Positions 1-45,550 of a stretch of 45,550 nucleotides of DNA are shown piece after piece. The stretch's first letter is position 1; each line of letters opens with the position of its first letter. Source of the DNA: a virus. The position numbers and the translations under genes are program-made. Location: the IMG/VR virus record IMGVR_UViG_3300020455_000026, positions 1 through 45,550 of that record. One strand, 5' to 3'. Under the pieces are notes generated by a model. The model had not been told where the DNA came from, made no database searches, and saw only the letters and a program-made list of their open reading frames with translations.

Positions 1-601
1 ACTTCGTTGATGATACAGCGATCATAACTTCGCCTGTGTGTACTGACACAATTCTCATAGATACAGTTACCTGATCTACTCTATATTCTTCGTGTATGCC
101 TATGCCAAAGTATCTTGCACCATCACCACCACTTTCAGTATTTGCGTCATAACCAGTAATATTACCTTCAAATAACAACCCAGCAAATAACATAGGTTTT
201 AATACTGCTTTACCTTTATCTGATCCATCATATAATTCAGTCGTTGATCTGATTAATTGTCTTTCTTTAACAAGATTATCTAAACTTGCTCTTTCAACAA
301 CTCTAAACCAAGTGCCTTCACCTGTCTCTTTGAGTGCCTGTATTACCCATACATCTGCACCTTGAGAAACCGCCATACTTAATTGAGAAAACTTTGTACT
401 AGGTTTTCTTTGACCAGTCATATCATTAAATTCATATACAGCAACTGTAATAATCTCTTGATCTAAATGATCGTAATATTTTAATATATCTCCTGTCGGT
501 GTACCATATGCCTTAGGTGGTTCTTCTTTGTAAGGAAAATCACTAGGCACAGTAGCACAACCTGTCAACATTAACAGTATGAATAGAGCAAAGTATCTCA
601 T
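1..601 (-). CDS. csgG: CsgG-like outer-membrane curli secretion pore lipoprotein, 3' end cut by window edge
   Basis: Reading runs from the ATG at 601 off the left edge, giving 200 residues of an expected ~270. A lipoprotein signal ends in LTGC (Cys15). The body matches CsgG throughout: VAVYEFNDMTGQRKPS, then FSQLSMAVSQGADVWV, VVERASLDNLVKERQLIRST, and GARYFGIGIHEEYRVDQVTV. In E. coli CsgG forms a nonameric outer-membrane channel that exports curli subunits. The pore-loop segment here reads KPSTKFS against KPYPASNFS in E. coli, so it is about two residues shorter and lacks the Tyr51 and Asn55 equivalents while keeping the Phe. The start overlaps the csgF stop by 1 nt (TAATG). No curlin gene (csgA/B) is seen in the window, so its role in a phage is unknown. 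Family assignment is very likely correct. Confidence 0.93.
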   Translation of the reverse strand, partial: MRYFALFILLMLTGCATVPSDFPYKEEPPKAYGTPTGDILKYYDHLDQEIITVAVYEFNDMTGQRKPSTKFSQLSMAVSQGADVWVIQALKETGEGTWFRVVERASLDNLVKERQLIRSTTELYDGSDKGKAVLKPMLFAGLLFEGNITGYDANTESGGDGARYFGIGIHEEYRVDQVTVSMRIVSVHTGEVMIAVSSTK

Positions 602-1107
602 TAAAATACAAAGTCTCCTACAGGTACAGTCATAGTGGTTACAGCACCATTCTCATCTGTAATTGTTAATGTTATATTACCTGTTGTAGTATCTTTAACC
701 CAATACAATGTAGAGCCTTCAACATCTGCTGTACCACTTGTTGGGCAGGTTGTTGTCTCACTATCGCAAGTAGTACCGAACATATTATCAACTAACTGTT
801 TTGATAAGTTAGCATATATTCTACTCTCAACATTCTTAACGAACTTAGCGATTGTAGTATTGTTTAATTCACGCTTTGCAGCTGAGGCAGCAGACTTTGC
901 TTTATCCTCTTGATCTTTCTTTCTTTGATACTGTAATTGATCTACACTTAGAGCGTGAGTTCCGTACCCATTACCACTAAATGCTGGATTACCGAATTCG
1001 TGAACCAGGTCAGACGCTTGTACAAATTTTATCGTGTTATCAAATGCCCACCCAAGAATCCATAATAACACCGCACCGAATAACACTACTTTTAATAGTG
1101 TTTTCAT
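601..1107 (-). CDS. csgF: CsgF-like curli secretion channel partner
   Basis: 168 aa. The N-terminal hydrophobic signal (residues ~4-22) is followed by the CsgF hallmark FGNPAFSGNGYGTHAL, equivalent to FRNPNFGGNPNNGAFLL in E. coli CsgF, and the C-terminus has the family ending (GNITLTITDENGAVTTMTVP). In E. coli the CsgF N-terminus inserts in the CsgG channel and narrows it. Here it is directly followed by csgG, so the pair is probably coexpressed. A Cys pair (CDSETTTC) occurs in the middle of the protein. The ATG lies 5 nt after a TATAAATA late promoter with no Shine-Dalgarno, implying a leaderless late mRNA. The long signal and ~30-residue size excess over E. coli CsgF are unusual. Confidence 0.88.
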   Translation of the reverse strand: MKTLLKVVLFGAVLLWILGWAFDNTIKFVQASDLVHEFGNPAFSGNGYGTHALSVDQLQYQRKKDQEDKAKSAASAAKRELNNTTIAKFVKNVESRIYANLSKQLVDNMFGTTCDSETTTCPTSGTADVEGSTLYWVKDTTTGNITLTITDENGAVTTMTVPVGDFVF

Positions 1108-1112
1108 ACTAC

Positions 1113-1120
1113 TATTTATA
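1113..1120 (-). promoter_or_regulatory. T4-type late promoter of csgF (leaderless geometry)
   Basis: TATAAATA on the minus strand, then GTAGT and the csgF ATG. In T4 the octamer spans about -13 to -6, which puts +1 on the A of this ATG. No ribosome-binding site is present upstream of the octamer either. Confidence 0.75.
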
Positions 1121-1123
1121 ATT

Positions 1124-1381
1124 TTACTTACGGTGGGATTTCTTTTTTTCGAGATTTTCTTTTAATTCGATTGTCGTTTTGACTTTAGATTTCAGCCTAA
1201 TTATATCATTATCGAGCATACGAATACGATCTATTAGGGCGATTAAAACTGTATTTGCCTCACCTAATTTCACCTTTATTTCAGTAGTAATAAATGTGTA
1301 TATAAAATAGATGAAGTATGCCATCGCTACAGCAGCGACCATTGGGAAACCATAGTCTTGTAATATTGCTACAAAGTCCAT
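1124..1381 (-). CDS. Small membrane protein with C-terminal coiled coil (paralogue of next gene)
   Basis: 85 aa. One hydrophobic segment (about residues 10-32) is followed by a charged heptad-like helix rich in Ile/Leu and ending in a Lys-rich tail. Residues 4-25 and the IDRIRMLDNDIIRL stretch match the neighbouring 1381-1662 product, so the two are tandem duplicates. Size and topology resemble small phage holin-like proteins with a membrane helix plus cytoplasmic coiled coil, but no holin motif is diagnostic. The ATG overlaps the upstream stop by 1 nt. Confidence 0.7.
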   Translation of the reverse strand: MDFVAILQDYGFPMVAAVAMAYFIYFIYTFITTEIKVKLGEANTVLIALIDRIRMLDNDIIRLKSKVKTTIELKENLEKKKSHRK

Positions 1382-1662
1382 CAGTCTCGTCTTGCATCCT
1401 TTTTACCATCAGCACGAGCAATTCTTTCTTCGTCTGGTGGTACATCTAGAGTGTGTGAGATTAATAAATCAAGTTTGATTACATCATTATTAATATTTCT
1501 AACTCTATTATCTAATTGTGTTATAATGGCGTGCATAGTTTGTACTTGACCTATGACTGAACCTAGAATATATCTGAGAATGATATAGATGAACACCCCC
1601 ATAGCAAATGAACCTGCTACGGGGAGTCCGAATTCTGCTAGAATAATTAAGAATTGTTCCAT
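1381..1662 (-). CDS. Small membrane protein with coiled coil (paralogue of previous gene)
   Basis: 93 aa. Hydrophobic segment at about residues 4-35, then a helix containing LDNRVRNINNDVIKLD, which mirrors LIDRIRMLDNDIIRLK in the 1124-1381 product. The tail is charged. The start codon lies 5 nt after a GATAAATA late-promoter octamer and has no Shine-Dalgarno, so a leaderless late transcript is expected. A holin-like role next to the csgF/csgG pair is possible but only inferred from topology and late timing. Confidence 0.72.
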   Translation of the reverse strand: MEQFLIILAEFGLPVAGSFAMGVFIYIILRYILGSVIGQVQTMHAIITQLDNRVRNINNDVIKLDLLISHTLDVPPDEERIARADGKKDARRD

Positions 1663-1667
1663 CTAAT

Positions 1668-1675
1668 TATTTATC
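1668..1675 (-). promoter_or_regulatory. T4-type late promoter with leaderless geometry
   Basis: GATAAATA, then ATTAG, then the ATG of the 93-aa membrane protein. Spacing is again exactly 5 nt. It overlaps the stop codon of the 49-aa gene upstream. Confidence 0.65.
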
Positions 1676-1823
1676 AGATTGCTTCCCACTCTTTTTTCAA
1701 CCTTAAATCTTCGTATTTTAACTTATTACGATTAGGTTTCTTCTTGTCAGGTACAAATTGTGTACGCTTTCTATTAGTTTGTAATAGAGCTTTCGCAACA
1801 GGATTATTCTTTAACTTATTCAT
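1674..1823 (-). CDS. 49-aa basic phage protein
   Basis: The protein begins MNKLKNNPVAKALLQTNRKR and is Lys/Arg rich, ending in a helix with KYEDLRLKKEWEAI. Short proteins starting with a similar NPVAKAL segment occur in marine T4-like phages (from memory), function unknown. The ATG follows AATAAATA by 5 nt and lacks a Shine-Dalgarno, as for its neighbours, which supports this start. Confidence 0.65.
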   Translation of the reverse strand: MNKLKNNPVAKALLQTNRKRTQFVPDKKKPNRNKLKYEDLRLKKEWEAI

Positions 1824-1828
1824 AACAC

Positions 1829-1836
1829 TATTTATT
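1829..1836 (-). promoter_or_regulatory. Late-promoter-like octamer, leaderless geometry
   Basis: AATAAATA followed by GTGTT and ATG. The first base departs from the T4 consensus TATAAATA, but the 5-nt spacing to the start codon matches the other leaderless cases. Confidence 0.5.
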
Positions 1837-1837
1837 A

Positions 1838-2986
1838 TTATTCACCACCAAAAAGACGAGAGGCCAAAATTTCATCTTTAGTTTTATAAAATTTTGGTCT
1901 TACATCTGATGGATGAATTAATTTTTCGTAATAGTGTTCAGGATGCAGAGCCTTAACAGCTGGTAAAAAACCAAATAAAGTTATGGTTTCTGTATCTAAA
2001 GTCTGACCTCTAAAAAAACCCTGCCTCATATCGCTTAACTTTCTATCCCATTCTCTAACAAATTTTTCACATCTATTTACAAAACATTCTTCAGGATTGA
2101 CACCTGTTAAAACACCAGTATGAGGACATACTCGTACTTTCTTTCCTGTTTTATTATGAAATTCAGCAGCACTAATTAATGCCTTTGAGGCCAACTCTGT
2201 TGAAGTTGTCATATAGACAATTTCATCTGTCTCGATATAATTATTCTTAGTTAACCATTGTCTTGGTAAGTTTGCTTGTGGCCAGTATCGAATTCCTGTA
2301 TCTTTACCGAGTTGAGATATGATTCTATCGGTCATTACATATCTTTGACTTTCAGTAAATCTACCTTCACCACAAGAGTCAATAACCTTTTCTAAGACTA
2401 TCTCTCTAAGATTGTCGTCATCCTTATTGAGACCATCAATGCCTTTACCAATAGCGTCTATAAAATAATTAACAACATCTTCCTTTTGAAGGTCACCTGC
2501 AGGATCGTGTCCTGAATTTGCTTTTAGACCAAAAATGCCTCTGCTAAGAGTGTTCTCAGACTCAAATAAATCAAAGATACAATTCTCAACATTTAAGTTG
2601 TCAATGATATCGACTCTTGTTCTTCCATCACCTGGTTCATACTGACCATCAGGTAATACAAATACAGCAGGTGGTATATTTTTCAATTTCCAACCGTACT
2701 CATTTATGTCTTGTTGAATTTCTCTATATTTAGGATTACCAGTTGCTCTAACTTTTTGAGAAGTCTTTGATGAAAAATCCCATTTTATATCAGAAAGGTT
2801 GATTATCTTCCTACCAACCCATCTAACACCTTTAGGTAATTTATTACCGTAAATGTGAGATTCAGTTTCTTTAATTATTGGTTGTAATTTAGGATTAGAG
2901 ACTTTATTACTAAAATCTAAATGTTCTTGTGTGAACTTCTTTATAACGGTCAAGTCCACGGTCGCTCCGCTTTTTAATTTTTGCAT
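1838..2986 (-). CDS. ParB-like domain protein of unknown role
   Basis: 382 aa. Residues ~85-130 look like a ParB/Srx-type fold: IQQDINEYGWKLKN, then PPAVFVLPDGQYEPGDGRTR, which resembles the DGxHR-type loop of ParB-like nucleases. The C-terminal ~250 residues are mostly unfamiliar. They hold a Cys-containing patch (VCPHTGVLTGVNPEECFVNRC). A good Shine-Dalgarno (GAGGA) precedes the ATG. It is the next gene after gp32, separated by a hairpin, so a DNA-related role is reasonable but unproven. The domain call is weak because it rests on one short motif. Confidence 0.6.
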   Translation of the reverse strand: MQKLKSGATVDLTVIKKFTQEHLDFSNKVSNPKLQPIIKETESHIYGNKLPKGVRWVGRKIINLSDIKWDFSSKTSQKVRATGNPKYREIQQDINEYGWKLKNIPPAVFVLPDGQYEPGDGRTRVDIIDNLNVENCIFDLFESENTLSRGIFGLKANSGHDPAGDLQKEDVVNYFIDAIGKGIDGLNKDDDNLREIVLEKVIDSCGEGRFTESQRYVMTDRIISQLGKDTGIRYWPQANLPRQWLTKNNYIETDEIVYMTTSTELASKALISAAEFHNKTGKKVRVCPHTGVLTGVNPEECFVNRCEKFVREWDRKLSDMRQGFFRGQTLDTETITLFGFLPAVKALHPEHYYEKLIHPSDVRPKFYKTKDEILASRLFGGE

Positions 2987-3060
2987 TATATATCCTCATA
3001 TTAAATTAATAATAGTAATAGATTTTCGTCTCTACTACTAAGGAAGTTGCCACCATTTGT

Positions 3061-3080
3061 GAGGGGCCCGAAGGCCCCTC
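3061..3080 (-). terminator. UUCG tetraloop hairpin after gene 32
   Basis: A perfect 8-bp stem (GAGGGGCC / GGCCCCTC) closed by UUCG in the minus-strand RNA, 29 nt after the gene 32 stop. The C(UUCG)G loop is exceptionally stable. No U-run follows, so it may act as an RNA 3'-end stabiliser or processing signal rather than a classical intrinsic terminator. Confidence 0.7.
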
Positions 3081-3108
3081 TGGTATCATTTAAAACAGGT
3101 GGAGAGAA

Positions 3109-4005
3109 TTACTCTTCTTCCGCAAGTTTGCTGAAGTAAGACAGCGTTTCATCATCATCAACGGAATCGTTTGACGAAGAAGCCGCTACTGCTTCTACTG
3201 ATACCTCTGGCGTTTCTGATATGGAAGGTGGGGTAACCATATCTTCAACTGTGCCAGTACTTCTAGAACCTGTCAATACTTTATCAAGTTTGCTTTTCAG
3301 CTCATCATAAGACTTAAAGTTTGACGCCTCTAGAAATGGTTTTAACGGATATTGTTTAGTCCATATACCTTCAATAGACTCATCATTATCCGCAATAGGT
3401 TTTGTTGAATCAAATTCTGACTTATCATAGTTCCAGAATCCATCAACTTTTCTGATCTTCAATTTAAAGTCTGCACCTTCCCAAAAATCAAATGGGTTGA
3501 TAGGTTTCTCATCTTCAAATTGAGGTTGCATTTTATCAGTAATCTTATCAAATATCTTTTTACCGAATTTGAATAGTTTTACTTGACCTTCGTTCTCAGG
3601 ATGTTTAGGGTCTGAAACAATAAGAACATTAGCAAAGTAAGAGAGTTTTCTTTTTCTCTTACGAGCAATTTCTTTGTCTGCTTCGATACCTGAATTCCAG
3701 AGACGACTGTTCTCTTCACTAACAGGATCTTTTTGATTCATTGTTGTTAAAGAGTTCTCAATATACCAACCACCAGGGCCTTGAAATGCGTGTGACCACA
3801 TTTTAACCCAAGGTAAATCTTCGTCTTTGACAGCAGGTAAAAATCTAAGAACGGCATAACCATTCCCAGTTTTATCTAGTTCTGGTTTCCAGAATCTATC
3901 ATCAACATATGATTGTTTGGTGTTTGAGGATACACCACTAAGTTCTTTAGTGAGTGCGTCTAGGTTTGATCTTGACCTTTTTAAGGCCGCTATACTTGTA
4001 TTCAT
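3109..4005 (-). CDS. 32: gp32-like single-stranded DNA-binding protein
   Basis: 298 aa, close to T4 gp32 (301). It covers ssDNA during replication and recombination and contacts helicase loader and polymerase. Aligned landmarks: LDKTGNGYAVLRFLPA, GPGGWYIENSLTT, KRKLSYFANVLIVSDPKHPENEG and FKFGKKIFDKITDKM. The C-terminus is acidic (SVDDDETLSYFSKLAEEE), as expected for the partner-binding tail. The T4 zinc ligands Cys77, Cys87 and Cys90 are absent, though the His in WSHAF remains. This is a trait I recall from cyanophage gp32. A Shine-Dalgarno (GGAG) lies 8 nt before the ATG. Confidence 0.95.
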   Translation of the reverse strand: MNTSIAALKRSRSNLDALTKELSGVSSNTKQSYVDDRFWKPELDKTGNGYAVLRFLPAVKDEDLPWVKMWSHAFQGPGGWYIENSLTTMNQKDPVSEENSRLWNSGIEADKEIARKRKRKLSYFANVLIVSDPKHPENEGQVKLFKFGKKIFDKITDKMQPQFEDEKPINPFDFWEGADFKLKIRKVDGFWNYDKSEFDSTKPIADNDESIEGIWTKQYPLKPFLEASNFKSYDELKSKLDKVLTGSRSTGTVEDMVTPPSISETPEVSVEAVAASSSNDSVDDDETLSYFSKLAEEE

Positions 4006-4076
4006 TTATATATCTCCGTATGTTGTAAGTATTATTGTAAGTATTAATCTTATCCACTTTATTCATCATATAGTAG

Positions 4077-4084
4077 TATTTATA
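4077..4084 (-). promoter_or_regulatory. TATAAATA late-type promoter upstream of gene 32
   Basis: A perfect TATAAATA octamer ~70 nt upstream of the gene 32 ATG, overlapping the stop codon of the 59-aa gene. If used it gives a leader containing the GGAG ribosome-binding site. Gene 32 may be driven both from here and from the promoter at 4286-4314. Confidence 0.55.
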
Positions 4085-4259
4085 AGGATTTAATGTCTCC
4101 TCCATAAATAGTTTCGCCACTCTTGGTAACTACAAAATTACTTACCATAGTAGCATTTTTGTCAAGTTCATTTAAATCTCGACAAACTTTTATTATACCC
4201 TCTTTATCCTCTGAGGTTAGTATAATTCTTCTATTTCGTTCACTTTCTAATGTGTACAT
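4080..4259 (-). CDS. 59-aa hypothetical protein ahead of gene 32
   Basis: Starts MYTLESERNRRIILTSEDKE and ends VVTKSGETIYGGDIKSL. Small, mixed charge, one Cys. A strong Shine-Dalgarno (GGAGAG) and a near-perfect host-type promoter lie directly upstream, which is good evidence that it is expressed. I do not recognise a family. It is the first gene of the transcript that continues to gene 32. Confidence 0.7.
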   Translation of the reverse strand: MYTLESERNRRIILTSEDKEGIIKVCRDLNELDKNATMVSNFVVTKSGETIYGGDIKSL

Positions 4260-4285
4260 ATTCTCTCCTTGTTAAATATGATTCT

Positions 4286-4314
4286 ATTATAACACCTTTT
4301 TTAGAAAATGTCAA
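4286..4314 (-). promoter_or_regulatory. Consensus sigma70-type promoter
   Basis: TTGACA at 4314-4309, 17-nt spacer, TATAAT at 4291-4286. It overlaps the 3' end of the 2OG oxygenase gene and points into the 59-aa gene and gene 32. Both hexamers are perfect consensus. Confidence 0.85.
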
Positions 4315-4943
4315 ATATTAATCCTATCTAATTCATCAAAGAATTGCATATTACCCTTTAACCAATAATTGGTACCAATCATAAGTCTAGGTTCTTCAGA
4401 CTCATTTGGTGTAGTACTATGTTGAACCCAACCTGGGAATATAACTATGTCTCCTGACATAACTGGTATTGTCCAATTGGTAGCATTCCACTCATTGAGT
4501 TCAGTATATTCAAATCCCATTCTATAATCTCGTTGCCAAGTACTTTTACCATCTGGTGCTTGTAGTATTAAATGACCTGTCTCTGCTCTTGGATAATAAC
4601 ATATAGAAAATATTGTATGGGCGTGATTGTGTATTGGGTGATTAGATCCTTTATGATTTACAGTTAGCCAACTAGATTGAATTTGTAATTCATTTTTACA
4701 CATCATAATATTATCTCTAAAATTATGTGCTTGTTGATTGATAATTTCTTTAATTTTTTCTAATTTAAGATTGTCTAGAAAGTGACCTCTCTCTACAAAC
4801 ACATTAGCAGTTTTACTATTCTCAACTGATGAATTAATATAGTCATCAATATATTCTTTTGCTTCTGGTGTAAAGTTGCTGTAAGTATAATTTGTGTTTA
4901 CCTTGTAAACAGGAACTCCCCACAAATTATTAAAGATTGTCAT
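4311..4943 (-). CDS. 2-oxoglutarate/Fe(II) dioxygenase-family protein
   Basis: 210 aa, matching the phage-common 2OG-Fe(II) oxygenase group. The iron site is visible: HNH at 105-107 (HPIHNHAHT), the distal His175 in GWVQHST, and Arg186 (EEPRLMIGTNYW) for 2-oxoglutarate. The core strands SICYYPRAETGHLIL and GDIVIFPG fit the double-stranded beta-helix fold. Such proteins hydroxylate unknown substrates in marine phages. The start overlaps the upstream gene by 4 nt (ATGA). Confidence 0.85.
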   Translation of the reverse strand: MTIFNNLWGVPVYKVNTNYTYSNFTPEAKEYIDDYINSSVENSKTANVFVERGHFLDNLKLEKIKEIINQQAHNFRDNIMMCKNELQIQSSWLTVNHKGSNHPIHNHAHTIFSICYYPRAETGHLILQAPDGKSTWQRDYRMGFEYTELNEWNATNWTIPVMSGDIVIFPGWVQHSTTPNESEEPRLMIGTNYWLKGNMQFFDELDRINI

Positions 4944-5155
4944 TCTTGACCTTCATCAACATTAAACGACTTATAAGGTTCTCTATTACCACCTTCTATG
5001 ATATGTTTAATCATAACTTGTTTAGTAAGTCCTGTGGCACCAGCTTCATCATTAATCTTTTGTATCTTTTTTATCTTTTCTCTTAACCTATGAACCTCAT
5101 TTTGTAGTTCTTGGTTATCGTGTTCAAAAGTATATATTGTTCTATCACCTATCAT
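4940..5155 (-). CDS. 71-aa coiled-coil hypothetical protein
   Basis: Residues ~10-36 form a strong heptad pattern (NQELQNEVHRLREKIKKIQK). The C-terminal half is non-helical. Overlaps gp59 by 11 nt and the oxygenase by 4 nt, so it belongs to the gp33-gp59 operon. No family recognised. Confidence 0.65.
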   Translation of the reverse strand: MIGDRTIYTFEHDNQELQNEVHRLREKIKKIQKINDEAGATGLTKQVMIKHIIEGGNREPYKSFNVDEGQE

Positions 5156-5753
5156 TTATTTTCCTCTTTATTATCATTTTCATCTTTGTTAAATTGTATC
5201 TTAGAAATGGTTTATAGTTCATCATTAATTTATATTTCTTAGGCCAGATAACATTTTCGTTTATTTGTTTATTAAACTGTTTTGTATAACCTAGAATATC
5301 ATTTAAGATAATCATAGTTTCTAATGTTATCTTAGAGGCAAGAAATAACTTGACCAATGGTGGGTGTTGGCCTTCTTTGACTTTGAAAAGGTCGTCAAAT
5401 TTGATTCCTTTCTCCTCAATGAATTCAAATAAAGTATCAATATCGCCTTGGAATACATAACTTAAACTCTCTATTCGTTTTCGCCATTTGTCATAATTTT
5501 CACTAGCAGTTTTTCCAATAACATCACCAATCCAAACATTATCACCATTAATGAATCCACTAACAAAATAATCAATGCAATCGTTATTGCTATAAGACCT
5601 CGACAACTTGTGAAAAAAATATCTATCACGCCTTTTAGTAAATGTTTTGAGTCTCGCTGTTGTCTTACCATTGTGCTTAAAGTAGTCATACGATTCTGAA
5701 GTGAAGTGAAGCTTGACTGCAAGGTAGATTTTATAGACATCAAATCCATCCAT
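5145..5753 (-). CDS. 59: gp59-like DNA helicase loader
   Basis: 202 aa against 217 in T4. T4 gp59 binds forked DNA and gp32 and loads the gp41 helicase. Shared landmarks: YKIYLAVKLHF at the N-terminus, KRRDRYFFHKLSRSY, FVSGFINGDNVWIGD, and the C-terminal LASKITLETMIILNDIL and NENVIWPKKYKLMMNYKPFL. It sits next to gp33, near gp32, as in other T4-like phages. The C-terminus is Lys-rich. Its client helicase gp41 is encoded at 41591-42988. Confidence 0.92.
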   Translation of the reverse strand: MDGFDVYKIYLAVKLHFTSESYDYFKHNGKTTARLKTFTKRRDRYFFHKLSRSYSNNDCIDYFVSGFINGDNVWIGDVIGKTASENYDKWRKRIESLSYVFQGDIDTLFEFIEEKGIKFDDLFKVKEGQHPPLVKLFLASKITLETMIILNDILGYTKQFNKQINENVIWPKKYKLMMNYKPFLRYNLTKMKMIIKRKINDR

Positions 5754-5754
5754 T

Positions 5755-5976
5755 CTATACGGGCAATCTGCCCATCCTCTCTTTCAATAATCTCAAATCC
5801 ATTGCATTTACTTCTAGTTTTTCTTTTAATGATTTATTAATCATTTTACCCATACCTGTTGGGTCAATATCATTATCTTTACAATACATTAAGACTGCTT
5901 CCCAATGTGTAACCTTTTTATTTCTTACCATATTCTCGATAAGAAGTGCGAATTTATTAGGTGTTATTATTGCCAT
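5755..5976 (-). CDS. 33: gp33-like late transcription co-activator
   Basis: 73 aa, shorter than T4 gp33 (112), but it keeps the conserved core: FALLIENMVRNKKVTHWEAV, MYCKDNDIDPTGMGKMI and a last helix with LKERM. T4 gp33 bridges RNA polymerase and the sliding clamp to activate late promoters together with gp55. This fits the many TATAAATA late promoters in the window. Overlaps the nuclease gene upstream by 22 nt. Confidence 0.82.
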   Translation of the reverse strand: MAIITPNKFALLIENMVRNKKVTHWEAVLMYCKDNDIDPTGMGKMINKSLKEKLEVNAMDLRLLKERMGRLPV

Positions 5977-6655
5977 TGAAGTCCTGTATTGCCTCTTTTA
6001 GTTTAGGTATGTAGTCTTGTTTCTTCTTATGAAAGACTTGATTAAGACCTTGCTCGGTCACAATCAGAATAATAATATCTTCTATGTCAGTACCATATCG
6101 TTCTTTATACATTTCAGCATAAGCAGTACCTTGTATAAAATAGTTCTCGATCCACTCTTCTTTTTTTTCTCTAGTAGAAGTCTTGAAATCAATCACACAT
6201 GGTTTGCCATCATAGTCAGCAATACAGTCAACTTGACCTGCAACTTTATATTCATCACTATATAAACTACCCTCTTGTATTTTGATATTATCAATCTTAT
6301 CTAGTTCTTCTTTCATAACCGTAAATAAGGCAAGTGGTAAAACACCTGCGTCTGATAACTCTTCATTGTTAAGATACTGTTCAACTAATTTATGTACAGC
6401 AGTACCTCGTCTTGCGGCCTCGTTAGCAATATAGTTTGCTTTCTCTTCGCCAACTTTCTTTCGCCATGCAAGTATACCTTCTTTACCTCTTGGTGCAAGA
6501 ATAGTAGTGATTGACGGATACTTCTCACCTGTTGGTGAAATATAGTATCTTCCGCCATTAATGTTTTCTGTTAATAGTTTTGGTAGATCATCAACTGGTT
6601 GATGTGTAAAGGACTTCATCCCTTTGGTCTTGAAGTAGTCTCTCAATTTACTCAT
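5957..6655 (-). CDS. PD-(D/E)XK (RecB/Cas4-like) nuclease
   Basis: 232 aa. Motifs in order: GTAVHKLVEQYL (His88), Glu128, GQVD (Asp143), VIDFKTS (Asp156, Lys158), then QGTAYAEMY (Gln175, Tyr179), the typical RecB-family arrangement. It is probably a DNA exonuclease used in replication or recombination, and is common beside genes 59 and 33 in marine T4-like phages. It has its own consensus promoter, whose -10 box lies 7 nt before the ATG, so the mRNA is leaderless or nearly so. Confidence 0.87.
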   Translation of the reverse strand: MSKLRDYFKTKGMKSFTHQPVDDLPKLLTENINGGRYYISPTGEKYPSITTILAPRGKEGILAWRKKVGEEKANYIANEAARRGTAVHKLVEQYLNNEELSDAGVLPLALFTVMKEELDKIDNIKIQEGSLYSDEYKVAGQVDCIADYDGKPCVIDFKTSTREKKEEWIENYFIQGTAYAEMYKERYGTDIEDIIILIVTEQGLNQVFHKKKQDYIPKLKEAIQDFNGNNNT

Positions 6656-6662
6656 AATGTAT

Positions 6663-6691
6663 ATTATAACAGGTTTTTAATCTTTTGTCAA
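6663..6691 (-). promoter_or_regulatory. Consensus sigma70-type promoter for nuclease-33-59 operon
   Basis: TTGACA at 6691-6686, 17-nt spacer, TATAAT at 6668-6663, then ATACATT and the ATG. Both hexamers are perfect. The start site should fall within 1 nt of the start codon. Confidence 0.88.
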
Positions 6692-7144
6692 GCCGTGAGT
6701 ATAGTGTGTTTTTCCGTCAACTCTAGACGCTCTTAATACTTGTTTTCTATTATCGTGAAGTTTATAGGAACAATGTACCCAACCACTATTCGGGTCGCCG
6801 TCTTTATAAAACTCCAATATGATCTGGTCAAAGTCTAGATTGTCTATAATCCACTCTGTCAGTTCTTTATTGTCAATACCTGTTATTTCAAAATCTGCTG
6901 CCTGCCCTTGAGCGTGTTGAGAAGTTTTACTTGATCCTATCTCTTCACATAACTCGGGTGATCTATAACCAGAGGTGACTCTTACACCTTTTGCAAAATG
7001 ATCTCTTACAGGTTGTAAAATTTTATCACATAAGAGTTTCATATTCTCTTTATGTGCGTCTGATGGTGTGTTATCTATACCTTTTGTTTCTGCGGTAGTA
7101 GATTTAGTCATTTCACTTAGACTAAAGTTTTTCGATAATTGCAT
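6677..7144 (-). CDS. M15-family D,D/L,D-peptidase (endolysin candidate)
   Basis: 155 aa, the whole length being a peptidase M15_3 domain. Zinc ligands are visible: His77 and Asp84 in SQHAQGQAADFE and His124 in GWVHCSY. VRVTSGYRS is the usual conserved strand. The enzyme cuts peptide crosslinks of peptidoglycan. There is no signal peptide, so export for lysis would need a holin. A second wall hydrolase is at 12658-13341. The 3' end contains the -35 box of the next promoter. Confidence 0.87.
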   Translation of the reverse strand: MQLSKNFSLSEMTKSTTAETKGIDNTPSDAHKENMKLLCDKILQPVRDHFAKGVRVTSGYRSPELCEEIGSSKTSQHAQGQAADFEITGIDNKELTEWIIDNLDFDQIILEFYKDGDPNSGWVHCSYKLHDNRKQVLRASRVDGKTHYTHGLTKD

Positions 7145-7593
7145 TATTTACCTCTAGTTATTGCTACTATTTTTTTTAATTGTGATTCGATTACTGTTTT
7201 ACGATTAGGCCAGTAAATGTAATTCTCTGGCGCCTTTGCTAATTTTAACATCAAAGGTATTACTAACTTTTCTAACTCAGTAAATTTACTTTTCATTTCT
7301 TTGCCAAGATTATCTTTTCTCAAATCGTATTCATCATCCATTTGTTTCTTAGCAATATCAAGTTCAGTCTCATTCTTCTCTTTAATCTCAGACTTAGCAG
7401 AATTAACTGCTGAATATATCTTGTCTAATTTACTCTCTAGTGCTTTTAAAGATCCGTCAGTTACCTTAGCAACTTCACTAGCAGCTGTCTTTGCAACTGC
7501 TTCAGTATCTTTTGTTTCACTAGGTTTTGAGTCAGTTGTGGTAAAACCCCAATCTAAATCGGTATCAAAACCATCTAAAAAATCTAAATCCAT
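7144..7593 (-). CDS. Conserved coiled-coil phage protein, function unknown
   Basis: 149 aa. Acidic, Trp-containing N-terminus (MDLDFLDGFDTDLDWGFTTT), a central helical region of ~80 residues with heptads, and a C-terminal NYIYWPNRK segment. From memory, proteins with this ending recur in marine T4-like phages without a known function. The ATG has a GGA Shine-Dalgarno. Its 5' leader contains the structured RNA at 7609-7733. Confidence 0.7.
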   Translation of the reverse strand: MDLDFLDGFDTDLDWGFTTTDSKPSETKDTEAVAKTAASEVAKVTDGSLKALESKLDKIYSAVNSAKSEIKEKNETELDIAKKQMDDEYDLRKDNLGKEMKSKFTELEKLVIPLMLKLAKAPENYIYWPNRKTVIESQLKKIVAITRGK

Positions 7594-7608
7594 ATTTGTT
7601 CCTTTGTT

Positions 7609-7733
7609 GGGCGAGTAGTAATTTATTCGCCTATCCCGGTGCCCTACTCGCCCCGGTGTTGTTGCCTTGTCGGATTGATTTACTCAACTTCTTATGTGCT
7701 AAAGCACGGTGTTGTAAATGTCTCGACAGCAAC
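7609..7733 (-). ncRNA. Structured RNA or leader with defined 5' end, family not recognised
   Basis: A GC-richer island between two genes. The RNA begins GUUGC-U-GUCG (7733-7724), which pairs with CGAC-AAG-GCAAC (7672-7661). Inside this stem are a GUGC-UUUA-GCAC hairpin (7707-7696) and a small UUGA/UCAA hairpin. A second domain is a perfect 10-bp stem, GGGCGAGTAG with CTACTCGCCC (7653-7644 with 7618-7609). No U-run follows, so it is not an intrinsic terminator. A late-promoter octamer at 7746-7739 places +1 at 7733, the first base of the closing stem. It could be a stable small RNA or a cis-acting leader of the 7144-7593 gene. It is not a recognisable tRNA. Confidence 0.6.
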
Positions 7734-7738
7734 ATAAC

Positions 7739-7746
7739 TATTTATC
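7739..7746 (-). promoter_or_regulatory. Late-type promoter of the structured RNA
   Basis: GATAAATA. By T4 spacing the start site is 7733, exactly the foot of the first RNA stem. The octamer begins just after the last sense codon of the 7746-8057 gene. Confidence 0.6.
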
Positions 7747-8057
7747 TAATCTACGATCTTCCCGTACTTCTTTTTAATTTTTTCTAGTGCGGCCTTTGTC
7801 TTTGCTTCTTTTGCCCCTCTTTTTCTATATCTATCAGCAAGAGGACTATGTGGATGAGCGTCAGCAACTTTACCTAAAACCTCTTTAAATCCATCATCTA
7901 TCTTACTATCTAATTGTCCGACACTACTCACTATACCAACACTTGTAGGTACTAGTTCTATATTCTTTTTCTTAGTAAATTTTTCCATTTCAGATATAGA
8001 CATTAGGTCATCCCATTCTTCACCTGTTTGTTTATCTCTAAATGTATATAAGGGCAT
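7746..8057 (-). CDS. Conserved hypothetical phage protein (103 aa)
   Basis: Starts MPLYTFRDKQTGEEWDDLMS, a strand-rich opening like the FmdB-type zinc ribbon but without any Cys. A middle segment (DDGFKEVLGKVADAHPHSPL) and a Lys-rich C-terminal helix follow. Similar proteins exist in T4-like marine phages (from memory) with no assigned function. Start overlaps the upstream stop by 1 nt (TAATG). Confidence 0.7.
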   Translation of the reverse strand: MPLYTFRDKQTGEEWDDLMSISEMEKFTKKKNIELVPTSVGIVSSVGQLDSKIDDGFKEVLGKVADAHPHSPLADRYRKRGAKEAKTKAALEKIKKKYGKIVD

Positions 8058-8305
8058 TATAGTTTAAATTGATCAAATGATATTCTACCATTTGGTTGTT
8101 TCCAAGTACCGTCTGTATTATAGTGATCAGGATGTTTACCTGTTTCTTTAAACTTATTTATAGTTTTTGTCAAAGCATATCCCTCTTCATTTTTCATATT
8201 CATAAATTTATTTAATACTATATTATCAGGATCTGCTTTATATAGTTCTATAGCAAGATAGTCTATCACTTTCTCATCCATAGATGTTTTTAAATGTTTA
8301 CCCAT
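8057..8305 (-). CDS. 82-aa hypothetical protein
   Basis: Mostly helical N-terminus and a polar C-terminus (WKQPNGRISFDQFKL). No family recognised. Translationally coupled on both sides (1-nt overlaps). The TATAAATA at 8155-8162 lies inside this frame and is probably incidental. Confidence 0.6.
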   Translation of the reverse strand: MGKHLKTSMDEKVIDYLAIELYKADPDNIVLNKFMNMKNEEGYALTKTINKFKETGKHPDHYNTDGTWKQPNGRISFDQFKL

Positions 8306-8559
8306 TAGTGTACCTCCGTTGATGGCATTTCGATATCATAAGGTTTAACCGTATCAATATCATCTATTATATGTTCTAATAACATAACTACTTCCTCTTT
8401 AGTCATTAGAGTCATATAGCTTCTAAGTGCAACAGCAATAAGACAAGAACATACCATCTGAGGTGGTGTTCCTTTCTGTAGCATTCTACCAGCCAGGTCT
8501 AGTATATCTTCGTGTGCCTCTTCTACTGAAACCACTCTGGCTTTCGATCTTTCTTCCAT
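8305..8559 (-). CDS. 84-aa hypothetical protein
   Basis: All-helical, with a hydrophobic centre containing two Cys (MVCSCLIAVALRSYMTLMT) and an acidic C-terminal region. It starts inside the 3' end of the next upstream gene (37-nt overlap). No family recognised. Confidence 0.6.
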   Translation of the reverse strand: MEERSKARVVSVEEAHEDILDLAGRMLQKGTPPQMVCSCLIAVALRSYMTLMTKEEVVMLLEHIIDDIDTVKPYDIEMPSTEVH

Positions 8560-9065
8560 GTTGCAAATCCTCTCTTATGTTTCATATAATATTGTCTGTA
8601 TGCTGTTATAGAATCACCTACTACTTTTACCTCATCAGGCATAGCTTGTGGTGGTTCTGTAAACTTTTTATTAAGTGGTGCATTTTTAGGTATTTCTCTT
8701 AATACTTTTCTTAGTTTGTAATCTGTTAAATGTTGTTTGCCATATCTATATGTAAACTCATCACATAGGTGAGCCCACATTTGATACAACCACCAGTATT
8801 GATAAGCACTTTCTCTAACCCATACGGCACTAGGGTGATGTATATGACTTGCCTTATAAACTATTTGCTCTTTAGCAATATCTTCACACAGCCATCTTTT
8901 AACTCTTCTACCTGTTTTAGTTCTACCTTCATATTCTAGACCATCAAGCATTCTGTGTGCTGTTGACATTAATTGAGCATACTCGATAATCATTTTAACA
9001 CAATGTTTATCTATATGCATTTCAGCACAAGTTTTGGGATCTTTATGTAAGTAAAATATATTCAT
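8523..9065 (-). CDS. Conserved hypothetical phage protein (180 aa)
   Basis: The start is set at MNIFYLHKDPK (9065), where ATG overlaps the upstream TGA (ATGA). An in-frame extension further upstream has no support. Rich in His, Trp and Tyr: HIDKHCVKMIIEYAQLMSTA, then HIHHPSAVWVRES and YQYWWLYQMW. From memory, this family (MNIFYx..DKHxVKM) is widespread in marine phages. It has sometimes been loosely linked to pyrimidine-dimer glycosylases, but I see no DenV motif. The conserved His residues suggest a metal or catalytic site. Confidence 0.72.
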   Translation of the reverse strand: MNIFYLHKDPKTCAEMHIDKHCVKMIIEYAQLMSTAHRMLDGLEYEGRTKTGRRVKRWLCEDIAKEQIVYKASHIHHPSAVWVRESAYQYWWLYQMWAHLCDEFTYRYGKQHLTDYKLRKVLREIPKNAPLNKKFTEPPQAMPDEVKVVGDSITAYRQYYMKHKRGFATWKKDRKPEWFQ

Positions 9066-9244
9066 CTCATCTTTCTGAAAACTTGCGACCAATGTTGACG
9101 CCATTTAGGATCATCGCCATAGTGTTTGAGTTCGTCTATTTTATTTCCCCATATTCTTTTCATATCAGGATCTTTTGCTTTACTTCGTGCCAAAGACAGT
9201 CTTGCTATTCGCTGTTTTTTTAATATATTTTTTTCTCTCGTCAT
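9062..9244 (-). CDS. 60-aa basic hypothetical protein
   Basis: Lys/Arg-rich helix (MTREKNILKKQRIARLSLAR) followed by a Trp-containing tail (WRQHWSQVFRKMR). A perfect consensus promoter lies 24 nt upstream of the ATG, inside the glycosyltransferase gene, which it overlaps by 65 nt in another frame. This is unusual for a phage that otherwise keeps overlaps below 40 nt. Confidence 0.65.
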   Translation of the reverse strand: MTREKNILKKQRIARLSLARSKAKDPDMKRIWGNKIDELKHYGDDPKWRQHWSQVFRKMR

Positions 9245-10052
9245 AAGTGAGTCTGTGTGATATCTCTATTATATCAGGTCCTAGCGTATCTGTCAAGCGT
9301 TTAAAATCATCAGAAATCATATACTTACCAATATCTGCCAATTTCTCTGGCACAGCAAAACCAGTTTTATCGTTCTGATCATAGACATATAGTTCAGGAC
9401 AGTTTGTTAGATACATTGTAATATCGCCTTTTTCATGTAGCAGTCTGGCTTCGCAATCAAACACAAAGTCATCACCACTCTTTATATTGGTATCATATTT
9501 TATTTGAGCACCTTTTCTAGAATATAATACAATACGATTTATACCATCACCAGTTATATCAATCGCAGTTTGTGTATTTTCTAAAAATGATCTGACTGTA
9601 TCTACTGGTAGTTTTTCTAATTCTGGTCTCATTCTATCATCAAATAGTTTAGATGATCGCCACTCTTTCATAGTCATAAGTTCACCCATGAGCACTTCTT
9701 GATTAGTTAATGCTAAAATATCTATTGGGTGATGTTTCTCTACCATATTATTTAAAATTTCTATTGTGTTAGGATATATAAAATCATCGCCTTCAATTAA
9801 AAAAAGATAATCATAATCAGTCTGACTAAAATAATCTAATACAGTTTGTTTACCACCACTAGGCCATCCTGTCGACTCGGTACGAATATACCTAACGGGT
9901 TGTGTGCTACAAGTTGTCTCTACTTGTTTAGCATAATCATTATCTAAAGTATTACAAATTACAAGGCATTCAGTTTGTGATAAAACACTCTTTAAACATC
10001 TTTGAAATTTATCTATATCTCTACTTGTTAATATTGTTGTTAGTATTCTCAT
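9180..10052 (-). CDS. GT-A fold family 2-like glycosyltransferase
   Basis: 290 aa. The N-terminus (MRILTTILTSRDIDKFQRCL) and the acidic metal motif LFLIEGDDFIYP (about residues 83-94) are typical of GT2-type enzymes using nucleotide sugars. GWPSGGKQTVLDYF lies between them. The second half has KSGDDFVFDCEARLL, a possible acceptor/base region. It is the last member of a cassette with an Asp/Asn hydroxylase-like protein and a radical SAM protein. Its 3' end overlaps the next gene and carries that gene's promoter. Confidence 0.78.
   Translation of the reverse strand: MRILTTILTSRDIDKFQRCLKSVLSQTECLVICNTLDNDYAKQVETTCSTQPVRYIRTESTGWPSGGKQTVLDYFSQTDYDYLFLIEGDDFIYPNTIEILNNMVEKHHPIDILALTNQEVLMGELMTMKEWRSSKLFDDRMRPELEKLPVDTVRSFLENTQTAIDITGDGINRIVLYSRKGAQIKYDTNIKSGDDFVFDCEARLLHEKGDITMYLTNCPELYVYDQNDKTGFAVPEKLADIGKYMISDDFKRLTDTLGPDIIEISHRLTYDERKKYIKKTANSKTVFGTK
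9268..9296 (-). promoter_or_regulatory. Consensus sigma70-type promoter
   Basis: TTGACA at 9296-9291 preceded by ACGC, 17-nt spacer, TATAAT at 9273-9268. It points into the 60-aa gene and those beyond, from inside the glycosyltransferase frame. Confidence 0.85.
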
Positions 10053-10828
10053 TAATTTAAATCCACTCCTTTTCTAAAAACTATTCTTGCAAGTCTAGTA
10101 AAAAATGGTGCTATAACTTTTTCTTTCTTATTCATATTTAATGCCTTTCTAGAAATATCTATCATAAAAACTAAACGGTTATAAGGCGTTTTATTTGTTG
10201 CGGTATGATATGTTTGATTATCAAATCCGAATGTTTCTGTCCAGTATACCTTATCAGCATTGACCTCTAAATATAGTTGATCTTTTTTATGTTCAGGTAT
10301 GATAATAGGTATATGGCACCTTATGTATTCTGAGTGTATGTTCTCTAGTCCTTTATGTACAGATATGTAACCATTTGCAGTTAAGATAGAAAATGTAGCC
10401 TTGTTTATACAATCGCCATATCTGTCTGTAATCTTATCTAACATTTCTACTGTTTTAGGATAATGTAGTTTTACTAGATCATATGCTGATACTGTGCCGA
10501 ATGTAATACCATCTATTTTTGCCTCTCTATCTACATAGTTATCCCAAGCCCACTTCTTATTATAATATAGTGGTCTCATTTTCCAGTTGCCTATCATAAA
10601 TAAATGATCATTAAAATCTGTTTTATCCCACCAATTACCTTTAGTTATTTTACTTAGTATTTTTTTAAATTTAGAGTAAAAACTAACTTGCTCTTTCTCT
10701 TGTTTTTGAGTAAAATAATTATCGGGTAATTTTGAATTTTTTAAAAATTCATCTTTAATATCATATCTAAATGAGTTCATAAAATCACCTATACTACCTA
10801 AGTCATTCTGTAAGAATACATTACGCAT
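10052..10828 (-). CDS. Aspartyl/asparaginyl beta-hydroxylase-like protein
   Basis: 258 aa. The C-terminal ~110 residues fit the Asp/Asn hydroxylase family (2OG/Fe): SVHKG (His158), EYIRCHIPIIIP (Arg170), VYWTETFGFDNQTYHTATN (His208) and NRLVFMIDI (Arg218). The N-terminal 140 residues are not recognised. Such enzymes hydroxylate Asp/Asn side chains or other small substrates. It lies between the radical SAM protein (8-nt overlap) and the glycosyltransferase (1-nt overlap), so the three are surely cotranscribed. Confidence 0.82.
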   Translation of the reverse strand: MRNVFLQNDLGSIGDFMNSFRYDIKDEFLKNSKLPDNYFTQKQEKEQVSFYSKFKKILSKITKGNWWDKTDFNDHLFMIGNWKMRPLYYNKKWAWDNYVDREAKIDGITFGTVSAYDLVKLHYPKTVEMLDKITDRYGDCINKATFSILTANGYISVHKGLENIHSEYIRCHIPIIIPEHKKDQLYLEVNADKVYWTETFGFDNQTYHTATNKTPYNRLVFMIDISRKALNMNKKEKVIAPFFTRLARIVFRKGVDLN

Positions 10829-12671
10829 TTATTTTGTCTCTCTTATATTTCATTATTATATGTGATTTTCTTGCCTTAATATCTAATGTCATATTAACAC
10901 TAGCACTAGTAAATTGAACACCATCTATTTCTGGTAAAGATATATTTCTACTTACAGGTAATTGTCTTTTATTCATCTCAAGTTCTTTTACATTTTTATA
11001 ATAGTCTGAGGTTTTTTTCTTTAATTCTTCACCAGTAGTATCAGGCCTAGGACTTTCGATATCTGCTAGATTTAATCTATACTTCTTATCACTTTTTCCC
11101 ATCATATCTACCCACTCTAATTGAGGGTCAAATAGGTACTCAGAAAACATCCAAGTAGGAACTGTGCCATTTGCTAAGATAGTGCCATTCTTTTTTATCC
11201 AGTTCTGTGCGTCATCAATATCAAATCCCACATTGTTTATCCATCTCATAGGTACTCTTTTAGGAACCTCATCTTCTTTACCTTTAGGTGTGTTTATTTC
11301 AAGTGCCTTGTTAAAATATTTGTGAGATATAGTATCTGTTTGCCATAATCCTTTTTTATCCATCTCACCCATAATTTTGTATCCGTATTTACCAGGATCT
11401 TTTTCTATAAGAGATAGATTTGCTAATTCATACGCAATATGTTCATATTCACCTTGATAGATAGGCAGATTTAATGATAAAGTTCCTATAGCACAGAATC
11501 CATCTTGCCAGTGATTTTTTAACCATTCATTACCCTCATCTAAAGTTTTTGCTGTTTCATTAGGTAAACCAGCAATCAAACTAATATAACCAGCATAGAA
11601 ACCATCTTTATTATTTTTAAATCCGTATTCTTTAAATTCTAAAAGACCATCTTTTAATCTACCTACTTCCATACCTTTACCTATCGACTTAGCTGCTGGG
11701 TGGTGTAAAGATTCAACACCGTAGAAATGACTCATAAAACCTAATTCAATATATGTATCCCAAGATTTTTTTCTACCTGCAATTAGATCGGCCCTACAAT
11801 ACCCACCGAATAGAGGTTGAAATGGAAGCGTCTTAATCACATCAGCATATTTTTGTAGTTTGGGATGATAGTCATTAACAGTTTCATCAGCCAGTAAATA
11901 ATGTTTTACACCCCATTTTTCATAGTTCTCTACTAACTCTTTTTTTAAATCTTCAGGATCTCTACTATGATCTTCTCTAACACCTAAGATAGGATATGAA
12001 CAGAAAGCACATTGAAATATACAACCTCTTGCCCACTCCGTAGGTAATACTTCCCATGGTTTTATGAAGTCTCTATCTTCATATGATATGCCTAAATCTT
12101 TTTTGGGAAATGCTGGGTAATGTTTTTGAGCGTTAATTATATTTCTCTTACCTACTTTATAATATTTAAGGTCACCTTTTTTACCATTTTTTAGATAGGT
12201 TAAAAGTTCGAGCATACCATACTCACCATAACCATACATATACCAATCTAAATTATATGGTAATAATTTATCAACAGACTGTGTGCCTCCTATGATATGG
12301 ATGTGAGGGTACTTGTCTCTCACCCAATCAACAAATGACCATAAATGAAATGAAGATTGTTTAAATACTGTTGATATACATAAAAAGAATGTTTTGCTGT
12401 GATATCTAGATTTCCATAAATCTTTTAATTCTTCTAGTCGCCAACAATAAGCATAGTCAATCGCCTCAACATCAGCACCTTGCTCTCTTAAAAAACTTGC
12501 TATTTTATGAGCACCGTGAGACCTCATTATACCCACATATGCTTCTCTTTTTTCAGGTATCTTATCAACCAGCTGTATTAGATTACCATTGTAATCGTGT
12601 ACGCACTCATCAATTACGAAATTTTGTAGTCCACCTATAATTAAACCATGTATATCTTTAAGATAAGTCAT
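10821..12671 (-). CDS. B12-binding-like radical SAM protein
   Basis: 616 aa from MTYLKDIHG (12671). A TTG three codons earlier is a less likely start. The N-terminal ~160 residues resemble a cobalamin-binding domain (REAYVGIMRSHGAHKIASFL and HIIGGTQSVD), but the classical DxHxxG is not evident. The radical SAM cluster motif is RGCIFQCAFC (Cys217, Cys221, Cys224), followed by HYLLADETVND and the barrel. The C-terminal ~200 residues are unassigned. It generates a radical for an unknown reaction. It overlaps the glucosaminidase gene by 14 nt and the hydroxylase by 8 nt. Confidence 0.85.
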   Translation of the reverse strand: MTYLKDIHGLIIGGLQNFVIDECVHDYNGNLIQLVDKIPEKREAYVGIMRSHGAHKIASFLREQGADVEAIDYAYCWRLEELKDLWKSRYHSKTFFLCISTVFKQSSFHLWSFVDWVRDKYPHIHIIGGTQSVDKLLPYNLDWYMYGYGEYGMLELLTYLKNGKKGDLKYYKVGKRNIINAQKHYPAFPKKDLGISYEDRDFIKPWEVLPTEWARGCIFQCAFCSYPILGVREDHSRDPEDLKKELVENYEKWGVKHYLLADETVNDYHPKLQKYADVIKTLPFQPLFGGYCRADLIAGRKKSWDTYIELGFMSHFYGVESLHHPAAKSIGKGMEVGRLKDGLLEFKEYGFKNNKDGFYAGYISLIAGLPNETAKTLDEGNEWLKNHWQDGFCAIGTLSLNLPIYQGEYEHIAYELANLSLIEKDPGKYGYKIMGEMDKKGLWQTDTISHKYFNKALEINTPKGKEDEVPKRVPMRWINNVGFDIDDAQNWIKKNGTILANGTVPTWMFSEYLFDPQLEWVDMMGKSDKKYRLNLADIESPRPDTTGEELKKKTSDYYKNVKELEMNKRQLPVSRNISLPEIDGVQFTSASVNMTLDIKARKSHIIMKYKRDKINA

Positions 12672-13341
12672 ATTGCCCAAGTTTAGTTTTTATAATGTTA
12701 ATCACTAACTTGGTATATTTAGGGTTGGTGGAAAAGCGATATAAATGAAGGGATAACTCTTCGGCAGATATATTAGGATTTTCTGCCCTAGCATTTCTTA
12801 GTTCTTCATATGCCCATACTTCATTAATAATACGAACATAGTCTCTTACGCTGGCACATTTACTAGAATATACTTTTACACCCCAGCCTGTCCATTCTTT
12901 CTTTGTTGCAGGTAACATCCATTTATCCGATTTATCAAAAGTTCTTATGCCGAATAAATTATTTGCCTCATCTGCAAATCTAGACTTGCCCCAGCCAGAC
13001 TCTAATATTGCCTGAGCAACAATCATCTCTTTAGGTAATTGATAGTCTTTAGATACAGATTTATAAACATGGTCAATACAACTATCTAATGTAGAAACAA
13101 ATTGCTCATTTGTATCTGAAAAGATATCGGGTTCTTCTAATGCCCCTCGTATATCATCTATGAAATCTTGATCTGGTTTAGGTATATCTATATTCTCGTC
13201 ACCACAATCTATTTTTGTACAGATAAATTCTTTTTCAGACTCTTTTAATTCATCTGTATCGTTGTAAGACCATTGTAAAAGAAAAAATGTAATAAGTGTT
13301 ATGATAACAGCAATCATAGCACTAGAAATATTTTGTTTCAT
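12658..13341 (-). CDS. Membrane-anchored glucosaminidase (Bax-like lysozyme domain)
   Basis: 227 aa. An N-terminal membrane helix (residues ~7-24) leads to a periplasmic linker with Cys41 and Cys46, then a glucosaminidase domain: LPKEMIVAQAILESGWGKSR with catalytic Glu114, and ANNLFGIRTF. It cleaves the glycan strand of peptidoglycan. The uncleaved anchor resembles signal-anchor-release endolysins. A GGAGG Shine-Dalgarno lies inside the small upstream gene. With the M15 peptidase the phage has two wall-degrading activities. Confidence 0.87.
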   Translation of the reverse strand: MKQNISSAMIAVIITLITFFLLQWSYNDTDELKESEKEFICTKIDCGDENIDIPKPDQDFIDDIRGALEEPDIFSDTNEQFVSTLDSCIDHVYKSVSKDYQLPKEMIVAQAILESGWGKSRFADEANNLFGIRTFDKSDKWMLPATKKEWTGWGVKVYSSKCASVRDYVRIINEVWAYEELRNARAENPNISAEELSLHLYRFSTNPKYTKLVINIIKTKLGQYDLS

Positions 13342-13342
13342 A

Positions 13343-13471
13343 TTAACCTCCGAATGTTATTACTAGAGCAACAAAAACTAAAGCAATTAATAGACAAAAC
13401 ATATCTTCGCCCATTAGGTCTTTTTTTCCCATAGGATCTTCTCCGTGCCTATTTAATTTTCGTTTACTCAT
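13343..13471 (-). CDS. 42-aa single-span membrane protein
   Basis: Starts MSKRKLNRHGEDPMGKKDLM and continues into a hydrophobic segment (FCLLIALVFVALVITF). Charged, positive inside N-terminus. ATGA overlap with the gene before it, and its 3' end supplies the GGAGG for the glucosaminidase. The pairing suggests a lysis accessory role, not proven. Confidence 0.62.
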   Translation of the reverse strand: MSKRKLNRHGEDPMGKKDLMGEDMFCLLIALVFVALVITFGG

Positions 13472-13746
13472 TCGTGTTCGCCACCTTTGCCTCTTGTATG
13501 AATGCCGTCAACTTTTTTTCTTTGTACTTGTCTAAAATATATTGCTGTTAGTACAGTCATTGTAATAAACAAGGCATGAGCAATAGCAGATATACCAAAG
13601 GCATAGATACTCTCTATAATATAAATGCCAAACACAGCAGACCACATCCAAGCAAGTATTTGCATAGACATAAACTTAACTTGAAATGGTAAATCTTTAA
13701 GAGCATTTACTTTATCATTCATTATTAAATCATATTCTTTTTTCAT
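13468..13746 (-). CDS. Two-span membrane protein (92 aa)
   Basis: Start placed at MKKEYDLIMNDK (13746), where the ATG overlaps the upstream TGA and has GGAG upstream. Two hydrophobic segments (about residues 30-50 and 55-72) are followed by a basic tail ending in RGKGGEHE. Holin-like topology and position just upstream of the glucosaminidase make it a holin candidate. Family not recognised. Confidence 0.65.
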   Translation of the reverse strand: MKKEYDLIMNDKVNALKDLPFQVKFMSMQILAWMWSAVFGIYIIESIYAFGISAIAHALFITMTVLTAIYFRQVQRKKVDGIHTRGKGGEHE

Positions 13747-14012
13747 AATATTCTCCTCAATTCTCTTTTTGTTTTCCATGGTTTACATTCATACCAGTAT
13801 TCTGTTGCCTCATTTTGTGGTCCTTCAAATTGTACATTAGCAATTCTTTTAATTTTAATGTAACCTTTGACAAATAGACTCAAGGCAGCCTCATACTCTT
13901 TACACTCCTTATTAGGTCCATTGGTTTTCCTTCTAGGAGTTTTGTGTAAAGCTCTTCTACTATCTAATATATTGCGGACAAGTTTCCTCTCCGCGGCGTT
14001 AAGTTTATCCAT
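13743..14012 (-). CDS. 89-aa hypothetical basic protein
   Basis: Lys/Arg rich, with the helix MDKLNAAERKLVRNILDS and two Cys residues. It might be a small nucleic-acid-binding protein, judging only by charge. ATGA overlap with the following membrane gene. Confidence 0.62.
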   Translation of the reverse strand: MDKLNAAERKLVRNILDSRRALHKTPRRKTNGPNKECKEYEAALSLFVKGYIKIKRIANVQFEGPQNEATEYWYECKPWKTKRELRRIL

Positions 14013-14020
14013 GATATAAA

Positions 14021-14410
14021 TTATGCAACTCGACTTAGTTCGAGTCCCATTCGTTGAAACTTATTTCTCCATTTATAAAATTTTCGATTGTGATTGCCAG
14101 TGTCACCTTGAATAGTGATCTGATAGTGATGTACCATTTCGTGTGCTAAAACATTTATAAAATGTTTCATGTTTTGATACTTTGGTGATAGTGTGATTTC
14201 AGTTATATCTAGATCGTCTGTATCATAACAATATTCGCCAAGAGCCCCTCTTAGTTTTCTTATATTGATGGTAGGCATATCTAGTTTGCCATTGAATATA
14301 GCGTAATTCAATATATTAAACATCATAATAGCATTCTTCTTAGTTGTCTTATAAGGCTTCTTATAGTCAACCCCCTTTAAGACTGTTGCCAATTTCTTAT
14401 ATCTTGCCAT
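14021..14410 (-). CDS. SprT-like zinc metalloprotease
   Basis: 129 aa. HEMVHHYQ gives the HExxH motif (His90, Glu91, His94) and GNHNRKF supplies the third ligand (His107). The upstream NYAIFNGKL segment is the usual SprT start. SprT/Spartan-type proteins process DNA-protein crosslinks in cells; the phage role is unknown, though the family occurs in T4-like cyanophages. Two stacked promoters drive it. Confidence 0.85.
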   Translation of the reverse strand: MARYKKLATVLKGVDYKKPYKTTKKNAIMMFNILNYAIFNGKLDMPTINIRKLRGALGEYCYDTDDLDITEITLSPKYQNMKHFINVLAHEMVHHYQITIQGDTGNHNRKFYKWRNKFQRMGLELSRVA

Positions 14411-14441
14411 TCGTACCCACCTTTCTATGATTCTGTATAAC

Positions 14442-14477
14442 TATTTATAGTATATCATAAAAAGATTGGTACTGCAA
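14442..14477 (-). promoter_or_regulatory. Stacked sigma70-type and late promoters
   Basis: TTGCAG at 14477-14472 (preceded by ACGC), 17-nt spacer, TATACT at 14454-14449. A TATAAATA octamer at 14449-14442 shares one base with the -10. The SprT-like gene could be expressed both early and late, with a 30-nt leader carrying AAGGTGG. Confidence 0.75.
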
Positions 14478-14505
14478 GCGTTAATCCTATTGAAAAACTG
14501 CGAAA

Positions 14506-15054
14506 TTATACTGGATAAGATGGCTGTTTTTGCATAAAATTATCGTCCCAATGAAAAGCGTCTTTCACTAGATTCGCTGTAAGTCCTTTATAGACTTTAT
14601 TCAGTTTCTTATTTACGACATTTACTAAAAATTCTGCTTCTTCGGCACATAGACCCTCTAATACTTGAATGAACATAGTCTCTCGTTTGTTTTGAGAAAT
14701 TGTAGTATCTCCTCCTTTAACAAATCTAAACAATGTTCTAGCTTCTTGCATAAGAGCAGTATGCTCTGTGCCAATAGGGGCGTCATTTGGTGTGTATGGT
14801 ACATTACCTTTAGGTAAATCCCATTCAACGGCAGGTGAAAATGCACCTTTTAAAACTTGTCTTAATGCCTGACAATCATTTTCTCTTAGTACTTTAAGTT
14901 TCTTTGATTTATCTTTGGCATTATTTACTTTCAAGCATATTTCACTCATTAGAGTAACCTGACCTGTGTCAGTCTCAAGTTTCTTTGCCATTAATTTTTT
15001 GGTTGTTTCGTTAGGTAGTTTGCTAACTCCTAGTATATCATCTGTACTTTGCAT
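14506..15054 (-). CDS. Conserved marine T4-like phage protein (182 aa), function unknown
   Basis: Contains KKLKVLRENDCQALRQVLKG, the segment PAVEWDLPKGNVPYTPNDAP, and RRETMF-like QNKRETMFIQVLEGL, a pattern I recall in a conserved family of cyanophage proteins. Helical overall, no enzyme motif. GGAG Shine-Dalgarno. Expressed from the late octamer at 15111-15118. The sigma70 promoter of the next gene starts 29 nt after its stop. Confidence 0.75.
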   Translation of the reverse strand: MQSTDDILGVSKLPNETTKKLMAKKLETDTGQVTLMSEICLKVNNAKDKSKKLKVLRENDCQALRQVLKGAFSPAVEWDLPKGNVPYTPNDAPIGTEHTALMQEARTLFRFVKGGDTTISQNKRETMFIQVLEGLCAEEAEFLVNVVNKKLNKVYKGLTANLVKDAFHWDDNFMQKQPSYPV

Positions 15055-15110
15055 TTTTTATCTCCTTAACAGATTAAACTTTCATTTAAGTTTTAAGTTT
15101 TCAATAGTAT

Positions 15111-15118
15111 TATTTATA
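15111..15118 (-). promoter_or_regulatory. Late promoter with normal leader
   Basis: TATAAATA, about 50 nt upstream of the ATG at 15054, whose leader contains GGAG. It contrasts with the leaderless late promoters elsewhere. Confidence 0.7.
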
Positions 15119-15122
15119 AGAA

Positions 15123-15530
15123 TCAGTCCGTTTCGGGTACAAATTCTATTTCAATCTCATCTTCTTCTTTATTTAGAATGGGTCTATAATTCAATTCAGT
15201 AACCTTTTCTCCATTCTGCAATATTTTTACCGTAGCAATCTTTTCTATTATTTCTTGTATTGGATGTTTTAAATCATGTTCTCTATATAAAGTTGATTTA
15301 ATCATCTCAATTAAAATTGCCAAATCAGCAATAAATTCATTCTTTTGCATATCCGAGATATGTTCTTGTAGCACGGTAAGAATATCTATTGCTAAACTTT
15401 CTGATAATTGATCAGCAGTCCTTTTATCATTTAATAATTGTATTTTACTAATCTCTTCTTGAGACAGTTCTGGTTTCTTATTAAGATTTTTTAATAATCC
15501 TTTTCTAGGAAAATTTATAACTTCACCCAT
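15123..15530 (-). CDS. 135-aa hypothetical protein
   Basis: MGEVINFPRKGLL N-terminus, a helical middle (residues ~22-95) with Leu/Ile heptads, and an acidic C-terminal strand region (EEDEIEIEFVPETD). No family recognised with confidence. Coupled by 1-nt overlap to the P-loop kinase gene. Confidence 0.68.
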   Translation of the reverse strand: MGEVINFPRKGLLKNLNKKPELSQEEISKIQLLNDKRTADQLSESLAIDILTVLQEHISDMQKNEFIADLAILIEMIKSTLYREHDLKHPIQEIIEKIATVKILQNGEKVTELNYRPILNKEEDEIEIEFVPETD

Positions 15531-16201
15531 TATCTTTTTTTCTTATCTAATTCTTTTCTTATCCAAGCCTTTGCTTGCCAAGTTGATGGTTTTCTAGACA
15601 TCAATCTTCTAATTACTTTAAACACAGCCGCATTTGTTTCATTATCATTATCTCTATTGTTATCAACTATAACAAAATTACTTAGGCCAAATAGTCTTTG
15701 AAATTTACCTATGTTTGCCTGAACGCCTTTCCAGTTTTTTTCAACAACTGGTTCTGCTACTTTTCTTGCTCTCTTTTCATTTCTTGCTAATGCAACATCT
15801 AAACTTGTATTAACAAATACCATAAAGTTATCATAACCTACACGATATGAGTCTCTATAATCATTCGCAAGTCTATCATAATCTCTTCCTGTGCCATCTA
15901 TAACAATACCTAATCTATTTTGAATATGTAAATCCATTTGATTACCTGCTTTTCTCTTAGCAGTACCTCTCAGAGCGTCAAGAATACCACCTTCAATACC
16001 TCTTAAATCTAGACTTTGTCCTGCCTTCTTTAGTGAGTTAGTTAGGTAGTTATCACTATTAACTACTTTCATACCTGTACCTGCGAATAATCTTTTTTGA
16101 ACATATGATTTACCTGAACCCGGACCACCTGCAAGAAAAAATGCCTTGAAGATATATGGGTCATAAACACCCTCGGTTATAAAATCGTCATATGATAGCA
16201 T
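15530..16201 (-). CDS. Zeta-toxin-like P-loop kinase with a capsid-targeting-like N-terminus
   Basis: 223 aa. Walker A GGPGSGKS at 25-32, then VVNSDNYL and IVIDGTGRDYDRL, as in zeta toxin/polynucleotide-kinase-like enzymes. Substrate unknown. The first residues (MLSYDDFITEGVYD) match the T4 capsid-targeting form, an amphipathic start ending in IxE|G that the prohead protease cuts. The ATG lies 5 nt after TATAAATA with no Shine-Dalgarno, so a leaderless late mRNA is likely. Late timing plus the N-terminus suggest packaging inside the head. Confidence 0.8.
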   Translation of the reverse strand: MLSYDDFITEGVYDPYIFKAFFLAGGPGSGKSYVQKRLFAGTGMKVVNSDNYLTNSLKKAGQSLDLRGIEGGILDALRGTAKRKAGNQMDLHIQNRLGIVIDGTGRDYDRLANDYRDSYRVGYDNFMVFVNTSLDVALARNEKRARKVAEPVVEKNWKGVQANIGKFQRLFGLSNFVIVDNNRDNDNETNAAVFKVIRRLMSRKPSTWQAKAWIRKELDKKKR

Positions 16202-16205
16202 ACTG

Positions 16206-16400
16206 CTATTTATAACATTCTATAGCGAGGATGTCATCTACTATAAACCCTAACTTTAAGAATAAGTGTATAGCACCATCAGTACTATGAGCCCTTATAG
16301 GTATGGGTAAATGGTGTTTATCTGTAATAAACTTGTACTTTTTTCGATTATCTTTAAATGGTATCGAAAAGAAGTTTGATTCTTTGAATGATGGAATCAT
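16206..16400 (-). CDS. 64-aa hypothetical protein
   Basis: Begins MIPSFKESNFFSIPFKDNRK and ends in LGFIVDDILAIECYK. ATGA overlap with the glutaredoxin gene supports translation. No family recognised. The late promoter of the kinase lies within its last codons. Confidence 0.55.
   Translation of the reverse strand: MIPSFKESNFFSIPFKDNRKKYKFITDKHHLPIPIRAHSTDGAIHLFLKLGFIVDDILAIECYK
16207..16214 (-). promoter_or_regulatory. Late promoter, leaderless geometry
   Basis: TATAAATA followed by GCAGT and ATG. The 16-base string TATAAATAGCAGTATG is repeated exactly at 40368-40353 before another gene. Confidence 0.78.
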
Positions 16401-16654
16401 ACGAGATCCCCCTTAAAGTTTATCTTGCCTTCATTGACAAAATGCTCTTTAAGTTCATTAAAACCTCCTATAAGTTTATCATCAATCATAATTTGAGGAA
16501 CAGTTCTAACAGGTTTGCCTATCTGTTTATGAAACTCCTCAATACCGATCTTTTCTACTTGTACTGTTTCGTATTCTAGGCCAAGAGACTCTAACAGTTT
16601 CTTGGCAGAATTACAATAAGAGCATACCGGTTGTGTATATACCTTTATGCTCAT
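16397..16654 (-). CDS. Glutaredoxin
   Basis: 85 aa, a complete single-domain glutaredoxin. Active site CSYC (Cys11, Cys14) after KVYTQP, cis-proline loop VRTVPQIMI, and the GGFNEL glutathione-binding turn. It reduces disulfides with glutathione. In phages it usually serves ribonucleotide reductase; here the class II enzyme at 20444-22387 is a possible client. 1-nt overlap with the LPP20-like gene. Confidence 0.92.
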   Translation of the reverse strand: MSIKVYTQPVCSYCNSAKKLLESLGLEYETVQVEKIGIEEFHKQIGKPVRTVPQIMIDDKLIGGFNELKEHFVNEGKINFKGDLV

Positions 16655-17301
16655 TATTCTACCTCAACATCAACAACTGGAGCAGACATATCTAAGACAT
16701 CATTGACTGCTGTTTGAGCAAGATCGTCAACATCTGCAGCCAACTCAATCTCTCTACTTATCTCATCTTGAATATAAGAAAAGAGTGTGTTAGATTCTGT
16801 ATGAGACCATCTAAGACCTACATAGATACGATAGTTTTGATCGGCAGTTATAAACACATCTTTTTCAAATTGCTCATAACCTACAACCTTAGTATCTTTA
16901 ATTAGGTTAACGATAGTACTCTCTACCCTAGAGGCAACTTGTTTATTACCCTCTGCACCGAGTTCAGTAATATACATCTCTGCCTGTTTATTCATTTGAC
17001 CTCTCATTTGATCGGCCAAGTCTGCCTTAGCAACTAGCATAGCTTTATCTATTGCCAACTGTAAGTCAGGACTAACAGCGGTACCGACACCGTAAATGAA
17101 CTGATCAGCATCCCTATTAGTTATGAGACCTTGTTTAACATCATGGTCAAGATACCATTGTGGTACTTCAGTTAATACTTGTTTAACTGATCCCTCTGAG
17201 TTAAAAGACGCCTCTTGTTTAATGTTATGTGTACTACCACACGCTGCCAAAAATAATGACAATGCTGTAGCACCAATAACAAGTTTTGATTTAGAATCCA
17301 T
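16654..17301 (-). CDS. LPP20/FlgP-like lipoprotein
   Basis: 215 aa. Lipoprotein signal with lipobox LAAC (Cys21). The mature part shows the LPP20-family pattern VPQWYLDHD, then FIYGVGTAVSPDLQLAIDKA and KADLADQM, and an extended YRIYVGLRWSH strand. In bacteria these are outer-membrane-associated lipoproteins, sometimes near CsgG/FlgO-type proteins. A GGAGG Shine-Dalgarno sits in the end of the small upstream gene. Why a phage keeps this together with csgG/csgF is unclear. Confidence 0.78.
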   Translation of the reverse strand: MDSKSKLVIGATALSLFLAACGSTHNIKQEASFNSEGSVKQVLTEVPQWYLDHDVKQGLITNRDADQFIYGVGTAVSPDLQLAIDKAMLVAKADLADQMRGQMNKQAEMYITELGAEGNKQVASRVESTIVNLIKDTKVVGYEQFEKDVFITADQNYRIYVGLRWSHTESNTLFSYIQDEISREIELAADVDDLAQTAVNDVLDMSAPVVDVEVE

Positions 17302-17401
17302 TTAATACCTCCTTAATGATATTGATTGATTCGCTACCTATTTCAGGATAGAAATACAATAGTATTGCCCCTAAAATAAATCCTGTTGTAAATTTAATCA
17401 T
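17291..17401 (-). CDS. 36-aa membrane peptide
   Basis: Starts MIKFTTGFILGAILLYFYPE, a single hydrophobic segment, then a polar tail. It overlaps the lipoprotein gene by 11 nt and its 3' end contains that gene's ribosome-binding site, which suggests coupling. No homologue recognised. Confidence 0.5.
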   Translation of the reverse strand: MIKFTTGFILGAILLYFYPEIGSESINIIKEVLNGF

Positions 17402-17419
17402 TTGTTCCCTTCTGTTAAA

Positions 17420-17731
17420 TTACATATTTTCTAATGCAAATAAAAAGAATAGTATTAAACCAGTCTCGAACATTTGCATTTTTTGTTCATCTTCCATAGT
17501 CCAAGTCTCTACATCATCTGGATTCTCACCAATCTTTTTGGTTTCATCACAGACTCTAGTTTCTTTTTTAGAAACTTCAACACCATCCTCAATGACAGTC
17601 TCGGTATAATATTTACATTCACCATATATAGGTCCTTCATTATCTAGCTGTTCTACAGCACTAACATAATTGGTCAACAATACAGTAACCAATATTAATG
17701 TCATAGCAAAATAAAATCTATTTAAGTTCAT
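17420..17731 (-). CDS. Exported hypothetical protein (103 aa)
   Basis: N-terminal signal or anchor (residues ~5-25, ending NYVSA), an acidic middle with two Cys (GECKYYTETV and RVCDETKK) and a C-terminal hydrophobic segment (LILFFLFAL). Probably periplasmic, tethered at one or both ends. No family recognised. Overlaps the upstream gene by 4 nt. Confidence 0.65.
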   Translation of the reverse strand: MNLNRFYFAMTLILVTVLLTNYVSAVEQLDNEGPIYGECKYYTETVIEDGVEVSKKETRVCDETKKIGENPDDVETWTMEDEQKMQMFETGLILFFLFALENM

Positions 17732-18081
17732 CTGCCTATATCCTTTACATCTGATTTATTAATGACTTGATATGCACCTTTATTATATGCAGGTGCAACT
17801 GTAAAGTTTTGACTCTCTTCTAGACGCCAGTTATTAACTGGTTTAGTGCCAGCAACTTTACCCATAGGTTTCTTAGGTGAATGGCGGACCGTACGGGGTT
17901 CGAACCCGTGGTCTCCTGATCGACAGTCAGGCGTGATAACCTCTTCACTAACGATCCGTGATTCACCTACTCGGTGACTTTTCAAAAACTTTTCGTGATC
18001 TTTAAGAGTTTGTATTCTCTCTTCAGTAAGAGGAATAGGTTTTCTCTTTGATCTTTGATATGTGTATATTATAGATCCCAT
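17728..18081 (-). CDS. Open frame that runs through a tRNA gene; protein extent uncertain
   Basis: From ATG 18081 the frame encodes 117 aa: an N-terminal part typical of a phage protein (MGSIIYTYQRSKRKPIPLTE, then a helix with HEKFLKSH), a middle that is simply the tRNA-Asp gene read as codons (about residues 42-67), and a C-terminal NFTVAPAYNKGAYQVINK segment. Two readings are possible. One is a single protein gene carrying an embedded tRNA. The other is a separate 45-aa gene starting at 17865 (MGKVAGTKPVNNW). The start at 18081 overlaps the stop of the 45-aa membrane protein. I cannot decide between them. Confidence 0.5.
   Translation of the reverse strand: MGSIIYTYQRSKRKPIPLTEERIQTLKDHEKFLKSHRVGESRIVSEEVITPDCRSGDHGFEPRTVRHSPKKPMGKVAGTKPVNNWRLEESQNFTVAPAYNKGAYQVINKSDVKDIGR
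17882..17957 (-). tRNA. tRNA-Asp (GUC)
   Basis: Full cloverleaf with encoded CCA. Acceptor GGAUCGU / ACGGUCC with one U-G pair, discriminator G, D stem GUGA/UCAC, anticodon stem CCUGA/UCAGG with loop CUGUCGA (anticodon GUC), T stem ACGGG/CCCGU with loop UUCGAAC. G73 and GUC are tRNA-Asp identity elements. It lies inside an open frame on the same strand. Confidence 0.96.
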
Positions 18082-18206
18082 TGTACATTCTGATAAACCC
18101 ATAGTAACCATTCTATGGGTTCGTGTTGACTGCCGTATGGTGAGATATATAAAATACTCACAATCAATACGGCACTAATTACTAATGATAAAATTATACT
18201 ACTCAT
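18069..18206 (-). CDS. 45-aa membrane protein
   Basis: MSSIILSLVISAVLIVSILY at the N-terminus is a clear membrane helix, followed by a Trp-rich tail (EWLLWVYQNVQWDL). It starts inside the last codons of the upstream gene (8-nt overlap) and ends over the start of the next frame, so translational coupling is likely. No family recognised. Confidence 0.6.
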   Translation of the reverse strand: MSSIILSLVISAVLIVSILYISPYGSQHEPIEWLLWVYQNVQWDL

Positions 18207-18483
18207 CGTCCTTTGGATCTCTTTTAGCCATTTCAGCGAGTCTTTCTCTCTCTTCTCTAGCCGTGATACCTAATTTATCTTTAACATATTTCTGTGGATT
18301 CTTTTGAGACCACGCCTCAATCAAGTTTTCTATATTCTTGACTGTAATTTTATTACCTCTAAATTCTTGAGGATGTGTTTCTCTAAACACTTTTAATTCT
18401 TGCAACCATTTAACTTTCTTTGGTTTTGTTTTCTGCTGTGCAAATTCAGCATATAAGTTTTCTTTTATTGAATATATACCCAT
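18199..18483 (-). CDS. 94-aa hypothetical protein
   Basis: Helical, highly charged (KTKPKKVKWLQELKVFRE) with a C-terminal REERERLAEMAKRDPKDDE. First gene of a transcript from the promoter at 18513-18541, with a GGAGAG Shine-Dalgarno. No family recognised. Confidence 0.68.
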   Translation of the reverse strand: MGIYSIKENLYAEFAQQKTKPKKVKWLQELKVFRETHPQEFRGNKITVKNIENLIEAWSQKNPQKYVKDKLGITAREERERLAEMAKRDPKDDE

Positions 18484-18512
18484 AATATTAGTTCTCTCCT
18501 TTTATTTTCTTT

Positions 18513-18541
18513 AGCATATCATTATTTGTTATATTTGTCAA
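18513..18541 (-). promoter_or_regulatory. Sigma70-type promoter with upstream AACGC
   Basis: TTGACA at 18541-18536 preceded by TTAACGC, 17-nt spacer, TATGCT at 18518-18513. Confidence 0.78.
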
Positions 18542-18549
18542 GCGTTAAT

Positions 18550-18753
18550 TTATACAGTATAACCAGAGGTTCCTGCCCAAGTTAAGTCTGGACTTTCATC
18601 GCCAATCTTATTTTTATTGGCATTTTCAAATTCATCCAATATCTTTTGGTATTTTTCTATCTTCTGGTCAATAGAGATATAGACAGACTCATTATTCTTA
18701 ACTGCCCGTCTAATCTCTTTTAAATCATTTATTACTTCTATTATATCGTTCAC
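18550..18753 (-). CDS. 67-aa hypothetical helical protein (GTG start)
   Basis: Starts with GTG 7 nt after a GGAG. A helix with heptads (MNDIIEVINDLKEIRRAVKN) and the C-terminal DLTWAGTSGYTV. Its stop is followed at once by the next promoter. No family recognised. Confidence 0.6.
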   Translation of the reverse strand: MNDIIEVINDLKEIRRAVKNNESVYISIDQKIEKYQKILDEFENANKNKIGDESPDLTWAGTSGYTV

Positions 18754-18854
18754 TTATTACTCCTTTTGTTGTTGTCTGTTAGTGTATCTAAAACTGACTT
18801 GTCGGCCATATGGTTTACCAAGTATGTGGTTTCTAATACACTACCCACGGTCAT
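18750..18854 (-). CDS. Possible 34-aa peptide
   Basis: Frame from ATG 18854 (overlapping the nucleotidase stop by 14 nt) to TGA 18750, beginning MTVGSVLETTYLVNHMADK. It fills the gap and its 3' end carries the GGAG of the next gene. No strong Shine-Dalgarno of its own, so it may be only a spacer. Confidence 0.35.
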   Translation of the reverse strand: MTVGSVLETTYLVNHMADKSVLDTLTDNNKRSNK

Positions 18855-19431
18855 TCTCCGAAGGCATAGATTTCTTGTCACCGTGGGTGACCTTACTCTC
18901 GGTGTTTTCGCCTTTTACATTTGTTATGGTTCCATATGCTCTTTCTAATCCTTTCTTGATTAAATCTAAACTATCTTCATTTGCCTGATATCTGATACCC
19001 ACGCCACCTTTGGCAACCCATCTCTCTAGGTTCTTAGGTCTATCATCAATCAATATGTTTGGTATGCCAGTCTTTTTATCAACGGCATAAGATTCTTTTC
19101 TTTTGGTTACAATTATATCGTTTGGTTTGAAATTGTGTTTTTCTAACCACTTAGTTTTGTATTTCCTAGAGTTCTCTAAATCGTCTCTGAGCGGTGAAGT
19201 ATTAATATACCAATCACCACCCGTATAAGACTTTACTAAATTAACTAATTTTTTAGCGAAAGGAAAAACTGGTAAGGTCTCAAAGAAGTTTGTACCTTGT
19301 AATTCTTTAATTGAAGTGTCAAGTGTAATTTCACCTTGATCTTTCCAATGGTGTACTTTTCTGAATTCTGCGAGAGCTGTAAAGAAGTCAGCGATCACGC
19401 CATCCATATCTACATATACTCTACTACTCAT
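18841..19431 (-). CDS. HAD-type 5'(3')-deoxyribonucleotidase
   Basis: 196 aa from MSSRVYVDMDGV (19431; ATG overlaps the upstream TGA). DMDGV (Asp8, Asp10) is the HAD nucleophile motif. NTSPL gives the motif II Thr/Ser, KRKESYAVDK a motif III Lys, and LIDDRPKNLERW motif IV, the layout of 5'(3')-deoxyribonucleotidases. It dephosphorylates nucleoside monophosphates and probably adjusts nucleotide pools. Its 3' end forms a 9-bp inverted repeat spanning the stop codon. Confidence 0.85.
   Translation of the reverse strand: MSSRVYVDMDGVIADFFTALAEFRKVHHWKDQGEITLDTSIKELQGTNFFETLPVFPFAKKLVNLVKSYTGGDWYINTSPLRDDLENSRKYKTKWLEKHNFKPNDIIVTKRKESYAVDKKTGIPNILIDDRPKNLERWVAKGGVGIRYQANEDSLDLIKKGLERAYGTITNVKGENTESKVTHGDKKSMPSENDRG
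18843..18888 (-). repeat. Inverted repeat at nucleotidase stop
   Basis: ACCCACGGT (18843-18851) and ACCGTGGGT (18880-18888), a perfect 9-bp stem with a 28-nt loop that includes CCTTCGGAGAA. It overlaps the stop codon and could affect translation of the downstream frames or mRNA stability. No U-run. Confidence 0.45.
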
Positions 19432-19499
19432 TTTAATATTCTGCCAACTACTATTATTGCCGTAATACATAATGTTATTAATGTTATAAATTCTATCAT
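19428..19499 (-). CDS. 23-aa membrane peptide
   Basis: A single hydrophobic helix, MIEFITLITLCITAIIVVGR, between a TAATG overlap with the previous gene and an ATGA overlap with the nucleotidase. The overlaps on both sides make a real translated micro-gene plausible. Confidence 0.5.
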   Translation of the reverse strand: MIEFITLITLCITAIIVVGRILK

Positions 19500-19603
19500 T
19501 ACAGTTCTCCGAATTCTTCTTTGAACATCTGATAATAAGCGACTACCGCACAATAAGCGAAAAAGGCAGTCAATGTTAATGTTGTGTATAATAATATAGT
19601 CAT
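19499..19603 (-). CDS. 34-aa membrane peptide
   Basis: Starts MTILLYTTLTLTAFFAYCAV, one membrane helix, ending QMFKEEFGEL. Preceded by AAGGA at good spacing and by a promoter 33 nt upstream. First gene of the nucleotidase operon. Confidence 0.6.
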   Translation of the reverse strand: MTILLYTTLTLTAFFAYCAVVAYYQMFKEEFGEL

Positions 19604-19635
19604 TTAAGTCCTTGTTTTTCTTTGTTTATGTCTTT

Positions 19636-19663
19636 ATTATATACTATTCCAAAGACTAAACAA
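19636..19663 (-). promoter_or_regulatory. Sigma70-type promoter
   Basis: TTGTTT (preceded by GTGC) at 19663-19658, 16-nt spacer, TATAAT at 19641-19636. Weaker -35 than the other promoters. Confidence 0.65.
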
Positions 19664-19716
19664 GCACAAAATGGATTAAGTTTCGTTTAGAATCAATGAC
19701 TTAGGATTTAATTTAA

Positions 19717-19738
19717 AGTGTTGCAAAAATACAACACT
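19717..19738 (-). terminator. Hairpin after RuvC-like gene
   Basis: AGTGTTG / CAACACT, 7-bp stem with an 8-nt U-rich loop, overlapping the RuvC-like stop and followed by TTTAAATT. Possibly a weak terminator ahead of the promoter at 19663. Confidence 0.55.
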
Positions 19739-20300
19739 ATTTTAGGGGGTTTTCTGACTGATATTTGCATATAAAGTACGAATCAGCGATGTCTGAGGCG
19801 GGTGAATTATATGTGCAATCTAACTCGCTCAGCAAGTCAAATCCAGCGGTTTCTCTAAATGCCTCTATCATACTCTCTTTATTAGAATTGCCCTTTCCTG
19901 TTGCATATTTCTTGACTGAGGAAGGGGCTATGAGTTCAAAAGGTATATCTAACTTATAGAATTTATACTTTAACATACCCATATTTTCTGCAATATGAAA
20001 TGTCTTACCTTTACTGGCAAATGAGTAATCTTCTAATTTGACTAGTGGATATGGTACTTTGGCAATAGATTTAGGATAGTATGAGTGTATGATATCTATA
20101 ACCCAATCAGCGATATTCTCATAGCGTTGTTGAGCTGTTAGATACCCTTTGTGTAGAGTGCCAGTTATATTTGGTCTAAATGTACCTTCATATTTTTTCT
20201 TGTCTGTTAAATAGTAGAAATCTTCAGCGTGTTCTGTTTCTACACATACAGCAGGACAAGATAATGAATAGTCAATACCAATTGATTTAATCGTCATCAT
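19737..20300 (-). CDS. RuvC-like (RNase H fold) Holliday-junction resolvase
   Basis: 187 aa. IGIDYSLSCPAV carries the first catalytic Asp (Asp10), VKLEDYSFAS the Glu, and SPASDIADSYFICKY the C-terminal Asp pair. APSSVKKYATGKGNSNKESM is the typical RuvC helix region. It would cut branched DNA before packaging, a job done by the unrelated gp49 in T4. Starts at either of two adjacent ATGs and overlaps the zinc-ribbon gene by 14 nt. Confidence 0.85.
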   Translation of the reverse strand: MMTIKSIGIDYSLSCPAVCVETEHAEDFYYLTDKKKYEGTFRPNITGTLHKGYLTAQQRYENIADWVIDIIHSYYPKSIAKVPYPLVKLEDYSFASKGKTFHIAENMGMLKYKFYKLDIPFELIAPSSVKKYATGKGNSNKESMIEAFRETAGFDLLSELDCTYNSPASDIADSYFICKYQSENPLK

Positions 20301-20451
20301 TTGAATCGTGAAAAGATATATCGTTTAGATATTCTTCATCAGACTCTTCTCTTTCCCAACCACAAAAAGGACAGTAGATAGGAACATAATGTTCTTTGTC
20401 CATTTCATGGTTAATTTTATACTCTGCCGAGCAGTTATCGCACTTAAGCAT
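20287..20451 (-). CDS. 54-aa zinc-ribbon protein
   Basis: MLKCDNCSAEYKI and YCPFCGW give a CxxC-x19-CxxC zinc ribbon (Cys4, 7, 27, 30), followed by an acidic tail ending DSNDDD. Overlaps both the ribonucleotide reductase (8 nt) and the resolvase. Possibly a small nucleic-acid or protein adaptor. Specific role unknown. Confidence 0.75.
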   Translation of the reverse strand: MLKCDNCSAEYKINHEMDKEHYVPIYCPFCGWEREESDEEYLNDISFHDSNDDD

Positions 20452-22387
20452 TAGCAGCGATTTCTGTTGGGGCAGGAACAGAAGTGATATCTACAATCTC
20501 ACAAGAGCCTGCTGTACAAGCAAGTTCTTGAGTGCCGGTTGTATTATCTTCGGCCTCGTATTTCTTCAACTCTTCAAAATTAACAACTTTAGGCATTAAC
20601 TTTTTAAGTTCGTCATACTTTTCTTTATCAATATCTTGATAAGGAGCTTGTTGATATGTGTGGTCAGAATGTGGTAAGAAACTTACGCCTGATACTTCGT
20701 CAAAGTGTTTGTATACCCAGGCGCCAACTTCCATCCATTCAGCGTCTCTTACTGATACTGTACAAGATGGTTTATGTTCACACCAATATCTTTGATATTT
20801 GAGCCAAGTTTCTAATTGTTGAATGGCATTATACTCATTTCTAGTTACCGCACCTTTAGGTGAAGCAGTAGGGAATGAAAACACACTAACTGAAGTAGGA
20901 TTCATTACATCTGGTTCGTGTGGTATGCCTTGATCTTTCATCATCTCAGTTAGAGGGTCTTTATTATCGCCTCGTACAGTTCTTACATAGTATTCAGAAT
21001 GTCTAGTGTGAATGCCTGAAGCACTATCAACTAATTGACTGACTGTACCAGAAGGTTTAATACAAGTAGTAGCAGCAGATTGAGGTATTTTAAGTTTCTT
21101 AGCAAGTTCTTTATTGGTTACAACTGACATTTCTCTCATACTTCTTAGTAATTCTTCGTCTGCCTTAATTGTAAGTTTATTATCCATAATACCTGTGAGT
21201 GATACACCGAGTAATCTCTCTTCTTCAGTATTTTGTCTCCATATTTTTCTTAGATATTTGATATCAACTAGTGTAGATTGATATGTACCTAATGTGGCCG
21301 CAACTTTAACTTTTCTTTTTAGGTCATCTGCATTATCTGTAGCACGAATAACAACCTCAGTTAGATTACAGAATTGATATGGCCTTAATATGATTTCTGA
21401 GCAAGGATTAGTTCCGAAGTCATGGTCAGGATCTCTACGACCATTCTCAGCAACTTTCTTCTTCGCCGCTTCACGATTAAAGATACCTCTCTCACCTGAT
21501 TTAGAATCGAATAGTGCTTTCCATTCGTGCATAAACAATCCAATATCAGGTGTTCTAGTATAACAAGCACTATTGTTAGATAATGCTCTTTGTGGATTAT
21601 TTTGCCACCAGTTTCCCATTTTTGCTTTACGAACACCATCATCTTGAATATTACTTAATGAGATTAGTGCTGATCTTCTTACGCCACCAACGACAACTAC
21701 TTCACCAATTTTACATACAATATCGTGTGCTTCTAAACAATCTAATTTTCTACCTACAGCGTCTCTAAATGTATTAATAGTGAAGTCAAATAAATTTACT
21801 AATGGTTGAGGACCTGAAGCACGACCACCAAATGTTTTAAGTCTTGCACCTGCAGGTCTTACCTTTGATACATCAATCTTAGGAATTTGACCAGAGTACA
21901 ACATAGCAATTAATTCTTTATAAGATTTTGCCCATCCTGTTTTACTATCTTCTACCACAATTACTGTATCAGTATGTTCAATAGACTCTGCAATCACAGG
22001 TAGTTTGGATACATTATCTCTCTCTACTGAAAATCCTACACCTGTGCCACATAATAGTATGTACATAACTTCGTCAAACGATCTTACATTATCAATCGGA
22101 ATATAACTACAATTATAACCAGCAGTATGATCTCGCTCTAAAGCAGGACCAGCAGTCATCAATGCTCTCATAGAAGGCATTACACCTAAAGTTAATACCT
22201 CATTTTCTAACTCTTCTCTATTTGGGATTTTATAATTATGTTTATCTTTAAGGTGTTTTTCCATAAAGTCAAAATATCTACCTACTGTTTCGGGCCATGA
22301 TTCTCTTTTTTTATCTTCGTCTATGAATCTAGCATATCTAGATTTGTGTATGTATTGCTGATAGCTCGTGGGTAGATGGTTGTCCAT
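20444..22387 (-). CDS. nrdJ: Adenosylcobalamin-dependent ribonucleoside-triphosphate reductase (class II, monomeric type)
   Basis: 647 aa. Matches the Lactobacillus-type B12-dependent reductase. Active-site Cys93 (NCSYIP) pairs with Cys340 (QFCNLTEV). Thiyl Cys329 lies in GTNPCSEIIL with Asn327 and Glu331. The phosphate loop is KPSGTVSQLVDSASGIH, and the C-terminal redox pair is Cys624/Cys629 (ACTAGSC). It makes dNTPs from NTPs and needs host or environmental cobalamin. T4 itself uses class I NrdAB. Glutaredoxin at 16397 may reduce it. Ends overlapping the zinc ribbon; primase is upstream. Confidence 0.93.
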   Translation of the reverse strand: MDNHLPTSYQQYIHKSRYARFIDEDKKRESWPETVGRYFDFMEKHLKDKHNYKIPNREELENEVLTLGVMPSMRALMTAGPALERDHTAGYNCSYIPIDNVRSFDEVMYILLCGTGVGFSVERDNVSKLPVIAESIEHTDTVIVVEDSKTGWAKSYKELIAMLYSGQIPKIDVSKVRPAGARLKTFGGRASGPQPLVNLFDFTINTFRDAVGRKLDCLEAHDIVCKIGEVVVVGGVRRSALISLSNIQDDGVRKAKMGNWWQNNPQRALSNNSACYTRTPDIGLFMHEWKALFDSKSGERGIFNREAAKKKVAENGRRDPDHDFGTNPCSEIILRPYQFCNLTEVVIRATDNADDLKRKVKVAATLGTYQSTLVDIKYLRKIWRQNTEEERLLGVSLTGIMDNKLTIKADEELLRSMREMSVVTNKELAKKLKIPQSAATTCIKPSGTVSQLVDSASGIHTRHSEYYVRTVRGDNKDPLTEMMKDQGIPHEPDVMNPTSVSVFSFPTASPKGAVTRNEYNAIQQLETWLKYQRYWCEHKPSCTVSVRDAEWMEVGAWVYKHFDEVSGVSFLPHSDHTYQQAPYQDIDKEKYDELKKLMPKVVNFEELKKYEAEDNTTGTQELACTAGSCEIVDITSVPAPTEIAANA

Positions 22388-22391
22388 AGGG

Positions 22392-23384
22392 TTATATCCT
22401 TTTCCAGTTGTTTATTGATTGAAGGGCCGAGAGTCCCTTTTGCGTGTTATTATATATAAGTCGAGATACCTCACCAACATCTTTTTTGTGAATAACCATG
22501 TCGTTAATATCTTTATATTTCAACGATTGTGGAAATATTACCACTTTATAATTTTTGTTCACAGCGTCAATCATTCGGTTGACTATTTGCTCATTACGAG
22601 GTTCATTATCAAATATCATTGTGCATTGATCAGCAGGTATTTTAAGTGCGACATCTGCCCCAGCCATAGCAATACAGTTATCTAGGAATAAACTATCAAT
22701 AGGACCTTCTACAATATTTACAGGTTTATTTAGATCAAGTCTATCTAGACCATAAATCTTTTCTTTACTTTCATCTAGTTTGATGGTAATATATTTAGGT
22801 TCTTCTCTACCAAATGCACGACCTTGAAATGCAAAAAATTTACCTGATCTGTCATAAAATGGTATGATGACTCTAGGGTGATCGTTCTTTGTAGGTAATT
22901 TTTTAGGTATAATACTATTGACCCATTTATAAAACTTATCACAAAAATAAAACTTATCTAAATGTTCTTCAGGTATCTTTCTTCTAGTAATAAAGTCATA
23001 TGCAGGATGCTCTTCATTTAATTTATCATATCTAATAAGTTTTTTTAATGCATTATTTTCTTCAAACTTTATAGGTTTCTGCTTGAAGTCTGGTACGGCT
23101 ACAGGTTTACTATCTTTATACCTCTCTAATACATATTCTTTAAATAATCTTTCATCTACAAATTTTATAAAGTTACCTAGTGATTGACCAACACCGCAGT
23201 TGTGGCATTTAAAGAATAAATTATTCTTCTTCTCATAAACAAATCCTCTAGATTTGGTTTTAGATTTTTTACTATCGCCACAATGTGGACATCTAAAATT
23301 CCAAAGACCAGGTTTCTTTTGTTTGAAGTTTGGTAATCTATTTGATAGTTGATTTAAAAATTTGGTATCTATATAAGACGACAT
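22392..23384 (-). CDS. 61: gp61-like DNA primase
   Basis: 330 aa from MSSYIDTKFL (23384), the ATG 6 nt after a perfect -10 box. An upstream in-frame extension would overlap the promoter and is rejected. N-terminal zinc finger: CPHC (Cys32, Cys35) and CHNC (Cys60, Cys63). Toprim-type core: RVIIPFYDRSGKFFAFQGRA, NIVEGPIDSLFLDN and TMIFDNEPRN. It makes RNA primers with gp41. The leaderless geometry means translation would start at the mRNA 5' end. Confidence 0.92.
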   Translation of the reverse strand: MSSYIDTKFLNQLSNRLPNFKQKKPGLWNFRCPHCGDSKKSKTKSRGFVYEKKNNLFFKCHNCGVGQSLGNFIKFVDERLFKEYVLERYKDSKPVAVPDFKQKPIKFEENNALKKLIRYDKLNEEHPAYDFITRRKIPEEHLDKFYFCDKFYKWVNSIIPKKLPTKNDHPRVIIPFYDRSGKFFAFQGRAFGREEPKYITIKLDESKEKIYGLDRLDLNKPVNIVEGPIDSLFLDNCIAMAGADVALKIPADQCTMIFDNEPRNEQIVNRMIDAVNKNYKVVIFPQSLKYKDINDMVIHKKDVGEVSRLIYNNTQKGLSALQSINNWKRI

Positions 23385-23390
23385 AGATAT

Positions 23391-23419
23391 ATTATACAAT
23401 ATTACATCATGGAAGTCAA
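23391..23419 (-). promoter_or_regulatory. Consensus sigma70-type promoter, leaderless primase
   Basis: TTGACT at 23419-23414, 17-nt spacer, TATAAT at 23396-23391, then ATATCT and the primase ATG, so +1 should coincide with the A of ATG. Confidence 0.87.
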
Positions 23420-23803
23420 CATATTTGCCATAGGAGTAAAAGATATTCCTAAAGCACAAGCCACGCCTACCATAATCCATTTTGTCTTTTCTAATTGGTG
23501 TAATTTATCATTGAAATACTGACGCATTTCTTTTGTTTCATCAGTTATTCTGCCGTGTAAAGTCTGTATATCTTCTCTGATGGTCTCTTGTCTATTTTCC
23601 ATAATAGACTGTATCTCTACATCTGATTCTTCAGCACGGACTATTCTTTCTTCATGTACTGCTAACATAGACTTAATGCCAGATTGAATATCTGTAAGTT
23701 TATCTATAGCACTATCAAGTCTATCGTGAATATCTGCGGATGTAGCATTCTGTTCTTTTAAAACAGCTACATCTTGTACTAGTTTTTGTAATTGATCTGA
23801 CAT
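23402..23803 (-). CDS. Coiled-coil protein with C-terminal membrane anchor
   Basis: 133 aa. About 100 residues of continuous heptads, then a C-terminal hydrophobic segment (WIMVGVACALGISFTPMANM). Tail-anchored topology. Similar proteins occur in other T4-like marine phages near lysis genes. Its start overlaps the o-spanin stop (TAATG). A membrane scaffold or lysis accessory role is possible. Confidence 0.68.
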   Translation of the reverse strand: MSDQLQKLVQDVAVLKEQNATSADIHDRLDSAIDKLTDIQSGIKSMLAVHEERIVRAEESDVEIQSIMENRQETIREDIQTLHGRITDETKEMRQYFNDKLHQLEKTKWIMVGVACALGISFTPMANMLTSMM

Positions 23804-24147
23804 TATTCTTCCTCTGATTCGTAGTATTCTTTATAAGCAATAATAATTTCTCTTTGAGCAATAATATGTTCTCTCAAGTCGCCATAATTCATAGACAATG
23901 CTTTATAACCTTCGTCTGTTAGGGCAAACAACACAGGTTTTTTGCCATCTGAAGTAAGTCTTTCAAAAACTTCTTTGTAGTTATCTTTATTTATAACAAT
24001 AAATTCTAGATCATTCGTATCCAAAGGTGAAGGTAATTCCAAATTGAGCGGAGTTTTTTTTACACCGACCTTGTATGTTTCTATTTGTTTAACACCAGAG
24101 CAACCTACAAGTAATAATATTATAAATGTACTAATCAGCAGTCTCAT
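23803..24147 (-). CDS. Outer-membrane lipoprotein, o-spanin candidate (Rz1-like)
   Basis: 114 aa. Lipoprotein signal with LVGC (Cys16). The mature part ends in a helical region with acidic tail. It overlaps the 3' end of the i-spanin candidate by 17 nt in another frame, the typical Rz/Rz1 arrangement. Spanins fuse the inner and outer membranes in the last step of lysis. Longer than lambda Rz1, which is common in other phages. Confidence 0.75.
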   Translation of the reverse strand: MRLLISTFIILLLVGCSGVKQIETYKVGVKKTPLNLELPSPLDTNDLEFIVINKDNYKEVFERLTSDGKKPVLFALTDEGYKALSMNYGDLREHIIAQREIIIAYKEYYESEEE

Positions 24148-24577
24148 TTAATTTCCCCTTAATAATTTCTGGACATTGTTTATTGTCTTTATCTTCTTCA
24201 GTTATTTCACCGCCTGTTGATATCTCGATACATCTGTTTACATCTGCAACAGCATTATTAATTGTCTCTGCTGTTCTATCTGGATCTTGCATACCCCAAG
24301 TTTCAATATCATATTTAGCAAACTTCTTTGTAAGTTCTTCATTATCGGCACGAGCAGCGTCTAGTCTCTCTTCTAGTTCTTTTGACTTCTCTATTATAAA
24401 CTGATACTCCATCTCTTTAACTTCAAGTAGTTCTTGCTGTTCTTGTACAGCAGTTTCTAATTTTTCCTGATTGGCTTTAAGTATGGCATTGTCTGCCTTG
24501 AGTTTATACACATAGGCAAACCCACCAGCAGCACCTAGTGCCACTAGCATATATACAATCAGTTTTATTTTGAACAC
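24131..24577 (-). CDS. Inner-membrane i-spanin candidate (Rz-like)
   Basis: 148 aa, GTG start with a TAGTG overlap. N-terminal membrane helix (residues ~5-25), then a long periplasmic coiled coil (residues ~28-90), then a Cys-containing C-terminal part (NRCIEI and KQCPEI). This is Rz architecture, with the partner lipoprotein directly following and overlapping. Assigned by architecture and gene order, not by sequence identity. Confidence 0.78.
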   Translation of the reverse strand: MFKIKLIVYMLVALGAAGGFAYVYKLKADNAILKANQEKLETAVQEQQELLEVKEMEYQFIIEKSKELEERLDAARADNEELTKKFAKYDIETWGMQDPDRTAETINNAVADVNRCIEISTGGEITEEDKDNKQCPEIIKGKLNETAD

Positions 24578-24795
24578 TATTCTACTATCCTTTTGATTCT
24601 CATTCTACCCATATCATTCTCTAGTTCTGCCTTTATTTCTTTACATTGAATATAAATGCCTTCTTGTTCCTCACCAATAGAACGGGCAACGACTCTCTTT
24701 TGTTTTAAGCAATCAGTCATACCCTCAGTCGGAACATACTCTATTGTAGTTCCATTTTGAATCATAAGCATAGCGAATACTAATTCTACTACCAT
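24577..24795 (-). CDS. 72-aa exported hypothetical protein
   Basis: Short hydrophobic N-terminus (MVVELVFAMLMI), two Cys residues (DCLKQK and IQCKEIKAEL) that could form a disulfide in the periplasm, and a basic C-terminus. Sits directly before the spanin pair in the same overlap chain. Confidence 0.6.
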   Translation of the reverse strand: MVVELVFAMLMIQNGTTIEYVPTEGMTDCLKQKRVVARSIGEEQEGIYIQCKEIKAELENDMGRMRIKRIVE

Positions 24796-25166
24796 TAATG
24801 CGTTCCGTTCTTTTGCTCCAAATCAATTAATCTTTCTTCGTGAAACTGTATTACCATATCGTTCTTTAAGATCATAGGTATTTCTTCTTCCATCTGACTT
24901 TTAAGTTTGTCCACATTACCACCTAGATACTCAACGAGCATAAACAACTCTTGTATCTGTGGCGAAACCATATCGCCTTTAGGCACGCCATCAATAAATT
25001 CTGACGCAGCAATTAGGTCTTGTTGCATTAGTTGAAAGTTAGTTTCAATTTTATTTAATCGCTCAATCACCCCAAAGTATGCCATAGTTCCTATAGCAAC
25101 AGCACCTATGATAGCGATTAAGTTTCTCATAGGCATTGAGATAGATGTATTATCTGATATTTTCAT
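24795..25166 (-). CDS. Membrane-anchored coiled-coil protein (123 aa)
   Basis: Membrane helix at about residues 14-32 (LIAIIGAVAIGTMAYFGV) followed by a long soluble part with heptads. Topology like the i-spanin and like the 23402 gene. Conserved in marine T4-like phages (from memory), function unknown. Confidence 0.65.
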   Translation of the reverse strand: MKISDNTSISMPMRNLIAIIGAVAIGTMAYFGVIERLNKIETNFQLMQQDLIAASEFIDGVPKGDMVSPQIQELFMLVEYLGGNVDKLKSQMEEEIPMILKNDMVIQFHEERLIDLEQKNGTH

Positions 25167-25169
25167 TAT

Positions 25170-25445
25170 CTATTTCTCCAGTTTTTTAATTCTCTTTTCA
25201 AGTTCGTCAATCTTTTTGGTTACATAAGGATACTTTTTTCTCCATGCATCCTCAGGTTGTTGTAACCAGGTCCAACCCCAACGATCAACAAGATAGTCCA
25301 CGATCATATCAAACTTAGCATATAACCATAGACCTAATCTTGTCGATTTAAAGTATGTTGAAAATGCAAGACCGAATAGCGAACCAACAAGTGCTGTATA
25401 AATCCACAGTCTGTCATCTGCCATTCTTTCTATCATATCCCACAT
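25170..25445 (-). CDS. Small membrane protein with C-terminal coiled coil (91 aa)
   Basis: Hydrophobic stretch at about residues 13-30, an aromatic region (DRWGWTWLQQPEDAWRKKYP) and a C-terminal heptad (KIDELEKRIKKLEK). One of several TM-plus-coil proteins in this lysis-type cluster. Its start overlaps the lipase stop by 1 nt. Confidence 0.65.
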   Translation of the reverse strand: MWDMIERMADDRLWIYTALVGSLFGLAFSTYFKSTRLGLWLYAKFDMIVDYLVDRWGWTWLQQPEDAWRKKYPYVTKKIDELEKRIKKLEK

Positions 25446-26227
25446 TAGTTCATTTCCTTTTGTTTACATAACTTATAGTATGTGTTAATATTATGGTCAC
25501 TAAACGAGTCAAATGAAAATGTTAGTATACCTTTTATTGTACCACCAAACCAGTGTGTCAACATATAAAAGAACCCTGGTTGATCTTTATGGTCACCATT
25601 AGAATTAAAATATATAAACTTACCGTTATGTTTAAATCCTAACCACGCAGGTGGTATTCTGGTTACTAAGTCATTATTATTTCTGAAACGATAGTGTTTA
25701 AACTTTTGACATTTATTCCACTTACCATTACCCACTCTAGGCGATCCGTATGTATATAAAACTACATCTGGATTATCTAATCTACCTGCAACTAAAGTAG
25801 CAAGAGCAGCACCTAGGCTATGACCTGTTATGTATATTTGTTTTTTATTAGTTTCACACTCTTTCATATATTTTACGACATCTTCCCAGACATCATTCAG
25901 AGCATATTTGAAACCTCTATGTACTTTACCTTCCGACTTACCATCAATACTTTTAGATTGCACTTTTTTGATATCTAAGTCTGCTTTGATATCTTGCCAT
26001 TGTGTAGGTTCTGTCCCTCTAAAAACTAATATAAAATTATTATCGCCATTTAAAGCATATGCTTGTGTGCCACCAAAGTCAAAGAATTTTACAGTCCAAG
26101 ATTTAGTTGTTATCTCGTCTTTGAATCTAGTTTGATCTAAATAGCATTTCTCAGACAACCGTGCCATAAAGGCAGCGGTTGCCCAAGTAAAGTCGGATGA
26201 TAATTCTTTTAGTTTATTATCATCCAT
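25445..26227 (-). CDS. Class 3 (alpha/beta-hydrolase) lipase
   Basis: 260 aa. GHSLGAALA with nucleophile Ser137, Asp186 in NNNDLVTRIPP, and His245 in FSDHNINTYY form the catalytic triad. ILVFRGTEPTQWQDIKAD gives the oxyanion strand. Lipase_3 enzymes cut glycerides or phospholipids. There is no signal peptide. It lies upstream of the spanin/membrane-protein group, so membrane-lipid attack during lysis or remodelling is a reasonable inference. Confidence 0.88.
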   Translation of the reverse strand: MDDNKLKELSSDFTWATAAFMARLSEKCYLDQTRFKDEITTKSWTVKFFDFGGTQAYALNGDNNFILVFRGTEPTQWQDIKADLDIKKVQSKSIDGKSEGKVHRGFKYALNDVWEDVVKYMKECETNKKQIYITGHSLGAALATLVAGRLDNPDVVLYTYGSPRVGNGKWNKCQKFKHYRFRNNNDLVTRIPPAWLGFKHNGKFIYFNSNGDHKDQPGFFYMLTHWFGGTIKGILTFSFDSFSDHNINTYYKLCKQKEMN

Positions 26228-26231
26228 TTAA

Positions 26232-26393
26232 TTATTCTCCTTTAACAAGAGTGAAGATACCATATGCTAAACCAGCCCAAGCGGCCCATTTAGCGATACC
26301 CCCAAATAAAATTACAAAAATGCAAATTGCGATTAGAGTGGCTCCGTCAAGTGAAGTCCTCTCTGTTAATCTTCCTTTAATCCAATCTATCAT
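26232..26393 (-). CDS. 53-aa membrane protein
   Basis: Starts MIDWIKGRLTERTSLDGATL and has a hydrophobic C-terminal half (LIAICIFVILFGGIAKW and onward). A similar DW-RLTERTS-DG type protein occurs in marine phages, from memory. ATGA overlap with the upstream gene and GGAG for the lipase at its end. Holin-like size, role unknown. Confidence 0.65.
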   Translation of the reverse strand: MIDWIKGRLTERTSLDGATLIAICIFVILFGGIAKWAAWAGLAYGIFTLVKGE

Positions 26394-27052
26394 TTTTTTC
26401 CTTTCCTCTTTGGTTTTTTGATATGCGACTTGGCAGTCGGCTTCTCATCAGGGTTGTCTTTATTTTGTTGATGACGGGTCGTTGGTACATAAGTGCCTAA
26501 ACCATACTGACCTATACCCCTATATGAATACATTAATTCTTTTATCTTTTGAAACTTTGTTTTCTCTGGTTCAATTTCTTCATAAGTTTTAATCTCATCA
26601 ATTTTGTTTAGTATCTTTCTACCTAGACCTGTTTTCATCCAATCTTTTTTCTTTGTCTTTTTTCTAACCACTACTGTTGAACTATCATCTCCCGTGCCAG
26701 GAACTGCTGTACCTGTAGCATTTGCTGGGGCATCCTCTTTCTGCATTTCTTTTGTTTTCTTTTTCATCTGTTCAATATATCTTCTATACACAGCAGCCTC
26801 TGCCATCTTACCCATTTCTTTTGCTCTTTGTTCCATAGCAACTGCGGCCTGTATTTTATGAGCGTGTTTCTTACCAGAGTTCTTTATTTTATTAACACTT
26901 GCTCTCGCTGTCTTTACATCTTTAAATCCTAAACCGTGTATTGTACCTTTAGGATTTTCATCTGTATATAAATCTGAATGTTTATCTGATTTGGCAGGTT
27001 GACCTTTTTTTCTAGGTATGCGTGGTTCTTCCCATAATGCTCTAGTTTTCAC
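26390..27052 (-). CDS. Basic conserved hypothetical protein (220 aa)
   Basis: The segment GLGFKDVKTARASVNKIKNS followed by KKHAHKIQAAVAMEQRA resembles a helical motif seen in many phage virion-region proteins. The middle is Thr/Ser/Gly-rich, and the C-terminus is very basic (KKPKRKGKK). Overlaps the next upstream gene by 11 nt. Confidence 0.68.
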   Translation of the reverse strand: MKTRALWEEPRIPRKKGQPAKSDKHSDLYTDENPKGTIHGLGFKDVKTARASVNKIKNSGKKHAHKIQAAVAMEQRAKEMGKMAEAAVYRRYIEQMKKKTKEMQKEDAPANATGTAVPGTGDDSSTVVVRKKTKKKDWMKTGLGRKILNKIDEIKTYEEIEPEKTKFQKIKELMYSYRGIGQYGLGTYVPTTRHQQNKDNPDEKPTAKSHIKKPKRKGKK

Positions 27053-27629
27053 TTCTAATATCCTCCGAAGTTATATAGAGACCTGTACCATTTACCTCTA
27101 CTGGATATACTTCATAACCTAGTATAGTATCAAAAACAGGAATATCTTTCTTGAAATTTATTTTAGTGCCTTCAGATACGATAACATCACCTTCAACATC
27201 ATATAGGTCATTTATAATAGTATATGTACCAGCAGTTATAGGTTCATTTATTATTGTTGTTTCAGATATTGTATCAAACTTATATCCTTCGTTTTTTAAA
27301 TATCTATAAATTTCTTTTTCATAGACATCTGAATTATTATAAGTCTCTTTTAATAAAGCAACAGCAGCGGCAGCATAAGTTCCTAATCTACCACCTAGAC
27401 CTACTTTCTTTAGTATTCTTTTAAAGTTAAATACTAGTCTATGTAATAATGTATAGGATGTTTTCTCTCTACCTATTCTTAGACTTCTTGCTTTTCTTAG
27501 TACCTTACCATCTTTATCAATAATGCCATACTTAAAAGCGTCTTGTTTTTCAAAAGGCGTTGTAAGTAGTCTAAGAAAACGATAGGTAACAAATAAATCA
27601 ATCGCTCTGTTTTCTTTTAATTCTTGCAT
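27042..27629 (-). CDS. Conserved marine T4-like phage protein (195 aa)
   Basis: N-terminal part ALDLFVTYRF-like (AIDLFVTYRFLRLLTTPFEK), then AFKYGIIDKDGKVLRK and SYTLLHRLVFNFKRILKK, recalled as conserved in cyanophage genomes without known function. A strand-rich C-terminal region follows, with GTKINFKKDIPVFDTILGYE. No enzyme motif. Confidence 0.72.
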   Translation of the reverse strand: MQELKENRAIDLFVTYRFLRLLTTPFEKQDAFKYGIIDKDGKVLRKARSLRIGREKTSYTLLHRLVFNFKRILKKVGLGGRLGTYAAAAVALLKETYNNSDVYEKEIYRYLKNEGYKFDTISETTIINEPITAGTYTIINDLYDVEGDVIVSEGTKINFKKDIPVFDTILGYEVYPVEVNGTGLYITSEDIRSEN

Positions 27630-27994
27630 TAAATATTCTCCAACTCTTCTAATAATACTTTATGCACAGGTAAATGTGTCATATCATTTTCTGGCATAAA
27701 ATTTAAGAATACTAGAAATGTTTTTAATAACGGCCAGTATTCCTTCTCTACTTTAAAAAATAACATTGTTGTAGCAGCGTCAACACCAAACACATTAGTT
27801 AATATAATAATGTGATTGATAATTAATCTAGTTCTCAAGTCTCCAGTTGCAGTATATTTTCTAAATAATCGCTTTATATATTTAAAGCGTTTCATATCAT
27901 CTAGAAACTCTGCTTGACCTACACACGATGGATTGTCATAGTGCTTGGCCGCAAATAGCATTATATTGCTACTGGTCAATTTCTTAAAGTTCAT
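27629..27994 (-). CDS. Conserved marine T4-like phage protein (121 aa)
   Basis: KHYDNPSCVGQAEFLDDMKR, then LRTRLIINHIIILTNVFGVD and AATTMLFFKVEKEYW form a pattern conserved in T4-like marine phages (from memory). All-helical, no known function. 1-nt overlap with the following gene. Confidence 0.72.
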   Translation of the reverse strand: MNFKKLTSSNIMLFAAKHYDNPSCVGQAEFLDDMKRFKYIKRLFRKYTATGDLRTRLIINHIIILTNVFGVDAATTMLFFKVEKEYWPLLKTFLVFLNFMPENDMTHLPVHKVLLEELENI

Positions 27995-28010
27995 AACAAA
28001 AAAGAGTTTA

Positions 28011-28403
28011 TTATTTTATACTAGCGTATACCTTGTACATTCCAGTAGGAATTTGCTCATATTTAATGGTCATATTAAATTTTTGCAGTTCACCTTCGGT
28101 AACATCTTCTGGTTTTTCAGCACCAGTCTTGCCGTAATGAGGAACTTTTACAACCTCTACCGTATGAGAACCAGATTGACCCTCAGACGCAGGTACTTTA
28201 AAGTTAGCACCCATACTAGCAAGTTTGTTATAAATTTGATGAACACCAGCATCTGGATTCATAAATTCTCTTTCTGAAATAGAACCAAGATATGCACCGA
28301 TTACTTGCATAGACTTTTCTGAACCATCAAAGAAATTAACATCATTTTTATCACCGTAGTGTTGTATGTTGCCTTCGTCAATGTGTTGCTTAAACGATTT
28401 CAT
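28011..28403 (-). CDS. Hypothetical protein with capsid-targeting-like N-terminus (130 aa)
   Basis: Starts MKSFKQHIDEGNIQHYG, matching the T4 internal-protein form with a likely prohead-protease site after IDE. The rest includes SEGQSGSHTVEVVKVPHYGK, with no recognised domain. Located next to virion-type genes. Packaging in the head is inferred only from the N-terminus. Confidence 0.65.
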   Translation of the reverse strand: MKSFKQHIDEGNIQHYGDKNDVNFFDGSEKSMQVIGAYLGSISEREFMNPDAGVHQIYNKLASMGANFKVPASEGQSGSHTVEVVKVPHYGKTGAEKPEDVTEGELQKFNMTIKYEQIPTGMYKVYASIK

Positions 28404-28551
28404 CTTTTTTATCCTCTTTCTTAGGTTTCTTTTTTTCTTCCATCTTATTAGGATTTACCTCTAAAACTTCAGAAATTACTTCGTCTTTTTTAGGTTCTGA
28501 TTGCACTTTGTAAGGAACACCACCAGCACCCATTCTGATATTATCAGCCAT
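28390..28551 (-). CDS. 53-aa basic/acidic hypothetical protein
   Basis: Start set at MADNIRMGAGGVPYKV (28551), overlapping the upstream stop by 8 nt; the in-frame Lys-rich extension has no ribosome-binding site. C-terminus is alternating Lys/Glu (MEEKKKPKKEDKKDEIV). No family recognised. Confidence 0.6.
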   Translation of the reverse strand: MADNIRMGAGGVPYKVQSEPKKDEVISEVLEVNPNKMEEKKKPKKEDKKDEIV

Positions 28552-28771
28552 TAGTTTCTCCTTCTTGAGCAACATCTTCAATTTTTTCATCATTGTAAGT
28601 TTGTTCGCTCTGTTCTTTTTCTAATTCAGCCAAAAATAAGTTTACTTGTTGAAGGGCACCTGATAATGCTTTTAAATTATCTTGTGCTTTAATAAGATCA
28701 GTATTACCTTTTTGTAATCCTTCAGTTAGTTCTTCTCTTCTTGCCTCTAGTTTCTCTTTTGATATAGACAT
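28544..28771 (-). CDS. 75-aa coiled-coil protein
   Basis: MSISKEKLEARREELTEGLQ begins a ~55-residue coiled coil, followed by an acidic tail. Its gene is right after the 147-aa virion-like protein, so it may be a structural accessory. Confidence 0.6.
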   Translation of the reverse strand: MSISKEKLEARREELTEGLQKGNTDLIKAQDNLKALSGALQQVNLFLAELEKEQSEQTYNDEKIEDVAQEGETNG

Positions 28772-28792
28772 AATATTTTCCTTTCAATTCAA

Positions 28793-29236
28793 TTATGCAA
28801 AAGTCACTCCGTTAGAACCTAAAACGATCCAACTAGAATTAACATAACAAAGTTGTACAGTATCACCAACATCATTAAAAGTAATTGTTGTATTACTTCC
28901 TGCGAGTGTTGATGGTGTTAAGGTGACATCGCCACCGTCTGTAATCATTGTAATTATTTTAATTTGTCCTACAGCGCCAGCAGCGAGTGTTATAGCATAT
29001 GCACCTGTACTTGCGAGTGTGGTTACAGCAGTTGTCAAGTTCACAGCACCTGTTGAAGTTAGTGCCTGTGGTGTACTATCGAATGCCAACCATGTAGGGA
29101 AATTATTGAATAAACTTGAAATGCTTATTTTTTTATTAACTGGTGTACCTGATGGATCATCTATCACATGAAGTAGATCCTCAGCAGCAATTCCAGTTCC
29201 TAAATCCGTTAGGGCGGTTATCTTTTTATCAGCCAT
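28793..29236 (-). CDS. Probable virion surface/fibre protein (147 aa)
   Basis: The N-terminus [20 protein letters not shown] followed by [20 protein letters not shown] is a motif common at the start of phage fibre and structural proteins. The rest is Thr/Ser/Val-rich beta structure ([19 protein letters not shown]). Expressed from a late promoter whose transcript starts with a 5' hairpin. Role in the virion is inferred. Confidence 0.72.
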
Positions 29237-29297
29237 TATTTTCTCCTATAATTCCAATTTAATGGTAAACTACTCTAGGCATACTACCTAGACCACG

Positions 29298-29335
29298 GTG
29301 AGGGAGTAGCATCCCTCCCTCACAATATATTTATA
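29298..29335 (-). promoter_or_regulatory. Late promoter followed directly by a 5'-terminal hairpin
   Basis: TATAAATA at 29335-29328, with expected +1 at about 29322. A perfect 9-bp stem GTGAGGGAG / CTCCCTCAC (29323-29315 with 29306-29298) starts at that point. The transcript therefore begins with a stem-loop, then ~60 nt of leader with AGGAG. A 5' hairpin could protect this virion mRNA. Confidence 0.65.
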
Positions 29336-29338
29336 TTA

Positions 29339-29926
29339 CTACGAACCAACAGTTATAGTTCCAGCAGCAGTACCTTGAGCAGCAGATATTGCAACAGCTG
29401 AATCAGTTGTTGTACCTGCGTCTTTAATTGTACCACCATTCTTATCGACATTTTGAGCACCAATTGATAACACATCAGTCGCATTAACAGCAGCATTTCC
29501 TACTGTTGTTGAGAATGTTAGTGAATCATTAGTGACCGGTAAAGTACCGTCCATTGTCAATGTTATGCTGGATGATCCGCCTGATCCCGTTTGGTCATTT
29601 GAAACAACCATTAGAGGTGAAGCGGTAGCAACGGTTACCTGCTCGTTATAGTGTACTATTACTTTTAGTACTGAACCACCTGCACCCGATACGGTTTGTC
29701 CAACCTCAAAGTTTACAGCGTCAATAGTAGCAGCACCTAAATTTGTAGATAGGTCTCCAATTGCAACTAGAACTTCTGGTGTAGCACTTGTATTGTCGTT
29801 TCCGCTATCAGCCGTACCTGCTTGTTTAACCCAACCTGAAGCGTTTGCAAAAACATCTTTCTTCTCGGCAGTGGTTAAGTTCTTAGGTTTCGACTCATCG
29901 GAAGTACTTGCTCCCCATAATCCCAT
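29339..29926 (-). CDS. Probable virion decoration protein (195 aa)
   Basis: MGLWGASTSDESKPKNLTTA, then WVKQAG and NTSATPEVLVAIGDL, followed by Gly/Thr/Ser/Val-rich beta repeats. It resembles head-decoration or Ig-like structural proteins of marine T4-like phages. Two in-frame SLTFSTTVGNAAV/VLSIGAQ segments look like tandem beta units. Good GGAG Shine-Dalgarno and a late promoter 46 nt upstream, so abundant late expression is likely. Confidence 0.75.
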   Translation of the reverse strand: MGLWGASTSDESKPKNLTTAEKKDVFANASGWVKQAGTADSGNDNTSATPEVLVAIGDLSTNLGAATIDAVNFEVGQTVSGAGGSVLKVIVHYNEQVTVATASPLMVVSNDQTGSGGSSSITLTMDGTLPVTNDSLTFSTTVGNAAVNATDVLSIGAQNVDKNGGTIKDAGTTTDSAVAISAAQGTAAGTITVGS

Positions 29927-29971
29927 TTTAACTCTCCTTATTAATAAGTTTTTTAGTTATATAACTAGTAC

Positions 29972-29979
29972 TATTTATA
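29972..29979 (-). promoter_or_regulatory. Late promoter of the decoration protein
   Basis: Perfect TATAAATA, ~45 nt upstream of the ATG at 29926, leader with AAGGAG. Confidence 0.75.
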
Positions 29980-30001
29980 AGATTTTTTGACTGTGTGGAA
30001 A

Positions 30002-33000
30002 TTAATTAGATGAAGCTTGGGCATCTCCGCCAGCAGATGGCGATATGTCCATCTTTGGATCTATCTCAATCTTAGTCTTATCTTTAGATAATTTCATCTC
30101 TTTTTTCTTTTTATCTGGTAAAATCTTTTGAATGTCTGAAATATCTAACTTTTTCTTTAAGTCTTTGAATGTTAAGACCTCACTTTCATCTTCTTTTTTT
30201 GCAATATTTGTTGCCTCTTTGATTTCATAATCTTTTGTTGCTTTAATAAGTTTCTTGATTATCTTTTGAGCTGTTTCTACTGAACTTATAACTTTAGATT
30301 GTTTTGTATATTCATCGTGGTCTGCTGAATCATCTGACATATATTCTATTTCACCATCTAATTCATCAAATAGGTCTAGATCATCTTCATCTCCGACTTC
30401 AGCAAAATCTCTAATATCACCGATCACTTCTCTAGTATTTTTCAGAGCGTCTATGACTTCAGGATTAAATCCCTTTGAAGTCTTGTCAGAATTAACAGAC
30501 TTTTTAAGCATATCAAAAGTTGCGTTTAAATCAGATAAGAATGGTTGAACCTCATCATATTCAGTATCAGTCATCATACCAATAGCTTCGTTAGACTTCT
30601 TTGCCATCTCTACTGCCTGATCAGGTTTACCTGAATACTTTGCTACTATTTTTCTAAATCCTGCTTCGGCCTCTTCTGGTTCCATTTCTGCAACATAAGA
30701 TCCTACTTCATCTTCAATTTCTAAAGCAAGATCATCTAATCCTTGTTCTCTAGCCTTATCGCAAACATCGGTCACCGACATTTCATTTTCAAAGTCTATT
30801 TCTAAATCATCTAGTTTACCTTTTTCTAAATCAGATACAAACTTTCTTGCCTTCAGATCAACACTTTCTGGTGACTTATCATCATCAGAGTCTTTAGATT
30901 TCTTATCAGATTTTTTATCATCAGCACCTTTAACTGGTTGAAGTTTACCGCCCATAGATTTATGAGTGACCTTACCATCTTTACCATATCTACCGAAGTT
31001 CATATAGTCTAATCCTAATGCCTTTGCCTGATCAGATACATCTTCCATCATAAAATGCTCTTTAGCCATTTGCATTATTTTTTTGCCTGTCATTTTCACT
31101 TTATCATCAGCCTTTCTTGCGTCCTTTTTAAGTTTAAGAATGGCCTGTGCAAGACCAACTTTAAGAGGAACTTCACCAGTATCTGGGTTAGGAATAGGTG
31201 CAGATTTATCTTGACTAGCAGTCGCAGCCTTTTTTTCTAATTCTTCTTTTTCTTTTGTTAGTTTTTCTATCTCTGCTTTTAGTTTTACAACTTCTTCAAC
31301 ATCTTCATTTATATCTTCTTTAAAGTCTGTCCACTTCATACCTCTATTGATTACTAATTCAGATTTAGCAGTAGAGGTCACAAATGGTATACTTGCCTGT
31401 GCGAGTTTATTTAATTGATCTTTTGACATTCTCTTTATCATACCCATCATTTTATTTAGTTGATCGGGTGACATTCTTTTACCTCGTAGAGGTGCATATT
31501 CTTTTTCTAATGTTTTGATTTGAGCAGCTGTAAATTCATTTAATACTTCTTCACCATACATCTTTTTAAACTTCTTAGTAAATGTTGATGGTTCAGTTTT
31601 TGCTGTTTTATCACCTGGTGCAGCCTTATAATCGTCATCATCATCTGACTTTTTATAATCAGGTCTATTCTTGAAAAAGTCTGCCCTTTTCTTTTTAGTA
31701 TCTTTCTTTAGGTCTTTGTAATATTTTTTAGGTTGTGTACCTTTTACTTTCTTAACATCTTTATCTTGTGGTTGTGCGTCTAAATCTTCTAGTTTTGTAA
31801 TTGAATCAACTTTACCACCATCTTTTTTTACTTTAGCAGCAAAAGCGTCTGCTTGTTGTTTAGTTGCAAAGTGATCTATATTTTTGATAGGTGTGTCTTT
31901 CTTTTGAGAATTTACTTGATAGTCGCCTCTTCTAGGTGCTCTTTCTTGTAATTCTAAGTCCTCTGCCTTTTGACCGTGTTTCATTTTAAATGGATTAATA
32001 AAGTCACCAGTTTTGATTGCCTTATCAAGTGCCTTTTTCATTAAAGTATTTGTTTGACCAATACCTAAATATCTTCTATTACCTTGTCTATCAAACCAAC
32101 CTTGTTTCTTTGTGTCATATCTAACATCTAAGTTTTCATTTAAGTTTAATGCTTTAAAGTCGTAGTCTTTATCTTCAGTAGGCACACAGTTAGGTACCAT
32201 TTTGCCACCCTTCTTTTTCATACCTACTTGTTTAAATCCTGTCCAACACGCTTCAGGTAAATCTTTTTCTTCAATATTATACTTCTTTCTAAGTCCATCA
32301 AAACCACCAGCGTCTTTTACCATCTTATCGAATACTGCTTGTGATTTAGGATTTATGAAGTTGCCATCTTTGTCAAATAGTTTTTTAAGATGAGGTGGTA
32401 ATTGAGGTCTCGCTTTATCAAAAGATATATGTTTCATCTTTTCTTCTAGTTCTACATCTTCATTTTTGATTTTGTCAGCAATATCGTGTGCTTTTTTAAT
32501 TGTAGATTTTTTCAATGGTGGTTCGTCACCAGTTGATTTCATCGCCGCTGACATACCGATTGCATATGGATTATCTTTCTGTTCAGCCATTTCATAACCT
32601 TTTGCCTTATATTTTTTAAGATCAGATTTATCTATGACAATAACTTTACCACCTTTGTGTACCATTGTTTCTTTATCTTTATCTTTTAATTGTCTGGCTT
32701 CACCTAATACAGATTTAACTGCCTTTACATCTAACTTTAATGCCTTTGCAATTTCTTCAGCAGACTTACCGCCTTTAGACATTCTATCAATCTCAGACAT
32801 TTTACTTTCTTCTAAAGAAGAACACATACATTCTTCGCCACCGCAACTTTCACATACTCTGCCTATTTCTGGAGTTGAACATTGACACTCTCCGTCAATG
32901 CAAGTAGGACATCCAGGATCAAATCCCTCAGCTGCTCTGACTTTTTTAGCAAGGTCTTTATCTGCACCACCCCAAGTTCCTGATGACTTGGTTACAAAAC

Positions 33001-33217
33001 TATTTACTCTTGCCAATGCCCATTGTATCTGAGTTGCCCCAGGTCTATGACCACCTTTCCATGCAGCCATACCTCTATCGTAAACCTTTTTAAGTATACC
33101 GTAAGGCATACCAGTTTTCTTTGCCTTATTCTTAACTGCTGTGATTGTTTCGTCTAATTGATTTTGTCTAATCTCATCTAAAAGTTGACGAGTGGTTTTT
33201 GAATATTTACTTTTCAT
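30002..33217 (-). CDS. Very large Lys/Asp-rich phage protein (1071 aa)
   Basis: Start at MKSKYSKTTRQLLDEIRQ (33217; TAATG overlap), not the longer ORF. Residues ~33-95 form a conserved phage domain (GMPYGILKKVYDRGMAAWKG, then ATQIQWALARVNSF). Next come eight Cys residues in pairs (103/106, 111/113, 122/125, 130/132), a likely double zinc site, then a helix-turn-helix-like SAEEIAKALKLDVKAVKSVL. The remainder is charged, repetitive and partly coiled coil. The N-terminus holds LLDE and QLDE, possible prohead-protease sites. Probably virion-associated; function unknown. Confidence 0.75.
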   Translation of the reverse strand: MKSKYSKTTRQLLDEIRQNQLDETITAVKNKAKKTGMPYGILKKVYDRGMAAWKGGHRPGATQIQWALARVNSFVTKSSGTWGGADKDLAKKVRAAEGFDPGCPTCIDGECQCSTPEIGRVCESCGGEECMCSSLEESKMSEIDRMSKGGKSAEEIAKALKLDVKAVKSVLGEARQLKDKDKETMVHKGGKVIVIDKSDLKKYKAKGYEMAEQKDNPYAIGMSAAMKSTGDEPPLKKSTIKKAHDIADKIKNEDVELEEKMKHISFDKARPQLPPHLKKLFDKDGNFINPKSQAVFDKMVKDAGGFDGLRKKYNIEEKDLPEACWTGFKQVGMKKKGGKMVPNCVPTEDKDYDFKALNLNENLDVRYDTKKQGWFDRQGNRRYLGIGQTNTLMKKALDKAIKTGDFINPFKMKHGQKAEDLELQERAPRRGDYQVNSQKKDTPIKNIDHFATKQQADAFAAKVKKDGGKVDSITKLEDLDAQPQDKDVKKVKGTQPKKYYKDLKKDTKKKRADFFKNRPDYKKSDDDDDYKAAPGDKTAKTEPSTFTKKFKKMYGEEVLNEFTAAQIKTLEKEYAPLRGKRMSPDQLNKMMGMIKRMSKDQLNKLAQASIPFVTSTAKSELVINRGMKWTDFKEDINEDVEEVVKLKAEIEKLTKEKEELEKKAATASQDKSAPIPNPDTGEVPLKVGLAQAILKLKKDARKADDKVKMTGKKIMQMAKEHFMMEDVSDQAKALGLDYMNFGRYGKDGKVTHKSMGGKLQPVKGADDKKSDKKSKDSDDDKSPESVDLKARKFVSDLEKGKLDDLEIDFENEMSVTDVCDKAREQGLDDLALEIEDEVGSYVAEMEPEEAEAGFRKIVAKYSGKPDQAVEMAKKSNEAIGMMTDTEYDEVQPFLSDLNATFDMLKKSVNSDKTSKGFNPEVIDALKNTREVIGDIRDFAEVGDEDDLDLFDELDGEIEYMSDDSADHDEYTKQSKVISSVETAQKIIKKLIKATKDYEIKEATNIAKKEDESEVLTFKDLKKKLDISDIQKILPDKKKKEMKLSKDKTKIEIDPKMDISPSAGGDAQASSN

Positions 33218-33546
33218 TAGTTGTCCACCTTTGCTCCTGCACGCCATTGAAAACAAGACCAATATCGTGCTTTTGTTTTAGGTCCTGGGTTATCGCAATT
33301 ATGTCTAGCCCTAAATGATTTTCTTCTTTCAGGACTATCTCTCTTGATAGACATATTTGGGTCACCAAATGTTACCTTTTTAACTTTATCTCCGTCTTTA
33401 ACATAGACTGCAAACTTTTTTGGGCCGTCAGGTGTTCTCATTGGGTCATTTAATTTGACCTTTTTACCTTGATGTTCAGCCTCAGTAAGTTCGTGAGGTA
33501 ATATTCCCCACTCATTTGCTTCTTTTATGTAGTCTTTAAATTTCAT
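33217..33546 (-). CDS. Conserved phage protein with capsid-targeting-like N-terminus (109 aa)
   Basis: Starts MKFKDYIKEANEWGILPHEL with IKE|A and a second ELTE|A site, both fitting the T4 prohead-protease rule. The C-terminal half is a domain known from several large phages and giant viruses: KKVKLNDPMRTPDGPKKFAV, then DPNMSIKRDSPERRKSFRAR and CDNPGPKTKARYWSCFQWR, with two conserved Cys. Basic and DNA-binding looking. Likely an internal head protein. Confidence 0.75.
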   Translation of the reverse strand: MKFKDYIKEANEWGILPHELTEAEHQGKKVKLNDPMRTPDGPKKFAVYVKDGDKVKKVTFGDPNMSIKRDSPERRKSFRARHNCDNPGPKTKARYWSCFQWRAGAKVDN

Positions 33547-33547
33547 A

Positions 33548-34186
33548 TTAATCCATTACGCACCTAAAGTTATTTATCTCTATATCAAGTTCTTCATAAT
33601 CTATGTTATCAGGAACAATGAATAGGCATTGACGGCCACACTCTTCTTCCCTTTTAACAAACTTCTCTACAATATGATACACAGGATAATTTATATAATC
33701 ATCAAATATTATTTTTGTTCCTGTGTCAGCATATTTAAGTGATGAAAGAAAACAACAAACTCTAAATCTTCCATCAACTAATACTGTGTCTGGTTTATTA
33801 TCTTGCCAGATCCAATCAGTATATTCTACAAACTTATCTCTAAACTCATAACTTTCAGGTCTACCCCAGCCAGTTATGGGTCCTACATTAATATAGTGAA
33901 CACTATCGTATTTTTTTGCAATTTCTTCTACCGTTTCTACTGACTTAACAATAGCATTTGTATTTTCTAATACCCACTTTGTAGAATTACCACAACCATA
34001 TTCACCATATATTTTTGTATCAGATAAAATCTCTTTAAATAATCTGTCATCACCATCGAATATGACACCTTTATCAATGTCTTTTCGCCAAGTATTCATA
34101 TAGTTTTTATCAAACAATATATGACCTGACGATAATTCAACAGGTTGAGGTGCGTTTTCAATCGCCCTCTTAATATCAGATTTCAT
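33548..34186 (-). CDS. SAM-methyltransferase-like protein (212 aa)
   Basis: YGEYGCGNSTKWVL resembles methyltransferase motif I (GxGxS), SVETVEEIAKKY an acidic strand-2 end, and TVLVDGRFRVCCFLSSLKYA a motif IV-like strand. IIFDDYINYPVYHIVEKF closes the fold. Substrate unknown; there is no SPPY-type DNA-MTase motif, so a small molecule, sugar or protein target is as likely. Overlaps the 992-aa gene by 11 nt. Confidence 0.68.
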   Translation of the reverse strand: MKSDIKRAIENAPQPVELSSGHILFDKNYMNTWRKDIDKGVIFDGDDRLFKEILSDTKIYGEYGCGNSTKWVLENTNAIVKSVETVEEIAKKYDSVHYINVGPITGWGRPESYEFRDKFVEYTDWIWQDNKPDTVLVDGRFRVCCFLSSLKYADTGTKIIFDDYINYPVYHIVEKFVKREEECGRQCLFIVPDNIDYEELDIEINNFRCVMD

Positions 34187-37154
34187 CTAACATTCTCGCA
34201 ACAGACTTTTTAAGTTCTGATTTCCATGATCTCTTATATCGTTCCTTATATTTATCTATTGTACCTTCTTCATCTGCCCACTTTTCTATATCTTCTTTAT
34301 TAATTTGATTCGTGGTTTTTCTATAATTTTTAATGTTTTGACCTGGTGTCAATTCAAAGGCGTGTTTTGCATACTCTATTGTGCCTATACCATATGACTC
34401 AGGTAATATTTTTAATGATTGTAATATATTTTGAAACTCTCTAGGACCTATGCCTATTTGTTGAGCGATATCGGCTGCAAGATCAAACTTATCTTTCGCA
34501 GCCGACATCCTTTTCTTAAATATATTGATACCGTATCTCACTTTACCACGATCTACGGTCATACCTTTTAGTATGTCTAGTAATTTACTTCCAGAAAAAA
34601 ATTCTAGTTCCAACTCCTCGATGAATTTACTAGCTGTTTCATCTTCGTTCTTCGATATCTCCTGTCTTTCTGCTTTCGTATCCTCATCCAGGTCGGCAAG
34701 TAGTCTATCAAGTTCGTCTGTATCTTGGTCCGTTGTTGATTGTAATTCTTCCACGGATGCGGATGTGAGATTTGATGATTCACTAGTTTGTTTAGCTGGT
34801 TGATTTGTTTGATTGTTAGCATTAAGATTCTCCTTAGTTGATTCTACTAAGTCATATAGCCAAGCTTTCTTGACTTCTTGCTCATCAGTTTCGTATACCA
34901 CATAGTTCGGTCCACGCCTGATCACCATGCCAGAAGTTCCGTTCTCTATATTCTCGACCATATCACCTATGTTAAAAATTTTATCTTTAATATAGTCCTC
35001 TCGTATATCATTATTAAGATAGTCAGCAAATGTTTCAATGCCCTCTCTAATGCCCATACCTTTTCGTGTAGCATTATAAAGGTCTTTGATATCTTTATCT
35101 GACAACAAACCTTTTACGCCCATTGTAAATGATTTTAAATCATCATTCTTAGCAGCGTCTCTCATTTTACTTGCACTCATACCTGAAGCACCATCGGCAT
35201 CAGGATCTCTATCACCAGCAGATACAATCTTAATAGATTTAAAATTGTAATCTTTGCCATTGTATTTGTCTGCAAGTTTTTGAAACTCATTTATTCTATC
35301 ACTACCTGCAACCATAATAACTTTACCATACATCTTGTCGTATGTTTTTAATATCTCCATAAATGTTCTTTGATTGCCACCAGCAGATTTAATGTTTGAA
35401 CCTTTAAACATCTTTTTCATAAACTTAACTTTACTGGTTTGATCTAGTGGATTTTTTCTAGGATCGGAAGAGGCACTAGCAAAAACTTGGCTGTTAGCCC
35501 GTTCTTTTCTAGCGACCTGTTTCACGGTGTTCATAAGTTTTGCGTGCCCAATAGTAGGAGGGTTGAACCTACCGAAGGCAAAAACGATTGTAGAGTCTCT
35601 ATCTAACGCCTCTCCGACAGACATCAAACTATCTGCTTCTTTATCAGATAATTCTCTGTCATCTCCTATTATTTCTTTAAGTTTGTTTATAAACTCAAAG
35701 TAATAATACTTCTCTAACATTTTATAAACTACATTGTTAGGTAGTCTATTTCGTACACCATACTTTTTAATATCTTCTGGTGTCATTTCGCCTTCAAACC
35801 CAGACTTTCTTTTATCTAGGGCGTCATCTTTCATATCTATTAGTGTGTTAATATCATCTTCTAATTCTTTAATCTTACCTTGAATTCTATCTCTAAGGTT
35901 TTCAATATCGTCATCATCTAGTTCAACTAATTCTTTGTAGTCAACTAAATCTCTTTTAAATTCGCCTTTAGCGATATCTATTTTTTCTACTCTTGCTCTA
36001 AACTCTTTCATATAATCTTCTATATCAAATGGTTTAGATTGTGTTCTCTTTTCAAATCTGTCGTGTACAATATCAAAGACATCATCGGCCATTTTATTTG
36101 CCTTATCGTAAACTGATCTATCTACGATTACAAAATAATTAACTGGGTGTACTGAGCCTGGTATATTTTTGCCATTTACTTCTCTAACTATCTCTCTTAA
36201 CTTTTCGGACATCGCTTCTTTATCTTCATCAGCAACATCAAATAAAACATTGATATCTAAGTCAGCGTCTTTTCTATATCTCTTTGTAAGAATACTACCA
36301 ATTAATCTATACTTAATTACAGGTGCAACTTTATTGAAATCTCGTATTTGATCTTCAATCATTTTCTTAACAACAGGTTTCAATACAGGTTTTTCTGTAT
36401 CGTAGTTATCAAATACGGTTCTTGAATAATCTTTTCTAGGTAAGTCTATGATTGATTCTAATAATTCTTGTTTAGATATTTCTAGGTAAGGTAAAACCTT
36501 TAATGCAAGTTCAACTCCTGCTTCGTGATCTGACTCATAATGAAACCCGGCTTGTATTCTACCTTTACCAACCTTCTCAGCAATATCTATGAATTGTTTT
36601 CTATGTGCTGGGTGTTGAATTGCAAGGTACTCAGCAACTAGTCTACTGCCGCAACTATGCCCACTAGGATAAGAAGGCGTTTTCATTGTCGTACCATACA
36701 TAGTATCAAAGTCCATGTTCAATGCCTTTGCAACTTGATATGGTCTAGGTCTATTGTATTTGTTTTTATGTGTTCTTGTTATCTTCCAAACATCATCTAT
36801 GATAGCAGTAATCTCACTTGATCTGTAATCTAAATTATTTTCATTTAGATATTCTCTAAAGTGAAATGATTCCATAAAGTCAGAAACATAAATTGAGTTT
36901 TCATCATCTTTAGTTCTGGTTGTTTGCTCATCTATAATTTCTTGTAATTCTTCTTTAGTTTCTTGACTATCATTTTCAGGTGGTGGTGTGAGTTCTATAC
37001 TTTGCCAACCATCTTTAAAATGTTTTTGATCATATTGCTCAACTTTATCCATAGACTCTTTAAGAGCATCCTCATTATAATAAACCAAGTCTTTTAAACT
37101 ATAATCTATATCTTCAGATAATGTTTTTCTAAAATCAAAAAAACTTTTAGCCAC
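34176..37154 (-). CDS. Three-domain fusion: PAP2 phosphatase, nucleotidyltransferase and HIGH-type adenylyl/cytidylyltransferase
   Basis: 992 aa. Domain 1 (~95-225) is a complete PAP2/haloperoxidase site: Lys130-x6-Arg137-Pro, PSGH 163-166, Arg199-x5-His205-x3-Asp209. Domain 2 (~265-345) is a Pol-beta-type NTase: GS at 286-287 and Asp298-Leu-Asp300. Domain 3 (~520-680) is a nucleotidylyltransferase: FAFGRFNPPTIGH (527-536 core) and MSASKMR. The C-terminal ~300 residues are acidic and helical. The N-terminus MAKSFFDFRKTLSED fits a capsid-targeting site (TLSE). Substrates unknown. Confidence 0.85.
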   Translation of the reverse strand: MAKSFFDFRKTLSEDIDYSLKDLVYYNEDALKESMDKVEQYDQKHFKDGWQSIELTPPPENDSQETKEELQEIIDEQTTRTKDDENSIYVSDFMESFHFREYLNENNLDYRSSEITAIIDDVWKITRTHKNKYNRPRPYQVAKALNMDFDTMYGTTMKTPSYPSGHSCGSRLVAEYLAIQHPAHRKQFIDIAEKVGKGRIQAGFHYESDHEAGVELALKVLPYLEISKQELLESIIDLPRKDYSRTVFDNYDTEKPVLKPVVKKMIEDQIRDFNKVAPVIKYRLIGSILTKRYRKDADLDINVLFDVADEDKEAMSEKLREIVREVNGKNIPGSVHPVNYFVIVDRSVYDKANKMADDVFDIVHDRFEKRTQSKPFDIEDYMKEFRARVEKIDIAKGEFKRDLVDYKELVELDDDDIENLRDRIQGKIKELEDDINTLIDMKDDALDKRKSGFEGEMTPEDIKKYGVRNRLPNNVVYKMLEKYYYFEFINKLKEIIGDDRELSDKEADSLMSVGEALDRDSTIVFAFGRFNPPTIGHAKLMNTVKQVARKERANSQVFASASSDPRKNPLDQTSKVKFMKKMFKGSNIKSAGGNQRTFMEILKTYDKMYGKVIMVAGSDRINEFQKLADKYNGKDYNFKSIKIVSAGDRDPDADGASGMSASKMRDAAKNDDLKSFTMGVKGLLSDKDIKDLYNATRKGMGIREGIETFADYLNNDIREDYIKDKIFNIGDMVENIENGTSGMVIRRGPNYVVYETDEQEVKKAWLYDLVESTKENLNANNQTNQPAKQTSESSNLTSASVEELQSTTDQDTDELDRLLADLDEDTKAERQEISKNEDETASKFIEELELEFFSGSKLLDILKGMTVDRGKVRYGINIFKKRMSAAKDKFDLAADIAQQIGIGPREFQNILQSLKILPESYGIGTIEYAKHAFELTPGQNIKNYRKTTNQINKEDIEKWADEEGTIDKYKERYKRSWKSELKKSVARMLDEI

Positions 37155-37728
37155 GATCTTCTATTGCTCCTATAATATTAGCAGAGATAGATTCAGGATC
37201 TTTTCCCTCTGCCTTGATTTCAATAAACTTATTTTTCTCTTGTCTAAATTTATTAAGAACAGGTCCTGTTTCTTTCTCATATACTTTTAATCTATTTTTT
37301 ATAATCTCTGGTTTATCATCTTTTCTACCTCGAGCAGTCAATCTCTTTATTACTTCACCCTCAGATACATTTAGATATACAACATATTTGTAATCAATAC
37401 CTTCTTGTCTCATCTTATTAAACTGTTCTAAGTTTCTAGGAAACCCATCTAATATATATCCGTTATCTGTATCGTCTTTTGCTAGTCTGTTTCTAAGTGC
37501 CTTCATAACTTTGTCAATGGGAACTAGATCACCTCTATCCATAATCTTCGCAACTTCAGGATCTTTTTTCTGTAAGTCTCTCATCATATCGCCAGTGTAG
37601 ATATGAGGTATATCAAAATGACCTGAAATGTATTTTGAGTATGTAGATTTGCCTGACCCGGGACCACCTATCATCACGATAGTTACCATGCTCATTTCTT
37701 CTAAAAATTGTTTTAAAGTTTTTGGCAC
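37147..37728 (-). CDS. Adenylate-kinase-like nucleotide kinase (GTG start, capsid-targeting-like N-terminus)
   Basis: 193 aa from GTG 37728 (MPKTLKQFLEEMSMV), chosen because longer TTG starts overlap the upstream stop region. P-loop GGPGSGKS at 21-28, YTGDMMRD and GYILDGFPRN are NMP-kinase hallmarks; the LID is short and lacks zinc Cys. It phosphorylates a nucleoside monophosphate. The first 11 residues resemble the internal-protein targeting sequence ending FLEE|M. Overlaps the 992-aa gene by 8 nt. Confidence 0.82.
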   Translation of the reverse strand: MPKTLKQFLEEMSMVTIVMIGGPGSGKSTYSKYISGHFDIPHIYTGDMMRDLQKKDPEVAKIMDRGDLVPIDKVMKALRNRLAKDDTDNGYILDGFPRNLEQFNKMRQEGIDYKYVVYLNVSEGEVIKRLTARGRKDDKPEIIKNRLKVYEKETGPVLNKFRQEKNKFIEIKAEGKDPESISANIIGAIEDRG

Positions 37729-37733
37729 TATTC

Positions 37734-38948
37734 TCAACCTTTTACCCAATCTTTTGCTATGTTAAAGTTTGCTCTACTAAACTCCATTCTATCTACAAGT
37801 TTTACAGCACCTGAAGATTTAATCGCAACAAATCCTTCTGGACTGGTTACTCTAAATCCTTTATCTGTTTTCAAGAATGTACCTATACTTTGTACACTTC
37901 TTAATTTATTTAATAATAAAAGTTTAGCATTTTGTAATGACAAGTAAGTAGCAATACAAAAATATAATCCTTCAGAATTACCTTTTATAAATCTCATACC
38001 TGCCTCTTGAATATCTTTATATTTTTTCTTTGTGTTGGGTTGTTTTACTTTATCTATCTCCTGTTGTATTCTATCTTTATAAAATCCAGCAAATTGACCT
38101 GCGAGTTTTTTTGTATTACCCAACGCTGTACCTGCTCTTATATAAGAGTTAAAGTATGCCTTTAGTTGTACACCAACAGATAATATATTTGTATCTTTTT
38201 TAAGTTTATCCATAAATAAAGAACCTTTGCCTACTGAACCCATAGCCATTCTTAATACATTATCAAACTTTGCCTGTTCACCAGAACTAAACTTAGCACC
38301 TGTGGCGTCTTTATAAGTTGCGTCATCAAAAAATACTCTTCTTGATTTTCTTAAACCTCTAACATTTGCACCAAAACTAGCACTCAATGTTGAGAATGAT
38401 TTACCTTTATATGTTGTATGGAAAATAATGCCGATATTAGCATTTGCGATTCTACTTGCAAGGGGAGTTCCGACAGGTACTGCATATGTAATAGTATTAG
38501 GAGTGAATACAATATTTGATTCACCTTCAATCTTAGCAGTCTTTAATTCACCTCTTGTAAATAATAAGTCCCCTTGTAAGATACCTTTGATACCTAACTT
38601 TCGCAACTCCCTCAAGCAGATTTCTAATTTTTCAGCCACAGCACCAGTATGATTCTTTCTGATATCTGAGGATGTGTAGTTAATTTTAGGAGTTTTATTG
38701 AATACAGACTTTGTACCAACAAAGAAACGACCGTTATCAGGATTTGTCCCACAGACTATTGCTGGGGCACCGTCCCATTTAACCGTCAAACTAGTTCTCT
38801 TTCCACCACCAGAAAACATTTGTCTAATAGACTTCAAAAAGTTTATGGCGTTTAACGCCCCACTACTTCCATTATTAATTATATCATCTTCTAAGTGTTC
38901 TAGGTGGGTGTTCTTTGCCTCTACGAGGTACTGTAAAAACCCTTGCAT
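37734..38948 (-). CDS. Ligase-fold protein (KxDG) with capsid-targeting-like N-terminus (404 aa)
   Basis: MQGFLQYLVEAKNTH begins like T4 internal proteins, with LVE|A as the cleavage site. TSLTVKWDGAPAIVCG carries the KxDG nucleotidyl-lysine motif (Lys57-Trp-Asp-Gly60) of ATP-dependent DNA/RNA ligases, followed by RFFVGTKSVFNK and KGILQGDLLF as later motifs. It may seal nicks or join RNA ends. Conserved in marine T4-like phages (from memory). Late promoter and GGAG-type leader upstream. Confidence 0.78.
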   Translation of the reverse strand: MQGFLQYLVEAKNTHLEHLEDDIINNGSSGALNAINFLKSIRQMFSGGGKRTSLTVKWDGAPAIVCGTNPDNGRFFVGTKSVFNKTPKINYTSSDIRKNHTGAVAEKLEICLRELRKLGIKGILQGDLLFTRGELKTAKIEGESNIVFTPNTITYAVPVGTPLASRIANANIGIIFHTTYKGKSFSTLSASFGANVRGLRKSRRVFFDDATYKDATGAKFSSGEQAKFDNVLRMAMGSVGKGSLFMDKLKKDTNILSVGVQLKAYFNSYIRAGTALGNTKKLAGQFAGFYKDRIQQEIDKVKQPNTKKKYKDIQEAGMRFIKGNSEGLYFCIATYLSLQNAKLLLLNKLRSVQSIGTFLKTDKGFRVTSPEGFVAIKSSGAVKLVDRMEFSRANFNIAKDWVKG

Positions 38949-38994
38949 TTATTCGCCTTCTCCATTTATATAATATAGAATTCACTTTCTATAC

Positions 38995-39002
38995 TATTTA
39001 TA
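38995..39002 (-). promoter_or_regulatory. Late promoter for the ligase-like gene
   Basis: TATAAATA, ~46 nt upstream of the ATG at 38948; the leader contains GGAGAAGG. Confidence 0.72.
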
Positions 39003-39005
39003 ATA

Positions 39006-40355
39006 TTAAGATATCTTCAACCCAGGTGTATTTAAAAATAAAGATTTACCTGACCAACCGCCAGCGGCTCTAGTTCTAACTGTTATAGGTATTTGAACTG
39101 CTGTTTTTTTTCGCCATTTAAATTCAATAGTCATTCTTTGTGATTTACCATCATAAAGAAGTCTTGAACTAGATATCTCACTTATTTTTTTTACTAACAA
39201 TACATTTTTTAAGTCTGCATTATCAGATACATCTTTTATTTGACTTGCCCCACTTTCTTGACCTATAAGAAGTTTGTAAGGACAAGGAACAAACTTTGCT
39301 CTAGGATCATCATAAGTATAGAAATATATTGTATTCAAAAAATATATTAAATTTTTAGGTTTAGTTATGTATGCACCTAAATTTTTTATAAGTTGATTTC
39401 TAAACAAATAATAAAAACCATCAGCATAAAAATCTACACCTTCAGCTTTAAATACTTTAGATAATTTAGCAAACTCATCCCTAGAAGCACTTTCACTATA
39501 TGGTTCTTTTTTTATATCAAAGTTATTCATGGCACCAACAGATAGTTTTTGTTGTTTAGGTATCTGTTTTGTTGCTTGATTCCAAGAATCATCTATTAAC
39601 TTTTGAGCAGATTTTAACTGATTAGCATCCTCTAGTTTACTAAAAAATGCTGTTAAGTTTGTATTAAACTTAGGTGTTTCATCTTTACCTGCGGCTATCT
39701 TATTTGAATAACCTTGATAACTGTCATCTGATAACTGAACGACTGTATCAGATGGATTTTTAGGTGATACCCCTGGTGGTTTACCTCTAGGACACCAATA
39801 AGTTTTCTTTATATTACCTTTTATATCTTTTTTTACAGCGACAGCATTTTTAAAACCTATTTTTATATCTCTTTCTGCTGTCTCATCTTTATCTATTAAC
39901 TCTGCTAATTCAGAATAAGTAACCATAGACACCCCATTTGAAGATGGATTTAAAACCTTAGTCGGTTTATTTTTAAATTTATGGCAATCTCTTTCTAATC
40001 TTTCTACTAAATTATTATCTGTATATTTATTTACTAAGAAAAACATAGATAAAAATTCATTAACATTTGCTGAAGCAGTACTATCTTTTCTAGTGGCCAT
40101 ACCTAAATGACCTTTTACATCTTTCTTTCTTAAAAGAATATATCTACCTAAACTTTTCTTTTTTCTCTCTAGTAAAAAAGGAAACTTACCTCCCATATCT
40201 AATACTACATTACCACTACCAATATCATCAATACTTCTATACATCACATCTCCAGAACCTACTATTCTTTTAACCTTAGTTGTTACCTCGGTAGATACTG
40301 TATAGTAAGGATTACTAACTCCTCGTTGTTGATAGTTGGGTGCGATTGTTACCAT
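39006..40355 (-). CDS. 449-aa hypothetical protein with leaderless late mRNA
   Basis: Start set at MVTIAPNYQQRG (40355): TATAAATA ends 5 nt upstream. The longer frame would read through the promoter. Basic, with regions KFPFLLERKKKSLGRYILLR and FYADGFYYLFRNQLIKNLG. Some likeness in layout to nuclease- or Eco57I-type restriction proteins was considered but no catalytic motif is convincing. Late expression between the ligase-like and small genes suggests a virion or late role. Confidence 0.65.
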   Translation of the reverse strand: MVTIAPNYQQRGVSNPYYTVSTEVTTKVKRIVGSGDVMYRSIDDIGSGNVVLDMGGKFPFLLERKKKSLGRYILLRKKDVKGHLGMATRKDSTASANVNEFLSMFFLVNKYTDNNLVERLERDCHKFKNKPTKVLNPSSNGVSMVTYSELAELIDKDETAERDIKIGFKNAVAVKKDIKGNIKKTYWCPRGKPPGVSPKNPSDTVVQLSDDSYQGYSNKIAAGKDETPKFNTNLTAFFSKLEDANQLKSAQKLIDDSWNQATKQIPKQQKLSVGAMNNFDIKKEPYSESASRDEFAKLSKVFKAEGVDFYADGFYYLFRNQLIKNLGAYITKPKNLIYFLNTIYFYTYDDPRAKFVPCPYKLLIGQESGASQIKDVSDNADLKNVLLVKKISEISSSRLLYDGKSQRMTIEFKWRKKTAVQIPITVRTRAAGGWSGKSLFLNTPGLKIS

Positions 40356-40360
40356 ACTGC

Positions 40361-40391
40361 TATTTATATAACAGTTTAGCATATAAGTCAA
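40361..40391 (-). promoter_or_regulatory. Overlapping sigma70-type and late promoter
   Basis: TTGACT at 40391-40386 (preceded by TTAACGC), 17-nt spacer, and a -10 TATAAA (40368-40363) that is the first part of the late octamer TATAAATA (40368-40361). GCAGT and ATG follow. One site may serve both host and gp33/gp55-type polymerase. Confidence 0.75.
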
Positions 40392-40636
40392 GCGTTAATC
40401 TTGCCTATTGTGAGAAACTTAACAACACCACCATTAGGTGCCCATTGTTTATGTTTATTTTGATGATCAGTTATTGCGTCTGTATCTTCTTTAAAAAAGT
40501 TCTCACATAGAATAGAACCTGTAGGTCTCTCGATACATTGATAAACTATCTGTCTACCTTTCTTGACCATAACAGTCTCGTAAGATAACTTGACATCTTT
40601 TTTAGGTGGTCTTTTTTCTCGTCTTTTTCTAGGCAT
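40388..40636 (-). CDS. 82-aa basic hypothetical protein
   Basis: Start at MPRKRREKRPPKKDVKLSYE (40636), overlapping the 41-aa gene by 8 nt. Contains two Cys (QCIERP and ILCENFF) and IVYQC..., possible strand-rich small domain. Its stop codon is part of the next promoter region. No family recognised. Confidence 0.65.
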   Translation of the reverse strand: MPRKRREKRPPKKDVKLSYETVMVKKGRQIVYQCIERPTGSILCENFFKEDTDAITDHQNKHKQWAPNGGVVKFLTIGKINA

Positions 40637-40754
40637 TCTTTCCCTTATTGATTGCATTAACTAATTTTTGTCTATTACTCTCGCCGAGTTCTCTTACTTT
40701 TTTATTCCACTCTTCGATTTCTTTATCTACTTTTTTCTTTTTTCTCTTTGTCAT
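40629..40754 (-). CDS. 41-aa Lys-rich peptide
   Basis: MTKRKKKKVDKEIEEWNKKV, a single charged helix. ATGA overlap with the DoxX gene before and an 8-nt overlap with the next gene; its 3' end provides AAGGGA for that gene. Probably translated; function unknown. Confidence 0.6.
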   Translation of the reverse strand: MTKRKKKKVDKEIEEWNKKVRELGESNRQKLVNAINKGKNA

Positions 40755-41164
40755 TTTACTCTATTTCCTCTCAATGCAAAAAATAAACCACCACAATAAA
40801 GTAGTAAATGAAAATGCTCATACATCAATACATACCATAAACTCTCTGGTTCTAATATTAATATAACACCTGTCATTATACCACACATAACTACACCTGA
40901 AAATCTAGTGAGCATATCACCAACACCAGGTTTAAGTGCAATCGTAAGACCGCCTACTATCACTCCTACACCTGCAAAGAATTCACCCCAGGCAACAAAG
41001 AACCAAACTGACATAGGCAACCCAAATGCTTCTGCGTCTGATATATCAAGTGGTAGTTTCTGTAGCCCTTGCAATATAAAAATGACACCCAAAGGCACTC
41101 TGAGTAACCAGTTAGCACCTTTGAAGTCTGGTATCTTTTTTAAATATTGCTCGAGTGTCATCAT
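40751..41164 (-). CDS. DoxX-family membrane protein
   Basis: 137 aa, four membrane segments. LRVPLGVIFILQGLQKL, then FFVAWGEFFAGVGVIVGGLT and TRFSGVVMCGIMTGVILI match the DoxX family, linked in other organisms to quinone or thiosulfate redox and respiratory chains. Either of two adjacent ATGs may start it. Coupled by overlap to the pseudoazurin gene, suggesting a joint electron-transfer or membrane function. Confidence 0.83.
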   Translation of the reverse strand: MMTLEQYLKKIPDFKGANWLLRVPLGVIFILQGLQKLPLDISDAEAFGLPMSVWFFVAWGEFFAGVGVIVGGLTIALKPGVGDMLTRFSGVVMCGIMTGVILILEPESLWYVLMYEHFHLLLYCGGLFFALRGNRVK

Positions 41165-41580
41165 AATTGATTTATTAAATCAGGTAATATTTTTTTACTT
41201 TTACCAAATGTTTTAGCATTAGCGATATCATCTTTGTTTGATGTATCACCGCCAACAACAACTAGTGCAATCATACCTAAACCCTTATGTGGTGTACATT
41301 GATATAAGTAAACACCAGGTGTAGTAAATGTCATAGAGTATTCTTTATTCAGTTTACTCTTTTTAGGTATTTCAAATCCCTCAGGACCTGCAATAAATTC
41401 TACATTGTGTCCTTTACTTGTAGGTAACCAAGTTATTGTTTCGCCAACATCTACTCTAGATATATCCTCTGAATAGACCATCTTGCCACCATCGTCTCTT
41501 TTATTTAACATATCAACTGTTATATCAGCATATGTTGGTGTTGTTAATAATAAAATTAAAAATGATATTATATATTTCAT
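41161..41580 (-). CDS. Pseudoazurin-like periplasmic blue copper protein
   Basis: 139 aa. Signal peptide (residues 1-18, ends TYA). Type I copper ligands are all present: His58 (KGHNVEF), then YQCTPHKGLGM with Cys95, His98 and Met103. Start of the mature protein ITVDMLNK and GETITWLP match pseudoazurins, which carry electrons in the periplasm. Complete and apparently functional. The following DoxX gene overlaps by 4 nt. A plausible host-metabolism gene. Confidence 0.92.
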   Translation of the reverse strand: MKYIISFLILLLTTPTYADITVDMLNKRDDGGKMVYSEDISRVDVGETITWLPTSKGHNVEFIAGPEGFEIPKKSKLNKEYSMTFTTPGVYLYQCTPHKGLGMIALVVVGGDTSNKDDIANAKTFGKSKKILPDLINQL

Positions 41581-41590
41581 ATTTCACTCC

Positions 41591-42988
41591 TTATATTTTA
41601 AAATCTGAAAATTTGTTTAATCGTTTTGCCGTCTCTGTATTATCAAATACAGACTTTTCTGGTTCGTCTTGTTGATTTGCATCCACAATATCTTCTTGAG
41701 CATTTTGCTCAACATCATATATTCTCATCTTAGAACGATCAACGCCCAACATAAACTTACGATTGATTGTTGGATCATTATATCTATTCTTTAATTGTTT
41801 AATTAGAAATTGATTCTTCTTTTCTAGTTCTTCAGTAGATATAATAGCAAACATAAAGTCAGCAGTTGCAGGTAGACCAAAACTTTCTGAAGTATCTTCA
41901 AGGCCGATATCAGTAGAACCGAAACCTGTTCTTGTAGTTTGTGTTGCTGAGAATATAGGTAAATCAAATTCTACTGCAAGACCTCTAAGTTCTTCAGCAA
42001 TAGACTTGACGATTGTATAAGAGTTAGCAGATGACCCTGCCTTTAGTCTAGATGATACACATAGATTTAAATAATCAATATAGATAACATCTGGTTTAAA
42101 ACTTTTCTTGATTGCAAGTTCATTAAGTAATACTTTAAAATGACCAGCATGAGCAGAAGCAGTAGGATATTCTTTAATAATAAGTTTACCTTTTGTCTTT
42201 CCTTCTAGACTTTTAATCTTATCTTGATACATTAACTTAGGTAACTCTGGTAGATCACTCATAGCAACATTCAAAAGATTAGAGTCTATTCTTTCAGCAA
42301 TTCTTTCTTCAGCCATTTCTAAAGTAATATACAATACATTCTTACCTTGTAATAGATTTGCAGCTGCAAGGTGAGTCATAAACAAAGTCTTACCAACACC
42401 AGTACCGGCAAGGGCAATATTCAAAGTCTTTGTTGGAACACCACCACGAGTAATACGATTCATAAAATCTAAATCAAATTCAACTCGTTCTTCTTTCTTA
42501 TGGTAAAAATCATATCGTTCAGTTGACTCAGTAATGTAATCATGACCAATCTTCTCATCAAAAGATACTGATAAGGCGTTGGATAAAAGTTCAGGTAAAA
42601 ATTCAGGTGTATGTTTTTTGTCTTTGCCATCTAGTATCTGAATACCATCCATGATAGCATTATGTATAGCACGATCTTTACAAAACTTTTCAGTTGTCTG
42701 TACTAACCAGTCTAGATTTATTTCTTCTTTTTGAAATGTAGCGATTGTGCTTGTGATATTTTGAAACTCAGAATCATTGATATCTTTTCTTCCGTTTAGT
42801 TCGATTGCAAGTGTTTCATTGGTAGGTTGTGCATTATATTTTTCATAGAAAAGACTAATCTCTCTAAAGACTAACTTCTCTAATCTATCTGAAAAATATT
42901 CTTCTTTAAGGAAAGGCAACACTTTTCTAGCATACTGTTCGGTATGTATTAAATGTTTAAGTGCTGTTCTTTCAATCCTTTCTTCCAT
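41591..42988 (-). CDS. 41: gp41-like replicative DNA helicase
   Basis: 465 aa, T4 gp41/DnaB type. N-terminal helical domain, linker, then RecA-like core with Walker A AGTGVGKT (194-201), NVLYITLEMAEERIAERID (H1a-like) and VIYIDYLNLC (Walker B), SATQTTRTGFG (arginine-finger region near). Drives the replication fork with gp61 and is loaded by gp59, both encoded here. Overlaps the preceding small gene by 17 nt. Confidence 0.94.
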   Translation of the reverse strand: MEERIERTALKHLIHTEQYARKVLPFLKEEYFSDRLEKLVFREISLFYEKYNAQPTNETLAIELNGRKDINDSEFQNITSTIATFQKEEINLDWLVQTTEKFCKDRAIHNAIMDGIQILDGKDKKHTPEFLPELLSNALSVSFDEKIGHDYITESTERYDFYHKKEERVEFDLDFMNRITRGGVPTKTLNIALAGTGVGKTLFMTHLAAANLLQGKNVLYITLEMAEERIAERIDSNLLNVAMSDLPELPKLMYQDKIKSLEGKTKGKLIIKEYPTASAHAGHFKVLLNELAIKKSFKPDVIYIDYLNLCVSSRLKAGSSANSYTIVKSIAEELRGLAVEFDLPIFSATQTTRTGFGSTDIGLEDTSESFGLPATADFMFAIISTEELEKKNQFLIKQLKNRYNDPTINRKFMLGVDRSKMRIYDVEQNAQEDIVDANQQDEPEKSVFDNTETAKRLNKFSDFKI

Positions 42989-43280
42989 CTAACTCTTTCT
43001 CCATTACTACTACTAATACATCTCCGATATGATTTATAAATTCTTGGCTATCTGTATCGGCGTCTTTAAAATTCTTATCAATATAATAATCAAATTTCAT
43101 AGGTAAATGTCCATTCTCATTTTCTTCTTTTGCAAATGCAACATTACCATAATGATATATTATATCAGAATAAGGGCCGCTCGTCAACTTAATTGAGGCA
43201 TAATCCTTGTCAGGTCTTTCAACAAACACATAATCAACTTCGTGTTTAGGTAGACTCTGCTTCTTCTGCTTCGATACCAT
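42972..43280 (-). CDS. 102-aa conserved protein between uvsX and gene 41
   Basis: Strand-rich start ([18 protein letters not shown]) and [20 protein letters not shown], acidic C-terminus. The same position in other marine T4-like phages holds a similar small protein (from memory). It overlaps uvsX by 35 nt and gene 41 by 17 nt. No known activity. Confidence 0.68.
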
Positions 43281-44286
43281 ATTTAAATTCTTTGGCGGCA
43301 GCCTTATCTAATTGTTCTAAGATTTCTTTAGTAAAATATTTCTCTGGAGTAGAGTTAATTGTTTTTTGATACTGTTTAGTACCATCTGGTAATTCTATTC
43401 TTGTAGATACTTGTTTGAATATATCATGTTTCAATGCAAGATCAACTAGACCATAATGTTTATCTAGACCTTTATCATATGTAAGTCTCACATCAACCAT
43501 TTTATTTTCTTTAGTCAATCTTGACTTGTGGTTTTTACAATGAATTATATTACCTATAATTTCTGTCCCGTCTTTCTCTTTTCTTTTAGAAAGATAGACG
43601 ATGGAACTAGCCGCATATTTGAGACCAGATCCGCCGCCCATTTCTTTAGTCGGGAACATAGAACCAATAACATCGTAGGTGTGATTGGTAATAATAAGTG
43701 GCACTTGTGCCTTGCCAAGTTTCAATGTTAAGACTCTAAATGCTGCCTTAACAATTTGTGATCTTGTCATATCTCTTGTTTCTTTTCCTGCCTCGGTATC
43801 TTCCATCTCTTTTGTGGTTGATAACATACCAAGACTATCTAGGACCATTAACATAGGTTTTCTATCTGAAGGATCCTGTTCAATATATCTATCTAATACT
43901 TTAATTGCTTGGTGTCTGAATTCTTGTACTGTGGTTACTGGCATAATAATCATACGAGAGGAATCAATACCTCTATCTTCAATCATATCTTTTGTTAATG
44001 CAGATTCACTTTCAAAATAGATAACACCAGCATCTGGATTTTGTTTTAGAAAGTTATCAACTACACCCAATACAAAGAATGTCTTACCTGTAGCACTCTC
44101 ACCAGCAAGGGCAGTAATTTTATTTGCAGGTAGACCACCGTGAATGGTACCTGATAATAATGCGTTGAATACATAACTTCCAGTATCTATAAAGTTAGAG
44201 ACATCACCTGCCTCAACACCCTCAGATACTATACTGGCATATTCATTACCAGTCTCTTTAATAATTTGTTTGAAAAAATCTGACAT
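43246..44286 (-). CDS. uvsX: UvsX/RecA-like recombinase
   Basis: 346 aa from [10 protein letters not shown] (44286), supported by GGAG 8 nt upstream. An in-frame GTG three codons earlier is less likely. Walker A GESATGKT at 62-69, [12 protein letters not shown] (Walker B), and [19 protein letters not shown] plus [19 protein letters not shown], the T4 UvsX DNA-binding loops. It catalyses strand exchange for recombination-dependent replication. Head of a uvsX-102aa-41 operon. Confidence 0.95.
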
Positions 44287-44307
44287 AATCTTCACTCCGA
44301 TAATAAT

Positions 44308-44335
44308 ATTATAACATAATTATTTATAATTGCAA
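44308..44335 (-). promoter_or_regulatory. Sigma70-type promoter of uvsX, with a late-like octamer inside
   Basis: TTGCAA at 44335-44330 (preceded by GTGC), 16-nt spacer, TATAAT at 44313-44308. A TATAAATA octamer occurs at 44328-44321 in the spacer and may be incidental or a second promoter. Confidence 0.72.
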
Positions 44336-44341
44336 GCACAA

Positions 44342-45550
44342 TCAAGCAAAAAAATTATCTAATGTTCCTTTTCTTGAATCTCTAAATAAGTCAAAATCTT
44401 TGTCACCAAAACACCAGACATTTTCTATAAACATCTTATTCATAAACTCTGCTTTTTCTTTTTCATCTTTGAATAGTTTATCTGATTTTGGTCTTTGCAT
44501 TATTCTCATGCCAATTTGACCTATAAATTTATCTTTCAAATGGTTTACTAGTTCATCACTTGACCTATATCTTTTACTTTTAATCTTTGGATCCATAATA
44601 TTGCAAAACATAAATCTGGATACACTCATACTTTTTTCTGCAACAGGTAAATAGAAATCATCTCGCCACTTTTCATATTCATTAAATTTAAACCAAGACT
44701 GATTCTCTTCTTTATCACCACCTTTGTTATATTCTTCAGTAGAAAAATAAGGTGGACTTGTAAATGAGACATCTATATCAGGTAATTCATTATATGGTAA
44801 ATCTTCAGCACCACAATTCCATATCTTAACTTTTTTAGGTTTACTTAATAACCTATTATATCTATCAATCTGCTCTGTATATCTCATATAAGTATTTGGA
44901 TTAGGATCACAACCATAGTATTCTTCAGCATTACTGGCAAAGAAACCTGCAAGTCTATCACCCCAGCCACAACTCGTATCTAATACTCTCTTTGCGTCTG
45001 TCATTTCATATACACACTTAGCAACAATAGGTTTAAATTGTGTTGCAATATATGTACCCAATCTAAATGCGGATAGATAACTTGCCTCATCTAATTTACC
45101 ACCCCTTAGTTCTTCTTTACCTTCAACCATAACTTTCTTAACACCATTGATACCTCGCCATATAGGACCAAAACACTTCCAGATATCTTTTGCAGTACCA
45201 TTTTGCCAAACTTCTAATGGTGCTCTGAACCCATAACTTGAGCAAGCCAGCCTTAGGTCTTGATGAAAGTAATTACTTACGGTATTGTATGTACTCGGTG
45301 CGTCTATAATACCTAGTCCATATTTACTAAATGGATATTCAAGATCATCATATTTTTCAAAGATTTCTTTTTCTACTTGCTCAATAGGTGAGCAATAGAT
45401 ACTGTAATCAGACTTCTTTAGGGATGAGAAGGTATCTCGCATATCTTCATCTGATATTCTTTTGAGCGGAAACTTAGGTCTTACTTTGGCAATATATTCT
45501 GATAGTGTCCATCTAAATACATCACGCCCATATTCATTAGTATATCTATC
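44342..45550 (-). CDS. DNA N4/N6-methyltransferase-like protein, 5' end cut by window edge
   Basis: The frame stays open to the right edge (it encodes RYTNEYGRDVFRWTLSEYIA before the first internal Met), so the gene begins outside. At least 402 residues are visible. VLDTSCGWGDRLAGF is SAM-binding motif I, YYGCDPNPN motif II, and VSFTSPPYF motif IV (SPPY) of amino-methyltransferases acting on DNA bases. It may protect phage DNA or mark it. No restriction partner is visible. It ends 7 nt before the uvsX promoter. Confidence 0.85.
   Translation of the reverse strand, partial: DRYTNEYGRDVFRWTLSEYIAKVRPKFPLKRISDEDMRDTFSSLKKSDYSIYCSPIEQVEKEIFEKYDDLEYPFSKYGLGIIDAPSTYNTVSNYFHQDLRLACSSYGFRAPLEVWQNGTAKDIWKCFGPIWRGINGVKKVMVEGKEELRGGKLDEASYLSAFRLGTYIATQFKPIVAKCVYEMTDAKRVLDTSCGWGDRLAGFFASNAEEYYGCDPNPNTYMRYTEQIDRYNRLLSKPKKVKIWNCGAEDLPYNELPDIDVSFTSPPYFSTEEYNKGGDKEENQSWFKFNEYEKWRDDFYLPVAEKSMSVSRFMFCNIMDPKIKSKRYRSSDELVNHLKDKFIGQIGMRIMQRPKSDKLFKDEKEKAEFMNKMFIENVWCFGDKDFDLFRDSRKGTLDNFFA

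Follow-up and report, generated by a model that had tools for sequence, protein, structure and literature searches.

The T4-type late operon of gene X and endolysin in SAR11-phage-like myoviruses appears to open with a new 5′-terminal leader RNA that acts in cis. In the reading that we favor, with somewhat better than even confidence, the nascent fold would set expression through a factor or by capping the transcript. The window (the whole 45,550-base virus record analyzed here) encodes T4-type proteins (gp32, helicase loader, endolysin), and its closest named DNA match near the leader is Pelagibacter phage HTVC008M. On its minus strand, a late promoter octamer, the predicted transcription start, the core RNA, a second hairpin, a Shine-Dalgarno sequence (SD), and the AUG of gene X (7593) follow one another in this order.

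Structure of the leader

The core RNA (positions 7660..7734, minus strand) is about 74–75 nt long (71–83 nt in relatives) and, according to the covariance model and to covariation, is made of five stacked helices with internal loops. P1 pairs GUUGC with GCAAC (7733-7729 with 7665-7661), and its variants GUUGC, GAUAC, AAUGC, GUACC, and AGUGC occur with matching partners. A 2-nt bulge (7667-7666) separates P1 from P1b, UGUCG/CGACA (7728-7724 with 7672-7668; UAUCG/CGAUA elsewhere). An asymmetric internal loop comes next, with unpaired AG on its 5′ side (7722..7723) and unpaired CAAUC on its 3′ side (7673..7677). Beyond this loop lie P2, AUUUAC/GUAAAU (7719-7714 with 7683-7678), and P3, AAC/GUU (7713-7711 with 7688-7686; AGC/GCU elsewhere), with a GA bulge beside P3 (7685-7684). 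The terminal hairpin P4, GUGC UUUA GCAC (7707-7704 with 7699-7696), varies in both sequence and length.

The second module of the window, found in the sequence and in the alignment of leaders, is a hairpin with a perfect 10-bp stem, GGGCGAGUAG/CUACUCGCCC (7653-7644 with 7618-7609). In subtype A, to which the window belongs, this stem may be crossed by a 3-bp CCG/CGG helix (7656-7654 with 7638-7636), a possible pseudoknot in which 95.8% of cells were kept and one pair was compensated (eight sequences). In other subtypes this place is taken by a short palindromic hairpin (GUGUAGCUACAC, GAUGAGCGCUCAUC, GAUCAGCGCUGAUC, and others). The SD, AAAGGA (7600..7605), is present in the aligned leaders and lies a few bases after the second module. 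In the folding models, no subtype hid the SD consistently, either in late or in read-through transcripts; its predicted accessibility was intermediate and mostly open, with no clear on/off switch, and no conserved alternative structure coupling the core to the SD was seen.

The GC content of 7609-7733 was 48.8%, against 33.6% for the window, and only 0.2% of 125-nt windows were as high. The minus-strand fold had a free energy of −40.5 kcal/mol (z = −4.3), which none of 200 shuffles equaled. The plus strand also folds (z = −5.4); the minus strand was taken as the transcribed one because of the promoter and the wobble asymmetry, as helical cells included 26 G-U and 5 A-C cells. These results bear out the first-pass annotation, which had described a GC-richer 125-nt block with a closed two-part stem and a separate perfect 10-bp stem; P1 was as given there, and the second part of the closed stem (P1b) is one pair longer than had been written. 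It had also judged the element to be neither a tRNA nor an obvious terminator, and indeed no tRNA was found at the locus by ARAGORN or Rfam and no U-tract follows either hairpin.

Late promoter and position of the first stem

The T4-type late promoter octamer GATAAATA (7739..7746, minus strand) begins with the last base of the TAG stop codon of the upstream neighbor (7746..8057, minus strand), a gene with a PHROG match to phrog_385 (transcriptional regulator). The late box of the T4 family lies at about −13 to −6 relative to +1 (PMC2988020), and counting 5 nt from the octamer gives G7733, the first conserved paired base, as the predicted +1. Of 47 distinct leaders, 46 had the octamer in this position, and the remaining one lies at a contig edge. 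The arrangement is that of a T4-type late leader, with a NATAAATA box, a predicted +1 about one helical turn downstream, and a spacer of 4–7 to P1.

Among the 22 leaders with the commonest spacing (spacer 4), pairing was found in all 22 at each position from +1 to +5, in 12 at −1, and in 4 at −2, and in leaders with longer spacers it started at +3. Thus, the conserved stem starts at the predicted start or within two bases of it, in agreement with the earlier proposal that the octamer sets +1 at the first paired base. The additional pair U7734-A7660, which could form in the window, corresponds to position −1 and is not conserved. Placement of +1 gains independent support from the distance between octamers and start codons: the modal distance from octamer to ATG was exactly 5 nt in HTVC008M (nine cases), Mosig (seven cases), and the window (five cases). 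At such sites, +1 is predicted to be the A of a leaderless AUG.

Several other promoter-like sites were noted in the window. Minus-strand octamers at 40368, 16214, 1836, 1675, and 1120 are each followed by an ATG after exactly 5 nt and are predicted to give leaderless late mRNAs. Another late leader (29335-29237, minus strand), upstream of 28793-29236, has a predicted +1 that opens a perfect 8-bp hairpin, TGAGGGAG/CTCCCTCA. Two sigma70-type promoter-like sites (6691-6663 and 4314-4286, minus strand), with 12 of 12 consensus bases and 17-nt spacers, lie upstream of the exonuclease gene and of gp32, one at each. Hairpins at +1 were not enriched at late octamers in general (98 octamers in three phages), and the hypothesis that late mRNAs generally carry a 5′ hairpin was rejected on this result.

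Compensatory changes in relatives

Relatives were first gathered through the downstream protein and not through the RNA, so the first sample was not biased toward structure. Most of these loci had a leader of the same layout between the octamer and the ATG. A pattern scan of viral contigs added further loci, for a total of 47 distinct leaders and 31 distinct cores (IMG/VR contigs).

Compensatory changes were counted in a MAFFT alignment of 19 of the distinct versions. Standard pairs made up 95.7% of cells, and 13 of 23 pairs had changed on both sides; when the structure was slid by 1–3 columns as a control, the corresponding values were 23–41% paired cells and 2–4 compensated pairs. P1b, P2, and P3 all showed compensatory changes, as did three of the four pairs of P4. 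Since shuffles ignore relatedness, an R-scape-style test that takes the tree into account was added, in which substitutions were re-dealt along the tree and a G-test with average-product correction was applied (P4 left out). Four of 20 structural pairs were significant (E < 0.05; range, 2e-4 to 0.013), one each in P1, P1b, P2 (P2.5/P2r2, E 2e-4), and P3, and no nonstructural pair was. The first-pass annotation had named the lack of compensatory base changes among homologues as evidence against its proposal of a structured RNA with a base-paired 5′ end; such changes were abundant in the related phage contigs, and together with the pairing from +1 they uphold that proposal and its assignment as a leader of the 7144-7593 gene.

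The unpaired loop residues were invariant while the stems varied (alignment A1), and AG and CAAUC were likewise invariant in the loci gathered through the neighboring protein. The lengths of core and leader varied in all three frames, which argues against coding. Two marks of a structured cis-regulatory leader were both observed, namely compensatory changes beyond phylogeny and a constant position upstream of one gene and function.

Distribution of the RNA

The core covariance model (R1) scored the window at 81 bits (E 2e-20), and true members scored 69–88 bits. In the records checked there was one RNA copy per record, always upstream of gene X with the SD between. Rfam 15 gave no match at the curated gathering threshold for the window leader and six relatives; at permissive thresholds, the best subthreshold matches of four subtypes had E values of 2.6–10 and belonged to unrelated families. 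The covariance model found no copy in the whole genomes of HTVC008M and Mosig, and no isolated phage with the leader was found in the phage collection searched. One scan of GTDB contigs returned about the number of matches expected by chance (an estimate), scattered over phyla and at most 27 bits, and a looser pattern applied to viral contigs gave only chance matches outside the X locus. Two pattern-selected matches at 22 bits (L204 and L208) resembled coding DNA and were rejected as members. By these searches, and against a literature of open-licence papers, the RNA appears to represent a new leader-RNA family.

Other structured RNAs were seen in relatives. Permuted alphaproteobacterial-type tmRNA genes occurred at L212:2938-3254, L213:5261-5533, and L135:38-321 and were not found in the window; one of these relatives also had a manA RNA (Rfam RF01745; L213:7575-7781), above the gathering score.

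Presence and absence at one locus

Most relatives lacking the RNA have the octamer, 5 nt, and then the AUG, an arrangement from which a leaderless mRNA for X is predicted. In the RNA-lacking pair L065/L072, a short leader is present that includes an SD but shows no fold. Where loci with and without the RNA had coding flanks about 90% identical, they differed by a clean segment between the octamer and the ATG. On the protein tree, the fewest gain and loss changes of the RNA were five to six, of which at least two were forced by well-supported branches. The clean segment difference and the changes on the tree together indicate that the element is gained or lost as a unit with its SD.

The downstream operon

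Gene X (7144..7593, minus strand), the first gene of the operon, encodes a 149-aa protein with an acidic N-terminus and a coiled coil. In relatives the protein has 149–156 aa, with the same acidic, motif-like N-terminus and coiled coil; it had no Pfam, PHROG, or PDB match, and its AF2 model was of low confidence (coiled coil). The next gene (6677..7144, minus strand) overlaps X by one base and encodes an endolysin (Peptidase_M15_3, Pfam E 5e-18; phrog_894 endolysin).

The operon ran into an endolysin in all 54 typed versions with the RNA. X was followed directly by the M15 enzyme in 18 of these, directly by GH108 in 31, and by a 124-aa membrane-type protein in 5; in the last case, an M15 endolysin came next in the loci read further. 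This 124-aa protein (MKVSENTSISMPARNLISII..., one apparent membrane span, phrog_20984) follows X in C-type loci (L039:2464 and L042:2464 onward) and also in L021 and L022, and it is possibly a lysis protein. Among typed versions lacking the RNA, four had GH108, and the others, at least eight, had no endolysin there. GH108 is also the next gene in the distant relative Mosig, which lacks the RNA, and in the L062/L063/L072 group the endolysin is likewise present where the RNA is missing. In close relatives, the slot between X and the exonuclease gene holds M15, GH108, or nothing, which indicates that lysis enzymes are swapped at this site. A tree test of the RNA against the endolysin was not significant, with too few independent changes and one informative independent pair; as both traits are clustered on the tree, their association is suggestive only.

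Discussion

We infer that the leader acts in cis after transcription. Late transcripts would begin at 7733, where the pairing of a long bulged hairpin also begins; the second hairpin would follow, and the largely exposed SD and then the AUG of X would lie 3′ of both. The nascent leader would fold immediately upon synthesis, and its invariant asymmetric internal loop AG/CAAUC may be recognized by a factor from phage or host. Acting through this factor, or as a cap that shields the 5′ end from decay, the leader would determine how much X and endolysin are translated late in infection, or when. We favor a bound protein or ligand because the unpaired AG and CAAUC are invariant and face each other while the stems change freely, as in a recognition site more than in a simple clamp.

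The main rival is a passive 5′ stabilizer, a doubtful though serious reading, in which a stem at +1 would keep enzymes (pyrophosphohydrolase, RNase E) from reaching the 5′ end and make the lysis mRNA longer lived, without any ligand or partner. Pairing that starts exactly at +1, the mostly open SD in the folds, and the lack of a visible switch partner agree with it. A plain hairpin would suffice for this function, however, so that the fixed bulges as well as the unpaired, invariant AG and CAAUC are left unexplained, and hairpins at +1 were not enriched at the octamers of three phages. Less likely than this is a new riboswitch class of SAR11-infecting phages, which would sense a host metabolite through the AG/CAAUC loop and set translation of X and endolysin, tuning lysis to the state of the host. 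The compact helical core, the invariant loop residues, and the variable second hairpin beside the SD resemble such a device, and relatives carry glutamine riboswitches (PMC9004378) and a manA RNA; yet no Rfam aptamer matched even at E 10, the gene context is single and the distribution narrow, and no conserved alternative structure connects the core with the SD. Thus, of the first-pass suggestion of a riboswitch-like leader, the leader stands and the riboswitch-like part is only possible.

The remaining alternatives are weaker still. The put RNA of phage HK022 suppresses termination through the zinc-binding domain of the RNA polymerase β′ subunit. A nascent RNA of this kind, binding the polymerase and making it resistant to pausing or termination, would fit the length of about 75 nt at the transcript 5′ end and the succession of a bulged stem and a second stem, in which the leader resembles putL (PMC9378689); the putL layout of two stem-loops is different, the promoter here is of the T4 late type, and no convincing terminator was found between X and endolysin or elsewhere in the operon, which makes this reading improbable. 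In T4 gene e (lysozyme), the SD is masked in early transcripts alone, by an RNA structure located at a late promoter (PMC3014915), and the present operon is likewise a lysis operon behind such a promoter. The T4 structure straddles the promoter, whereas here the entire RNA lies downstream of +1 and would also be present in late transcripts; moreover, the SD was mostly open in the folds, and its predicted openness showed no consistent difference between late and read-through transcripts. A ribosome site hidden in early read-through transcripts and freed in late ones is therefore very improbable, and SD masking of this type, with the SD paired in read-through and free in late transcripts, was rejected as unsupported by folding. 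Just as slight is the chance that the leader gives rise, by processing or internal termination, to an independent late small RNA; a late small RNA was one suggestion of the first-pass annotation, and the compact fold with a defined 5′ end would fit it. Since no terminator follows the RNA (neither hairpin is a GC hairpin with a U run), we do not regard it as a small RNA; moreover, the SD and AUG of one particular gene always follow it, and no convincing copy was found at other loci in the viral and GTDB contigs scanned.

The leader can also be compared with other structured RNAs of phages. The leader pseudoknot of gene 32 in T4, T2, and RB69 is a structured operator upstream of the SD, comparable to the possible pseudoknot of subtype A; it belongs to another gene, and the present RNA has a different fold, with a conserved internal loop among its five stacked helices. 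The gene 32 operator carries A+U-rich UUAA repeats. Glutamine riboswitches (glnA) occur, with a two-piece tmRNA, in the related marine phages Melnitz and Mosig (PMC9004378) and likewise represent regulation by structured RNA, although the present leader has no Rfam match to glnA or any other family and lies at a different locus before a different gene. When pelagimyophages were surveyed by means of Riboswitch Scanner, neither riboswitches nor regulatory mRNAs were reported, and late promoters could not be predicted (PMC7029224).

Phages of SAR11 rank with the most abundant viruses, and a lysis operon of the SAR11-phage type is now found to carry a strongly covarying family of structured RNA. 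Its presence and absence in near-identical relatives provide natural pairs for the effect of the leader on expression and lysis timing, and the family is relevant to the exchange of leaderless for structured-leader initiation, or the reverse, at a single gene.
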